IMG/VR virus record: IMGVR_UViG_3300034062_007046
Coordinates: 1 to 64,000 of that record
Length of the DNA: 64,000 bases
Source of the DNA: a virus
Reading direction: 5' to 3' (one strand)
The notes beneath the pieces are model-generated. The model searched no databases. It saw only the letters and a program-made list of their open reading frames with translations, and had not been told where the DNA came from. This document shows positions 1 to 64,000 of the stretch, one piece after another (the stretch's first letter is position 1; every line of letters begins with the position of its first letter). Position numbers and translations under genes: made by a program.

Positions 1-117
1 CAAAGCTGGTCCAAAAAATTAAATAAATGGATTAGACGAGAGTTTACAAAAGAAAATGTTTATGGTAAATTTTTAGAATCGATAAAGATTGAAGAAAATA
101 ATATTATTTCATTATGA
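1..117 (+). CDS. C-terminal end of an unidentified protein (partial), possibly a glycosyltransferase
   Basis: This open frame runs in from the left edge and stops at the TGA at 115-117, so only 38 residues are visible. They are basic and aromatic, and include a run reading ENVYGKFLESI. That style is common at the C-terminal helix of GT4 glycosyltransferases, but this is too little to assign a family. The stop overlaps the ATG of the next gene in an ATGA arrangement, which implies translational coupling with the sugar cassette. The coding frame is likely real; the function is a guess from context. Confidence 0.55.
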   Translation, partial: QSWSKKLNKWIRREFTKENVYGKFLESIKIEENNIISL

Positions 118-1289
118 AAAATATAATATATTGTTGCCAATTTACTGATGCGAGCGGTTATGGTAGTGCCGCTCGCAAATACTTATCAATACTTGACAAG
201 TACTTAGATAAGGTAAACTATAACTTAAAAATATACAATTCTTCTTATGAATCTAAGATTTCATGCTCTGAGGACGAGTTAGAAATATTAAAAAAATATG
301 AATTGAAAAATGACGATGTTGATGAATTTATAAAAAATAATAGTTATCATGCTATATTTCATTTATTGCCACATGATGCTTTTATAGATATAAAAGACAA
401 ATTTTTAAATAAAAAAATTTATGAAAATGCTAAGTCTAAAACAAGTATTTTCTATTGGGAAGCCGATAGATTGCCTTTAGCTTGGAGAAAAATTTTTAAA
501 GAAAATATGTACGATAAAGTAATTGCTGGATGCGAATGGAATAAAGAAATTTTCTTAAAAGACATAAGCGTACCAGTAGAAGTTATACCAATTCCATTTA
601 AAGAAAAAAAAATTAACAAAATAAAAAAAGACACCTTTAATATTTTTTCATTATCGCAATGGCAACCAAGAAAAGGATTTGATGTACTAATTAAAGCCTT
701 TTATCAAGAATTTTTTGACAATGATGATGTTAAATTAGTAATAAAAACGTACAAGGGAGAAGCTTTCGGTTCTTCTGACAAAGATATAATCTTAAGAGAA
801 GCTTTAGACCATAAAAACGCTTCAGTTGATTATTTAAATGATCCAAAGTGTAAATTAGATATCATTACCGGAATCTTAACAAAAGAAAAAATAGAAGAAA
901 TTTATTCTTTTTCTGATGTGTTCTGCTTAACATCAAGAGGAGAAGGGTTTAGTATCCCAACAGCAGAGGCTGCTTTATATGGCATCCCATGTGTTGTTCC
1001 AAATATTGGCGGACATACTGATTTTATAGATGCAGAGAATAATTTTTTATTCGATTGTCATCTAAAGCCAATAGAAAATATGCCTAAAGGACATTTATTT
1101 TCTTCTCGCGAAATGAATTTTTTAGAGCCGAGCGCCTCTTCAGTAAGAAAGCAATTAAGAAATGCTTATGAGATTTGGAAAAAAGATTCACAGACGTTAG
1201 AAAATATGGGACAGAAATCTAAAAAATTTACTTTGCAAATATTGAATGAAAATAGCATTTTTGAAAAATTTATTAAATTTGGAGTATAG
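114..1289 (+). CDS. GT4-like glycosyltransferase
   Basis: The predicted protein (391 aa) would transfer a sugar from a nucleotide-sugar donor to an acceptor in the cytoplasm. The C-terminal half looks like a GT-B Rossmann domain. A strand followed by WQPRKGFDVLIKAF (about residues 180-195) is the usual start of the donor domain. E277 and E285 form the E-x7-E donor-binding motif in the stretch GEGFSIPTAEA, followed by GIPCVVPNIGG. The length is normal for the family. The start overlaps the preceding stop (ATGA) and has no clear Shine-Dalgarno, so it is probably translated by coupling. It is the first complete gene of an eleven-gene sugar cassette. The donor and acceptor cannot be deduced. Confidence 0.88.
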   Translation: MKNIIYCCQFTDASGYGSAARKYLSILDKYLDKVNYNLKIYNSSYESKISCSEDELEILKKYELKNDDVDEFIKNNSYHAIFHLLPHDAFIDIKDKFLNKKIYENAKSKTSIFYWEADRLPLAWRKIFKENMYDKVIAGCEWNKEIFLKDISVPVEVIPIPFKEKKINKIKKDTFNIFSLSQWQPRKGFDVLIKAFYQEFFDNDDVKLVIKTYKGEAFGSSDKDIILREALDHKNASVDYLNDPKCKLDIITGILTKEKIEEIYSFSDVFCLTSRGEGFSIPTAEAALYGIPCVVPNIGGHTDFIDAENNFLFDCHLKPIENMPKGHLFSSREMNFLEPSASSVRKQLRNAYEIWKKDSQTLENMGQKSKKFTLQILNENSIFEKFIKFGV

Positions 1290-1292
1290 CAA

Positions 1293-1904
1293 ATGTTACA
1301 TAACCCTTATAAAATTATAAAAATGTTTGAAGAAGAAGTAGCAAATTATACTGGTTCTAAGTATGCTGTATCTACTGACAATTGCACCGATGCTATTCTT
1401 TTATGTTGTGAGTACCTTAAAGTAAAAGAGGTCACTATACCAGCAAAAACATATTTATCAGTCCCACAATCAATCATACATGCTGGCGGTTCTGTTAACT
1501 TTGAGGACATTAAATGGAAGGGTGTATACCAATTAAAACCCTATCCTATATATGATGCAGCTAAAAGATTTACATCTGGCATGTATATAAAAGATTCGTT
1601 TATGTGTTTATCTTTTCATATTAAAAAACATTTAAAAATTGGCAAAGGCGGCATGATTTTAACTGATAGCGAAGATGCCGCTAAATGGTTTAAAAAAGCG
1701 CGCTATGAAGGACGCGGAGAAGTGATGTACCATGAAGATGAAATAGAAATAAATGGTCACAATGCTTACATGACGCCAGAGCAAGCAGCGAGAGGCTTGA
1801 TGCTGATGCAAAATTACCCTCTTCATAACGAAGACCTTCCAGAAGAACCACAATATAGAGACTTAAGAGAGTTCCCATTATTTAAAAATTGTAAAACAAT
1901 ATAG
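1293..1904 (+). CDS. Short DegT/DnrJ/EryC1-type aminotransferase-like protein
   Basis: Fold-type I sugar aminotransferases convert keto-sugars to amino-sugars using PLP. This protein keeps the hallmark elements: TDNCTDAIL near residue 30 (phosphate-binding region), D88 in YDAAKRF (the Asp facing the pyridine nitrogen), and K112 in SFHIKKHLKIGKGG, matching the SFHxxK schiff-base motif. It is only 203 aa against about 370-400 for the family. The C-terminal small domain and part of the substrate region are missing. A GGAG lies 8 nt before the ATG. It sits between a glycosyltransferase and an RmlB-like dehydratase, which could supply a keto-sugar substrate. It may be a compact enzyme or a remnant; the frame is intact. 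Confidence 0.78.
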   Translation: MLHNPYKIIKMFEEEVANYTGSKYAVSTDNCTDAILLCCEYLKVKEVTIPAKTYLSVPQSIIHAGGSVNFEDIKWKGVYQLKPYPIYDAAKRFTSGMYIKDSFMCLSFHIKKHLKIGKGGMILTDSEDAAKWFKKARYEGRGEVMYHEDEIEINGHNAYMTPEQAARGLMLMQNYPLHNEDLPEEPQYRDLREFPLFKNCKTI

Positions 1905-1912
1905 GAAAAAAA

Positions 1913-2863
1913 ATGAAATTAGTGGTTATTACTGGCTGTTTGGGTCTTATTGGTTCACATGTTACAAGAAAATGCTTAGAAAAAGGTTGGAAAGTCTATG
2001 GCATTGATAAAATGACATATGCAGCAGAGACCGATTTTTTAAAAGAATTTAAAATAAATGAAAATTTTACTTTTATAAAAGAAGATATCTGCGATCTAAA
2101 AATTTTACCAGATTGCGATTACGTTATTAATTTAGCCGCAGAATCTCATGTTGGTAATAGCATTATCAATAGCGAAGAGTTTGTTAGGACCAACATAGTT
2201 GGTGTGCAAAATCTTTTAAATTTAATAAAAAATAAACCAATAAACGTTTTTGAAAGACCTCTTTTTATACATTTTAGTACAGATGAGGTTTATGGCGATA
2301 TAATTAATGGAAGTCATTTAGAAACTGACGCTTTGTGCCCAAGTAATCCTTATTCTGCTTCGAAAGCCGCCGCTGATATGTTAATTTTAGCATGGTCAAG
2401 AACATTTGGATTGGATTACGTTATAGTAAGACCAACAAATAATTATGGCATTGGGCAATATCCTGAAAAACTTATTCCTTTAACAATAAAAGCACTTAGT
2501 AGAAAGAAAATAATAAAATTGCACAACAAAGGTACTCCAATAAGAAATTGGCTTCATTCTGATGACACAGCAGAGGCTATTATAAAAATTATAGAATCTG
2601 GAACAAAAAATGAAATATTTAATATTTCTGGCGGGTTTGAACAAACAAATAAACAGACTGTAGAAAAAATTTTAATTAACTTCTTCGATCACAGTGTAAG
2701 CCCGAATGATTACATTGATCTGTCATATGTCAGAGAGGGACAAGATGTTAGATACGCAATAAATGATGAAAAAATTAAAAAACTTGGCTGGTGTCCAAAG
2801 AAAAAATTTGATGAAGAAATTAGGGAAATTGTGTTATATTATAAAAATAAATTTAGATGGTAA
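1913..2863 (+). CDS. NAD-dependent sugar epimerase/dehydratase, dTDP-glucose 4,6-dehydratase (RmlB)-like
   Basis: This extended short-chain dehydrogenase (316 aa) acts on a nucleotide-sugar. The N-terminus has the NAD-binding G8-x2-G11-x2-G14 motif followed by a strand ending in YGIDKMTYA. S122-T123-D124-E125-VYGD matches the RmlB subgroup, in which the Asp-Glu pair acts in dehydration. Y147-SAS-K151 is the YxxxK catalytic pair. RPTNNYGIGQYPEKLIP is also typical of RmlB. The product of an RmlB-type reaction is a 4-keto-6-deoxy sugar, a fitting substrate for the neighbouring aminotransferase-like gene. An AGGA lies before the ATG. The family is clear; the exact nucleotide-sugar is not. Confidence 0.88.
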   Translation: MKLVVITGCLGLIGSHVTRKCLEKGWKVYGIDKMTYAAETDFLKEFKINENFTFIKEDICDLKILPDCDYVINLAAESHVGNSIINSEEFVRTNIVGVQNLLNLIKNKPINVFERPLFIHFSTDEVYGDIINGSHLETDALCPSNPYSASKAAADMLILAWSRTFGLDYVIVRPTNNYGIGQYPEKLIPLTIKALSRKKIIKLHNKGTPIRNWLHSDDTAEAIIKIIESGTKNEIFNISGGFEQTNKQTVEKILINFFDHSVSPNDYIDLSYVREGQDVRYAINDEKIKKLGWCPKKKFDEEIREIVLYYKNKFRW

Positions 2864-2882
2864 TTTTTAAAAAGGGGTAAAT

Positions 2883-3560
2883 ATGCAATCAATTGTACAT
2901 AGAGGAGAGTTTATAAAAAATATAGCCGAAAGAAGACAGATAAAAAAATATTTAGAGATTGGTATAGAACATGATCCAAAGGCTCCATACAGGCTTCTAT
3001 CTATTGACAAAAAAATATCAGTGGATATAGATCCATCTACTGGAGCTGATTTTATTATGACTTCTGACAATTTTTTTAATAGCTTAAATGAAGGCAGATT
3101 ACAAAATTTAGAAAAAAATTATAAATGGGATATTATTTTTATCGACGCAGATCATAACGCTCAATCAGTATATCGAGATTTAATTAATTCAATTGAACAT
3201 TTAGATGATGATGGAATTATTTTCATGCACGACGTTTTACCAATAGGTTACGAAAGAACTCTCGAAAAACCTGTTCGTATGAATAATCTTGTAATACCGA
3301 TCATGAATTCAGATGCGTGGAAGGTCTTTCAGTGTATTTTAAAAGAGCGAGCAGATTTACATGCTTGTACTGTTGTGGATTCATTAGCTGGACTTGGTTT
3401 AGTAATGAAATGTAAAGATAAAAATAGAAAACTTCTTGAAAAAAATGCAAATATGTTCCTACAATACTCGGAGATAGAAAGAGATATGAGATACTTCATG
3501 AATACCATAAACCCTGAAGAGGTTTTTAATTGGATAAATAATCCCACATACGGTTTTTAA
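2883..3560 (+). CDS. Class I SAM-dependent methyltransferase
   Basis: The protein (225 aa) has a Rossmann-like methyltransferase core. YLEIGIEHDP at residues 23-32 is the glycine-containing SAM-binding motif I. WDIIFIDADHNAQSVYRDL at about 81-99 followed by DDDGIIFMHDV matches the central strands of the Methyltransf_24 group, which methylates small molecules and sugars. A GGGG-type Shine-Dalgarno precedes the ATG. The location between the dehydratase and a glycosyltransferase suggests it methylates a sugar or a sugar-linked group. The acceptor is unknown. Confidence 0.8.
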   Translation: MQSIVHRGEFIKNIAERRQIKKYLEIGIEHDPKAPYRLLSIDKKISVDIDPSTGADFIMTSDNFFNSLNEGRLQNLEKNYKWDIIFIDADHNAQSVYRDLINSIEHLDDDGIIFMHDVLPIGYERTLEKPVRMNNLVIPIMNSDAWKVFQCILKERADLHACTVVDSLAGLGLVMKCKDKNRKLLEKNANMFLQYSEIERDMRYFMNTINPEEVFNWINNPTYGF

Positions 3561-3562
3561 AT

Positions 3563-4507
3563 ATGAAAATTAAATTTTTACTAATAGGCACAGCAAGACA
3601 GCCAACTTTAAATGTTGGCTCAAATGGTCTTGGTCGTCATACATATGATTTTTTGAGGAAGTTTCAAGAAAAGCAAGAATTAGATATTACAACGTTACTT
3701 CACAAAGATTCAAAACTTGAATGGAATTCTATTAGGCAATTATACTATAGCGACGAAAATTCTGAGTCTGGGTTAATCAAGGAATTTATTTTAAAAGAAA
3801 AATTTGACGTTGTTATGGACTTCACTCATTACCATATATTAAGCAAATTATATCAGAACCATTTACCAATAATTAATTTTATACACGATGAGGAATGTTC
3901 ATACATGCCGCCAAATTGTATGCTTGGTAATGAATGGCAAAAAAATAAATATAAAAACGGTAGAATATTTAGAACTGGTATAGACTTTACAAGATACAAC
4001 TTATACGAAAAAAAAGAAGATTATTATAGTTTTTGTGGAAAGTTGGAACACCGTAAAGGATATGACATAGCTCAACATTTCTCCAAGTTAGCAGGTATAA
4101 GAACTATTTTTGCCGGACCAGATGTCGATGGAAATGCTAATACATTACAAGAATGGATAGGAGAAATAGCAGATCATAAAAAATTTTGTGATTTTGTCGG
4201 CAAATCAACTGCACTATTCTACCCAAGTAGAGCAGACGCTGGAGGAATGGGTATTTGGGAAGCCTCTGCTTTGGGCACACCAGTAATAACCACAAAAGAT
4301 TCTGGGGCGCAATGTAATGTTATAAATGGAAGCACTGGTTTTGTAGTTTCAAACACACATGAAGCTTTGGAAGCCATCCAACAAGTAAAAACACTATCGC
4401 CTTTAAAAATTAGACAAACTGCTGAATATACGTGGGATTTTAATAAAAATTTTGAAAAAATCTACAGTCAGATAATTTCTTTTGTTTATAATAAAGAAAG
4501 GTGGTAA
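3563..4507 (+). CDS. GT4-like glycosyltransferase, second copy
   Basis: The protein (314 aa) begins with a GT-B-like N-terminal strand and a glycine-rich GSNGLGRHTYDF loop (about residues 19-30) typical of GT4 enzymes. FCGKLEHRKGYDIAQHF begins the donor domain. The donor motif reads D225-x7-E233 (DAGGMGIWEAS), with Asp replacing the usual first Glu, followed by LGTPVITT. It is shorter than the 391-aa glycosyltransferase at 114 and clearly divergent, so the two probably add different sugars. There is no good Shine-Dalgarno and it starts 2 nt after the previous stop, so coupling is likely. Confidence 0.85.
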   Translation: MKIKFLLIGTARQPTLNVGSNGLGRHTYDFLRKFQEKQELDITTLLHKDSKLEWNSIRQLYYSDENSESGLIKEFILKEKFDVVMDFTHYHILSKLYQNHLPIINFIHDEECSYMPPNCMLGNEWQKNKYKNGRIFRTGIDFTRYNLYEKKEDYYSFCGKLEHRKGYDIAQHFSKLAGIRTIFAGPDVDGNANTLQEWIGEIADHKKFCDFVGKSTALFYPSRADAGGMGIWEASALGTPVITTKDSGAQCNVINGSTGFVVSNTHEALEAIQQVKTLSPLKIRQTAEYTWDFNKNFEKIYSQIISFVYNKERW

Positions 4508-4510
4508 TAT

Positions 4511-5092
4511 ATGAATGAAAATATTAAAAAAATTTTACCGTTTACTATGACTCCAATAGAAAGGTGTATTAATTTAGAAAAATTAATAAAATCAGTTAAT
4601 GCTGAAAATATTCTCGGATCGCTTGTAGAATGCGGCGTTTGGAAATGTGGACTCTTAGGATTAATGAAATTAAGTGATAAAAGCTACGGTGGTTCAAGAG
4701 AAGTTGTAGGCTTTGATTCGTTCAGATACGTACCGCCACCAGATACTAAAGAAGATTTATCTATAAGTCTATTGCAAGCAAAAAATAATCTTAAAATAAT
4801 GGGTGCGGAAGACTGTATACTACATGAGGGCTATTTTCATGAAACTTTTCCAAGAGTTAGGGATAGCATAAAAAACATTTCTATACTTCGGATAGATGCT
4901 GGTTTGTACGAAGTAACTAAATTGTGCTTGGAGGAGTTTTATTCAAAAGTTAGTATTGGTGGTTATGTAATAATTGATGATTATGGGCATTATAAAGAAT
5001 GTAAAAAAGCCGTTGATGAATTTAGAGAAAATAATAATATCCATAGCAAGATTGTCCACACAGACTATACGGAAATATGGTGGAAAAAATAA
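4511..5092 (+). CDS. TylF/macrocin-type O-methyltransferase
   Basis: The protein (193 aa) resembles the TylF family of SAM-dependent sugar O-methyltransferases. Visible family elements are LVECGVWKCG near residues 38-47 (SAM-binding motif), GFDSFRYVPPPD (about 72-83), ILHEGYFHETFP (about 100-111) and ILRIDAGLYEVTKLCLEEF followed by GGYVIIDDYG, the acidic metal-binding region of these Mg-dependent enzymes. The usual Asp-Xaa-Asp-Xaa-Tyr-style stretch appears as RIDAGLYE, slightly altered. AGGTGG precedes the ATG. With the other methyltransferase nearby, the mature glycan is probably O-methylated. Confidence 0.82.
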   Translation: MNENIKKILPFTMTPIERCINLEKLIKSVNAENILGSLVECGVWKCGLLGLMKLSDKSYGGSREVVGFDSFRYVPPPDTKEDLSISLLQAKNNLKIMGAEDCILHEGYFHETFPRVRDSIKNISILRIDAGLYEVTKLCLEEFYSKVSIGGYVIIDDYGHYKECKKAVDEFRENNNIHSKIVHTDYTEIWWKK

Positions 5093-5104
5093 AAGAGATA
5101 ATTT

Positions 5105-5869
5105 ATGATAAATTCTAATATTGAAATAAATTTTAAAGAATTTTTAGAAAATGGATTTACGATAGTTAATAATGTGCTAAAAGAAGAATATATTAAAATA
5201 TGTAAAGAAAAATTACAAGATGTATACAAAATACAAATATTTGAATTTAATGAAAAAAAGCTATCTACAATCAAAGAAGAAAATACAATTAGAGCACCGC
5301 TTCTTTATGACAAAGTATTTTTAGATATTATAAATAATGAAACCATTATCAAAATAGTTAAACAAATTCTTGGAGAATATGCAATTTTAAGCTTACAAAA
5401 CTCTATTATTGTTTCTCCAAATCAAAAACATCATCAATCTTTTTATCATCGCGATATAATACATCAAGATTTTGTAACTTCTAAGCCGATTGGAATTAAT
5501 TTATATTTTTGCTTAGATGATTATAGCGAAGAAAATGGCGGTACATGCTTTATACCAAAATCTCATAAAATGGAATTATTACCATCCTCACGCGAAGAGA
5601 TCACACCGTCAGTATCAGCGGGATCTATAATTTTATTCGATTCCATGATATATCATAAAGCTGGTGTTAACAGAACAAACGACTTCAGGTATGGTATAAA
5701 TAATATGTTTACTTTACCATTCATAAAACAGCAAATAAATATACCTCATGCTCTTAGTGGGAAACATGCTGAAGAATATCCATTAAATAGGCTTTTAGGG
5801 TATCATAGTCTGGAACATTATAGCGTTTTACACTTCAGAGAAGAAAGACACAAAAGAGCTTCGAAATGA
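5105..5869 (+). CDS. Phytanoyl-CoA dioxygenase (PhyH)-family Fe(II)/2-oxoglutarate oxygenase
   Basis: The protein (254 aa) has the ordered signature of a PhyH-type double-stranded beta-helix oxygenase. H115-R-D117 is the HxD iron-binding pair, in FYHRDIIHQDF. H184 in FDSMIYHKAG is the distal iron ligand, and R195 in FRYGINN is placed to bind 2-oxoglutarate. The motif ENGGTCFIPKSHK (about residues 145-157) is highly characteristic. All metal ligands are present, so it is likely active as a hydroxylase. In a sugar cassette it could oxidise the sugar or an acyl group. The 3' end overlaps the WbqC-like gene by 4 nt (ATGA), suggesting linked roles. Confidence 0.87.
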   Translation: MINSNIEINFKEFLENGFTIVNNVLKEEYIKICKEKLQDVYKIQIFEFNEKKLSTIKEENTIRAPLLYDKVFLDIINNETIIKIVKQILGEYAILSLQNSIIVSPNQKHHQSFYHRDIIHQDFVTSKPIGINLYFCLDDYSEENGGTCFIPKSHKMELLPSSREEITPSVSAGSIILFDSMIYHKAGVNRTNDFRYGINNMFTLPFIKQQINIPHALSGKHAEEYPLNRLLGYHSLEHYSVLHFREERHKRASK

Positions 5870-6549
5870 ATAAAGTAATAATTACACAATCAAATTATAT
5901 TCCCTGGAAAGGTTATTTTACAACAATGAGAAAAGCTACTCATTTAGTTGTTTATGATAGTATGCAATACACTAAAAGAGACTGGAGAAACAGGAATAAG
6001 CTAATAACTAAAAACGGTCCAACTTGGCTATCTATACCAGTAAAAGTAAAAGGAAAATACTATCAAAAAATAAATGAGACAGAAGTTAGTGATTTAAATT
6101 GGGCTAAAGATCATTGGAACTTTATTGAAACAAACTATAAGAAGGCTCCCTTCTTTAATGAATACGCAGAAATATTTAAAAATATTTACGTAAATCAAAC
6201 TTCAAATATGTTAACAGACATTAATGTTTATTTTTTAAAAACTATAATAAATCTATTAAATATAGATATAAAAATTATTGATTCGCGAGATTTTAATTTA
6301 ATTGGCGACAAAACAGAAAAATTAGTAAATATCTGCAAGGAGCTTGAAGCCGATGAATATTTTACTGGACCTGCCGCTAAAGAGTATATGGTAGAAGAAT
6401 TATTTATAAAAAATAATATAAAAGTAACATACTATAATCTTGAAGGTTTTAAGGAATACAAACAGCTATGGAATGGCTTTGACCATCATGTTAGTATTTT
6501 AGACATGTTTTTCAATTTGGGACCAGGAACTATCAACTACTTTAATTAA
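5866..6549 (+). CDS. WbqC-like family protein
   Basis: The protein (227 aa) matches the WbqC family found in O-antigen and other glycan clusters. The N-terminus reads VIITQSNYIPWKGYF, with QSNYxPWKGYF the best-known family motif. It is followed by VVYDSMQYTKRDWRNRN and WLSIPVKVKGKYYQKI, and near residues 166-175 by FTGPAAKEYM. The family's biochemical role is not firmly settled; proposals include amino-sugar acylation. The ATG overlaps the PhyH stop, and the NeuD-like acyltransferase follows, so a modification of an amino or acyl group is a reasonable inference. Confidence 0.88.
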   Translation: MNKVIITQSNYIPWKGYFTTMRKATHLVVYDSMQYTKRDWRNRNKLITKNGPTWLSIPVKVKGKYYQKINETEVSDLNWAKDHWNFIETNYKKAPFFNEYAEIFKNIYVNQTSNMLTDINVYFLKTIINLLNIDIKIIDSRDFNLIGDKTEKLVNICKELEADEYFTGPAAKEYMVEELFIKNNIKVTYYNLEGFKEYKQLWNGFDHHVSILDMFFNLGPGTINYFN

Positions 6550-6567
6550 TTTTTTTGGAGTGTTCAT

Positions 6568-7236
6568 ATGAAAAAAACAAAAAAACTCGTCGTATTCGGT
6601 GAAGGATTATACACAGAAATAGTCTATCAGTATTTTGAAGACGACTCACAGTACGCAGTCGTTGCCTTTACAAAAGATGATTCGTTCATAAGTTCAGATA
6701 AATATCTTGGATTGCCGATGATTAAATTTTCTGAAGTTGAGCGTTTCTATCCACCAGCAGAATACGATATGTTTATTGCCGTAAGCTACACTGATATGAA
6801 TAAGCTAAGAGAAAAAAAATATCACGAAGCGAAAGAAAAAGGCTATAAATTAGTTTCATATATTAGTTCTAAGTGTTCTTTTATGACAAAATATCCAATT
6901 GGAGACAATACTTTTATTTTTGAAGATAATACAGTACAACCATTTGTAAAAATTGGTAATAATGTTATATTGTGGAGCGGTAACCATATAGGGCATCATA
7001 GCACAATTGAAGACCATAATTTTATTAGTTCACATGTTGTAGTTTCCGGGCAATGTAATATCGAATCAAATTGTTTTATTGGAGTTAATTCAACAATAGC
7101 GCATAAAACCACGGTATCAAAAGAAACACTGATTGGAGCAGGAGCCTGTATTACAAAAAATACCGAACCAAGATCGGTGTACACGCCAGCTAAAAGCATA
7201 AAGCTGGATAAGACCAGCGATATGTTTAAATTATAG
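6568..7236 (+). CDS. NeuD/PglD-like sugar O- or N-acyltransferase
   Basis: The protein (222 aa) has the two-domain layout of the NeuD/PglD family. An N-terminal nucleotide-sugar-binding strand-loop (KLVVFGEGLYTEIVYQYF, residues 6-23) is followed from about residue 113 by imperfect hexapeptide repeats of a left-handed beta-helix (IGDNTFI, IGNNVIL, IESNCFIGVNSTI). GNHIGHHS near residue 143 contains the histidines expected for the catalytic base. An acetyl or other acyl group from a CoA donor is the likely transfer. GGAG lies 9 nt before the ATG. The acceptor sugar is not predictable. Confidence 0.84.
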   Translation: MKKTKKLVVFGEGLYTEIVYQYFEDDSQYAVVAFTKDDSFISSDKYLGLPMIKFSEVERFYPPAEYDMFIAVSYTDMNKLREKKYHEAKEKGYKLVSYISSKCSFMTKYPIGDNTFIFEDNTVQPFVKIGNNVILWSGNHIGHHSTIEDHNFISSHVVVSGQCNIESNCFIGVNSTIAHKTTVSKETLIGAGACITKNTEPRSVYTPAKSIKLDKTSDMFKL

Positions 7237-7246
7237 AGGCTCTTAA

Positions 7247-8122
7247 ATGAACTGGAAAAAAATTGGTCAAATATATCAAGTAGATAATTCAAATTTTTTT
7301 TTAAAATCACACGCCTCCAACCCATTACCAATTTTCTTAGGAGATGACACATATAGAATTTATTATAGCGGAAGGACAATTGACAACAGATCTTCTGTTT
7401 CTTATGTAGACTATGATATTGTTAAGAAAAAAATAATTCATGATTATAAAACTCCATTTGTTAAGCACGGAGAAGACAATTCTTTTTATTCTCACGGTAT
7501 TAGTATTGGGAATATGTGCGAATTTAGAGGAGAAAAATATGTTGGTTTTATGGGATGGCAAGTAAAAAAAGGGGAGCATTGGCGTGGAGATATAGGAAAA
7601 TTTAATTTAAATACTGGCGAAATAACCAAATTATTAGGGATATCGGAAGAGGACCAAATCAGCCTATCATATCCTTTTATTCTTTTCGAAGATGGCGTGT
7701 ATAAAATGTGGTACGGTTCTACAAACAGTTGGACTTCAACAAATGGAGAAATGGTACATGTAATAAAACATGCTACATCTTATGATTTTACTAATTGGAA
7801 ATTGCATGGATTAGCTATACCCTATGAAATTGGAAAATTCCAAGCTTTCTCCAGACCGACAATTATAAAAATAGATAAAAAATATTATATGTGGTTTTCT
7901 TATAGATCAGGTGACGGTACTCCGTACCGAATTGGAAACAGAATTAGTGACAATGGAATAGACTGGGAATATAAAGCTGATGATATCAGTGTCGGTGAGA
8001 TTGGATGGGATTCTGATATGATCTGCTACCCCTATGTATTTTCTCATAAAAATATTTTTTATATGTTATATAATGGAAATAGTTACGGAAAATACGGTTT
8101 TGGTTTAGCAATTTTAGAATAA
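7247..8122 (+). CDS. Five-bladed beta-propeller glycosidase-like protein (GH43/GH32 superfamily type)
   Basis: The protein (291 aa) shows a repeating blade motif: YRIYYSGR (about residue 36), YKMWYGST (about 152), YYMWFSYR (about 213) and FYMLYNGN (about 275). This is the pattern of five-bladed propellers in the GH43/32/68 superfamily and its non-catalytic relatives. NPLPIFLGDDTYRI at the start resembles the first blade. Acidic residues are present, but I cannot place the catalytic triad with confidence. It may be a glycan-binding or hydrolytic protein, or one of the propellers of unknown role found in sugar operons. It closes the cassette. GAGG lies 7 nt before the ATG. No signal peptide is seen. 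Confidence 0.65.
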   Translation: MNWKKIGQIYQVDNSNFFLKSHASNPLPIFLGDDTYRIYYSGRTIDNRSSVSYVDYDIVKKKIIHDYKTPFVKHGEDNSFYSHGISIGNMCEFRGEKYVGFMGWQVKKGEHWRGDIGKFNLNTGEITKLLGISEEDQISLSYPFILFEDGVYKMWYGSTNSWTSTNGEMVHVIKHATSYDFTNWKLHGLAIPYEIGKFQAFSRPTIIKIDKKYYMWFSYRSGDGTPYRIGNRISDNGIDWEYKADDISVGEIGWDSDMICYPYVFSHKNIFYMLYNGNSYGKYGFGLAILE

Positions 8123-8142
8123 TTTTAAAAAAAATAAAAATA

Positions 8143-8151
8143 TGTTAAAAT
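8143..8151 (+). promoter_or_regulatory. Possible extended -10 promoter before the sigma-factor operon
   Basis: TGTTAAAAT at 8143-8151 fits TGn plus a 5/6 match to TATAAT. The position 17 bp upstream offers only a weak -35 (TTTTAA). Initiation near 8158 would leave the GGAG at 8160-8163 in the leader. The 48-nt gap is one of the few real gaps in the window and separates the sugar cassette from the next unit. In such AT-rich sequence the match may be chance. Confidence 0.25.
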
Positions 8152-8170
8152 ATAAAAAAGGAGAAACAAA

Positions 8171-8353
8171 ATGAAATTATCAGATCAAGCACTATCATGC
8201 GTAATGGTTGCACTACAAAAGTCACTAATGGAACAAAGCGATATTGTTCCAACATTGAAGGGTCTTGAATTTATTGCAGATCCAAATGAAGAGTTAGTTG
8301 TTACAAATCCGCCAAAACAAATTTTATTTAGTGACGAACAAGAAGAGGCGTAA
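8171..8353 (+). CDS. Small conserved-looking phage protein, function unknown
   Basis: A 60-aa protein with a strong GGAG 7 nt before the ATG. The sequence contains LSDQALSCVMVALQKSLMEQ, a probable amphipathic helix, then DIVPTLKGLEF and VVTNPP near residues 39-44. I recall this helix plus TNPP arrangement as a recurrent small protein in T4-like aquatic phages, but I cannot attach a function. It begins the unit that carries the sigma-factor gene. Confidence 0.7.
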   Translation: MKLSDQALSCVMVALQKSLMEQSDIVPTLKGLEFIADPNEELVVTNPPKQILFSDEQEEA

Positions 8354-8356
8354 AAA

Positions 8357-8617
8357 ATGCCAATGTATGAATATCGCTGCAAGTTTTGTGAAAAAAACTT
8401 CAAAACTATGCACAGCATTACCGAACAATTGCATGATTGCGAGCATTGTAGTGGTAAAGACACTTTAGAAAAAATACCTTCCTTGTTAACGTCATACAGT
8501 CGTCAAAAATCAGAACGAGAAGTAGCTGGTGAACGAGTAGAAAAAGCTATTGAAGATAACAGAAAGTTACTATTAGACCATCAAGCAGAATTAAAAAATA
8601 GAGTTTACAAACCATGA
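8357..8617 (+). CDS. FmdB-like zinc-ribbon protein
   Basis: An 86-aa protein starting PMYEYRCKFC. C8, C11, C28 and C31 form two CxxC knuckles separated by 16 residues, which is the pattern and position of the FmdB zinc ribbon. The rest (about 45-86) is a charged helix ending RVYKP. The family was named as a putative regulator but its true activity is unsettled. In this context, two genes upstream of a late sigma factor, a transcription-linked role is possible but unproven. GAGG precedes the ATG. The 3' end overlaps the next gene by 4 nt. Confidence 0.75.
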   Translation: MPMYEYRCKFCEKNFKTMHSITEQLHDCEHCSGKDTLEKIPSLLTSYSRQKSEREVAGERVEKAIEDNRKLLLDHQAELKNRVYKP

Positions 8618-8922
8618 CAGTTTTATTTGCAACACTTTTTATCTTATCTTTAATAACCAACATTCTATTAGTTTGGTACATCCAAAAACTTGTTAATAAC
8701 TTAAAGAGTGGGGTTAAAAACATTGATGAGTTGCAAGAATTATTGGAAGAATATTCATCTTCCTTACAAGAAATGTCAAATTTAGATGAATATTATGGCG
8801 ACACCACCATCAATGGAGCCGTGAAAAATACAAAAATGGTTATTGAAGCTTGTAAATTTTATAAAAATTCCGTTTTGGAAATAGAAGAAGAGGTGGCAGT
8901 TGACAAAGAGCAAAACGGATAA
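8614..8922 (+). CDS. Small N-terminally membrane-anchored protein, function unknown
   Basis: The 102-aa product begins with a hydrophobic segment of about 20 residues (VLFATLFILSLITNILLVWY, residues 3-22), best read as a signal anchor. An acidic, largely helical cytoplasmic or periplasmic part follows and contains DEYYGDTTINGAVKNTK (about residues 67-83). The YYGDxTI element recurs in small proteins next to gp55 in T4-like aquatic phages as far as I recall. The start overlaps the FmdB-like stop (ATGA), and the stop lies 23 nt inside the sigma-factor gene. Confidence 0.68.
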   Translation: MTVLFATLFILSLITNILLVWYIQKLVNNLKSGVKNIDELQELLEEYSSSLQEMSNLDEYYGDTTINGAVKNTKMVIEACKFYKNSVLEIEEEVAVDKEQNG

Positions 8923-9577
8923 TCAATATTTTACAAAACAGCATGAAGATGCAATTTTAGAATACGCTTCAATTTTAGACCATAGAAGAAAAAGCGAGCT
9001 ATACAAGAATTTTATACAACCAGCTTTTGACGAAATGGTTAATAAAATAGTTTTTACATATAAATTTAATACTCTTCCAAACATAGAAGATTTAAAAGAT
9101 GAATGTAAAACGTGGCTAACCACAATCTTAGATAAGTTTGATACTTCTAAAGGCTCCAAGGCTTTTTCTTATTTTTCCGTTATAACTAAAAATTGGTTTA
9201 TCCACAAAGTTAAAAAAAATAACAATAAAAAAGAAATATATCTTGAAGATATGTTACTTTCTGGTAGCGAAGAAGAATTAGAATATAATGAAAATTATAT
9301 AAAAACAAGAGAACAAGAAGAGTTCTGGTCGGCTTTTAATGGTGAAATGAGCAACTGGTCTGATAAAAAAATGAAGGGTAATGAGGAAAAAGTTTACAAG
9401 GCGATACAAATACTTTTTAAAGATAGCGATAGCATAGAAATTTTTAATAAAAAAGCTATTTATTTATATATTCGCGAGATGACTGGTTTAAACACCAAAC
9501 AAGTTGTTAGTAACCTAAAAAAGTTCAAAGTCAAATATCAGACATTCAAAAAAAGCTGGGACGACGGAGACATATGA
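8900..9577 (+). CDS. 55: T4 gp55-like late-transcription sigma factor
   Basis: The 225-aa protein resembles the sigma-70 region 2-like T4 gp55, which directs host RNA polymerase to late promoters. The helix FNTLPNIEDLKDECKTWLTTIL followed by KFDTSKGSKAFSYFS and VITKNWFIHKVKK (about residues 50-105) is the conserved core-binding and promoter-binding part. The chosen start is TTG at 8900, because AGGTGG lies just upstream and the frame opens inside the previous gene; a downstream ATG would remove part of the protein. It overlaps the next gene by 4 nt. Its presence predicts TATAA-like late promoters ahead of the virion genes. Assignment rests on pattern recognition only. Confidence 0.75.
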   Translation: MTKSKTDNQYFTKQHEDAILEYASILDHRRKSELYKNFIQPAFDEMVNKIVFTYKFNTLPNIEDLKDECKTWLTTILDKFDTSKGSKAFSYFSVITKNWFIHKVKKNNNKKEIYLEDMLLSGSEEELEYNENYIKTREQEEFWSAFNGEMSNWSDKKMKGNEEKVYKAIQILFKDSDSIEIFNKKAIYLYIREMTGLNTKQVVSNLKKFKVKYQTFKKSWDDGDI

Positions 9578-9879
9578 CAGTTAAAAAGTCTAAAGCACTT
9601 GATGAATACTTAGAAGAAGCGACCCAGAACATATCTAACGATAGGGCTGTCGCTTCTAAGCTTTTATTAGATCTTGTCAATGAAATGTCCCAAACAACTG
9701 ATAAATATAAGCATAAAGATTTTGGCGAAGTAGCAAGTAAATATTTAGAAACTTTGCAAAGATCAAATGAGCAATTAGTAAAAATAGCTTCAATAATACA
9801 AAAAAAAGAAGGAGCGCAAGAATCTCTATCTGGAAAGGAGAAAGACGAGATTTTTGACATGATAAAGGAGGAAAAGTAA
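9574..9879 (+). CDS. Small helical protein, possibly the small terminase subunit (gp16-like)
   Basis: A 101-aa, almost entirely helical protein. NDRAVASKLLLDLVNEMSQ and DFGEVASKYLETLQRSNEQLVKIA form two amphipathic helices. This resembles the central helical pair of T4 gp16, where a short linker joins helices ending near a lysine-rich stretch (here IIQKKEG). The family is poorly conserved, so the match is only suggestive, and a gp33-like coactivator is an alternative given the adjacent gp55-like gene. CGGAG lies 5 nt before the ATG, which overlaps the sigma-factor stop. A strong AGGAGG for the next gene sits within its last codons. Confidence 0.45.
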   Translation: MTVKKSKALDEYLEEATQNISNDRAVASKLLLDLVNEMSQTTDKYKHKDFGEVASKYLETLQRSNEQLVKIASIIQKKEGAQESLSGKEKDEIFDMIKEEK

Positions 9880-9882
9880 AAA

Positions 9883-11106
9883 ATGTCTGATCGTTTAAAA
9901 CCTTCTCCTCTAAAAACATTTGAAGGCGGGCTAAATCCAATATCGGACCAAAAAATTGGTCCGATGATAGATACAAAAACTTCAACACCGCAAGGGATGT
10001 TGAAATGGATAGCCGAAAATAAAATATATAATACTGACCTTTTAGAGGGCGTATCCGAGTTTAAAGGTCAGGTATACCGAATAGTTGATCCAAAGTTATC
10101 AAATATAAAAGATAATGCTTATGGTACTAATTTTCTAAAAAAATTAAATGTAGAGCATTTAGTATGTAAGGTGCGAATACCAGAAATTCATACGCATTTA
10201 CCAGTTCCTTCTACTTTTGATGAATCTAAGCAAGATAAATCCATCATTGATTTATACCAAGACTTTATTTATGAGCCTAAATACGGTATGGTCTCACCAA
10301 TATCGGTAGGTGACATCGTAACTTGTACTTTTGGTAATTTAAAGACATTTTCAGACGGTAAAATTGTTGCAAAAGTCTCTTCCGCGTCAGATGGACAAGG
10401 AGCAGTAAAACCAGTAGGTGCCTCTGGTGCTAAACAAGATGTCAAAAAAGAATTTGAAAAAACTCAAAAATATAAAGATTTAATTGGTCAAGTCCCTGTA
10501 AACATTAACAAAGTATTTGATACGGATCTAATTTCTTTAGATGATTTTAAAGCTTTCTTCAAAAAAACTAAAAGAGCTGAGAACTACTATGAATCATTTA
10601 AAGCTTTATTTAAAAAATATGGAGTCGACACACCAGCAAAAGTTGCTTCTTTATTAGGACAAATATCAGTTGAAACTGGTAATTTAAAGTTCGTTAAAGA
10701 GCTTGCTTCCGTGTATAACAAGAAAGATCCGAAGGATCCGAATGAAGAGGTTGGTTCTTTATATGAAGGTAGAAAAACCCTTGGGAATACTCAAGTAGGC
10801 GATGGTCCAAAGTTTATAGGAAGAGGTTTAGTGCAATTAACTGGTCGAGCAAATTATGAATCTGCTGGAAAAAGTCTTGGAATAGATTTAACAAGTGATC
10901 CCGAGCTGGTATCTTCATCCCCATTATTGGCTGCTGAAACTGCATTTTTATTTTTTAAACAAAAAGGACTATTTGATGTAGCTGCACGAAATGATTTTAA
11001 TGAAGTGACAAAAAGAGTGAATGGAAAAAAAATGTTAGAAAAAGAAAAACGCTTAGAATATACTGTAAATAATTTAAAGATATTAGAAAAATATGTAAAA
11101 TCTTAG
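9883..11106 (+). CDS. Baseplate spike protein with C-terminal GH19 lysozyme/chitinase domain
   Basis: The protein (407 aa) has an N-terminal part (about residues 1-165) with beta-rich character typical of spike OB-like domains (GMVSPISVGDIVTCTFGNL). After a linker comes a GH19 domain (about 215-400). E264 in GQISVETGN is the expected general acid, and E295 in LYEGRKTLGNT plus KFIGRGLVQLTGRANY (about 311-326) are family hallmarks. GH19 enzymes in phages cut peptidoglycan. Fusion to a spike parallels T4 gp5, although T4 uses a different lysozyme fold. No other endolysin is seen in the window. A perfect AGGAGG lies 10 nt before the ATG, so translation is probably strong. Confidence 0.82.
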   Translation: MSDRLKPSPLKTFEGGLNPISDQKIGPMIDTKTSTPQGMLKWIAENKIYNTDLLEGVSEFKGQVYRIVDPKLSNIKDNAYGTNFLKKLNVEHLVCKVRIPEIHTHLPVPSTFDESKQDKSIIDLYQDFIYEPKYGMVSPISVGDIVTCTFGNLKTFSDGKIVAKVSSASDGQGAVKPVGASGAKQDVKKEFEKTQKYKDLIGQVPVNINKVFDTDLISLDDFKAFFKKTKRAENYYESFKALFKKYGVDTPAKVASLLGQISVETGNLKFVKELASVYNKKDPKDPNEEVGSLYEGRKTLGNTQVGDGPKFIGRGLVQLTGRANYESAGKSLGIDLTSDPELVSSSPLLAAETAFLFFKQKGLFDVAARNDFNEVTKRVNGKKMLEKEKRLEYTVNNLKILEKYVKS

Positions 11107-11113
11107 GATAACT

Positions 11114-12001
11114 ATGCTGGATATATTTAAAACCATATGGGAAAATGAAAATTCCGTAAACGCTGAACAAGGATTCCAAAATGGAGTGCTCTATGAGCCT
11201 GCCAATAATCCTATGTTTTTGCAATCAGGTGCAGAAAAAGTAATAAAAGGACAAAATAATACTTATATAGTATTAGGTAGAGATAGACCAGGCGGATTAG
11301 ACAGTGGATATGGATCAAAAGGTCACGAAAAAGCGGGTGCGATAGATATAGTAGTTGGTCGCTTATCTTCTGTAGATGCTACAACTTTAAATGGCTATGT
11401 TGACCCAAGTTTTGGCGCGGATGGGGCAAGAATATATTTAAGTCAAAAAACAGATGTCGATACAAATTTTGGCATAGCTGAAGGCAGAACTGGTAGCTCA
11501 ATAGCTTTATCTGCGGTAGCTTTAAAGGCGGATGATATTAGAGTAATAGCAAGAAATTCTTTAAAATTAGTTACTAATACAGACGCCTTCCTTTCTACTG
11601 GTGATAGAGCAGTCCTGTCCAGCGGCGTACAGCTAATAAATAATGCGGATGATAGCGAACTTCAACCGATACCAAAAGGAGATAATTTAGTAAAAGCAAT
11701 CAACGAGTTGTTAGAGCAAGTATTAGCCTTGAATGGCATAGTAGACCAATTCATGAAAGCACAAAAGATAATGAATGATGAGCTAACTAATCACACCCAC
11801 TATTCTCCTTTCTATGGGCTTATTAGCTCGCCATCCCCAGAGGCGTTACCAGCGGGGATTACAACTTCTTTAAAAATGCTTGCTAAGGTTGAGCAGCAGC
11901 TTAGTTTTCACGTTGTTAATCTTATGTCGTATAGAACAAAATATTTATTTGCCAGTTCAACAGACACATATATAAACAGCTCTTATCACTATTTAAATTA
12001 A
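11114..12001 (+). CDS. Virion structural protein near the spike, function unknown
   Basis: The 295-aa protein follows the spike-lysozyme gene by 7 nt and precedes the 1920-aa protein by 1 nt. It has a glycine-rich middle (RPGGLDSGYGSKGHEKAG near residues 57-74) and a short-period beta stretch LSAVALKADDIRVIARNSLKLVT (about 131-153) like beta-helical spike proteins. A C-terminal helical part follows. Its position suggests a baseplate hub or spike-associated component. I do not recognise a named family. GGA is the only Shine-Dalgarno-like element. Confidence 0.68.
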   Translation: MLDIFKTIWENENSVNAEQGFQNGVLYEPANNPMFLQSGAEKVIKGQNNTYIVLGRDRPGGLDSGYGSKGHEKAGAIDIVVGRLSSVDATTLNGYVDPSFGADGARIYLSQKTDVDTNFGIAEGRTGSSIALSAVALKADDIRVIARNSLKLVTNTDAFLSTGDRAVLSSGVQLINNADDSELQPIPKGDNLVKAINELLEQVLALNGIVDQFMKAQKIMNDELTNHTHYSPFYGLISSPSPEALPAGITTSLKMLAKVEQQLSFHVVNLMSYRTKYLFASSTDTYINSSYHYLN

Positions 12002-12002
12002 C

Positions 12003-15000
12003 ATGAACCCTTTTGAAAAAATAAAAATTCCAAAACCACCTTCTATACCTTTTCACTTAATAAAAGAGCCTTCTTTCTTCGTTGAAGGAGAGGAGTATCC
12101 TTTATCTAACGTTGTGGTGACGAATAAAAAGCTAAGTATCAATACACCAGTAATAGTCTTAGAAGAGAGTGTAGGCTTTGAGGCGCGTTGGGCTAAAATA
12201 ATTATACAAAATAGTAGTGGAGCTTTTGAATTAAAAGGCTTTGTATTAAAAAAGGCGTTAGTCGCGGTAGCGGATGCAAAACCGTTTATACCTGCAAACA
12301 TTGAACCGTCAAATTTACCAAATTCGCAAGCGCCAGAAATTGATTGGAGACTGCAACCCTCTAATCGTTTTTTTTCTGACGACAAAAGAGGGCTTTATTG
12401 CGTAACCTACGACACTGGTGTAGAGAAGCTTGATAATAATTTAGAAGATGTAATGTTACAAGCTTTATATTCTTCCATAGAATTAATTCTAAAAGATACT
12501 GGAAAAAATTTTTCTCAAGAGTATGCAAAAAGCTTACAAGACAATTATTATCTTTTCGGACAAGCCGAAGCTGTTGATTTTTCATTTAGATTTTGTTCTA
12601 CTTTAAGAGTTTTAGTAACTGTTCCTAAAAAATATGTTGAATCCACGGTAGTACAAAAAAATACCGTTGAATCGATTCAAGATCCAGCAAAAGAATCTGC
12701 TACCGTTAAGAATGACGAAAATACTGTTGCACAATCACAACAAAAACAACCCAACCAGCCAGCAAAAAAAAGATATATAGATATAAAGTTTAATAATTAC
12801 GAAGAATATGACACTTTTTTTAAGCAAATATCACATATTGGAAAATTTAGTATACCAGCTGGTGTATTAAACCAAAAGGATGTAATTTTTAAATCAAGAG
12901 ACTGGATTATTGAGCCAAATGGCGTAAACATAAATTTTGCCAATGACGCGGCAGAAATAGTCGAAATGAGGGACTTGATTGACGTATTGATAATCCAGAA
13001 CACACCAGAAAATAAAAAAAATGAAATTTTTCCAGACCTTCCTTCAGTTAAAAAAGACTCAATATATGGTCTTAGTATAACTGCTGTTGAAAATAATTGG
13101 GAATTGCCAATTGAAATACCAAATTGGTCTGGTAAGCTTTTACTAAAAATAAACGCAGATGATTTAAAAATCTCGTACATCAGATTTGATACAAATAAAA
13201 ACGAACAAATTCCTTTAAACATTGGAGTTTTAAAATTTCTTGAAACTGATACAATAAAGTCTAAAAAAAATGTTAATTATGTTTTGCAAAGACTGTTGAG
13301 TAAAGCAAAATACGAATACGCTTCTATTTTAAAAAATCAAAGTAGTGAGCTTGCCAATGATGTGATTATAAAAAGATATGGTCCAGACTGCTTAGAGCTG
13401 ATTAATTTTAAACAAATTCTTCAAAGCGACATTGAAGCCATTAATGATGAATTTATAGAAGGAATCGATGATAAAGAAGAAAGCATCTCGGATGTATTAT
13501 TAATTGAAGATTTAGACTATGAAAGAAATATGTCTAATTTTATAAAAAAATATTACTATGCTTCTGCCGCAAAAGACGGAAAAGTGACTTCTGTGGAAGT
13601 TAGACCATTAGATGTCACCCAGTGTGTTAAAAATTCTTATGCTTTATTAAATAACTCTATAGCAAGAGGAGAAAATATATTAGAAACTGGCGATAAATTT
13701 TTAAATAAATTTGTAAGATTAAAAAAGAGAGATAGAGAAAAACAAATAGAAAGAGAAGGAAACGACCTACTAAAAGCAGTCTTTAATCCAAAAGGAATCA
13801 GAAGCAAAGCAATAAGAAGAATATTAGACATAGATAAGCCAAGCAAGAATTTAACTTCTTATGAAAAATTTAATTTTTATGTTCTGCCTGCAATTAAAGA
13901 AATAAACTTAAATGCATTATTGATAGAAACATTGAAATGTAGCAGCGCCAACCTGAGCCCAGATCAGTTTAGAGATTTATTAAATAAATATAATAAAGCA
14001 AAGAAAGCTATAGAAGCTGCCGCATTTGCTACAGTATGCAATCCATACCTTGTTGCTGGCATGAAAAAATTTAATTCTTTCCAGTTACCAACGTTTCCTA
14101 CAATAAATAATAATAAAAATTTAGCAGATGAGTTAACAAACTTAGCAATAAATATAATACAGCAGATATTAATAATAAGTATAAGGTTGACTTTAACTGG
14201 TTCAATAAATCAATGTGCTTCGGATAAAAATAAAGCTACCAACCCAGGGTCTGCCAATTCTCCTACAAATTTAGCAGATGCATTTGGTGATACGCCGAAC
14301 GACGATCCAGCTGTAAATGATACTATTGATGATATTTTTGGTATTGATCCAAATAATATTGGCGGATCAGATATTGAAAAATTACAAGCATTAGATGAAG
14401 CCCGAGCTCAAGCAAAAGAAAAATTAAAAAACTTGTTAGAAAATCTTATGTGTGTTCTAACAACTAAAGAAATATGCGACTTGCTTAGAGGCAAGACAGT
14501 AGAAGCCGATACTTATGAAATAATTAAATCAGTTATTAGAAATAAAAGCAAAGATCTTGCAGACGATTTCTCTACTAATGAAGACATTTCTGCACTTTTT
14601 ATAAAATTAGGCAATTCAATAAGTTTACAGATATGCGACGACATATTAGCTAATCCAAATAATTTACTACCAGCTAATCCGCTTTGCGATGATGGCTCTT
14701 TAGAAAATGCAAGAAGAAAGCTGTTAGAAGACAAAAATTTGCCTCCCGATGTGATTGACGCAATCATAGACGACATCAAAGGTAAAGAGGCTAAAAACGT
14801 AGAAGATATTCTTAAGTTTTTAGATTCTGACAATCCGTTTGACGCTACTAATATTCCAAGTGTTCTTTGCCAAAAGGGACCAAATGGAGAAACTATACCC
14901 CCAGTAATAGATGTTGGCGTGCCTCTGGATAGTTTCAAAAGTATGTTGGATATGCTTTTGAAAAATACATATTTAACGTTTAATCAGGAAGCTCTGGAGT

Positions 15001-17765
15001 GGAGTAAATCGACTTATTCCTATACGTCTTCTGCCCCATCTACATTAGAATTTGATGAACAAACTGGTAAAATTAAAGCAAAAAGCATTCAAGCAAACTC
15101 CTCTGGCGAGGAAAGTCAAAATTCAGAAAAGCGGCTGCTTCCAGCTTACCTATTTAATGAAATAATCCAATCGGAAAATTTGGTAGAATATTCAAATAAT
15201 GAATTAAAGTACTCATCTTACATTGACGGAAATAAACAACAAAAGCTTGATGCTAACGTTATAGATGACAATCTAAGAGCTGGGGTAGAAAGAGCAAATG
15301 ACGAATTAAAAAAATTCTTAGGAGAATTTATCTTTGTTCTTAGATCGTTCATAGCTTTTAAGGCAATAGACATAGTGAACGAATCAGTGCAAGATGGTCT
15401 TAAAAAAGCCTTCACTAATTGGGATAGATATCAAAAAATATTTACATTCTTAGGCTTAATGGACAATTTTTTAAGATTAACACCACAAGAATTAGACGTT
15501 AAAAACTCTGAGTCTATAAATAAATTAATAACCGAACTTGGCGGCGGTGTTAATGAAGGACGCGCTTTATATTTAGAAAATAGCGGTGCTTCCCTGTATA
15601 TAAAAATATGTGAGATCTTAGAGTCAAACAGAGGAGACTTCAGCTCATTAATAAATGAAATTAGCACGCAAACTGGACGTGGCGGTGTAGCTGTACAACA
15701 ACAGAATACTGACTTAGTGAATTTTTTAGGCAATAACCAAACATTAGATTTTTATTTTTCTCAATCTTTAAACCAAGTTTTAACAACTTACCGATCAATT
15801 AATAAAGTATACGATACTGTTTTTAGAACTTCTTTTAATTATCCAAGATATGAAGTTAATTTTATTGAGAATGTTAGAACAGAGGCTGTACCAAACAACG
15901 AAGAGGTGCATAGTATCTTTAAATTAGATATTAAAAGAAACTCGCCTTCATCTTCTTATTTAAATATCCAAGATTATGAAGACGCAGATAAAGAACTAAG
16001 TAACTATATTATAAGCACACTTAAATTTGATAATTCGCTTAATCCATCCAAGCAAGATGTTTTTAATAAATTTTTACAATATAATAATCCAACTCTCAAA
16101 AATGAAGTTTCATATGGAGATTTATCAAAAAGATATTTTAATAAATGCAGAGAGAATGTCAAACTTAGCCCTTTTTTGAGTTCAACGGTAGCGCAACAAG
16201 CTCAAGAGCAAACTGGTTCGGACGGCACAAAAAATAAATCACCAGAAGTTAGAAAAGCATATTCAGATTATATGAAGCTTGTTGTCGAACAAACAGACAT
16301 ACAAAAAGCATGTAATATTTTTCCACATTATTTAGATATTGATTCCATAAAAGAAAAAGCATTAGAGGCTAAAAAGCAGTCTTTTTGTGTAGACCAAATA
16401 ATAAATGAAAAAATCATAAATAACGAACCGATAAACTCAAAAGAGCTTGAAACATTAGAAACCAATGAAACTCAAAATATTCTTCTAAGATCTTTATACG
16501 TAACCACCATAAGAGTTTATGCCCACGACTTACTTTTAAGAGGGATCGGACCTTTCGGTTATTACGACCCCCAGATCCTTAGAGCTGACAATTTATTTAT
16601 TGATTATATGGCTTCTCAAATAGAGTCAGAAATGAGATCGCTCGATACAACTTTTTTCAACATGATGATGAACTTCTTAAGTTCAGAATATAAAAGAGCA
16701 AATCCAGAAGAAGATATCGACATATCATTTATGAGCGTAAAAAGACAAATTTTTAAAAGAATTATTAGACAAGAATTGAGAAAATCAATTCTTCCAAAAA
16801 TGTCAAAAAGAATAATGGAAGACACTAACCAAGCTATGGAAAAAGATCTTCCTACAGACCCAACCAGATTTAATTTAAAGTTCATAGGTACTGCAAAAGA
16901 ACTAAATGAACAATTTGGAAATTTTTTAATAGAAAAACAAGGGAGTGTGTATCTTAAAATTGACTCTACCACGTTAAGCCAGCCAAGAATTGATATCTTT
17001 AATAACAGAATTCCTGTAATACAAGCAACTCCACAAATTAGAGCATCGGAGTTTAAAGTTTATGAAGGTAGCTTAGAGTCGTTTAATGATTCTAAAGTTG
17101 AATTTAGATTATTATTTGAATACCTATTCCCATTAAAAAAATACATAACAACGCTGTTTATCACAAATTCATTATGTACCACTACAAGAAGGCAAGTTCT
17201 TGACATTTTTAGAGGCACAAAAAAAGGATTATTGCGAGTCACAAAACTTGTGCAAACCAACGGACAGCCCATAGTGCCTGATTTAAACAATCCACAAGAC
17301 GTTGCAAACAGTAATACTGATGACGATCTTTTGTGGTTTATTTTAAAATCATTGCTTTTGACCCCTATAAAAATAGCAAAAGGCTTTATAGAGTCAACTG
17401 ACGCGAACGTGGCAGCGATTTCTACTGTATACAAGGTTGCAAAACAATTTGAGCCAGATATCCCGTCCTATACAGTTCCAGCAGTTGGCGTTCCTTTAGC
17501 AATTGCTGGTTTATTTTCTCCTCCTTTGTTTCCTTTCGCTCTCAATCCTATGAATGGAGCATATTATGGTCTTGGATTATGGTACGAAGATAACAATTCT
17601 GATGAAAAAAATAAGTCTGATGCTCGCAAGAGAAAGTATTTAAATGATTTAATCGATAGTGCAGCCGAAGCAAAAACAATTTCTTGTGGAGATGAGAATA
17701 GAGAGAAGATAAGACAGGATCAGGATGATTTCTATAGATCGCCAAAACCAGCGCAGGAGGAATAA
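12003..17765 (+). CDS. Giant baseplate-region structural protein (1920 aa), function unknown
   Basis: This 1920-residue protein lies between the spike gene and the gp25-like gene. The first about 85 residues look like a small beta-barrel (SH3-like by eye). Residues 225-260 are a Q/N/K-rich linker. Much of the rest is helical with Asp/Asn-rich loops (for example around 760-800). Near the C-terminus, residues about 1820-1880 hold a proline- and hydrophobic-rich stretch (VPLAIAGLFSPPLFPFALNP). Regular coiled-coil heptads expected for a tape measure are not obvious. A hub or wedge scaffold is more likely from position. There is no Shine-Dalgarno; it starts 1 nt after the upstream stop. No family recognised. 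Confidence 0.75.
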   Translation: MNPFEKIKIPKPPSIPFHLIKEPSFFVEGEEYPLSNVVVTNKKLSINTPVIVLEESVGFEARWAKIIIQNSSGAFELKGFVLKKALVAVADAKPFIPANIEPSNLPNSQAPEIDWRLQPSNRFFSDDKRGLYCVTYDTGVEKLDNNLEDVMLQALYSSIELILKDTGKNFSQEYAKSLQDNYYLFGQAEAVDFSFRFCSTLRVLVTVPKKYVESTVVQKNTVESIQDPAKESATVKNDENTVAQSQQKQPNQPAKKRYIDIKFNNYEEYDTFFKQISHIGKFSIPAGVLNQKDVIFKSRDWIIEPNGVNINFANDAAEIVEMRDLIDVLIIQNTPENKKNEIFPDLPSVKKDSIYGLSITAVENNWELPIEIPNWSGKLLLKINADDLKISYIRFDTNKNEQIPLNIGVLKFLETDTIKSKKNVNYVLQRLLSKAKYEYASILKNQSSELANDVIIKRYGPDCLELINFKQILQSDIEAINDEFIEGIDDKEESISDVLLIEDLDYERNMSNFIKKYYYASAAKDGKVTSVEVRPLDVTQCVKNSYALLNNSIARGENILETGDKFLNKFVRLKKRDREKQIEREGNDLLKAVFNPKGIRSKAIRRILDIDKPSKNLTSYEKFNFYVLPAIKEINLNALLIETLKCSSANLSPDQFRDLLNKYNKAKKAIEAAAFATVCNPYLVAGMKKFNSFQLPTFPTINNNKNLADELTNLAINIIQQILIISIRLTLTGSINQCASDKNKATNPGSANSPTNLADAFGDTPNDDPAVNDTIDDIFGIDPNNIGGSDIEKLQALDEARAQAKEKLKNLLENLMCVLTTKEICDLLRGKTVEADTYEIIKSVIRNKSKDLADDFSTNEDISALFIKLGNSISLQICDDILANPNNLLPANPLCDDGSLENARRKLLEDKNLPPDVIDAIIDDIKGKEAKNVEDILKFLDSDNPFDATNIPSVLCQKGPNGETIPPVIDVGVPLDSFKSMLDMLLKNTYLTFNQEALEWSKSTYSYTSSAPSTLEFDEQTGKIKAKSIQANSSGEESQNSEKRLLPAYLFNEIIQSENLVEYSNNELKYSSYIDGNKQQKLDANVIDDNLRAGVERANDELKKFLGEFIFVLRSFIAFKAIDIVNESVQDGLKKAFTNWDRYQKIFTFLGLMDNFLRLTPQELDVKNSESINKLITELGGGVNEGRALYLENSGASLYIKICEILESNRGDFSSLINEISTQTGRGGVAVQQQNTDLVNFLGNNQTLDFYFSQSLNQVLTTYRSINKVYDTVFRTSFNYPRYEVNFIENVRTEAVPNNEEVHSIFKLDIKRNSPSSSYLNIQDYEDADKELSNYIISTLKFDNSLNPSKQDVFNKFLQYNNPTLKNEVSYGDLSKRYFNKCRENVKLSPFLSSTVAQQAQEQTGSDGTKNKSPEVRKAYSDYMKLVVEQTDIQKACNIFPHYLDIDSIKEKALEAKKQSFCVDQIINEKIINNEPINSKELETLETNETQNILLRSLYVTTIRVYAHDLLLRGIGPFGYYDPQILRADNLFIDYMASQIESEMRSLDTTFFNMMMNFLSSEYKRANPEEDIDISFMSVKRQIFKRIIRQELRKSILPKMSKRIMEDTNQAMEKDLPTDPTRFNLKFIGTAKELNEQFGNFLIEKQGSVYLKIDSTTLSQPRIDIFNNRIPVIQATPQIRASEFKVYEGSLESFNDSKVEFRLLFEYLFPLKKYITTLFITNSLCTTTRRQVLDIFRGTKKGLLRVTKLVQTNGQPIVPDLNNPQDVANSNTDDDLLWFILKSLLLTPIKIAKGFIESTDANVAAISTVYKVAKQFEPDIPSYTVPAVGVPLAIAGLFSPPLFPFALNPMNGAYYGLGLWYEDNNSDEKNKSDARKRKYLNDLIDSAAEAKTISCGDENREKIRQDQDDFYRSPKPAQEE

Positions 17766-17767
17766 AA

Positions 17768-18148
17768 ATGGAAGGTTTTTCGCCAGTATTACCACTAAAA
17801 GTAGATTCAATAGATGGTCCATATGCCATGAATAAAACGGCGTTAGATTCATTGAAACAGGACTTAAAGATGTTATTTTTGACAAATCCTGGCGAACGAA
17901 TGATGGATCCAAATTATGGTATAGGGCTTAGAAGATTTTTATTTTCACAAAATACTCCATCTTTAGCTAACGATATTATTAATAGAACGCAAGATCAAGT
18001 TAGAAAATATATGAATTTTGTTATTATAGAAGATATTAGCGTAATCACTCCTCAAGAAAATGAGAACATGTTTTTAGTAAACGTCGTTTTTAACGTGCCA
18101 TATTTAAACATAAAAGATCAATTAAATCTCTCTCTTGAATCTAATTAA
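17768..18148 (+). CDS. 25: gp25-like baseplate wedge protein (GPW/gp25 family)
   Basis: The 126-aa protein has the GPW/gp25 fold signature. A helix LKQDLKMLFLTNPGERMMD is followed by PNYGIGLRRFLF (about residues 47-58), which is the most conserved stretch of the family. Length is typical (T4 gp25 is 132 aa). gp25 joins wedges to the tail sheath and starts sheath assembly. AGGAGG lies 6 nt before the ATG. It directly precedes the gp6-like wedge gene, the same order as W-J in P2 and as found in many contractile tails. Confidence 0.9.
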   Translation: MEGFSPVLPLKVDSIDGPYAMNKTALDSLKQDLKMLFLTNPGERMMDPNYGIGLRRFLFSQNTPSLANDIINRTQDQVRKYMNFVIIEDISVITPQENENMFLVNVVFNVPYLNIKDQLNLSLESN

Positions 18149-18169
18149 AGTTTAGTAGAGGAAATTTAG

Positions 18170-19972
18170 ATGGCTAAAAAAATTGTACCAATAAAGTACA
18201 CAAGCAGAGATTTTGATTCAATAAAAAGAGATTTAGTAGAACACGCTAAAAGGTATTATCCAAACTCTTATAAAGATTTTAATGAAGGCAGTTTTGGTTC
18301 ATTAATGCTTGATACTGTCTCGTATGTGGGAGATGTACTATCATTTTATCTCGACTATCAAGCTAATGAATCTTTTCTTGAAACAGCCTCGGAATTCAAC
18401 AATGTCCTTAAAATAGCTAAACAACTTGGCTATAAATACACCAATGGGTCTACTTCTACTGGGGTTGTCGCCTTTTATATAGCGGTTCCTTCAAATTCAT
18501 CTGGTTTGGCTCCAAATTTAGAATATGCTCCCATCTTAAAAAAGGGAAGCACTTTTTCTACAAAAAATGGTGTAAAATTTATATTGAATGAAGATGTCAG
18601 ATTTGATAACACTTCAAATGAAATAAGACCATTGACGATAGGAGTGGACGGTAAGCCTTTAACATATGGTATAAAAGCGTATGGAACCGTAGTTTCTGGC
18701 ATCATCCGTTCTGAGCGTATAACTGTCGGAGAATATAAAAAGTTTTTAAAAATTAGATTGTCTGAGTCTAATATAACAGAAATTATATCTGTCTTCGATG
18801 AAGAAGGAAATCAATATTATGAAGTAGATTTCTTATCGCAAAATGTTATTTATAGATCTGTTACAAATAAAGACCCTAACTCTGCTACATTAGCAAAAGA
18901 AATTTTAAAACCATTTATAGTGCCAAGAAGATTTACTTTTGAAAGTGAAATCGGCGCTTCATATATTCAATTCGGAGCAAGCTCCGACGTGACAGTACCA
19001 GATAATTTGAGTATGATTACAGACCCTGCAAACGCAATTTTGCAGTTACATGGCAAAGAATATATTTCAAGCGATACTTTTGATCCGACAAGATTAACAA
19101 ACAGCGATAAACTTGGTATTAGCCCTTCAAATACAGTTTTGACGGTGACTTATCGCTATGCACAGACAAATGCTGGTGCTAACTTTGCAATCGATTCTCT
19201 AAACGAAGTTATAACTCCACAGTTTGCTTTTAACGATGAACAAAATTTATTACAAACAACGATTGCCTCTGTGATTTCTTCTCTTGAAGTAACTAACGAA
19301 ACACCAATTGTTGGAGAAGCTAATACTTTTGATTCTAAAGAGCTGAAGATAAGAATTCAAAATTCGTTTTCAACACAAAATAGAGCGGTTACAGCAGAAG
19401 ATTATAAATCCTTATGCTATACAATGCCAAAGAAATTTGGCTCTATTAAAAGAATTAATACAGTTAGAGACGATGATTCCTTAAAAAGAAATTTAAATAT
19501 TTATGTTTTATGCGAAGATTCTAATAGTTTTTTAACCGAAGCAAATCAAATAGTAAAAACAAATTTAAAAACCTGGCTTTCAAGAAATAAAATGTTAAAT
19601 GACTCTATAGATATTCTTGACGGAAAAGTGGTAAATTACGGAATAGAATTTGTTGCGGTAGGATCAAATAATAGACCTAAATATGACATCCTGACTGATG
19701 CAATTTCACAGTTAAAAATTGATTTTTCTACTTTACCTGATTTTGGAGAAACTTTTTTTATAACAAATGTCTTAAGCAGCCTTAAAAAAGTTGATGGCTT
19801 ATTAGATGTGATTAGCGTAAAAATAGTTCCAAAAAATGGTGGTGTATATTCTGATAGCATATTTAGCTTTGAAGACAATACTTCGGCAGACAAAAGGTAT
19901 ATAAACATTCCATTAAATGTTGTAATGGAATTAAGATTCCCCAACTCAGATATTAAAGGTACAATAATCTAA
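18170..19972 (+). CDS. 6: gp6-like (J-type) baseplate wedge protein
   Basis: The 600-aa protein follows gp25 and resembles the Baseplate_J/gp6 family that forms the wedge core around the hub. Features include KYTSRDFDSIKRDLVEH at the start, YVGDVLSFYLDYQANESFLETA (about residues 51-72), LGYKYTNGSTSTGV, and the conserved RAVTAEDYKSLCY (about 406-418), which is the J-family RAVTxxDY motif. The length fits T4 gp6 (660 aa). GAGGA lies before the ATG. The gene ends in TAATG, sharing an A with the next start. Arginine is coded almost only by AGA here. Confidence 0.9.
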   Translation: MAKKIVPIKYTSRDFDSIKRDLVEHAKRYYPNSYKDFNEGSFGSLMLDTVSYVGDVLSFYLDYQANESFLETASEFNNVLKIAKQLGYKYTNGSTSTGVVAFYIAVPSNSSGLAPNLEYAPILKKGSTFSTKNGVKFILNEDVRFDNTSNEIRPLTIGVDGKPLTYGIKAYGTVVSGIIRSERITVGEYKKFLKIRLSESNITEIISVFDEEGNQYYEVDFLSQNVIYRSVTNKDPNSATLAKEILKPFIVPRRFTFESEIGASYIQFGASSDVTVPDNLSMITDPANAILQLHGKEYISSDTFDPTRLTNSDKLGISPSNTVLTVTYRYAQTNAGANFAIDSLNEVITPQFAFNDEQNLLQTTIASVISSLEVTNETPIVGEANTFDSKELKIRIQNSFSTQNRAVTAEDYKSLCYTMPKKFGSIKRINTVRDDDSLKRNLNIYVLCEDSNSFLTEANQIVKTNLKTWLSRNKMLNDSIDILDGKVVNYGIEFVAVGSNNRPKYDILTDAISQLKIDFSTLPDFGETFFITNVLSSLKKVDGLLDVISVKIVPKNGGVYSDSIFSFEDNTSADKRYINIPLNVVMELRFPNSDIKGTII

Positions 19973-21399
19973 TGCCATTCAAAAAATACGTAGCGAGTAA
20001 AGATACTACAATAACAAATGCTTATAGATTAGATCTTATTAATAGAGCCACAGATGCTAATATGGGTGCTTCTGACTCTCTTGAGATGTTTTCGATATAT
20101 GGTCAAGCAAACTCCTCCTCAGTCGAAAAAAGCAGAATTTTAGTACAGTTCCCGACAACGGACATAATCGCAGACAGAAATTTATCGAGAATACCATCTT
20201 CTGGTAGTGTTAAGTTTTTTCTTAGAATGTTTAACGTAGAGCATCCTTTTAGCGTGCCAAGAGATTATACAGCAAGTGTCGCCGCTCTGTCTCAATCTTG
20301 GGATGAAGGATATGGTTTGGATATGGAATCCTATACAGATAAAGGCTGGAGCGCACAAATGGTCGGCGCTGGTGCAACATGGATTTATTCTGTTAGTGGT
20401 ACTTTATGGTCAACGCAAGGCGGTTCTTTTTTAACTTCGTCCGATTATAATTTTAATGTTCCATTTTCATCTGGTTTGGAAGATATAGAATTAGATGTCA
20501 CAAAGGTAGTAGAAGATTGGATGGCAGGAACCATTAGTGACAACGGTTTTATTATTAAACTGTCTGGGGCGTTTGAACAAGGTGATCAGTTCCGCAGCTT
20601 TTATACAAAAAAATTCTCAGCCAGAGGGTCTCAATTTTTCTATAAAAGACCGATAATTGAAGCTCGTTGGGAGGCGGTAGTTAAGGATGATAGGAATCAG
20701 TTTTTTGCTTCAAGTAGCTTACTGAATGCAGAAGACAACACCATGAATCTATATTTTTATAATAAAGTTGGCGGTGTATCCAAAAACATAGTTGGTAATA
20801 TTTTACCAGGAGTTAAATTTTATTCGAATTCTTCTCTTACGAACGAAGTTTCTTCTGCGTATTTAAGCGTTACAAACCCTTCTGTTGGCGTCTATAAAGC
20901 GAGCGTTGCTATAAATACGACTGCAAGCGTTCTTTACGATAAATGGTACAATACAAGCTCTTCTGGTACTATCTTTTCAAGCTCTTTTGATGTTCTGCAA
21001 AGAGAAAATTATGACTACGAGTATGCGCCAGAGTACATTATAAACATTAACAATCTTAAAGTTACTTATAACGAAAACGAATCTGCGAGATTTAAAATTT
21101 TTGTCAGAGAAAAAGATTGGCAACCAACAATATACACAGTTGCATACAATACTGTAGAAAATTCAGTAATTACAGATCTTTATTACAAAATTTTTAGACT
21201 TAATGATAATTATACAGTAGTAGATTACTCTACTGGTTCGTTAGCTTATACCAAAACTTCTTATGATTCAAATGGCAATTATTTTGATTTGGATATGAAA
21301 AATATTGAAAAAGGATATGTTTATGGTATAAAATTAGCGAGATGGAATGGATTAGAATTAAAAGAATTCCAAAACGTTTTCAAATTTAAGGTTGAATAA
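19972..21399 (+). CDS. Virion structural protein with DNRLRE-like N-terminal domain
   Basis: The 475-aa protein starts on the gp6-like stop (TAATG). The N-terminal 230 residues resemble a DNRLRE-type beta-sandwich: DTTITNAYRLDLINRATDAN is followed by SLEMFSIYG and SRILVQFPT (about residues 62-70), then WDEGYGLDMESY and a Val-Thr-Lys-Val-Val-x-Asp-Trp stretch. The rest is beta-rich with an Ig-like C-terminus (GYVYGIKLARWNG near 448-460). Between the gp6-like and the KGT-motif protein, it is probably a baseplate or fibre-attachment component. Exact equivalent in T4 is not clear. Confidence 0.72.
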   Translation: MPFKKYVASKDTTITNAYRLDLINRATDANMGASDSLEMFSIYGQANSSSVEKSRILVQFPTTDIIADRNLSRIPSSGSVKFFLRMFNVEHPFSVPRDYTASVAALSQSWDEGYGLDMESYTDKGWSAQMVGAGATWIYSVSGTLWSTQGGSFLTSSDYNFNVPFSSGLEDIELDVTKVVEDWMAGTISDNGFIIKLSGAFEQGDQFRSFYTKKFSARGSQFFYKRPIIEARWEAVVKDDRNQFFASSSLLNAEDNTMNLYFYNKVGGVSKNIVGNILPGVKFYSNSSLTNEVSSAYLSVTNPSVGVYKASVAINTTASVLYDKWYNTSSSGTIFSSSFDVLQRENYDYEYAPEYIININNLKVTYNENESARFKIFVREKDWQPTIYTVAYNTVENSVITDLYYKIFRLNDNYTVVDYSTGSLAYTKTSYDSNGNYFDLDMKNIEKGYVYGIKLARWNGLELKEFQNVFKFKVE

Positions 21400-21401
21400 A
21401 T

Positions 21402-24400
21402 ATGTCAATAAAAGATTTATTTGGTAAAAAATCAGAAGGTATAGTAGCGTCACAACAAGTACAATCTCTATATGACGATGCAGAATCGGAAGGCTTTTTA
21501 ACTGAAAAAAGAAAAGAGAACGAAAGGTTTTTACCCTCTGTAGATTTTTTAACTGCTTCAAATTTTGCCAGATACGGCTCCGCTGAAAAGTACTATTCGG
21601 ACGCTATTAAAAATATTTATCAAACCTATCCTTATGATGGATCTAAAAAAGAAAAAACAGAATGGAGAAATTCTGTCTCTCAACTGGATTTATATGTTTT
21701 AGATAACATCTATCCAAAAACTACTGGTTATGTTATTTTTAATTCATCTTCACAACAATATGTAACAGTAAAAGGCGGTCCAAATACTGCTTCTTCTGGT
21801 AAGTTTGTTGACGCGAACATATACGATTTAAGTAAAAATAGAGAATCAAATTTAGCGTTAAATCCATTAAATTTAGGTAATACTGTAGAGTTTTGGTATA
21901 AGGAGTCTGGATCTAACGCGTCAACATATGCGTTATTTGATCTCTGGAACGGTGCTTCTTCTGGCTCTGTTAGTTATACAAGATTTTTAATTGAAAAAGT
22001 TTCATCTGGGTTTAGACTAACTTATTGCTCTGGAACCTCTGGTGTGCAAAATGCTTCTATTGCATACACGCATGACATAAATAACTGGCACCACTATGCG
22101 TTCTCGGTTAACTCAGCTTCAACTGGATTAAATCTTTGTTTGTATGTTGATGGTGATTTAGTAAATAATTCTATTACAGGTTCTGCTTTTTACGAAATAG
22201 CAAATAATGCTAATTCTATAGCTAATTTAGGCGCTTATAGAACTGGTTCTGCCGTTTATGTTAATGGAGCATTTGACGAATTTAGATTTTGGAAAGAAGC
22301 AAGAAGTTCAAAAAAAATTAGTAGATATTGGTTTACAAATGTCGATGGTGGCGCAAACACAGACGATTCAAACACTGAACTCGGCATTTATTTTAAATTT
22401 AACGAAGGGATATTATCATATAATTCCGTAAACCAATACGATACTCAATGCTTGGATTACTCGGGTCGTATCTCAAACGGCTCAATAATAAATTACACGG
22501 TCGCGGTCAGGAGTACTGGTTCCGCTTTAGAAAGCTATTCGTCTGATTTTGTTGAACAAAAAGACCCAGTAGTGTATTCGATACATCCAGACGTTCAAGC
22601 AGTTTTGACTGAATACTCTCAGCTTGGTTTCGAGCACGATAAAATCAATAATAGTAGCATATATAAGTCTATACCTTCTTGGATAACTGAACAGCAGGAA
22701 GATATTCAGGGCGAAGATTTATCTAATCTAACTCAAATTATTTCAAGTTATTTTGATACTCTGCATTTACAAATAGAAAACTTAACTAAACTTAAGGACA
22801 TAAAGTATTTTTCAGATGGCGAAAAACCACTACCATTTATAAATAAAATACTTTCTTCTTATAACTTTAATAATTTAGAGATTTTCAATAATACTACATT
22901 TTTAGAAGACTTATTATCAAGAAATGAAACTGATGAATTTGAAGAAAGTTTGTTTGATATAAAAAATACAATTTATCAAAATATCTATAACAATTTAATT
23001 TATATTTATAAGTCAAAAGGCACAGAAAAATCTCTAAGAAATCTTATAAGATGCTTTGGCGTAGACGATGAATTAGTAAAAATAAATCTATACGCGGATA
23101 ACGCACAATATAATTTAACGAATAAATATCAATATGTTTCAACTCCTAAAAAGTTTGTCGATTTTAATGACGAAGATCGGTTTGAAGCCGTTGTTTATCA
23201 AAAAGCTTTTAGCGGCGACTCCAACACAAGAGGGTATATAAAAGGAGAAAGCTCGGGAAAACTAAGTTATATTCCTGTGACGCTTCAAGCAGAAATAATA
23301 TTTCCAAAAAAAGTTGATTACGACAATCCAAATTATATAATCCCAGAATTTACAACAGTTTCTTTGTTTGGCGTTCATACTGCAAACAATAATCAAAATA
23401 TTTTAACTTGGGGAAATGATGAATTTAACTTTCAAGTATATGCAGAAAAAAGAAACTTTGAGAGCAAAGATGTATATTTTAGATTATCGGGCTCGTTGTC
23501 AGGAAGCAGCTTCCAGCTAACATCAAGCTGGTACAACGAAACCTATGACAACAATAAGTGGAACCTTGCAGTAAGAATTAAGCCACAAAAAATAGAAAAT
23601 GTTGATTTGGTGTCTGGCTCCTCAACTGGCGATTATGTCGTTGAGTTTGTTGGTTTTAACACAACCTTAGACAATATTGATGATAGTTTTATCCTTTCTG
23701 CTTCGATACCAGAAGCTAATGCTAAATCTGCTTTATCTAAAAATAAAAGAGTTTATGCAGGCGCTCATTATCAAGATTTTGATCCAATGCAATTAATGGC
23801 AAAAACTGACGTAAAAATCTCGTCTGTTCGGTTTTGGCATGATTACTTGAACGATGAAGAAATTAAAAATCATTCATATGATTCTTCTAATTTTGGTCGA
23901 GAATACCCATATTGGAATGCTTTCTTGACTCAAACAGATGCTAACAGTTTGATGCTAACGAAAGCAGATTTATTAACATTAAATTGGGATTTTGCGGTTG
24001 TCACAGGATCGGATTCAAGTGGAGAATTTTTAGTCGAGGATGCCTCTTCTGGATCTGTCGCTGCTGCTACAAAATATGGTGTAGGTTGGCTTGGAGATAT
24101 CCTTTTTTATAGGCATACTGGTTTAGGAACCCAATTTTATCCAAGCGACTCACAGGTTGTTAATAAGGAATTTATCTATTCAGCGAAGCTGCAAACCCCA
24201 GAAACCTTGGCTGGTTCAGATTTGATACAAATTAGAAACACTGATGATATTGAATCAACAAGAAACACCAAGCCAGTAACATACTTCTATTCAGTAGAAA
24301 AAAGTATGTCACAAGTTATTAACAACGAAATTATTAATTGGTTTTCTACAATAAATGCGTTTAATAATTTAATAGGCGACCCATCGGAGCGTTATAGAAG

Positions 24401-27400
24401 AGAATATAAAAACTTATCTTATTTAAGAAAGTTGTTCTTTGAAAAGGTTCAAAATGAACCAAGCTTCGAAAGATTCATAGAATTCTATAAGTGGATCGAT
24501 TCTTCTATCTCTATGATGATAGCACAGCTTGTACCAGCTTCTGCAAACATATCAGAAAACGTTCGAAACGTTGTTGAAAGCCATTTATTAGAGAGAAATA
24601 AATACGAAAATAAACTTCCAACAATAGAAGCAAAGGGTGAAATAACAGCTACTACGAGTAACTTTAGAACTTATGGTAACCCAAATGATCAACGCGCGCC
24701 TAACAATCCAACTGGCAGCACTTGGTTAAAGCTTAGAGCAGAAAGAACACACCCATTAGTTACATCTGGCGATGCAAATACAGACGCAAATAGAGAAACT
24801 ATTAGAGAAGTTTTAATCGGAAAAAATTTAAATAAAGTTCCTAAACAATATGATACGCAAACGCAACAGTTTTATGAAGGCAAAAGAGATTTAGTCAGAG
24901 GTTACGCCTCCATAAATACAATTAGCAGTAGCTTGTTAGAAAACCCAGAAGACTCAATAAGACCAGTGACTGTTGAAAATAGTAGATTCACATCAGATTT
25001 TCAATTTGCAAGCGCGAGCGTAACTGGTTCTGGGCAAATATTAAAAAAAGATAACAAAATCGGTAATTTTAGGAATACATATGAATATTTCCAAACGTCT
25101 GGTCGTTCAGATGTTAATTTAAAACTACCAGAAGTAGCGGAACAGCTATTGAGTTCTTCTACAGAGAGCGCAGTTGACGGAATTTTTGAAAGAACACTGC
25201 CAACAAGACCAGTAGTTAAGACTGTAATAGTTGAAAAATTCTCTGCTCCCGGTGGTCCTGAAGTTATGAGTAGGGGATATTTGGATGCCGCCTCTGAAGA
25301 ATTTTCTGTATATAACGGACTAAACAACAGAAATTCTTTGGTCAGAAAAAATTTGAATAAATGGTCAGCAGAATCCGCAAGCATTGATGTAGAGAGTCCG
25401 TCATATCACAAAGTAAACAAAAATACTGGCTATACAGTAAATGATAACGGTACTTCTAATCCTCAATATGATAACAGCTTTATCCAACATCAAATTCCAA
25501 GAAGCGATGCACAATATTCTTGGATTACTGCCTCTTTGATTAGCAAGCCAAGCGCAAGCGGATACTTCAGCGAATACGATAATTTAAATGTTTATAATAG
25601 CAGTTCTGCTCAGTTCCTCTCTGCTTCCGTTTCTGGTTCAAGCACGCTTGATTTTATTGGATTAAATACAAATATTCAAGTTGTAGCTGATGAAGCAACC
25701 AATACTCTTTCTGCTTCAAATGTAAGCGATTTAAACAAATACTTATTGAATATCAACGGTCCTTACGGAAATGCTTCATGGAAGCAAATTCGTCAATCAT
25801 TTAATAAGATTGTTAGCCTTTCAAGAAAAAACAATAGAATTTTGGTGCAAGACCGCCCGCAACAAAAAACAAAAAATGAAAAAGGCTTCCTAAGATTTTT
25901 TACACCAAGACAAAGCGACACATTTACAAGCTATATAGAGCCACCAGTTTCATATAACCTACCAATGACCCACGTTGTATCAGTCACTGGCTCTAAGTTG
26001 CCAATTGAAATTGTCAGCACATACGACAATAACAAAGAAAAACTTGCTAATGAAGCCTTAATAAAAGTTTTGGGCGTAAAAGAAAGAACAGAACCACAAA
26101 CTCACGATGTTTTAAAGAATCTTGAAAATGGCTTATATGAGCCAAGACCTTCAATAAAAGAAGTTGTCTATCAGCAAAATATATTTCCAAGAAAAGATAA
26201 AGTCGGTACAAAAGAGACAAGAACAAGACCAGAATATGCAGAAGTCGCTGGTACAGGTTCAAATGGATATGATCGCAATATAGCAAAGATTAGAAGCTTC
26301 TGGAGAAATAACGTAAATAATAGAATTAGAACTATTGGTAGTGGAATTACTGGGTCTATCAATTCATTAAATTATCCAAGGCTACAATCAAATACTTCAT
26401 CACTATCGTTTCAAGGAGCTTTTATCAACACGATTTTTACTTACGAGCCTACTGGTACAATAACTTATACAGCTTCTTTAACGAACGAAATAGACACGGT
26501 CTGGAGTATTGACAATGAATATACCAATTTTTCATCGTCTGTACTGAGCAGCTCTTCGCAGGTCTCAGCCAATTACACATATTCAAGTTCTTATTTTGGC
26601 GAATTGTCAACATATAAGCTTCACGAAAAAATATTATTAAACTTACAGCCAAGTGGTACATATACAACTGAGAGTGTCGTGAACTCGGTCGGTGCCGCTT
26701 CTACTAAATATAAATTTACGTATCAAAGCGGAAGCTACCGGGTTATACCAAGACCACAATTCGCATTTTTTGATAATCCATATGCGTCAAGAAATGATTT
26801 TTCATCATTAACGAATCGCAGTGCTTCATTATATTATTTTGATGTTTTGCCTTACAAAACCAATGTTTTATCTAATAATTCTCCTTGGTATGATTCTTAT
26901 GAAGATTTTTTTGAAGATATAAAACCTTATTCAAAAAAGTATTCTTTAGCACCAGAATATAAAATCAATAATTTAATTGATTTTTATTTTAAGGAAAATA
27001 ATGGAAATTTTGATGTGCCGCTTACAGCAAGCTATTTATCGTTGGACGGCGCTTCAGCGGACTACGACGCAGTACAAACTGGTTATAATTCGTCCGATGA
27101 ATTAAATAATTTTATTTTTGAGCAAGATAACGGAGAAAAAAGCATTAAAATAAAAATTAATGCCGTCAAAAAGCTATTGCCATATAAAGGTTTTTATCCT
27201 CAAGAAAGAGCCGTTCAAGTTGTAGATTATTTTAGGGATTCTTTCTTTGGGCTGACTGACCAGCAAATTTTAACTGGTTCATTTTCAACATCTCCATCAA
27301 CAACAAGTGGATCGACTCCTGTTGATCAGCAAATAGCAACAGTTTTACAGCCATATTTTGCCCCTGGAGTATTGTTTAATACCATTAAGGCAGGCGTAGC

Positions 27401-29378
27401 GGTTCACTTTCCTACTATAATAACAAGTTCTGATTACGACGCCACCTCAGTTCCAAGTTATTTGACTGCTTCTAATAATACTAATTTAGTTAGTAACGCA
27501 ACAATAATAGAAGCGGGAAGAGCTGTCGATGTTGGTCCTTTTAGTTATTTGTTGCCAAACACAAATTATAATTTTCCTTTTGAATCTTTGTTAGATATAG
27601 ACAACTCTATTCCATCCGAATTTAGAAACGAAGACTATAGTTTAATATTATTGAATCAAAGATCTATGGGAATGGATTATTTAAGCGGAACAATTAGAGA
27701 TAGAATACGCTTTCCTTCTGTCTCTATTAAAGACGATTTTTCTGATATAAATAAAAATTGGAGCGAAAAAAATCCTTTGTATAGGTTGGCGATAAATAAT
27801 TTCCTTTCAGAAATCGTAGATTTTTTCTTGTTAGACGGAAAATTGAATAATTTTACCTCAAAGCCACTAAAAAATGTTTCTGTTATAAGCGGAACAACCT
27901 ACTATATGGATGTATATTTCGATAAAAACCCTGAGCACAAACACTTTATAGTAAAAAACTTTCAAGGAGAACTACCCAAAGAGAATTCACCTAATTCTTT
28001 GCATTTTGCGCTCGTTGATGAGAATGCTGTTTATTCTCCTTTTTTTAATTTATTAGGAGAAGAGCCAATAAGACTTTCTATGCCTATTGGTTATACTACT
28101 TTTGCTCCTCCATACTCTTTAGGAAAAAATAAAGCAACCCTATCGTATACAGCAAAACAAACAGGTTTAGTATCCTTAAAAGACATTTTGGAAGAATTGC
28201 AGGTACAATACAGATTTAGTTGGTTCGCTGAAGATATACAAGCTAATCTTCCGTATTTTATGCCGTTATCAGCCAGTATAAATTTCAAGCAGTTAAAAGA
28301 AAATAAATTAGTAACTTATGATGAATTTGGAAATACCGTTGAAGTCTCTGATAACCCGGACGTTGATTCGTTTATTTGGTCTATTCAAACTAAATTTGAA
28401 ACACCTGTGTTAAACTTTAATAATGATCTTAATAGGTCGCAATTAATAAATATAACAAGTAGTTCTAACAATTTGACATCCATACAGAAAAATATTATTG
28501 GTTTGTGGAGCGGCTATGGGGAAGTACCAAAAAGCGGCGCGGCAATAAAATTTGGCATAGAGGAGACCTATCAAGAAGTTTATGATTCTTTAACCGGCTC
28601 ATTAATAAAATTGTGCGGGTTTAGACCAGCAGTAAAAGATATAGGCAGAATAGCGAGCAGTAAAGAAATAAGTGAAGCTGTTGTTATTATACCTTACGTT
28701 GAATTAGGTGGAGAAAATCTTAATTCAACGAATAATATTGCATTAAATATTTTAGGAATACCTGGGGAAAATGACATTAACGGACTATCTGTTGGAAACG
28801 GTCCATTCTACTTCTCAGTTAACAAAAATACTATAAATGAATTATTAGATGCTCAATTTGATGCATCATCTGTTGAGCAATTACAAAAATTAACTGCCAA
28901 AACAAAAAATATTAATAATTCAATTATTAAAACGATTAATAGTATGACAAAATACAATATACCGCCTCATTTAGACTGGGTGCAAAATAAAAACATCGAA
29001 CCTTTTGTTATGTATATTGCAGAATTTAAAGAAACTTTAGATCAGCAAGATTTAGCAGATATCTGGCAGGGGTTGATGCCGAAAATAGCCAGAAATTGTA
29101 AACTTGATGAAAACTTCATAGAACATCCTTTGAAGGAAGACGAATTTTTTCATGGCAAGTCGATCCCAGCGGGAGTTAAATTTAAGATTTTCAAAGTTAA
29201 GAAAAAAGCAAAGAAAAGCTACTATGATTTAACCGATGATTCAAGTGATGACACAAGGTTTAGATTCGATTTCGCAAATCAGAAAACAACGCCTGATTAT
29301 TCATTTAATTATCCTTATGATTTCTTTTCTTTAGTTGAGCTAATTAATATCGAGACTTCAACTAAAAATAAAAAATAG
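21402..29378 (+). CDS. Giant baseplate protein with I/gp7-type KGT motif and two LamG-like modules (2658 aa)
   Basis: This 2658-residue protein follows the gp25- and gp6-like genes, the place of P2 I or T4 gp7. Residues about 159-303 form a LamG/concanavalin-like module (NTVEFWYKESG, NNWHHYAFSV, DEFRFWKEARSS). Residues about 430-570 hold helical wedge-like sequence with YKSKGTEKSLRNLIRCFG, where K539-G540-T541 resembles the KGT motif of tail protein I. A second LamG-like module lies at about 612-830 (NNKWNLAVRI, SSVRFWHDYLND). The remainder is beta- and Ser-rich. It could be a wedge protein carrying carbohydrate-binding domains. There is no convincing Shine-Dalgarno. Confidence 0.78.
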   Translation: MSIKDLFGKKSEGIVASQQVQSLYDDAESEGFLTEKRKENERFLPSVDFLTASNFARYGSAEKYYSDAIKNIYQTYPYDGSKKEKTEWRNSVSQLDLYVLDNIYPKTTGYVIFNSSSQQYVTVKGGPNTASSGKFVDANIYDLSKNRESNLALNPLNLGNTVEFWYKESGSNASTYALFDLWNGASSGSVSYTRFLIEKVSSGFRLTYCSGTSGVQNASIAYTHDINNWHHYAFSVNSASTGLNLCLYVDGDLVNNSITGSAFYEIANNANSIANLGAYRTGSAVYVNGAFDEFRFWKEARSSKKISRYWFTNVDGGANTDDSNTELGIYFKFNEGILSYNSVNQYDTQCLDYSGRISNGSIINYTVAVRSTGSALESYSSDFVEQKDPVVYSIHPDVQAVLTEYSQLGFEHDKINNSSIYKSIPSWITEQQEDIQGEDLSNLTQIISSYFDTLHLQIENLTKLKDIKYFSDGEKPLPFINKILSSYNFNNLEIFNNTTFLEDLLSRNETDEFEESLFDIKNTIYQNIYNNLIYIYKSKGTEKSLRNLIRCFGVDDELVKINLYADNAQYNLTNKYQYVSTPKKFVDFNDEDRFEAVVYQKAFSGDSNTRGYIKGESSGKLSYIPVTLQAEIIFPKKVDYDNPNYIIPEFTTVSLFGVHTANNNQNILTWGNDEFNFQVYAEKRNFESKDVYFRLSGSLSGSSFQLTSSWYNETYDNNKWNLAVRIKPQKIENVDLVSGSSTGDYVVEFVGFNTTLDNIDDSFILSASIPEANAKSALSKNKRVYAGAHYQDFDPMQLMAKTDVKISSVRFWHDYLNDEEIKNHSYDSSNFGREYPYWNAFLTQTDANSLMLTKADLLTLNWDFAVVTGSDSSGEFLVEDASSGSVAAATKYGVGWLGDILFYRHTGLGTQFYPSDSQVVNKEFIYSAKLQTPETLAGSDLIQIRNTDDIESTRNTKPVTYFYSVEKSMSQVINNEIINWFSTINAFNNLIGDPSERYRREYKNLSYLRKLFFEKVQNEPSFERFIEFYKWIDSSISMMIAQLVPASANISENVRNVVESHLLERNKYENKLPTIEAKGEITATTSNFRTYGNPNDQRAPNNPTGSTWLKLRAERTHPLVTSGDANTDANRETIREVLIGKNLNKVPKQYDTQTQQFYEGKRDLVRGYASINTISSSLLENPEDSIRPVTVENSRFTSDFQFASASVTGSGQILKKDNKIGNFRNTYEYFQTSGRSDVNLKLPEVAEQLLSSSTESAVDGIFERTLPTRPVVKTVIVEKFSAPGGPEVMSRGYLDAASEEFSVYNGLNNRNSLVRKNLNKWSAESASIDVESPSYHKVNKNTGYTVNDNGTSNPQYDNSFIQHQIPRSDAQYSWITASLISKPSASGYFSEYDNLNVYNSSSAQFLSASVSGSSTLDFIGLNTNIQVVADEATNTLSASNVSDLNKYLLNINGPYGNASWKQIRQSFNKIVSLSRKNNRILVQDRPQQKTKNEKGFLRFFTPRQSDTFTSYIEPPVSYNLPMTHVVSVTGSKLPIEIVSTYDNNKEKLANEALIKVLGVKERTEPQTHDVLKNLENGLYEPRPSIKEVVYQQNIFPRKDKVGTKETRTRPEYAEVAGTGSNGYDRNIAKIRSFWRNNVNNRIRTIGSGITGSINSLNYPRLQSNTSSLSFQGAFINTIFTYEPTGTITYTASLTNEIDTVWSIDNEYTNFSSSVLSSSSQVSANYTYSSSYFGELSTYKLHEKILLNLQPSGTYTTESVVNSVGAASTKYKFTYQSGSYRVIPRPQFAFFDNPYASRNDFSSLTNRSASLYYFDVLPYKTNVLSNNSPWYDSYEDFFEDIKPYSKKYSLAPEYKINNLIDFYFKENNGNFDVPLTASYLSLDGASADYDAVQTGYNSSDELNNFIFEQDNGEKSIKIKINAVKKLLPYKGFYPQERAVQVVDYFRDSFFGLTDQQILTGSFSTSPSTTSGSTPVDQQIATVLQPYFAPGVLFNTIKAGVAVHFPTIITSSDYDATSVPSYLTASNNTNLVSNATIIEAGRAVDVGPFSYLLPNTNYNFPFESLLDIDNSIPSEFRNEDYSLILLNQRSMGMDYLSGTIRDRIRFPSVSIKDDFSDINKNWSEKNPLYRLAINNFLSEIVDFFLLDGKLNNFTSKPLKNVSVISGTTYYMDVYFDKNPEHKHFIVKNFQGELPKENSPNSLHFALVDENAVYSPFFNLLGEEPIRLSMPIGYTTFAPPYSLGKNKATLSYTAKQTGLVSLKDILEELQVQYRFSWFAEDIQANLPYFMPLSASINFKQLKENKLVTYDEFGNTVEVSDNPDVDSFIWSIQTKFETPVLNFNNDLNRSQLINITSSSNNLTSIQKNIIGLWSGYGEVPKSGAAIKFGIEETYQEVYDSLTGSLIKLCGFRPAVKDIGRIASSKEISEAVVIIPYVELGGENLNSTNNIALNILGIPGENDINGLSVGNGPFYFSVNKNTINELLDAQFDASSVEQLQKLTAKTKNINNSIIKTINSMTKYNIPPHLDWVQNKNIEPFVMYIAEFKETLDQQDLADIWQGLMPKIARNCKLDENFIEHPLKEDEFFHGKSIPAGVKFKIFKVKKKAKKSYYDLTDDSSDDTRFRFDFANQKTTPDYSFNYPYDFFSLVELINIETSTKNKK

Positions 29379-29390
29379 TGGGAACAATTA

Positions 29391-30371
29391 ATGTCATTTT
29401 TTGATTCAAAGCAAGAAGTTTTAAATATTGAATTAACTCAATATGGGAAATACCTTCTATCAAAGGGTAAATTTAGTCCATCTTACTATGCTTTTTTTGA
29501 TGATGACGTTGTATATGACAGTTTATATATGAACGTTACCGAGTCGCAGAACTATTCCCAAGATAGAATCCTTAATGAAACTCCAATTTCAAAGCCAACT
29601 TACAACTTTTCTTCTGTTGAACAAGACGTTAATGAACAACAAAAATTAATAATTACGGAGAATTTAGAAGGTTTAAAAAAATTAGAAGACGGAATAAAAT
29701 CCTTAAGTAACACTTCGCAAGCAAGTGTTTTGCCTTTAGGAACCAGCGCCTTTAATTCGGAGTACTATCCAGCGTGGAGCATTAAAGTTGTTAGCGGAAG
29801 CATTGAAAGAACAGAGGAGTATTTAGATAATTCTTTAGTTGCTGATCTAAAAGGTGTTCTAATGCCGTATCTGAGAGTGCCACAAATATCGTGCGCCACT
29901 TCAAGTTATGGTATAAATGCCGTTACTTCTCTTATAAATAATAAAGATGACGTTTTAGTAGAAATATTTATAGACGAAGATAATTCAATTTTTCTAACTG
30001 GCGATAAAAAGAACTTGACAAATATTTTTGATATTTTAGAAGAAAATGTTGAAGATAAAAAAGAAAATTTTGATATAGAAGTTTTTATAGAAGAAGAAAG
30101 AACAAAGGCAGACGGTACATCTGAAAAATATTTAAATAAATTATATTTTTTTAAGAAGCCAACAAATATAAAAAATAACATTTTATTAGACGAATATATT
30201 TATAAAGAAGCAGAGAACGCCGTACCAGACGAAACAAATGTAGAATATTATTTTGATCTGCTTATAGATAATGAAATAGATCTCCCACCAGAAGCAAAAT
30301 TGGGTATTGGAGCAGATATTTATTCTTCAACTATTACTGAGGCGGATAAGCCATTTGGTGAGGATTGCTAA
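29391..30371 (+). CDS. Virion structural protein, paralog of the gene at 35425
   Basis: The 326-aa protein begins SFFDSKQEVLNIELTQYGKY and continues LLSKGKFSPSYYAFFDDDVVYDSLY. This N-terminal 50-residue element is shared with the 326-aa protein at 35425, while the rest differs. Residues about 70-250 are acidic and helical (KKLEDGIKSLSN, DILEENVEDKKENFDIEVF). I recall this N-terminal element in structural proteins of aquatic myoviruses, without a firm function. The 3' end is TAATG with the next gene. A weak GGGA precedes the ATG. Confidence 0.72.
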   Translation: MSFFDSKQEVLNIELTQYGKYLLSKGKFSPSYYAFFDDDVVYDSLYMNVTESQNYSQDRILNETPISKPTYNFSSVEQDVNEQQKLIITENLEGLKKLEDGIKSLSNTSQASVLPLGTSAFNSEYYPAWSIKVVSGSIERTEEYLDNSLVADLKGVLMPYLRVPQISCATSSYGINAVTSLINNKDDVLVEIFIDEDNSIFLTGDKKNLTNIFDILEENVEDKKENFDIEVFIEEERTKADGTSEKYLNKLYFFKKPTNIKNNILLDEYIYKEAENAVPDETNVEYYFDLLIDNEIDLPPEAKLGIGADIYSSTITEADKPFGEDC

Positions 30372-33300
30372 TGTTTTTTAAATTGTCTAATGAACAAATA
30401 TCCGCCGTTAGAAAAGAAACGTTCCCAGAACCAGAAACGTTTTCAATAAAAAATTGTATTTTTAAAACCTCTGGAACCGATACAGTTGCCGATTTAGAAA
30501 TTTTATTAAATGATTCATTAGAAAAACCAAAAATTTTTAAAAAACAAGCAGAGAAGAATTATATAAAATTAAAAGTATTTCAAATTCTCTCTGGCGATAT
30601 GAAAGGCGAGCTTCTACAGTCAACTGATATCGTACAAATAGAAGAAATTATTAAAAAATATGGTGTAGAATATAAAGAACTGTTTGCTTGTGCTGATTTT
30701 ATAGGAAGCAAAACAGACGAAAACGATCATATCGTGGAAGGAAGCAACATAACTTTAAAGTATAATACCAATATGGTATTTTCAAAAAAAGATATTGGAT
30801 TTCTTTCATTCGGCATGGTATTTTATTATAATTTTAGAGAATATTCGATTCAAGAAAATATCTCTGAGAAGCATATAATCAAAGAAACTCTTTCAAGCAA
30901 TCTAAAAATTGTTGATGTCTTTAACTCTGAAGGTAAAAATGTAAATATTGACATAGTTCAGGATTTGAGGGTGGTTAACAAAGTGTTTAGTAACAAAGAC
31001 TCACTAAACAGTCTCAGCGACAAAGTTAACATAGAGCAAAAAGTTTTAAAACTTCAGTCGCAACCCAAAAAAACGCCTAATAATACACAATTTTTCTCTT
31101 CACTTTATAATTCAAGAGACGCTCTGGGAAATTTAAATATACTATTTTTTATGGATTATAAAAAAATAATTGAAAATTATTCTAATTTTACTAATATAAT
31201 TCAAAACAGTGAATTTTCATCGGAAGTTTTGAAAAACTGTAAAATAAGCTCTTTAAAAATCGTAAGAAGGCAGATGGAATTTTCAAAAGAGAGCAAAAAA
31301 AGATTTATACCTAAAAGATTGCCTCAAGAAACAGTTGTGTCTACGTCGCAAGATAAAAATAATGGTTTAGTAGCACTCGCGCCTGTTGAAAATAACCTTG
31401 CTTCTATTTCCGAGAATAGCATCCTATCAGAGTTTAGAGCTATAGAAGTAGTAGATAAAACCGTATATAAATCTAAGAGATCTTTTTACCAATATGGTAT
31501 TGAACTTAATGTAAATGATGGTTTTTATGCTTATCTTAAAGATATAAAAGAGCAATTAAATTTTAACGTAAAAGCATTTAAAGACTATTATCAAGAAACA
31601 ACAAAAATTATTAAAACCAACAATCAGACATCGCAACGCGGCTTCCAAAAGCAGATGTCAATTGGATACTATGATCCAATTTTAAACTCGTTCTCAAGAA
31701 CATTTGCAGAAGAAGTCTTCCCGGAACTATACGAAGAAAAAATATTAAAATCCGTTTCTTTTCTCGTTTCTTCATTAAAACTTTTTGGTTCCTTAAATTC
31801 ACAAGAAGATGAATTATTAAAATCCCTTATAGCCTTAGCGAGTCCAATTAGCACAAATAGCGACACGATATTATATTTTATAAGAATCTATGAAAAATTT
31901 ATAAGTCAAGTAGAAAATATATTAAAAAACCTATCTAATACGTCGTTTTCCTTACAATACTGGTTCGATAAAGAAGTTATAGATGCAAGTGAAAATCCAG
32001 CCGTTGGATATGGTTTTTTTAATAAAAATACTGCTGGCGTGTCGAAGATTAGTAACTTGACCTTAGAGACAAAAATAGCTACAGATACAAGAGAATATGT
32101 TAAAAACAATTCTATACCAACAGAAAAAGAAAATTACAAATATTCAAGCGTTTGTCCAACTTTTATAAGTACAATAAACAAAAAAATGTCTTTGTCGTCA
32201 ATTAAAGACATAACAAACGAAGATTTTAGAGAGATGGAATTAGAAATAAAAAGATATAATTCCATCGGAGCCTCGGAGCCCCAACCATTCCTTGATGATG
32301 ATTTGCAAGTTGTAAATGAAAAAAAGCTTGTTACGAACTTAAAAACAGAAAAATTAATGAATAAATTCTCATTTTTTACAAAAAATCGAGCATTAAATCT
32401 AAGCGATCTTTCTAAGATTAAACGAAAAGCAAACGAAAATTCTGAAAAAGTTAACACGGACATAGACCCAGAACTATTGTTTTTAGGAATGTTAAAAAAT
32501 TCAACAAAAAAACCAGTTTTTAAACCAATAACCCCTTATCTTATTTTTAATACAGGTGGCATCCTAAAGCCAATTCTTTCTCTGAGAGATAGGAAATACA
32601 GAGAAGATATTCCAATTCAAATTTACAGTTTATTAAACAAAACTGATACTTTTTTTACTGAATTTGGTATTAAATATTTAACAGATTTAGAGAATAATTC
32701 TAAATTTTTGTTACTTTATAACACAATCCATCAAATAGAAATTTTAGATATTTCAAAAAATGTAAAAGACGAAAAATGGAAATTATTAACAAAAGATATT
32801 TATAATTCCATACCTCAAAATTCAAAAGTATTGTGCAAGCTTAAGTTATTCCAAGATGTTGATTCAAGTATCACTTCATTCGAGGAAATCAGCCTGCCTA
32901 TTTATGACAAATACTTTATTTTAGAAAAAAATGTTTCGCAACAGGACATAGATAAAAGTTTAGAGTTTGTTAAAAAAACTTTTGATTTTTCTGTTTTAAG
33001 AACAGCAAGCACTATAGCCTTTAATCTATCTCCAAATATATTTAAAGCGCAACCAATTAGAAGAGTGACGCAGATTATAAATCGTGCTGCAATACCAAGA
33101 TTGGGTAATCAAACACGAACTATCGCCCCAGCCCAAACGACTGGCGCTTTAGCTAATATTAATCAGCAAAGAGCTAATATACCAAGCACCACATCTCCGC
33201 TCGCTACGGTTATGCAGCCGCAATCAAATGCAACCAAGCCATTACAACAAGTCAACGCGACTGCGTCAAACGATATTGCTACTACAGTGCTACAAGAGCC

Positions 33301-33394
33301 AACTTCAACAAAAGAAAATGAAAAAACCGCAGTTACAAAAAATAACTTTTTAAATAAAATACTAAAATCAGCTATTATTAATAAAGATAAATAA
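30371..33394 (+). CDS. Large virion structural protein (1007 aa), function unknown
   Basis: The start is taken as ATG at 30371, which shares an A with the upstream TAA and has GAGG at 30360-30363; a TTG two codons upstream is less likely. The protein is mixed helical and beta (FFKLSNEQISAVRKETF at the start). The last about 110 residues are low-complexity Pro/Thr/Gln/Asn-rich (AQTTGALANINQQRAN and similar), suggesting a flexible tail. Its place among baseplate and fibre genes implies a virion role. No named family recognised. Confidence 0.72.
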   Translation: MFFKLSNEQISAVRKETFPEPETFSIKNCIFKTSGTDTVADLEILLNDSLEKPKIFKKQAEKNYIKLKVFQILSGDMKGELLQSTDIVQIEEIIKKYGVEYKELFACADFIGSKTDENDHIVEGSNITLKYNTNMVFSKKDIGFLSFGMVFYYNFREYSIQENISEKHIIKETLSSNLKIVDVFNSEGKNVNIDIVQDLRVVNKVFSNKDSLNSLSDKVNIEQKVLKLQSQPKKTPNNTQFFSSLYNSRDALGNLNILFFMDYKKIIENYSNFTNIIQNSEFSSEVLKNCKISSLKIVRRQMEFSKESKKRFIPKRLPQETVVSTSQDKNNGLVALAPVENNLASISENSILSEFRAIEVVDKTVYKSKRSFYQYGIELNVNDGFYAYLKDIKEQLNFNVKAFKDYYQETTKIIKTNNQTSQRGFQKQMSIGYYDPILNSFSRTFAEEVFPELYEEKILKSVSFLVSSLKLFGSLNSQEDELLKSLIALASPISTNSDTILYFIRIYEKFISQVENILKNLSNTSFSLQYWFDKEVIDASENPAVGYGFFNKNTAGVSKISNLTLETKIATDTREYVKNNSIPTEKENYKYSSVCPTFISTINKKMSLSSIKDITNEDFREMELEIKRYNSIGASEPQPFLDDDLQVVNEKKLVTNLKTEKLMNKFSFFTKNRALNLSDLSKIKRKANENSEKVNTDIDPELLFLGMLKNSTKKPVFKPITPYLIFNTGGILKPILSLRDRKYREDIPIQIYSLLNKTDTFFTEFGIKYLTDLENNSKFLLLYNTIHQIEILDISKNVKDEKWKLLTKDIYNSIPQNSKVLCKLKLFQDVDSSITSFEEISLPIYDKYFILEKNVSQQDIDKSLEFVKKTFDFSVLRTASTIAFNLSPNIFKAQPIRRVTQIINRAAIPRLGNQTRTIAPAQTTGALANINQQRANIPSTTSPLATVMQPQSNATKPLQQVNATASNDIATTVLQEPTSTKENEKTAVTKNNFLNKILKSAIINKDK

Positions 33395-33413
33395 TAGCAG
33401 GTAAATCCATAAT

Positions 33414-35375
33414 ATGGCAATAGCAAAAATAAAAAAAATCAATAATATCGCGGGCGACGAGGCGTTAAGTAAAATAAAAAGTTTGCCTACCGAGACTTAT
33501 AAAATAGAAGAAAATAAAGAATTATTTTCTGGTATGGTAACATCTTTAACAGATGAACTGCAACCAGCTTCCCTAACTCAGATATTTTCATATTTAAATT
33601 TTTCTTCTAATTGTCACTATGAAGCAAAAAAAGAATTAAAACCCCAACAAAAGTTATCCGATTTTTTTAAGGTACAAATTAATCTTGAATATAATTTTTT
33701 AATCAGAGAGTTTGAAAAACATATCACTGACAATAGAGTTCCAGAGCTTAATCTCCCAAACTTCTATGATACTATTAATTTAGAACTTTCAAAAGAAACA
33801 ACATTTAATAGCGTAGATTTTTTTGAACAAGACCTTTTAAAAAAATACCCCACAGATTTAACCATCCAAAATAAAGACAGTTATACAAAAATATTTTATA
33901 ATTCTAATTTAGATGAAAGTTTAGCACAAACAGTTAGTGCAACAAAATTTTCTGAATACTTAAAAAAATATAATGCGTTTAAAGAGCAGTTTCCGTATTA
34001 TACAGAAATTTTTATAGATAATTCTGAAATACCAAAACCAACTATCAGTATACCGAACAGAAATGATCGTGGAGGCAATTTTTCATTAAAAACTTTTAAT
34101 GATATATTTGAAAAATATTCATTGCATGAAGATGCATTTAGTTATTTTGATAAAAATAAAAGTTCTATAAAGCTTAATCAAGCCGAACAAAAAGATTCAG
34201 AAGTTACAGAAGAAATTATAGACATAAACTTAACTGATCTGATTACTTTTTTTAATAATATTATTGTTATTAATCCATCTATTATTAGTGAGATTAATGC
34301 TATAAGCTCTCTATACCAAATAACTTACAGCAAAATAGTTAGCAATACTGCTTGTTATTCGGAAGTTGTTGGATATAAAATATATAAATATGATACAGAA
34401 GGCAATCTGCCATTACAAGAATTTTATATACCTAATAGCAGGGAAAAAACAACTGAATTTATCGATACCCAGATAAAATATGGTAAGAAATATAGATATA
34501 AAGTATCTCTTTTGACTATAGTAATCGGAACTGATTATAAGTATATCAACAATAGCCAAGATAAAAAAACAATAAATTTTGAATTACAACCAAAAATATT
34601 TTTAGTTGAAATTGATAGCATGAGCTACCAAAATTTCTTGTTGGATTCGCCACCAATAGAGCCAGAGGTAGATATTATTCCGTTTGTTGGAATACAAAAC
34701 AAAATTAAATTTAATCTAAATACGGCTGTTGGTAGAAAACTTGAAGAACCCATTACATTCACTGATCAAGAGAAGGAGAATGTAAGAAAACTCAAAGATT
34801 CGCAGGATCGAATCGATAATTTAATAAAGTTTGAATCAGAAGAGCCAAGTGATTTTTTTGAAATATATCGCTTAGAAAAAGAACCAAAAACTTTTAATGA
34901 TTTTATAGGTTCAAAAAAAATAGTTGCAGAAAACAATGAAAGCTCTGCTGGCTCCTACGTTGATGCGCTTGTCCCTAACAAAAAATTTTATTACACGTTT
35001 AGAAGCGTTGATTACCACGGAAATGTTTCTAATCCAAGCGTTGTTTATGTCGTAGAAATAATTAATGACAACGGAACTATATTTCCACTTATAACAACTC
35101 TTGAAATAAAACCAGACCCGTTGAAAATGGAGAGTAAAAAATTCAGAAGGTTTTTATCTATATCTCCAAATTTGTCAAATACATTAATAAGCTTAGAAAA
35201 AAATAATAATTTCGAAGGTTTGACGAGTAAAGAAAGTATTCTTAAAGACGCTAAAATCGGGTTAAACCAGCAAGGCGTGTGGGACAAGAAGTTTAAAATA
35301 AGAATAAATTCTATATCAAGCGGAAGAAAGATAGATATAAATGTTACATTTAAAATAGACAAGAAAAGTCAATAA
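33414..35375 (+). CDS. Virion structural protein with two fibronectin-III-like segments
   Basis: A 653-aa protein, largely helical in the first half (QKLSDFFKVQINLEYNFLI). Two regions look like FN3-type beta-sandwiches: about residues 305-375 (YSEVVGYKIYKYDTEG, then KYGKKYRYKVSLLT) and about 480-550 (FFEIYRLEKEPKTF, then VPNKKFYYTFRSVDYHGN). The paired Tyr-x-Tyr strands are typical of FN3 F-G strands. FN3 modules are common on tail proteins and often bind host surface or other fibres. The assignment of FN3 is by eye. AGG lies upstream of the ATG. Confidence 0.7.
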   Translation: MAIAKIKKINNIAGDEALSKIKSLPTETYKIEENKELFSGMVTSLTDELQPASLTQIFSYLNFSSNCHYEAKKELKPQQKLSDFFKVQINLEYNFLIREFEKHITDNRVPELNLPNFYDTINLELSKETTFNSVDFFEQDLLKKYPTDLTIQNKDSYTKIFYNSNLDESLAQTVSATKFSEYLKKYNAFKEQFPYYTEIFIDNSEIPKPTISIPNRNDRGGNFSLKTFNDIFEKYSLHEDAFSYFDKNKSSIKLNQAEQKDSEVTEEIIDINLTDLITFFNNIIVINPSIISEINAISSLYQITYSKIVSNTACYSEVVGYKIYKYDTEGNLPLQEFYIPNSREKTTEFIDTQIKYGKKYRYKVSLLTIVIGTDYKYINNSQDKKTINFELQPKIFLVEIDSMSYQNFLLDSPPIEPEVDIIPFVGIQNKIKFNLNTAVGRKLEEPITFTDQEKENVRKLKDSQDRIDNLIKFESEEPSDFFEIYRLEKEPKTFNDFIGSKKIVAENNESSAGSYVDALVPNKKFYYTFRSVDYHGNVSNPSVVYVVEIINDNGTIFPLITTLEIKPDPLKMESKKFRRFLSISPNLSNTLISLEKNNNFEGLTSKESILKDAKIGLNQQGVWDKKFKIRINSISSGRKIDINVTFKIDKKSQ

Positions 35376-35392
35376 TGTACTTAACTACTAAT

Positions 35393-35398
35393 TATAAC
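35393..35398 (+). promoter_or_regulatory. Possible late (gp55-type) promoter element
   Basis: TATAAC sits in the 49-nt gap before the gene at 35425. A T4-type late start 13 nt after the first T would be near 35406, leaving the GGGAG at 35415-35419 within the leader. The following bases (AA) give TATAACAA, the same octamer as at 41066. No -35 match is seen, which is normal for gp55-type promoters. AT-rich chance matches are common, so this is weak. Confidence 0.22.
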
Positions 35399-35424
35399 AA
35401 CTATTACAATTTTGGGAGATAAAA

Positions 35425-36405
35425 ATGGCATTTTTAGATAACAGTGGTGATATTATCCTTGACGCTGTTTTAACAGATACAGGAAGAATGCGTTTAGCAA
35501 AAGGCGACGGCTCTTTTAGAGTTACAAAATTTGCTCTTGGAGATGATGAAATTAATTACTCTCTCTATGATAAAAACAACTCAAGCGGTAGCGCTTATTT
35601 TGATTTAAATATTCTTCAAACGCCTGTTTTTGAAGCTTTTACAAATAATATTGCTTCATTGAATAGTAGACTAATTTCTATTTCAAGAAATAATCTACTG
35701 TATCTACCAGTTTTAAAAATTAACGATGTAGAAAGCGGCGTATCAAATTATGCTATCCCACAAATAGTACAAAACGGTTATATTTTAGCAGTCGATAATT
35801 CAACAGAAACCTTGCTACAAAAAAATGCTTTAACTTATAACGGTACCAGTGTTAGCCAAAAGGGTGTTTTAACTGGCTTCTCGCCAAGAAATGGTGTTAC
35901 TGTTAGAATAGATCAAGGCATCGATAACACAAGCATACCAGCAAGCTTAGTGTTAGATCCAGACCTAAAAGAAACTCAGTATTTAGTTGAAATTGATAAT
36001 CGTTTTGGGCAAATAGTAGATCCAACTGGCGAAACTGTCGCAACTCCATCATTTATCGACGATGATGACGTAGCAACTTATTATTTCTCACAAGGTGTAG
36101 ACGATGTGTTTGTGCAAGATAATAAAAGCACAGAAACAATCACCAACGCAACACAAAATGCAAGCAGAGAAGTTATAGCTGGTTCGCGCGGTACAATTCT
36201 TAAGTTTAAAATTAAATCAGCATTAGAGGTCGCTACAAGCGATTATCTATTTAATCAGATCGGTAGCGATATCACAGCCCTACTTGGTGGCGTAACACCA
36301 ACAGTAGCAAATGCTAAAAGTATTATCACAACAGTTAGAGTGACTGGTTTAACAACTGGCTATGCTATCGATGTTCCTTTGGTTCTTATCAAATATATTT
36401 CATAA
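35425..36405 (+). CDS. Virion structural protein, paralog of the gene at 29391
   Basis: The 326-aa protein opens AFLDNSGDIILDAVLTDTGR and MRLAKGDGSFRVTKFALGDDEINYSLY, matching the N-terminus of the protein at 29391. The rest is beta-rich with short loops (VTVRIDQGIDNTSIPASLVLD, then TVRVTGLTTGYAIDVPL at the C-terminus). GGGAG lies before the ATG. The following gene starts 16 nt after its stop. The N-terminus is probably a docking element used by two different virion proteins. Precise role unknown. Confidence 0.74.
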   Translation: MAFLDNSGDIILDAVLTDTGRMRLAKGDGSFRVTKFALGDDEINYSLYDKNNSSGSAYFDLNILQTPVFEAFTNNIASLNSRLISISRNNLLYLPVLKINDVESGVSNYAIPQIVQNGYILAVDNSTETLLQKNALTYNGTSVSQKGVLTGFSPRNGVTVRIDQGIDNTSIPASLVLDPDLKETQYLVEIDNRFGQIVDPTGETVATPSFIDDDDVATYYFSQGVDDVFVQDNKSTETITNATQNASREVIAGSRGTILKFKIKSALEVATSDYLFNQIGSDITALLGGVTPTVANAKSIITTVRVTGLTTGYAIDVPLVLIKYIS

Positions 36406-36420
36406 TTTAGGGGTAATTAA

Positions 36421-37548
36421 ATGGCTACTACTTATAAAAGTTTCTTAGACGATGACATTGTTTCAACAAAAACACTTCTACACGAAAACATTCCCGTAAC
36501 AGGTACAATAATCTCCAGCTCTACTTATGGAACTGGTAATATAAAACCGTATGCTCATGGCATGTTCCAGAGTGTTTATGATTACCCTTATTTAAGCTCA
36601 TCAGCTAATCATTTGTTTGACATGTCAGTAGGGCTGGCTGCTAATACCCCTGGTAGCAGCAGTGCGGACTCTTTTGTAACCAAAAAAGTTAATCTTTACA
36701 ATCAGATGGCGCAAATTTTGGTAGGCTTCGATGCTACGGGCTCTATTTTAAAATTTGATCGCGATGGCGATACAGCAACGGCAGATGCAGTTGAAAAATT
36801 TAATTCAGCGTTTTTCTTAAACTTTAGCCGTCTTTTAGTTAAAGATGAAATTAAAAAAGGCAGCTTCCAGCTTACTTTGGGCATTAACTCTTCCAGCGCT
36901 TCCCCTTTTAACGCTACATGTTTAATATCTGATGCATCCGCCTCTTCTGGTGGTGGTTATAAAGTTAATTCGCCAACTGGTGAATATGGTGTTCTCTATG
37001 CTTCAAATTTTTCAAGTGCGTCCGCAGGAAATTCAAATGATGAAGTTGGTTTAATATTCTACCAAGCTGGTGTTGCTGTTATTTCAACGGCAGTATTCGC
37101 ACAATCAAGTTCAAATAGTGTGTTAACATCAATGTCTGGAAATCAACAAGGGCAATTAGCTTCTGGCTACGTTCTACAAATGGCTGGAACTGGTAGCACT
37201 TATGCAAATGTTGAAGCTCTATATGGTACAGGGTCCATTTCAGACGCCGCAGCTGCCCTGAGAAATAGAATCAGAAATGTGACTTTCAATAACACAACAG
37301 AGTTGAATTCAACAATTCATTTTTGTAGAGTAAATCATAATGATTTTAACTATAGTTCTAATCCAACTTACCTAAGTTCAAGCCAGATTAGAGTCAAAAA
37401 TAAAACAACCGATGCCCCAGTTAGTTACATAACTACGGTAGGTTTGTATTCGCCTGACAACGAATTATTAGCAGTAGCTAAATTATCGGAACCAATCAAA
37501 AAAGACCCAACGCAAGAATTAATTCTAAGAGTAAGATTGGATTACTAA
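36421..37548 (+). CDS. Virion structural protein, paralog of the gene at 37789
   Basis: The 375-aa protein is beta-rich, Ser/Ala/Gly-rich and starts with AGGGG 7 nt upstream. Its C-terminal third aligns with that of the protein at 37789: NYSSNPTYLSSSQIRVKN, then SYITTVGLYSPDNELLAVAKL and EPIKKDPTQELILRVRLDY. The paralog reads NHSNNPTYIKYNEINAKN, TYITKIGIYDDKKNLIAVAKL and KPIRKTQNRDFTFKLKLDI. The shared ending implies a common structural role such as fibre or collar decoration. Function is otherwise unknown. Confidence 0.75.
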   Translation: MATTYKSFLDDDIVSTKTLLHENIPVTGTIISSSTYGTGNIKPYAHGMFQSVYDYPYLSSSANHLFDMSVGLAANTPGSSSADSFVTKKVNLYNQMAQILVGFDATGSILKFDRDGDTATADAVEKFNSAFFLNFSRLLVKDEIKKGSFQLTLGINSSSASPFNATCLISDASASSGGGYKVNSPTGEYGVLYASNFSSASAGNSNDEVGLIFYQAGVAVISTAVFAQSSSNSVLTSMSGNQQGQLASGYVLQMAGTGSTYANVEALYGTGSISDAAAALRNRIRNVTFNNTTELNSTIHFCRVNHNDFNYSSNPTYLSSSQIRVKNKTTDAPVSYITTVGLYSPDNELLAVAKLSEPIKKDPTQELILRVRLDY

Positions 37549-37549
37549 T

Positions 37550-37780
37550 ATGTCATTTAAAAAATTTGAAAAAAGTGATGTTTTTAAAAATGTTGTAAAA
37601 ACAACTCCTTATTTTGAATTTAAAATTTATGGTGGAAAAGTATATTTAAATAATTCTCTTAGAGGATATACGGATTTAAACACTTTAAAGGAAGCGCCCG
37701 CTATTTCAGCTGGTTGTGATATTCCAAACTCTTTTGATTTCTCTTGTGAAGATAACTCATACAATGTTTCACTTGTTTAA
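37550..37780 (+). CDS. Small protein between two paralogs, function unknown
   Basis: A 76-aa protein starting 1 nt after the preceding stop, with no clear Shine-Dalgarno. It has a lysine/phenylalanine-rich N-terminus (KKFEKSDVFKNVVKTTPYFEF), a beta-hairpin-like middle (KIYGGKVYLN) and a short C-terminal acidic end. It sits between two paralogous structural genes and may be a connector or chaperone. Nothing in it identifies a family. Its reading frame and tight packing support it as a real gene. Confidence 0.62.
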   Translation: MSFKKFEKSDVFKNVVKTTPYFEFKIYGGKVYLNNSLRGYTDLNTLKEAPAISAGCDIPNSFDFSCEDNSYNVSLV

Positions 37781-37788
37781 CATGAAAA

Positions 37789-38769
37789 ATGGCAGATAAT
37801 ACAAAATATTATGCATATTTACCAAAAGGAAGTAGTGAGTCCTCTTTTAAGACCGTCACTACTTCTTCGTATAATTCTGCTTTAGACGGGGATTTGCAAG
37901 TATCGTACTATCCCTATTCATCTTCTATAGATGTTAAATACCTGTATCAGACAAACGAATATACGCCGTATAAAAAACACATTTATGCATTAAAAAATGT
38001 ATTAGATAGAAATATAATTTACAGTAAACATTTTGCTTATAGTTCATCTTTAGGTAATAAAGAAACCCAACAGTTAACTCTCGTAAGCATACCGTCTATT
38101 TTCTATGGGTCATCCATAGAAAAAGGTAGTTTAGAATTAAAATTTTTTGTTACCGGGACTCTTATTGGTAAATTAGAGGATTCTAAATTAAACGGAGAGC
38201 TTATAGAAACAACTGGGTCGAACGCTGGTTCTGTAGCTGGTGTTGTGCTATATAAAGAAGGCTTTATATTACTTACTGGCTCTTGGAATTTAAATAATTC
38301 CCACACAGAAGTATATGAATATGTACCAAGCATTGGTTCACCCACTAATCCAAAATGGATTTACTGGGGTGCTGGGTTCAACAACACTTCCTCAAATCCA
38401 GCGAGTTCAAGCTTTGACATAAACTTCAGAGGAACTAATTATGTTCCTACTGTCACTTTATTAGCCCATGCCGAAAAAGGCGAACTAAACCATTCCAATA
38501 ATCCTACATACATAAAATATAATGAGATTAATGCAAAAAATAAAATAACTTCATCTACCTCTTATTATGAGCCTAATAACATAGAAATAAAAAATGTCGT
38601 AAAATATCCTTATGAAAATTATAGTGGCTCGCTTGAAAAGGAGACATATATAACAAAAATAGGTATCTATGATGATAAGAAAAATTTAATAGCAGTTGCT
38701 AAATTAGCAAAACCAATAAGAAAAACACAAAATAGAGATTTTACTTTTAAACTTAAGTTGGACATATAA
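37789..38769 (+). CDS. Virion structural protein, paralog of the gene at 36421
   Basis: The 326-aa protein is beta-rich with many Tyr and Ser residues in the first 90 positions. The central part (IPSIFYGSSIEKGSLELKFF, then GVVLYKEGFILLTGSW) corresponds to the paralog's ILVGFDATG and GLIFYQAGVAVIST regions. The C-terminal domain aligns clearly with the 36421 protein. ATG at 37789 has no Shine-Dalgarno. A nearer ATG at 37782 in another frame opens only five codons. The gene ends in TAATG with its downstream neighbour. Confidence 0.74.
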   Translation: MADNTKYYAYLPKGSSESSFKTVTTSSYNSALDGDLQVSYYPYSSSIDVKYLYQTNEYTPYKKHIYALKNVLDRNIIYSKHFAYSSSLGNKETQQLTLVSIPSIFYGSSIEKGSLELKFFVTGTLIGKLEDSKLNGELIETTGSNAGSVAGVVLYKEGFILLTGSWNLNNSHTEVYEYVPSIGSPTNPKWIYWGAGFNNTSSNPASSSFDINFRGTNYVPTVTLLAHAEKGELNHSNNPTYIKYNEINAKNKITSSTSYYEPNNIEIKNVVKYPYENYSGSLEKETYITKIGIYDDKKNLIAVAKLAKPIRKTQNRDFTFKLKLDI

Positions 38770-39842
38770 TGAGCGATACATCTGAAAAAGTAAAAGTATT
38801 AAACCAAAGCACAATTGAAACAATTGATGCAGCTTTTTTAGACTACGTAGAGGGTCTTAATCTATTTTGCACAACTATAAATGGATGGGAAAAAATACCA
38901 GTTATTTGGTCTTCTGCGGAAAGAGCTTTTCAAATAAAAAATAACAGAGAGATCAGAGACAAAAATGGTTCTCTCATTCCACCAATAATTTCTATAGAAA
39001 GAACATCTACTGTCAAAGATCCAAATAAAAAAGGCTCTTTTCAAGCTAATTTGTCGCCAAAAAACGATAGATATGTTTACGCAAAAGAACTAAACCAAGA
39101 TAAGACATCTAATTTTGCCAATGCGGATACTTTAAAAACAAGAGGACAAATAAATTTTGCCACCTCTAAGAAAAATAAAAAAAAGGTATATAGGTATATA
39201 TCCGTTCCTATACCAGTATACATTACTGTTGAATATAAAATTAATATAATAACAAACTATCAAAGTCAAATGAATGAAGTGATTCAGCCGTTTATGTCAA
39301 GAAACGCTCAGAATTATTTTGTTATAAATAAAGACGCGTATAGATATGAATGTTTTATGGATCAAAACTTTCAACAAGATAGTATTGCGAGCCTTGGCGA
39401 AGAAGAAAGAAAGTATAAATCAGTAATTACAGTAAAAGTTCTTGGTTATTTGATCGGAGAAGGAAATAACCAAGAAAAACCGCAAATTATTGAACAAGAA
39501 AATGCTGTTGAATTAAAAATACCAAAAGAAAATTTATCTATAATTCAAGAAGAGCCAAGAAGGCAAAGAGAGGCTCCAAGTTTATTTAGAAGCAACGGAG
39601 TTACACAAACTGCTGCCACTATACCAGTTAAAAAAATATATTTAATAGGAAATGGTATTGATTCAATCTATAAAGTTACTCATGGAATGGGTACAAGAGA
39701 TATTTTTGTGATTGTCAGAGAAAGTGCTTCTCCTTATTCGATTGTAGAAGTTGGTATAGATTATAGTGACTTAAATCATATTGATATCGATATGGGCGAT
39801 ATTATTAGTAGTGATAGCTACACGGTAACAATTATAGGTTAA
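38769..39842 (+). CDS. Virion structural protein with tail-completion-like domain and fibre-type C-terminus
   Basis: A 357-aa protein starting on the previous stop (TAATG). Residues about 60-240 contain NREIRDKNGSLIPPIISIER, and further on PIPVYITVEYKINIITNYQ with SQMNEVIQPF. These remind me of tail-completion or neck-type proteins of large aquatic myoviruses; this is recall, not alignment. The last 75 residues (IYLIGNGIDSIYKVTHGMG, then TRDIFVIVRESASP) form a beta-domain often found at the ends of phage fibre proteins. The combination is unusual. It follows the paralogous pair and precedes small structural genes. Confidence 0.62.
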   Translation: MSDTSEKVKVLNQSTIETIDAAFLDYVEGLNLFCTTINGWEKIPVIWSSAERAFQIKNNREIRDKNGSLIPPIISIERTSTVKDPNKKGSFQANLSPKNDRYVYAKELNQDKTSNFANADTLKTRGQINFATSKKNKKKVYRYISVPIPVYITVEYKINIITNYQSQMNEVIQPFMSRNAQNYFVINKDAYRYECFMDQNFQQDSIASLGEEERKYKSVITVKVLGYLIGEGNNQEKPQIIEQENAVELKIPKENLSIIQEEPRRQREAPSLFRSNGVTQTAATIPVKKIYLIGNGIDSIYKVTHGMGTRDIFVIVRESASPYSIVEVGIDYSDLNHIDIDMGDIISSDSYTVTIIG

Positions 39843-39888
39843 AAAAATTGTTTAAAACTATTTAAAAATATAAATTTAGGAAAATATC

Positions 39889-40578
39889 ATGGCAGATCAA
39901 AGCTTAATAATAAAAGATGGAAATGGGTCTTTAAGCGCGCTATCAGTTTTCAGCGGCGCTCTTGGATTAGTGCCAGAACATGCAATCAGTGGAACTGTGA
40001 ATGTTACTGCTTCCCTAACAAACCCCGTTTATACAACTGGAACAGTTGCAGTTTCAAATTACCAGTCTACTTCTTTGTGGGTTACATCGTCATTTGCAAG
40101 CCCAGTATATGTTTCGTCTTCTACTGGAAAAGAGCTTTATGTTACAAATACCTCGACTACACCAATACACGTCACCTCATCAGAAATCAATCCAGTAATT
40201 ACAAAAAATACTATAGCAACTATTCCTGTTAGAAATACATTTTCGTCATTTGCAGGTACAATAAACTGGGCGGGGACTGGTTCATCTAATATTAGCGGTA
40301 CATTTATCTTAGCACAAACTTCCTCTACGAGAAAGGGACTGATGTTCGCTAATAATACAAATAAAGATCTGTATGTAGCACTTGGCGATACAGACTTTGC
40401 TTCAACAAACGGGTTCTTGTTAACAAGTACCGCAGTTGCTCCTTCGTATTATTCATTTATAGTCTATCCGTCTGGTACATACTTTGCAGAACCAACATTT
40501 GTAAATCTTAAGCACAGCGGTTTTTTTGTAAGCTCATCAAATATCGATGTTCAGATTTCATCAGTAACCACAGAGTAA
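39889..40578 (+). CDS. Beta-rich virion structural protein
   Basis: A 229-aa Ser/Thr-rich protein. The N-terminal half consists of short strands (GTVNVTASLTNPVYTTGTVAV). The C-terminal half has a compact domain with LMFANNTNKDLYVALG and a YSFIVYPSGTYFAEP loop, a pattern frequent in small phage decoration or fibre-associated proteins. AGGA lies 7 nt before the ATG. The role is inferred from content and neighbours only. Confidence 0.65.
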   Translation: MADQSLIIKDGNGSLSALSVFSGALGLVPEHAISGTVNVTASLTNPVYTTGTVAVSNYQSTSLWVTSSFASPVYVSSSTGKELYVTNTSTTPIHVTSSEINPVITKNTIATIPVRNTFSSFAGTINWAGTGSSNISGTFILAQTSSTRKGLMFANNTNKDLYVALGDTDFASTNGFLLTSTAVAPSYYSFIVYPSGTYFAEPTFVNLKHSGFFVSSSNIDVQISSVTTE

Positions 40579-40582
40579 AAAA

Positions 40583-41065
40583 ATGTCTATTTCATATCCA
40601 GTTTCATCAGGCGGCGGCGGTACCACAATAGTAAGCGAGAGAGCTCAGTACGCTATTCCTGCAACAATAAATACCACTTTTCCTATCGTTATAAGTGGAT
40701 CAACTTCTTCGGGGCAAATAGCTACACTGTTTATTCCCCCAACCTACCTTTACCAAATGTCTGGCAGCTATTCGCTGGTTGTAGTAGGAGAAATTACTGG
40801 TGCAGCTGGCGTAACTGGAAGTTTGCAAGTGGAAGGTCCAGAAACTTTTACAGCTAAATTGACAGCGTATGATCCGGTTGGTGCTGGTAATTCTGCTATG
40901 GGCGTTAGGCTTTCTGGAAGTACACAAGGGTACGACTTTATCAACTATCCTCTTGATCTTGGACCGGGTAATGATTTTGGTGCTTCGTTGCCAATTAGCT
41001 TTTCTGGCTCGGTTTCCAACTATACAGCGAGCATTTATAGTGTTCACTTAAGCCCAACCCTATAG
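40583..41065 (+). CDS. Small beta-rich virion structural protein
   Basis: A 160-aa protein with a flexible SSGGGGT near the N-terminus, then a jelly-roll-like series of strands (TTFPIVISG, IATLFIPPTYLYQ, YSLVVVGEITG, FTAKLTAYDP) and a C-terminal SVSNYTASIYSVHLS. It starts 4 nt after the previous stop. It may form part of a fibre or a decoration protein with its upstream neighbour. The putative promoter at 41043-41071 overlaps its 3' end. Confidence 0.62.
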   Translation: MSISYPVSSGGGGTTIVSERAQYAIPATINTTFPIVISGSTSSGQIATLFIPPTYLYQMSGSYSLVVVGEITGAAGVTGSLQVEGPETFTAKLTAYDPVGAGNSAMGVRLSGSTQGYDFINYPLDLGPGNDFGASLPISFSGSVSNYTASIYSVHLSPTL

Positions 41066-41071
41066 TATAAC
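41043..41071 (+). promoter_or_regulatory. Putative promoter for the repeat-fibre gene
   Basis: TTCACT (41043-41048, 4/6 to TTGACA) and TATAAC (41066-41071, 5/6 to TATAAT) are separated by 17 bp. The -35 falls in the last codons of the upstream gene. Initiation near 41078 would create a leader of about 105 nt that includes the GAAA hairpin at 41114-41149. TATAACAA also resembles a T4-type late element. This would give the fibre gene its own transcript. Confidence 0.35.
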
Positions 41072-41113
41072 AAAAAAAGTTCTTTTTTTAAATTTAAATA
41101 CTAATTAATCTAC

Positions 41114-41149
41114 AACGCTCTAAGGCAAAGAAATTTGTTTTAGGGCGTT
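41114..41149 (+). other. Long RNA hairpin with GAAA loop upstream of the repeat-fibre gene (leader element or terminator)
   Basis: The arms AACGCTCTAAGGCAAA (41114-41129) and TTTGTTTTAGGGCGTT (41134-41149) pair over 16 positions with three G-T wobbles and close a GAAA loop. Only TT follows before CATT, so the U-tract is short for an intrinsic terminator. A second small inverted repeat GGTC/GACC at 41156-41167 follows, then GGGAG at 41168-41172. It may terminate upstream transcription weakly, or protect and control the fibre mRNA. Confidence 0.6.
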
Positions 41150-41182
41150 TTCATTGGTCATGTGACCGGGAGAACTAAATTA

Positions 41183-43153
41183 ATGGCTAATCCATTAAAA
41201 ATTTTAACTCACTTATCTGCAAGCGAAGCAGCAGATTTCGCAAAAGCAGTAAAATTCAACGAAGTTGTTACACTTGCTAACAAAAAAATCGTTGGTCTTG
41301 CTGAAGGTACGGCAGCAGGCGATGCAGTTCGCTATGAGCAATTAACCGCAGAAGCATCACTCCGCGTTTCTGGCGATTCTTCACTAACATCACGTCTATC
41401 AGTCGAAGAATCAAACCGCGAAGCAGCAGTTAGCAGCGAAACATCATCACGCATTTCAGGTGATAACTCATTAGGCGCTCGCGTTTCAGCCGAAGAGTCA
41501 ACCCGCGCTTCCGCTGATACATCGTTAACATCACGTATCTCAGCAGAAGAATTGGCACGTGCTTCAGCTGTCACTTCAGCTGCAACTTCAATTGATGCTC
41601 GCGTATCAACAGAAGAATCAGCAAGAGCATCAGCAGATACTTCATTAACAACAAGATTATCAGCTGAAGAATCTGTAAGAGCTTCAGCTGATACAGCAGA
41701 AGCATCAGTACGCGCTTCAGCCGATGCTTCACTAACTGCTCGTCTTTCAGCAGAAGAAAGTGCATCACTATCAGTTGATGTAAGCCTTTCAGGTCGCATC
41801 ACTGATGAAGCATCAATTCGTGCTTCAGCTGATGGTTCATTGGCTCTTGCGTTTGCTTCAGCTGATACTTCACTATCAACTCGTCTTGCAAGTGAAGAAT
41901 CATCCCGCGCTTCAGCAGATACTTCTCTAACATCACGCATTTCAGCAGAAGAATCAGCCCGCGCTTCAGCAATCGTTGCAGCAAATTCTTCACTTGATTC
42001 ACGTATTTCAGCAGAAGAATCAACACGCGCTTCAGCAGATGGTTCATTAGCTGTTGCGTTTGCATCAGCCGATACATCATTAACAACTCGTTTATCAACT
42101 GAAGAATCAGTACGCGGTTCAGCTGTTGTAAGTATTGACGCGGCAATTTCAGTCGAAGGATCAACACGTGCATTAGCAGACTCTTCATTAACAACTCGTC
42201 TATCAACTGAAGAAGTTGCCCGCGCAAGCGCAGATACTTCATTAACAAGCCGTGTATCAACTGAAGAATCAGTACGTGCTTCAGCAGACGCAAGCCTTGT
42301 TGCTGCTCTTTCAGCGGAAGCTTCATCACGCGCAGCGGAAGATCTAAAATTCCTCTATCTTGATGGCACACGCGCAATGCAAGGCGGTCTTAACATGGGT
42401 GGTTACGATATCACCTCTGCTAAGAGCGGTTCATTCAGCGGTGACGTTACCGTTCAAGGTAGCCTCAACGTTAAAGGCGCTCTAACTTACCTTGAAACCA
42501 CAAATACCCAAGTTAAGGACAACCAAATTGAACTTAACTACGCAGCAACACCAGTAAGCAATGCAAATGCTGGTATCGTAATCAAGGGTAGCGAAGCTGG
42601 TAAAGACGTAAGCATGATCGTTGATGCAGACGGCGGTAATTTAGTTGTCAACACAATGGTTTCTGCTTCAGCACTCAAGGCATCAGGCAACGGTGAACTT
42701 GGTGGTGCATTAGTAGTTAAGGGTCAAGCAGCTGTAAGCGCCTCATTAATGATCTCTGGCGCTTCATTTGGTGACGCCGGCGCAGATGCAGCACTTGGCT
42801 ATGCTAACAACATGTACAATGTTGATAGCGCTATCCGCTTCTTGGCTGGTAGAAGCACCGGTATGGCAGACGGCTACACCAGCCTACGCCACGTTGCTGA
42901 TTTTGCACTTGTCGGTGGTACAAAGACATATGCATTACCAGAAACTGCTGCATTTGCATCAGGACAACTCAACAAAATTATGGTTGATGTTCTTGTTGCT
43001 GGCACAACTGGTGGCTGGGTCAACGATCTAATCGCTGTTAAACTCGAAACCGTTGGTAGCTATCTACAAGTCGTAATCGATGCGCCAGCCCACGGTAACG
43101 GTAATGTACGTCTAATCGCCGTTAACGAAGGTATGGGTATCGAAGGGGAATAG
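41183..43153 (+). CDS. Repeat-rich tail fibre protein
   Basis: Start is ATG 41183 (656 aa), with GGGAG 10 nt upstream; a GTG seven codons earlier lacks a site. Residues 1-10 carry the PLKILTHL docking-like motif shared with other fibres. Residues about 55-385 consist of an 18-residue repeat of the type SAEESARASADTSLTSRI, probably a long trimeric helical or mixed shaft. Next comes a typical fibre segment (LDGTRAMQGGLNMGGYDIT, then QIELNYAATP). Residues about 569-656 form the shared beta-module (VNDLIAVKL, then VIDAPAHG). Codons differ from neighbours: many CGC/CGT arginines and C-ending codons, suggesting high expression. It has its own promoter-like and terminator elements. Confidence 0.85.
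   Translation: MANPLKILTHLSASEAADFAKAVKFNEVVTLANKKIVGLAEGTAAGDAVRYEQLTAEASLRVSGDSSLTSRLSVEESNREAAVSSETSSRISGDNSLGARVSAEESTRASADTSLTSRISAEELARASAVTSAATSIDARVSTEESARASADTSLTTRLSAEESVRASADTAEASVRASADASLTARLSAEESASLSVDVSLSGRITDEASIRASADGSLALAFASADTSLSTRLASEESSRASADTSLTSRISAEESARASAIVAANSSLDSRISAEESTRASADGSLAVAFASADTSLTTRLSTEESVRGSAVVSIDAAISVEGSTRALADSSLTTRLSTEEVARASADTSLTSRVSTEESVRASADASLVAALSAEASSRAAEDLKFLYLDGTRAMQGGLNMGGYDITSAKSGSFSGDVTVQGSLNVKGALTYLETTNTQVKDNQIELNYAATPVSNANAGIVIKGSEAGKDVSMIVDADGGNLVVNTMVSASALKASGNGELGGALVVKGQAAVSASLMISGASFGDAGADAALGYANNMYNVDSAIRFLAGRSTGMADGYTSLRHVADFALVGGTKTYALPETAAFASGQLNKIMVDVLVAGTTGGWVNDLIAVKLETVGSYLQVVIDAPAHGNGNVRLIAVNEGMGIEGE
41350..42340 (+). repeat. Degenerate 54-bp (18-codon) tandem repeats within the fibre gene
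   Basis: The protein repeat RISAEES-ARASADTSLTS recurs with substitutions across this stretch, often with an inserted shorter unit (LAFASADTSLSTR type). DNA copies such as TCAGCAGAAGAATC and CGCGCTTCAGCAGATAC recur at about 54-bp spacing. The repeats are diverged at wobble positions, which limits recombination. They encode the fibre shaft; unequal exchange would change fibre length in steps of 18 residues. Confidence 0.85.
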
Positions 43154-43162
43154 TAAAAATTA

Positions 43163-43182
43163 AAATCAGTTTAGTCTGATTT
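43163..43182 (+). other. Small hairpin preceding the main terminator
   Basis: AAATCAG (43163-43169) and CTGATTT (43176-43182) pair around a 6-nt loop. It lies 10 nt after the fibre stop codon and 2 nt before the strong terminator stem. It may aid termination or protect the 3' end from exonucleases. Confidence 0.5.
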
Positions 43183-43184
43183 GG

Positions 43185-43214
43185 GGAGCGGAGAGAAATC
43201 TCCGCTCCTTTTTT
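43185..43214 (+). terminator. Strong Rho-independent terminator after the repeat-fibre gene
   Basis: GGAGCGGAGA (43185-43194) pairs perfectly with TCTCCGCTCC (43199-43208) around a GAAA loop, followed by six T. The ten-pair GC-rich stem is the clearest terminator in the window. It separates the highly codon-biased fibre gene from the DUF2827-like pair, so these are probably transcribed at a lower level or from another promoter. Confidence 0.92.
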
Positions 43215-43264
43215 ATTTATAAGCTATTTTTAGACTACTTATGTATAGAATATTGGAGTCTAAA

Positions 43265-44395
43265 ATGAATAAAATAAATTTAGGTATTACCGTACTTATA
43301 GATAAGCCAACCGAGTCTTTTTTTACAAATGGCATCAGACAAAACGCAATAATAATGCGTGATCTTTATAAAAAAATAGATTTTGTTGGTGATGTTTATT
43401 ATGTAAACTTTGGAAAACAGAAAGATTACTCGCAGTCTCCTTGGAAAGAATACGAGGAAAACATCATACAATTTGAGGAAATGTTTGATAAAATAAATGT
43501 TTTGGTGGTTTCATGTGTTACCATCAATAAAGATATAGCTGAATTAGCGAAGAAAAAAGGTATAAAGATCGTACACCATATTATGGGTAATGAATATTAC
43601 TCATTTGTTGAAAGCGTATTATTTAAAAAGGAAGAAACGACTGTTTTTTCAAAAGAGCGTCATTATGATGCAGTTTGGATTTCCCCACATCTATACGAAA
43701 CAAATAAAGATATTTTTGAAGTATCCTATGAATGCCCAGCATATGCTGGAGCTTACGTTTGGTCACCGCAGTTTCTTGAACAGCACGTAAATGCTCTTTA
43801 TGAAACTAAAAAAATAGCATCTAAAATTTATAATCCAGCAGGCATAGAACAAAAAAGACTTGGAGTATTTGAGCCAAACTTAAGTTTTATGAAAAATTCT
43901 ATTTTTCCTATATTAATAGGAGAAAAACTGCAATTAAAACACCCAGAACTATTAGATAGTTTAAATTTGTTTGGCTCATCTTCAATAAAAGATAAAAAAC
44001 AATTAATAAATTTTGTAAAAACATTAGAAATTCAAAAAAATAAAAAGATTTTCTTTGAAGATAGGTACCCAATAGCTTGGGCGCTTTTCCAGCACACAGA
44101 CATTTTGTTATCCCATACACATCATTGCGATCTGAATTATGTATATTTTGATGCTGCTTGGTTAGGATTTCCAGTGGTACACAATTCTAAATTTATCAAA
44201 AAACTTGGTTGGTATTATGATGAGTTTGACGCAGATGATGCTGTGAAGCAAATAAAAAAATCAATAAATTATTTCGATAACGCAAACAATAGAGAGAAAT
44301 ATTTAAAAAATTCAAAAGAATTTATTTCTGCCTATTTGCCAACGCAAGATAAAAATGTTGAAGCTTATAAGTTATTATTAGAAAAAATGTTTTAG
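43265..44395 (+). CDS. DUF2827-like protein, putative glycosyltransferase (first of tandem pair)
   Basis: Start is ATG 43265 (376 aa), with GGAG 6 nt upstream; the in-frame ATG at 43241 lies before that site. INLGITVLIDKPTESFFTNG followed by IRQNAIIMRDLYKK is the hallmark opening I associate with DUF2827, a group of GT-B-like proteins of unproven activity found in phages and bacteria. Other features are IKIVHHIMGNEYYSF, DAVWISPHLYETN and a C-terminal LNYVYFDAAWLGFPVVHNS, which resembles a GT-B donor site. The neighbouring gene is a paralog. Its place next to a Ser/Ala/Thr-rich fibre suggests fibre glycosylation, which is inference. Confidence 0.72.
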   Translation: MNKINLGITVLIDKPTESFFTNGIRQNAIIMRDLYKKIDFVGDVYYVNFGKQKDYSQSPWKEYEENIIQFEEMFDKINVLVVSCVTINKDIAELAKKKGIKIVHHIMGNEYYSFVESVLFKKEETTVFSKERHYDAVWISPHLYETNKDIFEVSYECPAYAGAYVWSPQFLEQHVNALYETKKIASKIYNPAGIEQKRLGVFEPNLSFMKNSIFPILIGEKLQLKHPELLDSLNLFGSSSIKDKKQLINFVKTLEIQKNKKIFFEDRYPIAWALFQHTDILLSHTHHCDLNYVYFDAAWLGFPVVHNSKFIKKLGWYYDEFDADDAVKQIKKSINYFDNANNREKYLKNSKEFISAYLPTQDKNVEAYKLLLEKMF

Positions 44396-44403
44396 GAATT
44401 TAA

Positions 44404-45543
44404 ATGAAAAAAATAAATATTGGTATCACACTTTCAATAGATCCAACTGAATCGCTTTTCACAAACGGTATCAGACAAAATGTTATTATTTTAAGAGAGC
44501 TTTACGAAAGATGCGAAGGCGTTGAGAAAGCATATATTATAAATACTTCTGGAAAAAATATACCAGATGATCCAAATACTCCGCTATATCCTTTTCGTAA
44601 CCTTATAATCGATCTAAAAGATGTAAAAAAATATTGTAATTTTGTTGTTGTAGCTCATGGCTCACTATTGCCAGCAGAATATAAAGAATTACATAATTCT
44701 GGGATAAGGATAGCAAAATTAATTCTTGGTAATTTATTCTCAATGTTTAATGAGCAAATTTTATTCAAAAGCAACGATGAATATTATGGGGTTTTTAATA
44801 GAAATGAAGGGTTTATAAGTAAAACTTGGCTGTCGGCGCATTACTTTAGAGATAGGTATTTTTTTGAAACACTTTATGGATGCGAGGCAAAAATTGCTCC
44901 TTATGTTTGGGATCCGCGCTTTATAGAAAAGAGTAATGAAAATTATAAATCTCTTTATGGAAAAACTTGTGAATACAGCCCAAGTGGAAAACAAGAAAAA
45001 CGTATATTAAATTTTGAGCCAAACCTTAACATGGTTAAGACTTCAACACAATCTGTTGTGGTATTAGAGAGATTTTATCGACAAAATCCACAATATGTTG
45101 GTGATTGTTATTTTTTTAATACCAATATCATAAAACAAAAAAAAGACTTTATAGATTTTGTAAAAAATCTCGATATTTATAAATCTGGTAGGGCTTCTTT
45201 TGAGGGCGGTATTGCAATAGTAAACGCTTTGGGAAAATATGGTGACATTGTAATAGCAAGCCAAAATCAAAACGAGCTAAACTATCTTTATCTTGACGCG
45301 GCTTGGATGGGCTATCCAATTCTTCATAATTCGCCAATGATGAAAGAAATTGGATACTGTTACGAAGGTAACGATGCTCAACAGGCTTCAGAAATCTTGT
45401 TAGATATATGCCAAAATTTTGATAAAAATCATGAACAATACAAACATGAATCAAGACAAAAAGCAAGCAAATATATGATAACAAACGAAGAGCACATAAA
45501 AGAATACACAAAGCTTATACACGAAGTTATGGATAGCAAATGA
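44404..45543 (+). CDS. DUF2827-like protein, putative glycosyltransferase (second of tandem pair)
   Basis: A 379-aa paralog of the preceding protein. The N-terminus reads INIGITLSIDPTESLFTNG then IRQNVIILRELYER. Shared landmarks include GIRIAKLILGNLFSMF, KTWLSAHYFRD, IAPYVWDPRFIE and LNYLYLDAAWMGYPILHNS near the C-terminus. Divergence is moderate, so duplication is not recent or selection has separated the two. They may act on different acceptors or as a pair. A weak GGAA lies before the ATG. The 3' end overlaps the next gene (ATGA). Confidence 0.72.
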   Translation: MKKINIGITLSIDPTESLFTNGIRQNVIILRELYERCEGVEKAYIINTSGKNIPDDPNTPLYPFRNLIIDLKDVKKYCNFVVVAHGSLLPAEYKELHNSGIRIAKLILGNLFSMFNEQILFKSNDEYYGVFNRNEGFISKTWLSAHYFRDRYFFETLYGCEAKIAPYVWDPRFIEKSNENYKSLYGKTCEYSPSGKQEKRILNFEPNLNMVKTSTQSVVVLERFYRQNPQYVGDCYFFNTNIIKQKKDFIDFVKNLDIYKSGRASFEGGIAIVNALGKYGDIVIASQNQNELNYLYLDAAWMGYPILHNSPMMKEIGYCYEGNDAQQASEILLDICQNFDKNHEQYKHESRQKASKYMITNEEHIKEYTKLIHEVMDSK

Positions 45544-45737
45544 AACGCAAAGTTACCTATTTAGTAAAATATATGGATGAAATAATAAAAGAAGTGCTGA
45601 TGCATACAAGGGATATAAAAACGCAAGGAGAATTATTAAAAAATAGGCAAATACTTGATGAAGCAATAAAAAAATTAGAAAAAAAATACGATAATATCAT
45701 AAAAGACATACAAAACGATATAGATGGCGAAGAATAA
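45540..45737 (+). CDS. Small charged helical protein, function unknown
   Basis: A 65-aa protein rich in Lys, Glu and Ile (KYMDEIIKEVLMHTRDIKTQ), probably one or two helices able to form a coiled coil. The ATG overlaps the stop of the second DUF2827-like gene and its own stop is TAATG with the next gene. Tight coupling on both sides supports it as real. No family recognised. Confidence 0.6.
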   Translation: MKRKVTYLVKYMDEIIKEVLMHTRDIKTQGELLKNRQILDEAIKKLEKKYDNIIKDIQNDIDGEE

Positions 45738-45991
45738 TGAAAAATAAATTTAATTTTTTACAATTTACAAATTGGCTTTTTATTTGTAGAGAAAACATAG
45801 AATCAATAAAACAAGATGTATTGCAAGAAAAAATAACAAAACAAGATGCAATAGAAAAATTGCTTGCAGAAAAGAAAAAAATCTCTATTTTGAGAGATGT
45901 TTTAGATAGAAAAGTACGACTATTTGGTATTCAAGCTGGCTTTTTACGATCATTAAAAGATCTTAAAAAAAGATATGGAATAGAAGAGTAA
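45737..45991 (+). CDS. Small helical protein, function unknown
   Basis: An 84-aa, basic, helical protein (FNFLQFTNWLFICRENIESI near the N-terminus, then KITKQDAIEKLLAEKKK). It is coupled to the preceding small gene through TAATG. The two small genes lie between the putative glycosyltransferases and a fibre gene, so a chaperone or assembly role is possible but unsupported. Confidence 0.6.
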   Translation: MKNKFNFLQFTNWLFICRENIESIKQDVLQEKITKQDAIEKLLAEKKKISILRDVLDRKVRLFGIQAGFLRSLKDLKKRYGIEE

Positions 45992-46022
45992 GACTAATTA
46001 TTCTATATTTGAGGAATAATGA

Positions 46023-48155
46023 ATGTCAGGCAACGGTAATGGCAACGGTAATGGCAACGGTAGAAAACCAGTAAAAGTTCTTACCGACCTTGAAACGCGA
46101 AAGCAAATTTTAAAAACTGATTCCGGCAATAATGTACTTTTTAAAGTTTCTGGTACGCTTGGTAATGGCGCAGTTAGCTCTTCTCTACCAATAACAGGCA
46201 CTCAAGCCTATTTTTCAAATGATGTGACCATTGATGGTGTTCTTAAAGCCAGCGAAATTCAAGTTACAACTTTAGTAAATTCATTAAATTATGAAACTTC
46301 CATTTCTGCGTCTATTAACGCCCTTTTAGATGTTTCCGCTTCATCCGCAGAAGTTGATCAATTTCTTAAATGGAATGGAAGCCAATGGGTTCCCGGCGAT
46401 GTCAGCAATGGATCAATCGGTGCTGCCGAAGATGGAGATTATACCGATGGTTTGTTCACAGATTTCACCGAAGCAACGCCAATTGGTACAGCCGTAGATA
46501 GAATAAATGAAGTTCTAAAAGGTTTAGCCCCCAAAGTAGCACCAGATTTATCAAATTTAGAAAAAACATCTGGTGCTACTGGTACAAATATGCGCCTCGC
46601 GTTTGGTGCTTCTTATTCAGTAGCTGGTTATGAGTCGGTTACGGCATCATTAGGTGCAACATTAACAAATAAAGATTTTACAGAAGCATTTACAGCTGCA
46701 AATGGGGCAGGAGGCTTCCCAGTAAGATTAGGTGCTTATGCCTCACCAGTGGCATTAACCATGTCGCTGAATAACAATGTTTCTGCGGACGCTGGAGCTT
46801 TTACAAACTATCCAGCAAAAGCGTTTAATGTTCCAACTAACGGCGCAGGAGCATATATTTTAGAAGTAAACGGCACTCAAATTACTCCATCTGGTTCTAC
46901 ATCAGACACTAATTCTGCTGTTAGCCAAACATTCTTGCTATCCGCAGCGAATACAGCATCATTTATTGGTTCTGGTCAAGGTTTTGATCTATTTCGGCAC
47001 AGAACCGCTACAGTTGGTATACCAACAAGTTTATGGCGCAATGGTCATAACTACGCAAAAGTTACACATGTTTCTTCGCTTGGAACGCATGTAACAAACT
47101 TTATTGACTGGGTTTATGATCCATCCGCCGCAGCTGGAACAAATAATTATGGCTTTACCTCCCCGACTTCAGCATCTTTCGTCGTAAGCGGAGCAAAGTA
47201 TCTTTCTGGTGTCAAGTACTATACAAGCGTAGCATACAACTTTACTACAAATGTAAGTAACTTCTATAGAAATATTTATCCGGTAGCTGGTGGGTTATCT
47301 TTTAGCGGTTTGACCGCAGGATTGAGCGCTGGAAGCGTTTCTATCCCAACGCCAACAACAAATCTTGATGATATTGCAGTAAGTGTAGGTCATACATTTA
47401 ATGGATCATATAGATTACTCGGAGCATCTCTCGCTTCAACGCTAAATTCAGCAAATGGTCTCGGCAAAACAGGTGCAACAACTTTAACAACAAATACAAT
47501 TCTTTACGATAATGTGAACACTGCTAATACAACAGCAGCTGAATACTTCTGTTTAGAAAATTATCGTGCTGAATCTGGCAGTTATGCAATCCAAGCGGAC
47601 GCATCTAATGCAATAGGAGCCTTCCCAAGCGGATCATCATTAGCTGCTGGCGAATTAGCGGTTTACAACGGCGCAATGCGTTACCCAACAAAAATTTTAA
47701 ATAATGGCGATATAGACGGCTCTGGTGTTGTACATATGATTGCAGGACAACCAGATTATTCTGCTGAAAGTGGCAATAAAACCTATCACCGCGTATTCCG
47801 TAATGGTAGCAGCGCAATTGCAGTATTTACCTTAACAATAAATGGCGGTAGCGGAATCAACGTAACAACCCACGAAGGAACGTTGAATACCAATAATATA
47901 AAAGCTTGGATTAAAATTCCCGGCAAAACAGGATGGCGTGATATAGCAACAGGAACGCCTGCGCCCGGTTATTCCGCCACTGCGGATAATTTAGGAGCTT
48001 TGCAAGGTTCTAAAGTTACAACTTCAACCTCTTCAACCCATACAATTAACTTATTAACTGAAGGTTTAGCTGTTAATGAATATTTTGTATTAAGAATAGA
48101 AGCTTCTGATACTTGGACTAATAATATAAGCTCTATAACCATAACAGGACTCTAA
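46023..48155 (+). CDS. Tail fibre-like structural protein with Gly-Asn N-terminal tract
   Basis: The 710-aa protein begins with SGNGNGNGNGNGRKPVKVLTD, a Gly-Asn linker followed by the KVLTDL docking-like motif shared with other fibre proteins. Near residues 135-180 lies GDYTDGLFTDFTEATPIGTA then VDRINEVLKGL, a segment I associate with fibre proteins of aquatic phages. The rest is beta-rich with Gly/Ser/Thr-rich loops, ending in EYFVLRIEASDTWTNNISS. GAGG lies 8 nt before the ATG. The protein probably contacts host surface or forms part of a fibre chain. Confidence 0.78.
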   Translation: MSGNGNGNGNGNGRKPVKVLTDLETRKQILKTDSGNNVLFKVSGTLGNGAVSSSLPITGTQAYFSNDVTIDGVLKASEIQVTTLVNSLNYETSISASINALLDVSASSAEVDQFLKWNGSQWVPGDVSNGSIGAAEDGDYTDGLFTDFTEATPIGTAVDRINEVLKGLAPKVAPDLSNLEKTSGATGTNMRLAFGASYSVAGYESVTASLGATLTNKDFTEAFTAANGAGGFPVRLGAYASPVALTMSLNNNVSADAGAFTNYPAKAFNVPTNGAGAYILEVNGTQITPSGSTSDTNSAVSQTFLLSAANTASFIGSGQGFDLFRHRTATVGIPTSLWRNGHNYAKVTHVSSLGTHVTNFIDWVYDPSAAAGTNNYGFTSPTSASFVVSGAKYLSGVKYYTSVAYNFTTNVSNFYRNIYPVAGGLSFSGLTAGLSAGSVSIPTPTTNLDDIAVSVGHTFNGSYRLLGASLASTLNSANGLGKTGATTLTTNTILYDNVNTANTTAAEYFCLENYRAESGSYAIQADASNAIGAFPSGSSLAAGELAVYNGAMRYPTKILNNGDIDGSGVVHMIAGQPDYSAESGNKTYHRVFRNGSSAIAVFTLTINGGSGINVTTHEGTLNTNNIKAWIKIPGKTGWRDIATGTPAPGYSATADNLGALQGSKVTTSTSSTHTINLLTEGLAVNEYFVLRIEASDTWTNNISSITITGL
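46029..46061 (+). repeat. 12-bp tandem repeat encoding a Gly-Asn tract
   Basis: GGCAACGGTAAT is repeated 2.75 times, directly after the start codon and one serine codon. It encodes alternating Gly and Asn. Because the unit is a multiple of three, copy-number change would alter linker length without a frameshift. Confidence 0.85.
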
Positions 48156-48158
48156 TAA

Positions 48159-49277
48159 ATGGCTTTAACAGAGAAAAACCAGTTATTAATAGCATTTAAA
48201 AAACTTTATGGTAAGAGCCATACAAGCGCTAAATTTGGTATTTTTAACGAAAGTATAGGATCTTCCGTACAGCTTGGTTCAAGCACTATTTTTGGGAATA
48301 ACATACCGTCAGTCCCAAGTTCCTCATTTTATAGCATAACAGAAGGCACGGTAGAAAAAATACAATTTACTTTAGAGCCAATTGCGCTTTCTACTTATGC
48401 AAGCACATTAGGTTCCATCGCTGGTACTACAATAGACGATGAAGGCAATACGGCAGTAAACGGAGTTCATGCTTATAAATTAGTTCTACCAAGTGATTAT
48501 GTAAGTAATTCGTCTAATGCTAAAAAGGGAACTGGAGCATTTTTAAATTCTGCTGTTCTTTCTGACTCAAATGGTGCTCTGCAATTAGTTCCTCCATCTT
48601 TTGGGGATCTTTATAGCGCACAAATAAGCAGTTCTTCTGGGATTATTGGCGGTCTTGACGACGAGGATTATTATTTAGATTATTATTCTGGTATTTTATT
48701 TATACAGGATATTGGTAGAACACCAACAGCGGTCACTGCGTATGCATACGTAGGTGATTTTGTTAGCGATTTGCTAACAGATATAACCTCTGATTATATT
48801 ACAGAAGTAGTTGCTGGAACAAATTTAACTGGCGGTGGCTCAAGCGGTTCGGTAACAGTAAGTTTAGCTGATAATATTTCATTAACTTCCGTAACGGCTT
48901 CGTTATATGGTACTGCATCCCACGCAATAACAGCTTCATACGCTGAAAGCACCACTTTTGATCCTACACAAATTATTCATGCTTACAAGCGCTTAAGATA
49001 TCAAGAGATTGGGTATTTTGATGCATCTGGTAGTGCATTAATACAGTTGCCGACTGGTGCCTACGGGGGTTCGGCATTTCCAACAGCTTCTTTAGATTAT
49101 GTAAATGTAAGCGTTTTTGTAAAAGATGGCACTTTGTGGACAAATGATATCTTGGCAGTTAGTGTTTATGAGTCATCAAGCTATATTTATGTTTCTCTTG
49201 AAGCGCCAGAATTGACTGATACCGATCAATACAAATTATTAGCCATAAATGAAGATCCAACATATTATACTATTTAA
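48159..49277 (+). CDS. Fibre-associated structural protein ending in the shared beta-module
   Basis: The 372-aa protein opens with a helix (LTEKNQLLIAFKKLYGKSHT) and then beta-rich sequence. LDDEDYYLDYYSGILFIQD (about residues 162-180) resembles a segment frequent near fibre proteins of aquatic phages. TEVVAGTNLTGGGSSGSVTV (about 214-233) is a repeat type common in fibre shafts. The last about 95 residues (from about 277) form the shared module, with WTNDILAVSVYESS then VSLEAPEL, aligned with the C-terminus of the repeat-fibre protein. It starts 3 nt after the upstream stop. Confidence 0.74.
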   Translation: MALTEKNQLLIAFKKLYGKSHTSAKFGIFNESIGSSVQLGSSTIFGNNIPSVPSSSFYSITEGTVEKIQFTLEPIALSTYASTLGSIAGTTIDDEGNTAVNGVHAYKLVLPSDYVSNSSNAKKGTGAFLNSAVLSDSNGALQLVPPSFGDLYSAQISSSSGIIGGLDDEDYYLDYYSGILFIQDIGRTPTAVTAYAYVGDFVSDLLTDITSDYITEVVAGTNLTGGGSSGSVTVSLADNISLTSVTASLYGTASHAITASYAESTTFDPTQIIHAYKRLRYQEIGYFDASGSALIQLPTGAYGGSAFPTASLDYVNVSVFVKDGTLWTNDILAVSVYESSSYIYVSLEAPELTDTDQYKLLAINEDPTYYTI

Positions 49278-49291
49278 TTCTGCATGTGAAA

Positions 49292-49300
49292 TGGTATAAT
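49292..49300 (+). promoter_or_regulatory. Extended -10 promoter for the fibre genes at 49380 onward
   Basis: TGGTATAAT is a perfect TGn-TATAAT extended -10. No good -35 lies 16-17 bp upstream, which extended -10 promoters do not require. Initiation near 49307 gives a leader of about 73 nt with a GGAG (49364-49367) before the ATG. It occupies a 102-nt gap, one of the largest in the window, which otherwise holds nothing recognisable. T4 middle promoters also use this -10; a convincing MotA box was not seen. Confidence 0.42.
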
Positions 49301-49379
49301 ATTTTAACTTACTTTGCAAAATAGGTAGCTCAAAACTATTTATTTACATATCTACTTTTGCTTGGAGTTTTAGATATTT

Positions 49380-50336
49380 ATGGAAATTAAACCAGTTAGA
49401 GTATTATCGGATTTAGAAGCCACACAGGACGTTGTAGTTAGCGGTTCGCTAATCATAACAACCACCGCTTCTTTCGATACTATACCTGTTGTAACTGGTG
49501 CGAACGGCAGTTATGATGTAGATTATGCTTTACACCAAGTAAACGATTCAGTTTACCAAACAAATGCAAATATAGCAAATGCGATTGCCGGATTTGCGGA
49601 TGAGTACAATAAAAATAGGTACACATTCACTGGTTCGCTTGATGCAAGCGGCTTAAAAGAGATTAATCTAACAACATCTATTATATCTGGTTCTGTTAAC
49701 TTTGCAAGCGGTAATTTATTTGATATAGCAATTGATTTCCTGCTGGATACAAACGGTGATGGAAAATATAGAAACGATTTAACATCATATCAGATATTTG
49801 CCTCTGGTAGTGATTTGCTTATCGCGATTGACGCCCCAGCATCACCTAACTGCAATTACAGATTGTCTGTTCAGAATCAAAGATCGCTGTCGCCTGTATC
49901 TGGCAGCAATGGCGTTCTTATAATTGCAGGTCCGCAGGGACCGCAAGGCACGGCTGGAGTAGCTGGCGCTAACGGTACAAATGGAGCTAACGGTAAAACA
50001 TTTATAACCGTCGCCAGTAATCTTTCAACAAATAATATAATCGATACCATAGCTTCTAATTTTCCTTTAAGCCCATCGCAAGCACCAACTGGTTTTTATT
50101 TAGACGTAACTGGCTTTACGCAAAACACTTCCTATCCTATGGTTGTAAAGCTTTATGATTTAGCGTCGAATACAGTTATTGATTCGGATTCTATTAGCTC
50201 CACAAGTCCTAATACAATAAGATTAAATGGGTCAATACCAAATGTATCTAACAAACAATACGAATTAAGATACTATTCTTCTGGTTCCTCAAGCAACTAT
50301 GTATATTTGCAAACTGCAATAATAGAAATTTTATAA
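49380..50336 (+). CDS. Tail fibre with shared N-terminal module, Ca-binding-like loop and collagen-like stretch
   Basis: The 318-aa protein starts MEIKPVRVLSDLE. Its first about 170 residues are homologous to the first 170 of the spike at 51853. The beta-module at about 80-168 includes D123-T-N125-G-D127-G, an EF-hand/dockerin-like calcium loop, and AIDAPASP. Residues about 184-207 form a short collagen-like Gly-x-y run (GPQGPQGTAGVAGANGTNG). A C-terminal beta-domain follows. Collagen-like triplets support a trimeric fibre. GGAG is upstream. It precedes three more fibre-type genes. Confidence 0.8.
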   Translation: MEIKPVRVLSDLEATQDVVVSGSLIITTTASFDTIPVVTGANGSYDVDYALHQVNDSVYQTNANIANAIAGFADEYNKNRYTFTGSLDASGLKEINLTTSIISGSVNFASGNLFDIAIDFLLDTNGDGKYRNDLTSYQIFASGSDLLIAIDAPASPNCNYRLSVQNQRSLSPVSGSNGVLIIAGPQGPQGTAGVAGANGTNGANGKTFITVASNLSTNNIIDTIASNFPLSPSQAPTGFYLDVTGFTQNTSYPMVVKLYDLASNTVIDSDSISSTSPNTIRLNGSIPNVSNKQYELRYYSSGSSSNYVYLQTAIIEIL

Positions 50337-50351
50337 TTTTGGAGAAATAAA

Positions 50352-51455
50352 ATGAGTTTAGAATTAAATTGGTCATGCTCTGGTAGCGTTTCTGGCGAGA
50401 TGGTGAACGTCGTGAACCCACGCGCCTCTACCTCTGCTGACGCAGTTAATGGTCCAGCATGGAATTTGTGGTGGATGAAGGAACGTATGAAAGAAGTCGG
50501 TTGGACTGTTGTTAGTTCATCAGATTCACAAAGCACAGGCTCCAGTGATTTGTGGGGTAGCACATTTGATGCTACATTAAGAAGTAGCAAAAATAGCAAA
50601 GTCTTTTATCATGCTACTGGCGCTCCCCATTCATGGATAGTTCTTCAAGCCCCATCTGGTTCTGCTTCGGATTATTATTTTATTATTGATTATACGTCAG
50701 CTGATGTTATTTCTAATAAAGCGCAATTTACGGTCACCAAAGGTCCAATTGGTGGCGGTACAACGTCTACACGACCAACTGGTTCTGCGGATTTCGGCAT
50801 TAACTCAAACGCAAATGCTGGTGCGCCAACACTGATTATTTTTGATAATTATACAAGCACAACAGCCCAACACAGAGTTAATTTTCAATATACAAGCGAT
50901 GGGGCTTTTATGTTTTCTGAAGTACAAGTTGGTAAAGGAAAATTTACAAACTTTTTATCATTCCTGCCATTACAAAATACTCATGCGGCGGATCAATTTA
51001 AGTGGGTGTTAGTAGGATTAGACATTTATGCTGGTGCTGATGGCGGAAGTGCTTTTTACAATTTTGGTATTACTGGTCAGCCACTTTACACAGAAGGGTC
51101 TAACGCTATTTCAGGACGATCACATGATGGCGCAACCGCGCTTAATTTAGCTGGTGCCATTCCAGCCGTAATCCCAGAAGGCGGCTCAATAGGCACTGGT
51201 ATTTTATTTAATAGCGTTTTAACAGCACCAAACGCCTCTGATGCTACATATAGTGATTTTCCAATAACGGTTGTCAACGTCGCAAATGGTCCAGTTGAAT
51301 TAAAAGGCAGACTACCAGACATTACTTGGACAAGCGTTTCCATTCCAAACGGAGCAGTAACGCCTGTTAAATCCGTTGCTGCTGACACTTACGAAAGAAC
51401 AAAGTATTTAATGATGTGGTTGCCTTGGACATCAGTAGACGCTCCAATTCTATAG
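50352..51455 (+). CDS. Virion structural protein, fibre region
   Basis: A 367-aa, Ser/Gly/Ala-rich protein with GGAG before the ATG. The start SLELNWSCSGSVSGEMVNV is followed by WNLWWMKERMKEVGWTVVSS (about residues 37-56), an aromatic helix. The rest consists of beta strands in a jelly-roll-like series (KVFYHATGAPHSWIVLQAP, and later FKWVLVGLDIYAG). The mixture resembles phage proteins with a receptor-facing or decoration role. It lies between two related fibre genes. No named family. Confidence 0.66.
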   Translation: MSLELNWSCSGSVSGEMVNVVNPRASTSADAVNGPAWNLWWMKERMKEVGWTVVSSSDSQSTGSSDLWGSTFDATLRSSKNSKVFYHATGAPHSWIVLQAPSGSASDYYFIIDYTSADVISNKAQFTVTKGPIGGGTTSTRPTGSADFGINSNANAGAPTLIIFDNYTSTTAQHRVNFQYTSDGAFMFSEVQVGKGKFTNFLSFLPLQNTHAADQFKWVLVGLDIYAGADGGSAFYNFGITGQPLYTEGSNAISGRSHDGATALNLAGAIPAVIPEGGSIGTGILFNSVLTAPNASDATYSDFPITVVNVANGPVELKGRLPDITWTSVSIPNGAVTPVKSVAADTYERTKYLMMWLPWTSVDAPIL

Positions 51456-51463
51456 GATAAAGT

Positions 51464-51841
51464 ATGTCAGCTACAGAAATTACAACATTTAATGATTTAA
51501 GCATTTCTACCAATAATAGAAATTTTATTATTGAATCGCTAAATGATAACTCTGTAGCAACAATAAATTTTTCTAATAAAACATATTCTTTGGAAGAAGA
51601 TAAATTTTTATTAGATAGTAAAGAGTTTGCGAATCATAACTATAGATTAGAAAGCAAATTTTTTGCTACTATGCAATTTAGTGCCCCAGCTGCGAATAAT
51701 CTACGATATAATATGCGTGCAAGAAAAGTTTCTGATAATACTTTTATTTATTGGAGAACAACAGCAGTAGATTCAAGCGGCGCAGAGAGTGGGTTTAATG
51801 TTAATGAAATTTATGATATCTGTGTGTTAGGCTATAACTAA
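51464..51841 (+). CDS. Small beta-rich structural protein, fibre region
   Basis: A 125-aa protein beginning SATEITTFNDLSISTNNRNF, then a series of strands and YNMRARKVSDNTFIYWRTTA near the middle. AGGA lies before the ATG. It sits 8 nt after the preceding structural gene and 11 nt before the spike gene, and may be a connector or a fibre-tip component. The function is unknown. Confidence 0.6.
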   Translation: MSATEITTFNDLSISTNNRNFIIESLNDNSVATINFSNKTYSLEEDKFLLDSKEFANHNYRLESKFFATMQFSAPAANNLRYNMRARKVSDNTFIYWRTTAVDSSGAESGFNVNEIYDICVLGYN

Positions 51842-51852
51842 AAGGGAATAAA

Positions 51853-54210
51853 ATGGCAAGAAAAATAAAAATACTAACCGATGTTGACGGAAAGCAAGAT
51901 TTAGCAGTTAGCGGAGCATTAACTGTAAAGGCTGATTCTACTTTCGTTATTCCTTCTATTTCAACATCGTCTGATGGTTTTTATTCCTTAAACAATGCTA
52001 TACACAAGATAGATCAATCCTTACAAGAAGTTAACGCAAGAGTTGTTAGCTCTGTAGGAAACGTCCTTGGGCAATATAACGCAAGCCGTTACGTCTTTAG
52101 CGGCTACTTTAGTGAATCTGGTTCAGCTACTATAAATTTAACAAGAGGTTCACCATCAGGTTCTGTGTATTTTACAGAAAGCGAGATTGGTAATTTATCA
52201 GTAAATATCTTAACCGATTTTGATGGCGATGGTATTTTTACTAATAATCTTGTCCCATTTCAATTACGCCCAGCAAGCGGAGATTTATTTTTAGATATTA
52301 GTGCGCCAAGCGCTCCATATGTAATGTATAAGGCGACTGTTACAAACGATTCAGCGATTGTAGACATCCCAGCTCAAAATGATGTTTATTTAGTTCAAAA
52401 CTCTGGGTCTTCCACCGTTGACGCGCAGACAGTTCTTTTAGATTCGACAAAGCTTTATAATAAAAATATTAGAAATTTTTATGTTTCCCCAACTGGCTCC
52501 GATGATAACGATGGACTTACTTTAACAAGCTCATTTGCCACAATTCAAAAAGCAGTAGACTCTATCCCTACCTATAATAACGCAGCAGCAACAAGAGTGC
52601 AGTATCATACTATTGTAAATATTGCAAGCGGGACGTACAACGAAAAAATAAATATTTTAAATAAAGGATATTCTGGTAATGACAGCAACCTTTTAGTTTT
52701 ATTTAAAGGAGCGACACAAGCAGTTTACGAGAATCTATCGCCTATTTCGCAAACTTCAACAGATGCTGATTCTGGGGATACAAACGGTTTCAGATCTCTT
52801 TTGCTAAATTTTTCAAGCCCACCAGCTAATAATTCACTTAAAGGTTTCTATATCAACAGAAGAACAAATCCTTTTACTTCTGATATATTAATAACTGGTA
52901 ATTCGGGCAGCACAATACATACAAATAATACAACCTACTCGTCTTATTTTGGTTATAGCGACTATTATATTATCAGGAACGTCAGCACAGTAAACGGCTA
53001 CTTTAGATCTGCTGGTAATCAAGGTGTTATAAGTTTTAAGAATATTAATTTAAATGTACCATTAAATGATGGCGGTGGCACTGACACTTACTTCTTTTCT
53101 TCTGTTTATCATCCAGTAGGCGTTGTTGATGAAAACAATTCGGGTCAAATAGCTGGCACTGGTCTACAGGCAAGGTACGGCTCATATTCTAACGATGAGA
53201 TCCGTATATCTTCCTGTAACATAATTAATCTTGTTCAACCAACTGGTAGTTCTGCTGCGAGATTAGTTTTAGGTCCAAAAACATATTTAGCGTATGTTTA
53301 TTTTTCAAGCTTGTATCCGAGTGCTTCTATTTATTCTTCATATAGTCAAGTAGATTCATTTAATGCAGTAGCATGCTATTTTGAAAATATTGGTTTAAAT
53401 TTTACAAGCGTACCTCTTATAGATCTACGTAGCTCTTTTACAAACAATTGTTCCTTGACTTTTACATCTTGCGACAGCGTAACGCTACCAAGAAAAATGA
53501 TAAGCAATAAAGCATCAGGCGATAGAGTTTCACTATATAGTTCAGTGGTTGGGTCGAATCCAAACGATTCAGTTTACTATAAAAGCATTGGTTTCGATGG
53601 CTACAATCAGTCATTTTTAAATTTAGTTTCACCAATGACAGCACATGGACCATTTTTTAGATTTATAAATGCGACAAATAATACCTTCATAGAATTTGGA
53701 GCGGTTAGTTCGACTTCTTCTCTATCTGGCACAAGCAATTCCGATTATCTAATGTTGTTAAATGGTAAATGTAACCTAAATATTAACTCTGTATTAGATT
53801 TAAGAAATGTTTATAGCGCAATTACAACGCCTTTTATTGCTTCTTTTAAAAGCGACATTAGAATATCTTACTATAATCCTTTATTCGCTGCTTCTGGTAG
53901 CGCAAATTACAGATCAAATGGTGATTTTCGAGCAGATGACAAAAATTATTTTTATTCTGAATTGCCTATTATTACTGCTGAAACAACAAAAGTAGATAAT
54001 CGTTTAAATATAGCAAATACTAAAATGGATTATCAATATCCAATTGAAACAAACAAAAATATTACTTTAACTGGGTCTGCACAATTGATAAGCTCTTTGG
54101 TAAAATTAACTCCATATACAACGTTACCCGCTGGTTCGTTAGGGTTAATGGCTGTAAGCGGCACAACGTTGTATTTCCATAATGGTACAAGCTGGACAGC
54201 TATAACATAA
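51853..54210 (+). CDS. Tailspike/fibre with shared N-terminal module and pectin-lyase-like beta-helix
   Basis: The 785-aa protein starts MARKIKILTDVDGKQDLAVS. Residues 1-170 are homologous to the fibre at 49380, including the beta-module and D122-F-D124-G-D126-G, a calcium loop at the same position. From about residue 210, NFYVSPTGSDDNDGLTLTS followed by FATIQKAVDSI is the standard opening of a pectate-lyase-type right-handed beta-helix, and the following sequence shows rung-like strands. Tailspikes of this type cut host polysaccharide. Catalytic residues cannot be placed. The end (LGLMAVSGTTLYFHNGTSW) is a common fibre C-terminus. AGGGA precedes the ATG. Confidence 0.8.
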   Translation: MARKIKILTDVDGKQDLAVSGALTVKADSTFVIPSISTSSDGFYSLNNAIHKIDQSLQEVNARVVSSVGNVLGQYNASRYVFSGYFSESGSATINLTRGSPSGSVYFTESEIGNLSVNILTDFDGDGIFTNNLVPFQLRPASGDLFLDISAPSAPYVMYKATVTNDSAIVDIPAQNDVYLVQNSGSSTVDAQTVLLDSTKLYNKNIRNFYVSPTGSDDNDGLTLTSSFATIQKAVDSIPTYNNAAATRVQYHTIVNIASGTYNEKINILNKGYSGNDSNLLVLFKGATQAVYENLSPISQTSTDADSGDTNGFRSLLLNFSSPPANNSLKGFYINRRTNPFTSDILITGNSGSTIHTNNTTYSSYFGYSDYYIIRNVSTVNGYFRSAGNQGVISFKNINLNVPLNDGGGTDTYFFSSVYHPVGVVDENNSGQIAGTGLQARYGSYSNDEIRISSCNIINLVQPTGSSAARLVLGPKTYLAYVYFSSLYPSASIYSSYSQVDSFNAVACYFENIGLNFTSVPLIDLRSSFTNNCSLTFTSCDSVTLPRKMISNKASGDRVSLYSSVVGSNPNDSVYYKSIGFDGYNQSFLNLVSPMTAHGPFFRFINATNNTFIEFGAVSSTSSLSGTSNSDYLMLLNGKCNLNINSVLDLRNVYSAITTPFIASFKSDIRISYYNPLFAASGSANYRSNGDFRADDKNYFYSELPIITAETTKVDNRLNIANTKMDYQYPIETNKNITLTGSAQLISSLVKLTPYTTLPAGSLGLMAVSGTTLYFHNGTSWTAIT

Positions 54211-54219
54211 AGGCTTTTT

Positions 54220-54744
54220 ATGATATTAGGATTAGATATAAGTACATCAATAACTGGGTTCACTGTTCTTACAGAAGATGGTCATATTTTACATAATGAA
54301 ATGATTGATCTAAGAAAATTAGATTCAATGTTCAAAAAAGCCCAGACTGTAAAGGAACGCTTAATAGAGATAAAAAATTTATATAACATTAAAGACGTTT
54401 ATATTGAGCAATCCCTTAACGCATTTCGACCAGGTTTAAGTAGCGCACAAGTCATCTTGACGCTCGGTAAATTTAATGGTATAGTTAGTTGGATATGTTG
54501 CGAAATTTTTAAAAAAGAGCCTGAATACATCGGAGCGTCTTCTGCCCGTAAAAAACTTGATATTAAAGTTGAAAAAGGCGAAAATGCAAAAGAAGTGGTA
54601 CTGAAGAAAATTTTAGAGCTTGAACCCAAATTTAAAGTAGAGTATACTGCTCATGGTAATCCAAAGCCCGGTACATATGACCGTGCAGATAGTTATGTGA
54701 TTGCAAAGGCTGGCTATATTCTATGTCAGAAACAAAAAAGTTAA
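54220..54744 (+). CDS. RuvC-like Holliday-junction resolvase/endonuclease
   Basis: The 174-aa protein has an RNase H-like fold signature. ILGLDISTSITGF places D6 as the first catalytic acid. VYIEQS gives E63. TYDRADSYVIAKAGY gives D154 and D157, the C-terminal acidic pair. The length matches bacterial RuvC. Phages use such enzymes to resolve branched replication DNA before packaging, a role T4 fills with an unrelated endonuclease VII. AGG lies before the ATG. The 3' end overlaps the primase gene by 22 nt, so the two are likely co-translated. Confidence 0.85.
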   Translation: MILGLDISTSITGFTVLTEDGHILHNEMIDLRKLDSMFKKAQTVKERLIEIKNLYNIKDVYIEQSLNAFRPGLSSAQVILTLGKFNGIVSWICCEIFKKEPEYIGASSARKKLDIKVEKGENAKEVVLKKILELEPKFKVEYTAHGNPKPGTYDRADSYVIAKAGYILCQKQKS

Positions 54745-55667
54745 ATATCTTAAAAGAAATATTAGGCGATTACAATCGCGTTGGGAATGAGCATCTTTTC
54801 TTTTGTCCAAAGTGTAAACACCATAAGAAAAAACTTAGCATCAATCTATCAAAAGATAAGTTTAAATGTTGGGTATGTGATTGGAATGGCTCTACTATCC
54901 GCAGAATTGTCATTCGCTATGGCAGTTTTAGCCATAATCGCAATTGGAATGAACTTCACGGAATTGTTGAAATATCAGATTACGATAAAATTTTCGATGC
55001 ACCAGATACAACAGAAGAAAAAACAATACTTCCAGAACTTCCACCAGAGTTTCAAACGCTTTGTAATCGGGATCAATCGCTAACTTCGCTACCAGTGCGT
55101 AGATATTTGCGTGAACGTGGTATTTCGCAGCAAGATATCATGTTTTGGAAGATGGGATATGCAGTTTCTGGAGAATATGAAAATCGCGTCATCATTCCAT
55201 CCTTCAATAATGAAGGCAAAATCAATTATTACGTCGGCAGACGTTATGACGGCGGCGGCTGGTCGAAGTATAAAAACCCCGATGTAAGCAAAGATCTGGT
55301 ATTTAATGAACTTTATGTTGATTGGAGCAGCGATGTTACAATCGTAGAAGGTGTTTTTGACGCAATTAAAGCGCGTAATGCTATTCCAATCCTTGGATCT
55401 ACGATGCGTGAAAGCTCAAAGCTGTTCAGAGATATCATAAAGCACGACCCAGCGATCTATATTGCATTAGACCCAGACGCCGAAAAGAAAGCAGAACGTT
55501 TGATTCTTGATTTACTGCAATACGATGCAGAAATTTACAAAGTTCCAATACCATATGGTATGGATGTTGGAGATATGTCACACGAACAATTCTTGGAATG
55601 CAAACGGAACGCTAAACTAATTAATGGAAAAGATTATTTTCTCTTAAATAAGTTGGTAAACCTATGA
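54723..55667 (+). CDS. DnaG-type DNA primase
   Basis: The 314-aa primase has an N-terminal zinc-binding domain with C28, C31, C49 and C52 (CPKC, CWVC). The Toprim part shows E209 in TIVEGVFDAIKA and D250-P-D252 in IALDPDAEKK, the conserved Glu and DxD metal-binding residues. The central part has RRYLRERGISQQDI and GYAVSGEYENRVIIPS, typical of the RNA-polymerase domain of DnaG/phage primases. No helicase domain is fused. It makes RNA primers for lagging-strand synthesis. Arginine is mostly CGN, unlike the AGA of virion genes. Confidence 0.9.
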   Translation: MSETKKLNILKEILGDYNRVGNEHLFFCPKCKHHKKKLSINLSKDKFKCWVCDWNGSTIRRIVIRYGSFSHNRNWNELHGIVEISDYDKIFDAPDTTEEKTILPELPPEFQTLCNRDQSLTSLPVRRYLRERGISQQDIMFWKMGYAVSGEYENRVIIPSFNNEGKINYYVGRRYDGGGWSKYKNPDVSKDLVFNELYVDWSSDVTIVEGVFDAIKARNAIPILGSTMRESSKLFRDIIKHDPAIYIALDPDAEKKAERLILDLLQYDAEIYKVPIPYGMDVGDMSHEQFLECKRNAKLINGKDYFLLNKLVNL

Positions 55668-56110
55668 AAATCAAAACAAGTTTTATAAAACAGTTAATAA
55701 AAGAAGAAGTAAGAAAAGTTCTTTATGGTGATCCTATTAAACAAAAAGTTATTCACTTATTCGTAAAAGCAAGAGATGGCATGGATGATCCTGCTAATAA
55801 ACAAGATTTTATACAGGATTTAATTCAATCTCTTGAAATGATTGGAGTTACGCCAAATAAGGCTATTGATCTGTTATCTCCAGAAGAGATAGATCAAAAT
55901 TTTTATATTCGTTGCAATGAGATTCACAATGAAATTGTAAAAATAACTGGTGGTAAGAAAAGAAATATAAATGCATTTGCCCACTTTCCAAGGATAGATC
56001 ACGATCCAAATATTGATCAAGATCCAGATTTTATGCGTAAGCCAAAAAATGCTGCCGCTTATGATCAGCTGGACACAAGAAAGCACACAAAGAATTTAAT
56101 ACAGCCGTAG
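55664..56110 (+). CDS. Small hypothetical protein after the primase
   Basis: A 148-aa protein overlapping the primase stop (ATGA). The N-terminus KTSFIKQLIKEEVRKVLYG is helical and basic. The middle (IQDLIQSLEMIGVTPNKAID) is helical, and the C-terminus is Asp/Pro-rich (DHDPNIDQDPDFMRKPK). I recognise no family. The last codons hold the -35 element of the promoter at 56108. It is part of the replication unit by position. Confidence 0.62.
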   Translation: MKIKTSFIKQLIKEEVRKVLYGDPIKQKVIHLFVKARDGMDDPANKQDFIQDLIQSLEMIGVTPNKAIDLLSPEEIDQNFYIRCNEIHNEIVKITGGKKRNINAFAHFPRIDHDPNIDQDPDFMRKPKNAAAYDQLDTRKHTKNLIQP

Positions 56111-56136
56111 ACAAGAATATATACTTGTTGTATACT
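56108..56136 (+). promoter_or_regulatory. Sigma-70-type promoter upstream of the SbcD-SbcC fusion
   Basis: TAGACA (56108-56113, 5/6 to TTGACA) and TATACT (56131-56136, 5/6 to TATAAT) are 17 bp apart, the ideal spacing. The -35 begins on the upstream stop codon. Initiation near 56143 falls inside the 5' arm of the terminator stem at 56138-56147, so the promoter's own transcript could not form the full hairpin. It is the best sigma-70 promoter in the window. Confidence 0.55.
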
Positions 56137-56137
56137 G

Positions 56138-56168
56138 GTCCCGTTAGTGTCCCTAACGGGACTTTTTT
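56138..56168 (+). terminator. Rho-independent terminator overlapping the promoter start region
   Basis: GTCCCGTTAG (56138-56147) pairs perfectly with CTAACGGGAC (56153-56162) around TGTCC, followed by six T (56163-56168). It would stop transcripts coming from the fibre and primase genes. GAGG (56171-56174) and the ATG of the next gene follow directly. Confidence 0.88.
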
Positions 56169-56179
56169 ATGAGGCATAA

Positions 56180-59100
56180 ATGAAAATTGCTCACATAGCA
56201 GATACGCACATCAAAAATCTTAAATATCACGATGAATATCGTGAAGTTTTCAGTAAAATGTACGACATTCTACGCTCCGAAGGAGTAGATTATATCGTTC
56301 ATTGTGGCGATATTGCCCACACAAAGACGCAAATTTCACCAGAATTTGTTGAAATGGCTGGTGATTTCTTCAAAAATCTTGCCTCTATTGCCCCAACCTA
56401 TATTATTCTCGGTAACCATGATGGCAACCTACGAAACGATAGCCGTCAAGATGCAATTACACCCATTGTAAAAGCTCTAAATTTACAAAATCTTTACCTT
56501 TTAAAAGATGCTGGCGAGATTTCTGTAAATGATCGGCTTTCTTTTAACGTTATGAGCGTATTTGACGAGAAAAATTGGGTCAAACCAAGCGATCCAAACA
56601 AGATTAACGTTGCTCTTTTCCACGGATCTGTTGCTGGTGTTCAAACAGACATTGGTTATGTCATGGAACACGGAGATTATTCTGTAGATATCTTTGCTGG
56701 ACACGATTTTGCGATGCTTGGCGACATTCACAAAACCAATCAAGTGTTGGATTTGGAAGGAAGAGTAAGATATCCTGGTTCTACCGTGCAGCAAAACTTC
56801 GGCGAAACAGACGATAAGGGTTTTTTGATCTGGAATATTGAAACCAAGGACAAGTTTAGCTGCAAGCACTACGCAATTTCAAATCCACGCCCCTTTTTTA
56901 CTATTACTCTTGATGACAGTGGACAAATTCCAGATGTTTCTGTGAAAAATGGCGCACGTATCCGTATTGTTGCTGATAAAAGCGTGTCGTTAGATAAGAT
57001 CAAGAAGGCTACAGAAGTCGTTAAGAGCAAATACAGCCCCGAAAGCGTTACATTCGTTAACAAAGCTACAGCAAGCGCCAGCGACCATGAATTAGTATCA
57101 AATGTTGTGACGCATAGCGAGAACTTACGTGATCTTTCTGTCCAAGAGAAGCTGATTCGTAATTATCTAAAGGATTTCAAAGCCGAAGATGTTGTTTTGG
57201 ACAAAGTTGTTGCTCTAAACAAGAAGTTTTCTTCATATCTTGAAGAGAACGAAGAAGTTTTGCGTAATGTTAATTGGAAGCTAAAGACTCTTGAATGGGA
57301 TAATCTGTTCAATTATGGCGAAGGCAACAAGATTAACTTTGAAAATCTGGAGGGGATTGTCGGTATCTTTGGAAAAAACTATAGCGGCAAAAGCTCAGTG
57401 ATTGATTCACTGCTATACACGGTTTATAATACAACATCAAAGAACAATCGTAAGAATATTAACGTTATTAATCAAAATCGTGATAAAGGCGCTGGTAAAG
57501 TAGAGGTTGAAATTGACGACGAGCTTTATACGATCAAAAGAACATCAGAAAAATATACAAAAAAGCTTAAAGGCGTAGCAACCACAGAGGCAAAGACTGA
57601 CGTAGAGTTTACCACAAGCGGTGAATCACTAAATGGTCTTGCTCGTAACGACACGGACAAGAATATTCGTCGTTTTTTTGGAACAATTGATGACTTTTTC
57701 TTGACTTCTATGGCAAGTCAATTTGGTTATTTATCATTTATTGGTGAAGGTTCTACAAAACGTAAAGAAATCCTGGCAAAGTTTCTTGATCTTGAGAATT
57801 TTGAGAAGAAATACAAGCTTGCAAAAGAAGAATCATCAGAAGTTAAGAGCCTCTTGAAGAAACTTGAAGGCAATGATTATGATAGAGATATTGCAACAGC
57901 TGAATTAGAGGTTGTTGCAGCAGATAATCTTCTAAAGCAAAAGTCCGATGAAGCCGAAAGCATCAAACTTTCTATTGATAGCTTGAATGAAAAGCTTTGT
58001 ACGCTAAATAAATCGTTAAATAGCATCCCCACTGAAATTATTGACTATAATGCAGAGTCTTTAAGGGCTGTCCAAATCGAAATGGATATTGGACACCACC
58101 TTGAAGCAAATCAGCAGATGCAAATAGAAAACGATAGTGCTAAAAACGCTATTAAAAAAGCAGATGAGCTGCTTTCAGCGATTAATTCAACTGATATTAC
58201 CAGGGATCAAGAAGAATTGGAGAGATTGAACGCAAAGATTCTTCCATTAGAGAAAGAAATTTCATCTATTTCAGCTCAATTAAGTGGCGCAAAGCATAAA
58301 TTAGAACTTTTAGATAGTGTTCCATGCGGAGATTCATTCCCAAGCTGCAAATTCATTAAGGATGCGTTCGGATCTAAGAAGTTATATCCAGAACTAAAGA
58401 AAAAATCAGATGATAAAAGTGAAGAACTAACAGAATTAAGCAAGAAATATGATGAACTTGACGAACAAGTCGCTGACTTGTTTAACAAAAAGACTAAAAT
58501 TACCCAAAAAAGATTAGAGATTGAGAAAAAATTAACCTCAAACGAGCTAAAAATTGAAAAAAATAATGTTGCTATTGAAAAAAAGACAAAAGAGCTTGAA
58601 GATCTTAAAAGAAAACTCGAAAACTATGCTAATAACAGAGAAGCTATTGAAAACTGCCAATTATTATTCAACAATCGTGAAATTTGTCGCTTTCAACTTG
58701 GTTCTTCAACAAAAGATCTCAAGCGATGTGAAGCAGAAATCATCGAAGCTCATAGAAAAAATGGTTCAGCAACAGAAAGAGTGGAGATCTTAAAGAAGCA
58801 AAAGGCTGATCTTGAAAATTTGCGTAAGGAATACGCCGCATACGATCTTTTTCAAGCTTGTATGCATCCAAGCGGCATTTCTTATGAGATTATCAAGCAA
58901 AAGCTACCAGAGATCAATGCAGAAATTGCTAAAATTCTAACAAATATTGTAGAATTTGGCGTTTATCTTGAGAATGATGATGATAAATTGGATATTTTTA
59001 TCAAACATCCTAAATACGATGCACGCCCATTAGAAATGGGCAGCGGTGCAGAAAAAACAATCGCATCAACAGCAATAAGATTAGCACTTTTGAATGTAAC

Positions 59101-59311
59101 AACGCTTCCAAAAGGTGATATCTTCATCTTAGATGAACCTGGGACTGCGTTAGACGAAGAAAATATGGATGGCTTTGTACGTATCTTAGAACTAATTAAG
59201 ACATATTTCAAAACTGTCATACTTATTTCACATTTAGACAGTTTAAAAGACTGTGTTGATATGCAAATTTCAATTGAAAAGATAAATGGATACGCGCATA
59301 TTGACCAATGA
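56180..59311 (+). CDS. Fused SbcD-SbcC (Mre11-Rad50, gp47-gp46-type) recombination nuclease
   Basis: The single 1043-aa chain combines a nuclease and an ATPase that are normally separate. Residues 1-about 330 are an Mre11/SbcD phosphoesterase: D8-T-H10, D44 and H47 in HCGDIAH, and N79-H80-D81 in LGNHDG. From about 365 comes a Rad50/SbcC ATPase: Walker A GKNYSGKS (398-405), long coiled coils (about 540-900), a hook with C716 and C723 (C-x6-C), and Walker B with D985 and E986 in FILDEPGTALDEEN, followed by LISHLD. Such complexes resect DNA ends for recombination-dependent replication. GAGG lies 6 nt before the ATG. The gene has its own promoter and terminator. Many arginines are CGT. Confidence 0.92.
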   Translation: MKIAHIADTHIKNLKYHDEYREVFSKMYDILRSEGVDYIVHCGDIAHTKTQISPEFVEMAGDFFKNLASIAPTYIILGNHDGNLRNDSRQDAITPIVKALNLQNLYLLKDAGEISVNDRLSFNVMSVFDEKNWVKPSDPNKINVALFHGSVAGVQTDIGYVMEHGDYSVDIFAGHDFAMLGDIHKTNQVLDLEGRVRYPGSTVQQNFGETDDKGFLIWNIETKDKFSCKHYAISNPRPFFTITLDDSGQIPDVSVKNGARIRIVADKSVSLDKIKKATEVVKSKYSPESVTFVNKATASASDHELVSNVVTHSENLRDLSVQEKLIRNYLKDFKAEDVVLDKVVALNKKFSSYLEENEEVLRNVNWKLKTLEWDNLFNYGEGNKINFENLEGIVGIFGKNYSGKSSVIDSLLYTVYNTTSKNNRKNINVINQNRDKGAGKVEVEIDDELYTIKRTSEKYTKKLKGVATTEAKTDVEFTTSGESLNGLARNDTDKNIRRFFGTIDDFFLTSMASQFGYLSFIGEGSTKRKEILAKFLDLENFEKKYKLAKEESSEVKSLLKKLEGNDYDRDIATAELEVVAADNLLKQKSDEAESIKLSIDSLNEKLCTLNKSLNSIPTEIIDYNAESLRAVQIEMDIGHHLEANQQMQIENDSAKNAIKKADELLSAINSTDITRDQEELERLNAKILPLEKEISSISAQLSGAKHKLELLDSVPCGDSFPSCKFIKDAFGSKKLYPELKKKSDDKSEELTELSKKYDELDEQVADLFNKKTKITQKRLEIEKKLTSNELKIEKNNVAIEKKTKELEDLKRKLENYANNREAIENCQLLFNNREICRFQLGSSTKDLKRCEAEIIEAHRKNGSATERVEILKKQKADLENLRKEYAAYDLFQACMHPSGISYEIIKQKLPEINAEIAKILTNIVEFGVYLENDDDKLDIFIKHPKYDARPLEMGSGAEKTIASTAIRLALLNVTTLPKGDIFILDEPGTALDEENMDGFVRILELIKTYFKTVILISHLDSLKDCVDMQISIEKINGYAHIDQ

Positions 59312-59321
59312 GGAAAATTAC

Positions 59322-59567
59322 ATGGGGATAATAGAAGATATGAAAAAAGAAGTAAAAAAAGAATTAAAAGAACAAGAGAATGATCGTGGATTATTAGATA
59401 TAATCACAGCAAAGGCTATTTCAAGAAAACTTTTAGTATGGATTACGGCTTCTGTATTTTTAGGTCTTGGAAAAATCACTCCCGATGAGTGGACGGCTAT
59501 ATCTTTAGGATACGTAGGAGTCGAAGGGTTTGCTGACTTAGCTTCTAAGTGGAAATTTGGTAAATAG
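59322..59567 (+). CDS. Small membrane protein, possible holin
   Basis: Start is ATG 59322 (81 aa), with AGGA 7 nt upstream; an in-frame ATG at 59286 lies inside the upstream gene. The protein has a charged N-terminal helix (KKEVKKELKEQENDRG), then a hydrophobic segment LLVWITASVFLGLGKI (about residues 37-52) and a second weakly hydrophobic part AISLGYVGVEGFADLASKW. Similar sequences in phages are sometimes annotated as holins. With two more membrane proteins following, a lysis role is plausible. Confidence 0.55.
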   Translation: MGIIEDMKKEVKKELKEQENDRGLLDIITAKAISRKLLVWITASVFLGLGKITPDEWTAISLGYVGVEGFADLASKWKFGK

Positions 59568-59576
59568 GAAAAAATA

Positions 59577-59963
59577 ATGGAAAAATTAAAAGCTTTATTT
59601 TTAAAAATTAAAAAATGGATATGGCTTGCGATAGCTGGAATTGTTATTGCATTTGTAGCTTGGAAAAAACATTTACAATCCGAAACTAATTCGCAGCTTG
59701 CTAATAAAGAGGAAGAAATAAAAAACAAGGCTGATGAAAAATTAGTAGTAGAAACAACTAAATTAGAAGAAGAAAAAAAGAAAGAGTTAAATAGGATAGA
59801 AGAAGAAAAAAAGAAAAAAGAGTCTGAGTTAGCAGCGCAGGAGCTAAAAGAAAAAATAAGATTAACAAAATTAGCTAAAGAAAATAGAGAAGAATTTAAA
59901 AAAGAAGTAGCTAAAAAAACAGGAGTTGCTGAGAAAAAGAAAGGAAGACCTAAGAAGAGATGA
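59577..59963 (+). CDS. Membrane-anchored coiled-coil protein, possible inner-membrane spanin
   Basis: A 128-aa protein with an N-terminal membrane segment WIWLAIAGIVIAFVAW (residues 14-29) and a long Lys/Glu coiled coil (about 40-115), ending in a basic KKKGRPKKR. This topology is that of an i-spanin, although spanins cannot be identified by sequence alone, and the strongly basic tail is odd for one. AGGA precedes the ATG. The ATG of the next gene overlaps its stop (ATGA). Confidence 0.5.
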   Translation: MEKLKALFLKIKKWIWLAIAGIVIAFVAWKKHLQSETNSQLANKEEEIKNKADEKLVVETTKLEEEKKKELNRIEEEKKKKESELAAQELKEKIRLTKLAKENREEFKKEVAKKTGVAEKKKGRPKKR

Positions 59964-60415
59964 TAAACCTTAAAAACGTACTCATAACACTGGTGTTGCC
60001 AATTATTTTGGCGACACAACCAGCTATTGCCTTAGCAGAAACACCAGAACTGGATTCCGAGGGATTTATAGAATTAGAGCAGGGACAAGTTTCACCTGTA
60101 GGTGGGCTACTTTTTGATGATAAGGCTATGGCTAAACTCTTAGCAAACCAAGAATCAAAAATTGCTAAAATAGCTTTAGAAAAAGATACAGAGATTTCTA
60201 AAATAAAATTAGTATTAGAAACAGATATAAAGAAAAAAGAGAAAGAAATAGAAATAAAAGAAGAACTACAAAAAAGTTTATTAAATGCAAAGCAAGAAAG
60301 AATAGATCTCTTAGAAAAACAAAACAAGTGGTCTAATCTATATTTTATAGGCGGTTTTATAGTTGGCGTTACAATATCTATAACAATATTTTATGCAGCG
60401 GTACAGATAAAGTAG
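59960..60415 (+). CDS. Exported coiled-coil protein with C-terminal membrane segment, possible spanin-like lysis protein
   Basis: A 151-aa protein with a clear signal peptide (residues about 1-26, NVLITLVLPIILA then AIALA before ET). An acidic segment follows, then a periplasmic coiled coil (about 62-126). A C-terminal membrane helix IGGFIVGVTISITIFYAAV (about 130-148) closes it. A signal sequence plus C-terminal anchor is the topology of a unimolecular spanin, but there is no lipobox cysteine, so it may instead be an embedded periplasmic coil. GAGG of the next gene follows. Function is inferred from topology. Confidence 0.52.
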   Translation: MINLKNVLITLVLPIILATQPAIALAETPELDSEGFIELEQGQVSPVGGLLFDDKAMAKLLANQESKIAKIALEKDTEISKIKLVLETDIKKKEKEIEIKEELQKSLLNAKQERIDLLEKQNKWSNLYFIGGFIVGVTISITIFYAAVQIK

Positions 60416-60422
60416 AGGAAAT

Positions 60423-60770
60423 ATGAAGGACTTAAACTATATTCAAGCATTAGAAAAAGCAGTGAAAGAAAAGTATGGTGATCTCGCCACCCAGAACCCA
60501 AAACAATTCTGGGATGAAGAAAAGGAAAAACAATACATTCAGCAACAAAAAGAAGCAGTTTTTAAAAAATATAAAAACGAAGAGACAAGAGAAAAAGTTG
60601 AAGTCGACGGAGTTTTATTACCAAAGAAACTAATTAATAAAAATATAGAAAAACAATGTAGTATTTGTAAAAAATACTCTTTCGATAAACGTGACGATTT
60701 ATATTTAAATAAATTTAAAGCTTGTTATAGATGTTATTTATGTGAGTTAGAGGATAAAAAAAATGGCTAA
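60423..60770 (+). CDS. Cys-rich zinc-binding-like protein, function unknown
   Basis: A 115-aa protein. The N-terminal part is helical (LNYIQALEKAVKEKYG). The C-terminal 40 residues carry QCSICKKYSF, then FKACYRCYLCELEDK, giving C-x2-C and C-x2-C-x2-C, compatible with a zinc knuckle. GAGG lies 5 nt before the ATG. The last 8 nt overlap the next gene. The place before the terminase genes suggests a DNA-related role, but no family is recognised. Confidence 0.62.
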   Translation: MKDLNYIQALEKAVKEKYGDLATQNPKQFWDEEKEKQYIQQQKEAVFKKYKNEETREKVEVDGVLLPKKLINKNIEKQCSICKKYSFDKRDDLYLNKFKACYRCYLCELEDKKNG

Positions 60771-61266
60771 TATTTTAGAAGTTATTGTAGGAATTCAAGA
60801 TGCCTTAAAAGCCAAACACCATGGTGGCACTGAATTTGGTCTTAAACGAGAAACGCAAGATTTAATTCAAGGATGCTCAATCTACGATCCAAGAGTTATG
60901 GATGGGTTCGGTGTGCAATTTCAAGGTGATCGTTTGATTATTAAATATCATAGCGAAGAGCCCCTAACAAGAATTCATAATAAAAATTTTGAAACTGACA
61001 CAAGAGATATTGTAAAACAAATCACAAAACATCTCAAAGAAGAATATCGTAAATCAACAAAATCAAGCTTATCATTGACGGAAGAAGGCGATATCCAAAT
61101 TTTGGTTCAAACAGCAAATCGTAGAACTGCCTATGTAAATGCTATTCAAGTTTATAAAATCGGAAATGTAGATATTGATGGTTCTGGAGAGAAGGTATAC
61201 GATTCAGAACAAGAACGCATGGCAGATATTTCAAAACGCTGGTTAATGAATACAAGATCAAAATAA
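60763..61266 (+). CDS. Hypothetical protein preceding the large terminase
   Basis: A 167-aa protein with a mix of helices and strands. Visible features are IVGIQDALKAKHHGGTEFGL and FGVQFQGDRLIIKYHSEEPL (about residues 49-68), a basic helix KHLKEEYRKSTKS and AYVNAIQVYKIGNVDIDGSG (about 126-145). I do not recognise the family. It lies where T4 keeps the small terminase, but it does not look like one. Codon use (CGT, CGA, CGC) resembles that of the terminase. Confidence 0.65.
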   Translation: MANILEVIVGIQDALKAKHHGGTEFGLKRETQDLIQGCSIYDPRVMDGFGVQFQGDRLIIKYHSEEPLTRIHNKNFETDTRDIVKQITKHLKEEYRKSTKSSLSLTEEGDIQILVQTANRRTAYVNAIQVYKIGNVDIDGSGEKVYDSEQERMADISKRWLMNTRSK

Positions 61267-61284
61267 GGTAATCAGGGTGATGGC

Positions 61285-62862
61285 ATGTCTTACAAATTAT
61301 CTAAAGAAGAACTTAAAAGTGAAATTCTTAAATGCGGAAGAGATCCAGCATATTTTTTAGATAATTATGCAAAAATTGTTCATCAAGAAAGAGGCGTAAT
61401 ACCGTTTAAAACGTTTGCTTTTCAAAAGCAGCTCTTGAATGACTTTCATGATCATAGATATAATATAATTTTAAAAAGTCGCCAGATGGGTATTTCGACT
61501 ATCGTATCTGGCTACTGCTCTTGGATGATGCTTTTTCACAAAGAGAAGAACGTCCTCGTCATGGCAACAAAACAAAAAACTGCCATTGAAATAGTCGATA
61601 AAGTTAAAGATATAATCGAGTCAGTCCCAGACTTTCTAAAATTAGCCACTGTCACAGTAAATAATAAAACTACATTTGAACTAAGCAATGGTTCAAAAAT
61701 TCAAGGTACGCCAACCAGCAAAGATGCTGGTCGTGGTCAAGCCTTAAGCCTTTTAATTGTTGACGAAGCTGCATTCGTTGACGATATGGATGACCTCTGG
61801 ACAGGTCTATTACCAACTATTTCAACTGGTGGGCGCTGTATCGCTCTATCAACTCCTAATGGTGTCGGTAATTGGTTTCATAAAACGTATGTAGACTCGG
61901 AAGCTGGTGGAAACAATTTTAAACCTACAAAACTCTCTTGGACGCTACATCCAGAGTATGATCAAGCTTGGTTTGATAATATGACCAAGAACATGAGCAA
62001 AAGACAAATTGCTCAAGAGTTTGAATGTAATTTTAATCAATCTGGTGAAACTGTCATTAATGCGGATGATATTAACCGCATGAAAAAAAATTCAAGGGAA
62101 CCTTCTTATAAAACTTATATTGATCGAAATTTACATATCTGGAAACCTTTTGAATCTGGTGGCAGTTATCTTTTAAGCGCCGACGTTGCTCGCGGAGATG
62201 GAAAAGACTATTCAGTTTTCCATATCATTGATGTAAAAAATATGGAACAAGTAGCGGAATATCAAGGAAAATTAGATCCTGATAATTTTGCTAAACTTAT
62301 TTATGATACTGGGTTAGAATATGGTGGTTGCATGGTTGTTGTAGAAAACAACAACATCGGATACTCTGTGATCACAAAGCTTGTAGATATGCGCTATCCA
62401 AATGTTTATTACAGCACAAAATCATCTCACGAATTTATGGATACCACTTCTGCACAGTATAGCAGTAATAGTGTTCCTGGGTTTACTACAACCATGAAAA
62501 CACGTCCACTAATTGTAGCTAAACTTGATGAATTTATCCGTAACAAAAACGTAAATATTAACTCGCAAAGAACTCTGAATGAATTAGACACGTTCATATG
62601 GAATAACGGTCGTCCAGAAGCACAAAAGGGTTATAACGATGATTTAATTATGTCTCTCGCTATAGCTTGTTGGGTGAGAGACACTGCTATAATAAACAAC
62701 GAAAGAAATTTGGAGTATTCAAAAGCGTTTCTTGGGGCTTTAACAAACTCAAGAAATTATCTTAATACCACCATACCTGGTATGCAGGGGTATGAATATG
62801 AACAAAAAATTAAACAACAGCAAAATACTTATAAACAATTTGCTTGGTTGATAAAAGGTTAA
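61285..62862 (+). CDS. 17: Large terminase subunit (gp17-like)
   Basis: The 525-aa packaging motor has an ATPase and a nuclease. The P-loop region reads K64-SRQMGIS-T72, with no Lys in the usual GKT position; a Lys at the loop start is known in many terminases. Walker B has D160 and E161 (LLIVDEAAF), and the coupling motif is ALSTPNG. The RNase H-like nuclease has D300 (SADVARGDGKDYS), E354 (VVVENNN) and D452/D453 (YNDDLIMSLAIA). AGGG lies upstream; ATG 61285 starts the protein. The portal follows after 3 nt, without the sheath and tube genes that separate them in T4. Confidence 0.95.
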   Translation: MSYKLSKEELKSEILKCGRDPAYFLDNYAKIVHQERGVIPFKTFAFQKQLLNDFHDHRYNIILKSRQMGISTIVSGYCSWMMLFHKEKNVLVMATKQKTAIEIVDKVKDIIESVPDFLKLATVTVNNKTTFELSNGSKIQGTPTSKDAGRGQALSLLIVDEAAFVDDMDDLWTGLLPTISTGGRCIALSTPNGVGNWFHKTYVDSEAGGNNFKPTKLSWTLHPEYDQAWFDNMTKNMSKRQIAQEFECNFNQSGETVINADDINRMKKNSREPSYKTYIDRNLHIWKPFESGGSYLLSADVARGDGKDYSVFHIIDVKNMEQVAEYQGKLDPDNFAKLIYDTGLEYGGCMVVVENNNIGYSVITKLVDMRYPNVYYSTKSSHEFMDTTSAQYSSNSVPGFTTTMKTRPLIVAKLDEFIRNKNVNINSQRTLNELDTFIWNNGRPEAQKGYNDDLIMSLAIACWVRDTAIINNERNLEYSKAFLGALTNSRNYLNTTIPGMQGYEYEQKIKQQQNTYKQFAWLIKG

Positions 62863-62865
62863 AAA

Positions 62866-64000
62866 ATGGCTAATAGTAATTCATATACTAAAAAAAGTAT
62901 TTCAAGCAACAATCCAAAAAATCAAGAGTCGCCACTCTATAATGCATTAACAAGGCTCTTTTCTGGACCAGTAATAAACTATCGTCAACAGTCGCAAATT
63001 CGCTTTAAACGTAGAGATTTAGATCGTTTTAAATTCACTTCAACAAGTGGACAAAGCTTTAAGAAGAAAAGCTACAATCCATTTGAAGCCATACAAAGTA
63101 ACATCATGGCTAATCAAAGCCGTGCAGAACGTTATAGCGATTTTGATCAAATGGAATTCATGCCAGAAATCGCATCAGCAATGGATATTTATGCAGATGA
63201 GATGACTACTTTTAATCAATTTAGACCAATTTTATCAATCGATTGCAAGAACGAAGAAATAAAACAAATATTACATAGTCTTTACTACAAAACTCTTAAT
63301 ATTGAACAAAATTTGTATGGCTGGTCTCGTACAATGGTCAAGTTTGGTGATTTTTTCTTATATCTTGACATAGATGAAAGGATTGGAATCAAAAGTGTGC
63401 TTGGGTTACCTTCACCAGAGGTTGAAAGACTTGAAGGAGAAGACGAAACTAACCCAAATTATGTACAATTTCAATGGAACAGCGCACAGATGACATTTGA
63501 AAATTGGCAAGTAGCCCATTTTCGCATTCTTGGACAAGATAAGTATTCTCCATACGGTACATCCATCTTAGAGCCTGCTCGTCGCATTTGGCGTCAACTA
63601 CAATTATTAGAAGATGCTATGATGGCTTATCGAATCGTCCGCGCTCCAGACCGTCGTGTATTTAAAATTGATGTTGGAAATGTTCCACCACAAGACGTTG
63701 AGCAATATATGCAAAAAATTATAGCTCAAATGAAACGCAATCAAATTGTAGATCCAAATACTGGTCGTGTAGATCTTCGATATAATCCAATGAGTATTGA
63801 TGAAGACTATTTTATTCCTATTCGTGGAACAAGTAGCGGAACCAGCATAGATACACTTCCTGGTGGACAATATAATGGCGCTATTGACGACGTTAAGTAT
63901 TTAAGAGATAAATTGTTTTCTGCTCTTAAAATTCCTCAAGCATATCTCGCAAGAGGTGAAGGCGCAGCAGAAGATAAAACAATGTTGGCGCAAAAAGACA
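62866..64000 (+). CDS. 20: Portal protein (gp20-like), 3' end beyond the window
   Basis: The open frame begins at ATG 62866, 3 nt after the terminase stop, and runs off the right edge (378 residues seen of roughly 500-550 expected). Features matching gp20 are MPEIASAMDIYADEMTT (about residues 101-117), then FGDFFLYLDID, VAHFRILGQDKYSPYGTSIL and ARRIWRQLQLLEDAMMAYRI, the conserved stem and wing helices, followed by RAPDRRVFKIDVGN. The portal forms the DNA entry ring and motor docking site at one capsid vertex. A clear Shine-Dalgarno is lacking, so it is probably coupled to the terminase. Confidence 0.93.
   Translation, partial: MANSNSYTKKSISSNNPKNQESPLYNALTRLFSGPVINYRQQSQIRFKRRDLDRFKFTSTSGQSFKKKSYNPFEAIQSNIMANQSRAERYSDFDQMEFMPEIASAMDIYADEMTTFNQFRPILSIDCKNEEIKQILHSLYYKTLNIEQNLYGWSRTMVKFGDFFLYLDIDERIGIKSVLGLPSPEVERLEGEDETNPNYVQFQWNSAQMTFENWQVAHFRILGQDKYSPYGTSILEPARRIWRQLQLLEDAMMAYRIVRAPDRRVFKIDVGNVPPQDVEQYMQKIIAQMKRNQIVDPNTGRVDLRYNPMSIDEDYFIPIRGTSSGTSIDTLPGGQYNGAIDDVKYLRDKLFSALKIPQAYLARGEGAAEDKTMLAQKD

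What the first reader, a model, noticed from the sequence alone, without database searches (positions are those of the whole stretch)
56180..59311. SbcD and SbcC (Mre11-Rad50) fused in one polypeptide
Seen: nuclease motifs D8-T-H10, HCGDIAH and GNHDG, and ATPase motifs GKNYSGKS and FILDEPG lie in one 1043-aa frame with no stop between. Known: in T4 (gp47, gp46) and in bacteria these are separate genes whose products assemble into a 2:2 complex. Inference: fusion fixes a 1:1 ratio and may remove the need for the separate nuclease-ATPase docking step.
Basis: partly seen in the sequence, partly recalled or inferred. Interest (0 to 1): 0.72.

Follow-up and report, generated by a model that had tools for sequence, protein, structure and literature searches.

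The report
Fused SbcD–SbcC gene in aquatic phage
A phage DNA-break-processing nuclease and its partner ATPase, usually made as two proteins, are joined in one real and functional-looking gene; such joined genes were described in 2011 and are common in water-dwelling phages and giant viruses, so this is a good new example of a known thing.

Summary
Window 56180-59311 (+) is one intact 1043-aa frame carrying a complete Mre11/SbcD part followed by a complete Rad50/SbcC part. It is not a frameshift or assembly error. Full-length single-frame relatives occur in about 80 IMG/VR contigs (397 related stretches found), in the cultured Microcystis phage Mel-JY01 and in jumbo phages, and the junction is under strong purifying selection. 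By contrast, the Listeria phage LMTA-57 'fusion' is a 1-nt artefact. The novelty claim fails: Yoshida, Claverie and Ogata (2011) described Mre11/Rad50 fusions in Mimivirus R555 and twelve other proteins, including one phage, and inferred that R555-like genes abound in aquatic viruses. The window gene fits that family, including its Asp-for-His change in nuclease motif V. AlphaFold gives nuclease, cap, helix-loop-helix, a linker of about 7 residues, then the ATPase. The normal Rad50-binding element is kept, so the fusion probably makes docking intramolecular rather than removing it. The gene sits in a conserved RuvC-primase-SbcDC-terminase neighbourhood, which fits recombination-dependent replication. 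The one under-described detail is the zinc hook: cysteines spaced CX6C or CX7C in 75 of 84 proteins instead of CXXC. Verdict: new member of a known kind, low interest.

The parts
56180..59311 (+). Fused sbcDC (mre11-rad50) gene, 1043 aa, including stop codon
56180..56875 (+). Mre11/SbcD metallophosphoesterase nuclease domain, residues 1-232 (D8, H10, D44, N79, H80, H148, D182, H184)
   Evidence: Pfam PF00149; residue conservation; model
56894..57064 (+). Mre11-type capping domain, residues 239-295
   Evidence: beta/alpha elements in the AF2 model; Foldseek matches to SbcD nuclease-plus-cap structures such as 7dog
57065..57133 (+). Flexible stretch between cap and helix-loop-helix, residues 296-318 (pLDDT below 50 at 296-312)
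57134..57250 (+). Helix-loop-helix (inferred Rad50-binding element), residues 319-333 and 337-357
   Evidence: equated with the Mre11 HLH of the T. maritima complex as described in PMC3175470
57251..57271 (+). Fusion linker, residues 358-364, before the first Rad50 strand
   Evidence: junction under purifying selection
57272..57793 (+). Rad50/SbcC ATPase lobe I, residues 365-538, with Walker A at 57371-57394
   Evidence: Pfam AAA_23; G403 K404 invariant in 84 sequences
57794..58318 (+). Coiled-coil arm 1, residues 539-713
58319..58348 (+). Zinc-hook apex, residues 714-723, C716-X6-C723 instead of CXXC
58349..58864 (+). Coiled-coil arm 2, residues 724-895
58865..59308 (+). Rad50/SbcC ATPase lobe II, residues 896-1043: signature SGAEK, Walker B ILDEP, H-loop SH1018
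54220..54744 (+). RuvC-like Holliday junction resolvase (conserved neighbour)
   Evidence: phrog_827/159; found in 59 clade-A loci
54723..55667 (+). DNA primase (conserved neighbour)
   Evidence: phrog_47, 1.6e-39; found in 86 loci with the fused gene
56137..56169 (+). Terminator-like hairpin plus T tract just upstream of the fused gene
61285..62862 (+). Terminase large subunit (conserved neighbour)
   Evidence: phrog_2; found in 70 loci

Best explanation
The gene encodes a single-chain Mre11-Rad50 (SbcD-SbcC) DNA-end-processing enzyme of the R555-like fusion type in a contractile-tailed aquatic phage. Two chains would pair through their nuclease domains, their ATP-bound ATPase heads and the zinc hook, giving the usual two-nuclease, two-ATPase assembly from one polypeptide species. 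[quoted passage not shown] ATP-controlled movements gate the nuclease, which processes DNA ends or hairpins to produce recombinogenic 3' ends for recombination-dependent replication, together with the neighbouring RuvC resolvase and primase, as T4 gp46/gp47 do. Shown here: the intact frame, all catalytic motifs, family-wide conservation, predicted domain order with a short linker, and the neighbourhood. Inferred: dimeric assembly, docking, enzymatic activity and the replication role.
For: Single frame. Both families hit over most of their span. 84 full-length fused proteins with invariant or nearly invariant D8, H10, D44, N79, H80, H148, H184 and Walker A/B residues. Junction dN/dS 0.008. AF2 model, mean pLDDT 81.5, with nuclease, cap, two-helix element and a ~7-residue linker before the ATPase and a coiled coil of about 175 residues per arm. 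Foldseek matches to solved Mre11-Rad50 (7zr1, 7yzp, 3qku, 5dny, 7dog) and to giant-virus and jumbo-phage proteins of similar length. Literature precedent with the same Asp-for-His206 change (PMC3175470). RuvC-primase-SbcDC-terminase neighbourhood conserved.
Against: No dimer could be modelled and no coordinates were available to measure the HLH-coiled-coil contact; pTM is only 0.48, so the domain arrangement is uncertain. Activity with Asp182 in place of the metal-binding His is unproven, though Asp is a plausible metal ligand and is the family norm. The CX6C hook is not known to bind zinc. No RecA/UvsX-like gene was sought in the whole record.
Confidence: 0.9

Rival explanations
1. The fusion is an artefact: an assembly error or frameshift joined two neighbouring genes.
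For: Such artefacts exist. The Listeria phage LMTA-57 single 1009-aa frame is 1 nt shorter than near-identical phages, which are annotated with two separate genes there.
Against: About 80 contigs from many samples plus cultured phages have the same fusion in frame. The junction is conserved in protein and changed mainly at synonymous sites.
Confidence: 0.01
2. The chain is made fused but also, or instead, as separate subunits, by internal initiation or processing.
For: T4-like phages with split genes are known; scattered start-like codons occur near the junction in the family.
Against: No position near the junction has a start-like codon with a ribosome-site-like sequence in more than 5 of the roughly 80 sequences.
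Confidence: 0.06
3. The nuclease half is degenerate, and the protein acts mainly as a DNA-tethering SMC-like ATPase.
For: Motif V has Asp182 where the canonical motif has the first His (GDIH rather than GHIH).
Against: The Asp is present in 83 of 84 relatives alongside all other metal ligands. GDIH also occurs in other fused phage proteins on a separate branch, and GDLH in split Proteus PM135. Loss of function would not keep the motifs.
Confidence: 0.05

Closest known systems
Mimivirus R555-type Mre11/Rad50 fusion proteins (Yoshida, Claverie, Ogata 2011, PMC3175470)
   Same: Same domain order (Mre11 first), single chain, Asp replacing PfMre11 His206, HLH kept, short linker, abundance in aquatic viral metagenomes; BFVD matches to Tupanvirus, Catovirus and Harvfovirus proteins
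   Different: Shorter (1043 against 1351 aa); in a tailed phage, not a giant virus; hook spacing CX6C in this clade. R555 itself was not compared letter by letter.
Microcystis phage Mel-JY01 WWT39521.1 and the related IMG/VR group (L092-L111)
   Same: Fused, about 30% identical over the whole length, same primase neighbour
   Different: Hook is CXXC; Walker A begins APNASGKS
Jumbo-phage fusions: Tenacibaculum PTm1/PTm5, Sphingomonas PAU gp288, LR756501
   Same: Single CDS or frame with both domains
   Different: Longer ATPase part, CXXC hook, strongly diverged
Second fused group: Rhizobium RHph_Y65, Vibrio Va2, E. coli IME392, Thermus phiLo
   Same: Single CDS with both domains
   Different: Separate branch in both trees, so possibly an independent fusion
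T4 gp47/gp46
   Same: Same enzyme families, same inferred role in recombination-dependent replication
   Different: Two genes; CXXC hook; GHFH in motif V

Membership tests
Mre11/SbcD nuclease | Calcineurin-like phosphoesterase fold with metal ligands of motifs I-V | tested here: met
   Pfam PF00149; D8, H10, D44, N79, H80, H148, H184 nearly invariant; position 182 is Asp, not His
Mre11/SbcD nuclease | Capping domain and C-terminal helix-loop-helix | tested here: met
   Both present as secondary-structure elements in the AF2 model
[quoted passage not shown]
   No coordinates or dimer prediction available
Mre11/SbcD nuclease | Mn-dependent exo/endonuclease activity | not testable with these tools
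   Needs purified protein
Rad50/SbcC ATPase | Bipartite ABC ATPase with Walker A, signature, Walker B, H-loop | tested here: met
Rad50/SbcC ATPase | Antiparallel coiled coil between the lobes | tested here: met
   Helices 539-713 and 724-895
Rad50/SbcC ATPase | CXXC zinc hook at the coiled-coil apex | tested here: not met
   Two cysteines kept but spaced CX6C (C716, C723); CX6C 70, CX7C 5, CXXC 9 of 84 relatives. All other Rad50 features are met and CXXC occurs inside the same clade, so this lowers only the claim of a canonical hook.
R555-type Mre11/Rad50 fusion | Both domains in one chain, Mre11 first, short linker, Asp at the His206 position | tested here: met
R555-type Mre11/Rad50 fusion | Phylogenetic grouping with R555 itself | not tested
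   R555 sequence was not among the hits; only predicted structures of its giant-virus relatives were matched

The most novel reading that the evidence does not exclude
This phage clade uses a variant zinc hook in which the two cysteines of each Rad50 apex are spaced CX6C or CX7C (PCGxxFPxCKFI) instead of CXXC, still joining two chains through zinc but with a different loop geometry. It would be a described departure from the rule that CXXC is conserved in all forms of life.
Probability: 0.35. Interest if true: 0.4.

Novelty: new member of a known kind. Interest (0 to 1): 0.2.

Why it matters
It confirms with full-length genes what was inferred in 2011 from short reads: fused Mre11-Rad50 is a mainstream form of this enzyme in aquatic tailed phages, not a rarity. 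A single-chain version would be convenient for structural and single-molecule work, because the two activities cannot separate. The variant hook offers a test of how strict zinc-hook geometry must be.

Tried and rejected
Assembly or frameshift artefact: rejected, with LMTA-57 as an example of what an artefact looks like. Internal translation start at the junction: no consistent signal. Degenerate nuclease because of GDIH: rejected as family-wide. Host from the GTDB scan: uninformative, three metagenome-assembled hits, one broken by a 300-N gap in a WOR-3 scaffold and likely a mis-binned phage piece. Group I intron in the interrupted LR756508 gene: no Rfam match. The T4 gp46 coiled-coil paper (PMC4583041) was not held. 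Number of fusion origins: one or two, not resolved, long branches.

Full report
Observation. The frame 56180-59311 (+) is intact, starts with ATG after a GAGG ribosome-binding-like sequence and encodes 1043 aa. Pfam finds a metallophosphoesterase at 1-176 and an AAA_23 ATPase at 374-606. PHROGs finds the SbcD-like family over 1-354 and the SbcC-like family over 209-1038. Solved-structure matches are to Rad50 and Mre11. No second gp46- or gp47-like gene lies in the 82,845-base virus record, which may be a fragment.

Real, not artefact. A scan of IMG/VR with the protein gave 397 related stretches; the best 80 (L006-L085) cover essentially the whole length, and all are single open frames of about 1027-1086 residues, two of them shortened by contig ends. 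L006 is identical to the query and probably the same genome, so it is not independent. Identity of the others runs from 89% down to about 50%. Against L007 (89% identical) the junction (residues 330-400) has dN 0.006 and dS 0.72. As a contrast, Listeria phage LMTA-57 carries a fused frame of 3030 nt where near-identical Listeria phages have 3031 nt annotated as two genes, so that one is a single-base event or error.

Anatomy. The AlphaFold2 model made on a 57-sequence alignment has mean pLDDT 81.5 and pTM 0.48. From its secondary structure: nuclease 1-232, cap 239-295, a flexible stretch 296-318, two helices 319-333 and 337-357 that I read as the Mre11 helix-loop-helix, a linker 358-364, ATPase lobe I 365-538, coiled coil 539-713 and 724-895 with the hook between, and lobe II to the end. 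Yoshida et al. argued that the geometry of the T. maritima complex asks for a 9-12 residue linker between Mre11 and Rad50; the model gives about 7 unstructured residues, roughly in line. Foldseek finds solved Mre11-Rad50 heads (7zr1, 7yzp, 3qku, 5dny, 7dog) and, among viral models, proteins of similar length from Tupanvirus, Harvfovirus, Yasminevirus, Catovirus, Tenacibaculum phages and others. TM-scores over the full length are low, as expected for a flexible coiled-coil protein.

Catalytic residues. Of 84 aligned proteins, D8, H10, D44, N79, H80, H148, H184, the Walker A GK, Walker B DE and the H-loop His are invariant or nearly so. Position 182 is Asp in 83 of 84; the exception is Listeria LMTA-57. 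The same Asp-for-His206 change is reported for Mimivirus R555.

Hook. The apex has C716 and C723 (PCGDSFPSCKFI). In the 84 proteins the spacing is CX6C in 70, CX7C in 5 and CXXC in 9; within the clade the CXXC ones have a different apex sequence (HEYDPxCxxC). T4, E. coli, cyanophage and the other fused groups tested have CXXC, except L109 (CX6C) and the split Moorella phage gene (CX7C). Published work states that the CXXC hook is conserved in Rad50 homologues including viruses (PMC5093744), and I found no paper on other spacings in the open library; absence there is weak evidence.

Relatives and origins. Fused genes in a single CDS are also in Microcystis phage Mel-JY01, Rhizobium RHph_Y65 and its relatives, Tenacibaculum PTm1, Sphingomonas PAU, Vibrio Va2, E. 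coli IME392 and Thermus phiLo. Trees of the nuclease and ATPase parts both put the window gene in a 22-member all-fused group (SH-aLRT 94 and 98) and Y65/Va2/IME392/phiLo in another (89 and 100). Whether there were one or two fusions is open; long branches limit this.

Neighbourhood. RuvC-like resolvase, primase, the fused gene, small genes and terminase recur together in this clade, and primase also flanks the Mel-JY01 group. With a baseplate wedge protein elsewhere in the window this is a contractile-tailed phage. A role in recombination-dependent replication, as for T4 gp46/gp47, is the natural inference, not a demonstration.

Literature. Yoshida, Claverie and Ogata (2011) described R555 and twelve further Mre11/Rad50 fusions, including Bacillus phage 0305phi8-36, and concluded that R555 homologues are abundant in aquatic viral fractions and may belong to phages. 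The finding is therefore a confirmation with better data. The residual novelty is the hook spacing, unproven functionally.

Noticed in passing
L002 3580-4640 (uncultured jumbo phage LR756508.1): The fused gene is interrupted just after nuclease motif V by about 1 kb carrying a 305-aa ORF with a TnsA-like endonuclease N-terminal match (5.8e-6), probably a homing element; no Rfam intron match.
   Followed up: partly
L111 3316-6514: The related gene is broken at the same site into two overlapping frames between motif V and the YPGS motif: a split at a new place, a frame error or a homing-element scar.
   Followed up: partly
window 56108-56169: A TATACT -10-like element directly followed by a strong hairpin and T tract lies just before the fused gene; several close relatives keep a hairpin there with different stem sequence.
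   Followed up: partly
L004 3908-6937 (Listeria phage LMTA-57): The annotated single recombination exonuclease is 1 nt shorter than the two-gene version in near-identical phages; likely sequencing error or single-lineage frameshift.
   Followed up: yes
L091 (CP070664.1, WOR-3 MAG): Relative of the fused phage gene broken by a 300-N gap in a bacterial MAG chromosome; probably a phage piece mis-scaffolded into the MAG.
   Followed up: partly
L005 3926-6058 (Moorella phage MTATph1): Split SbcC-like gene with a CX7C apex (PCNDKLKPSC) rather than CXXC.
   Followed up: no
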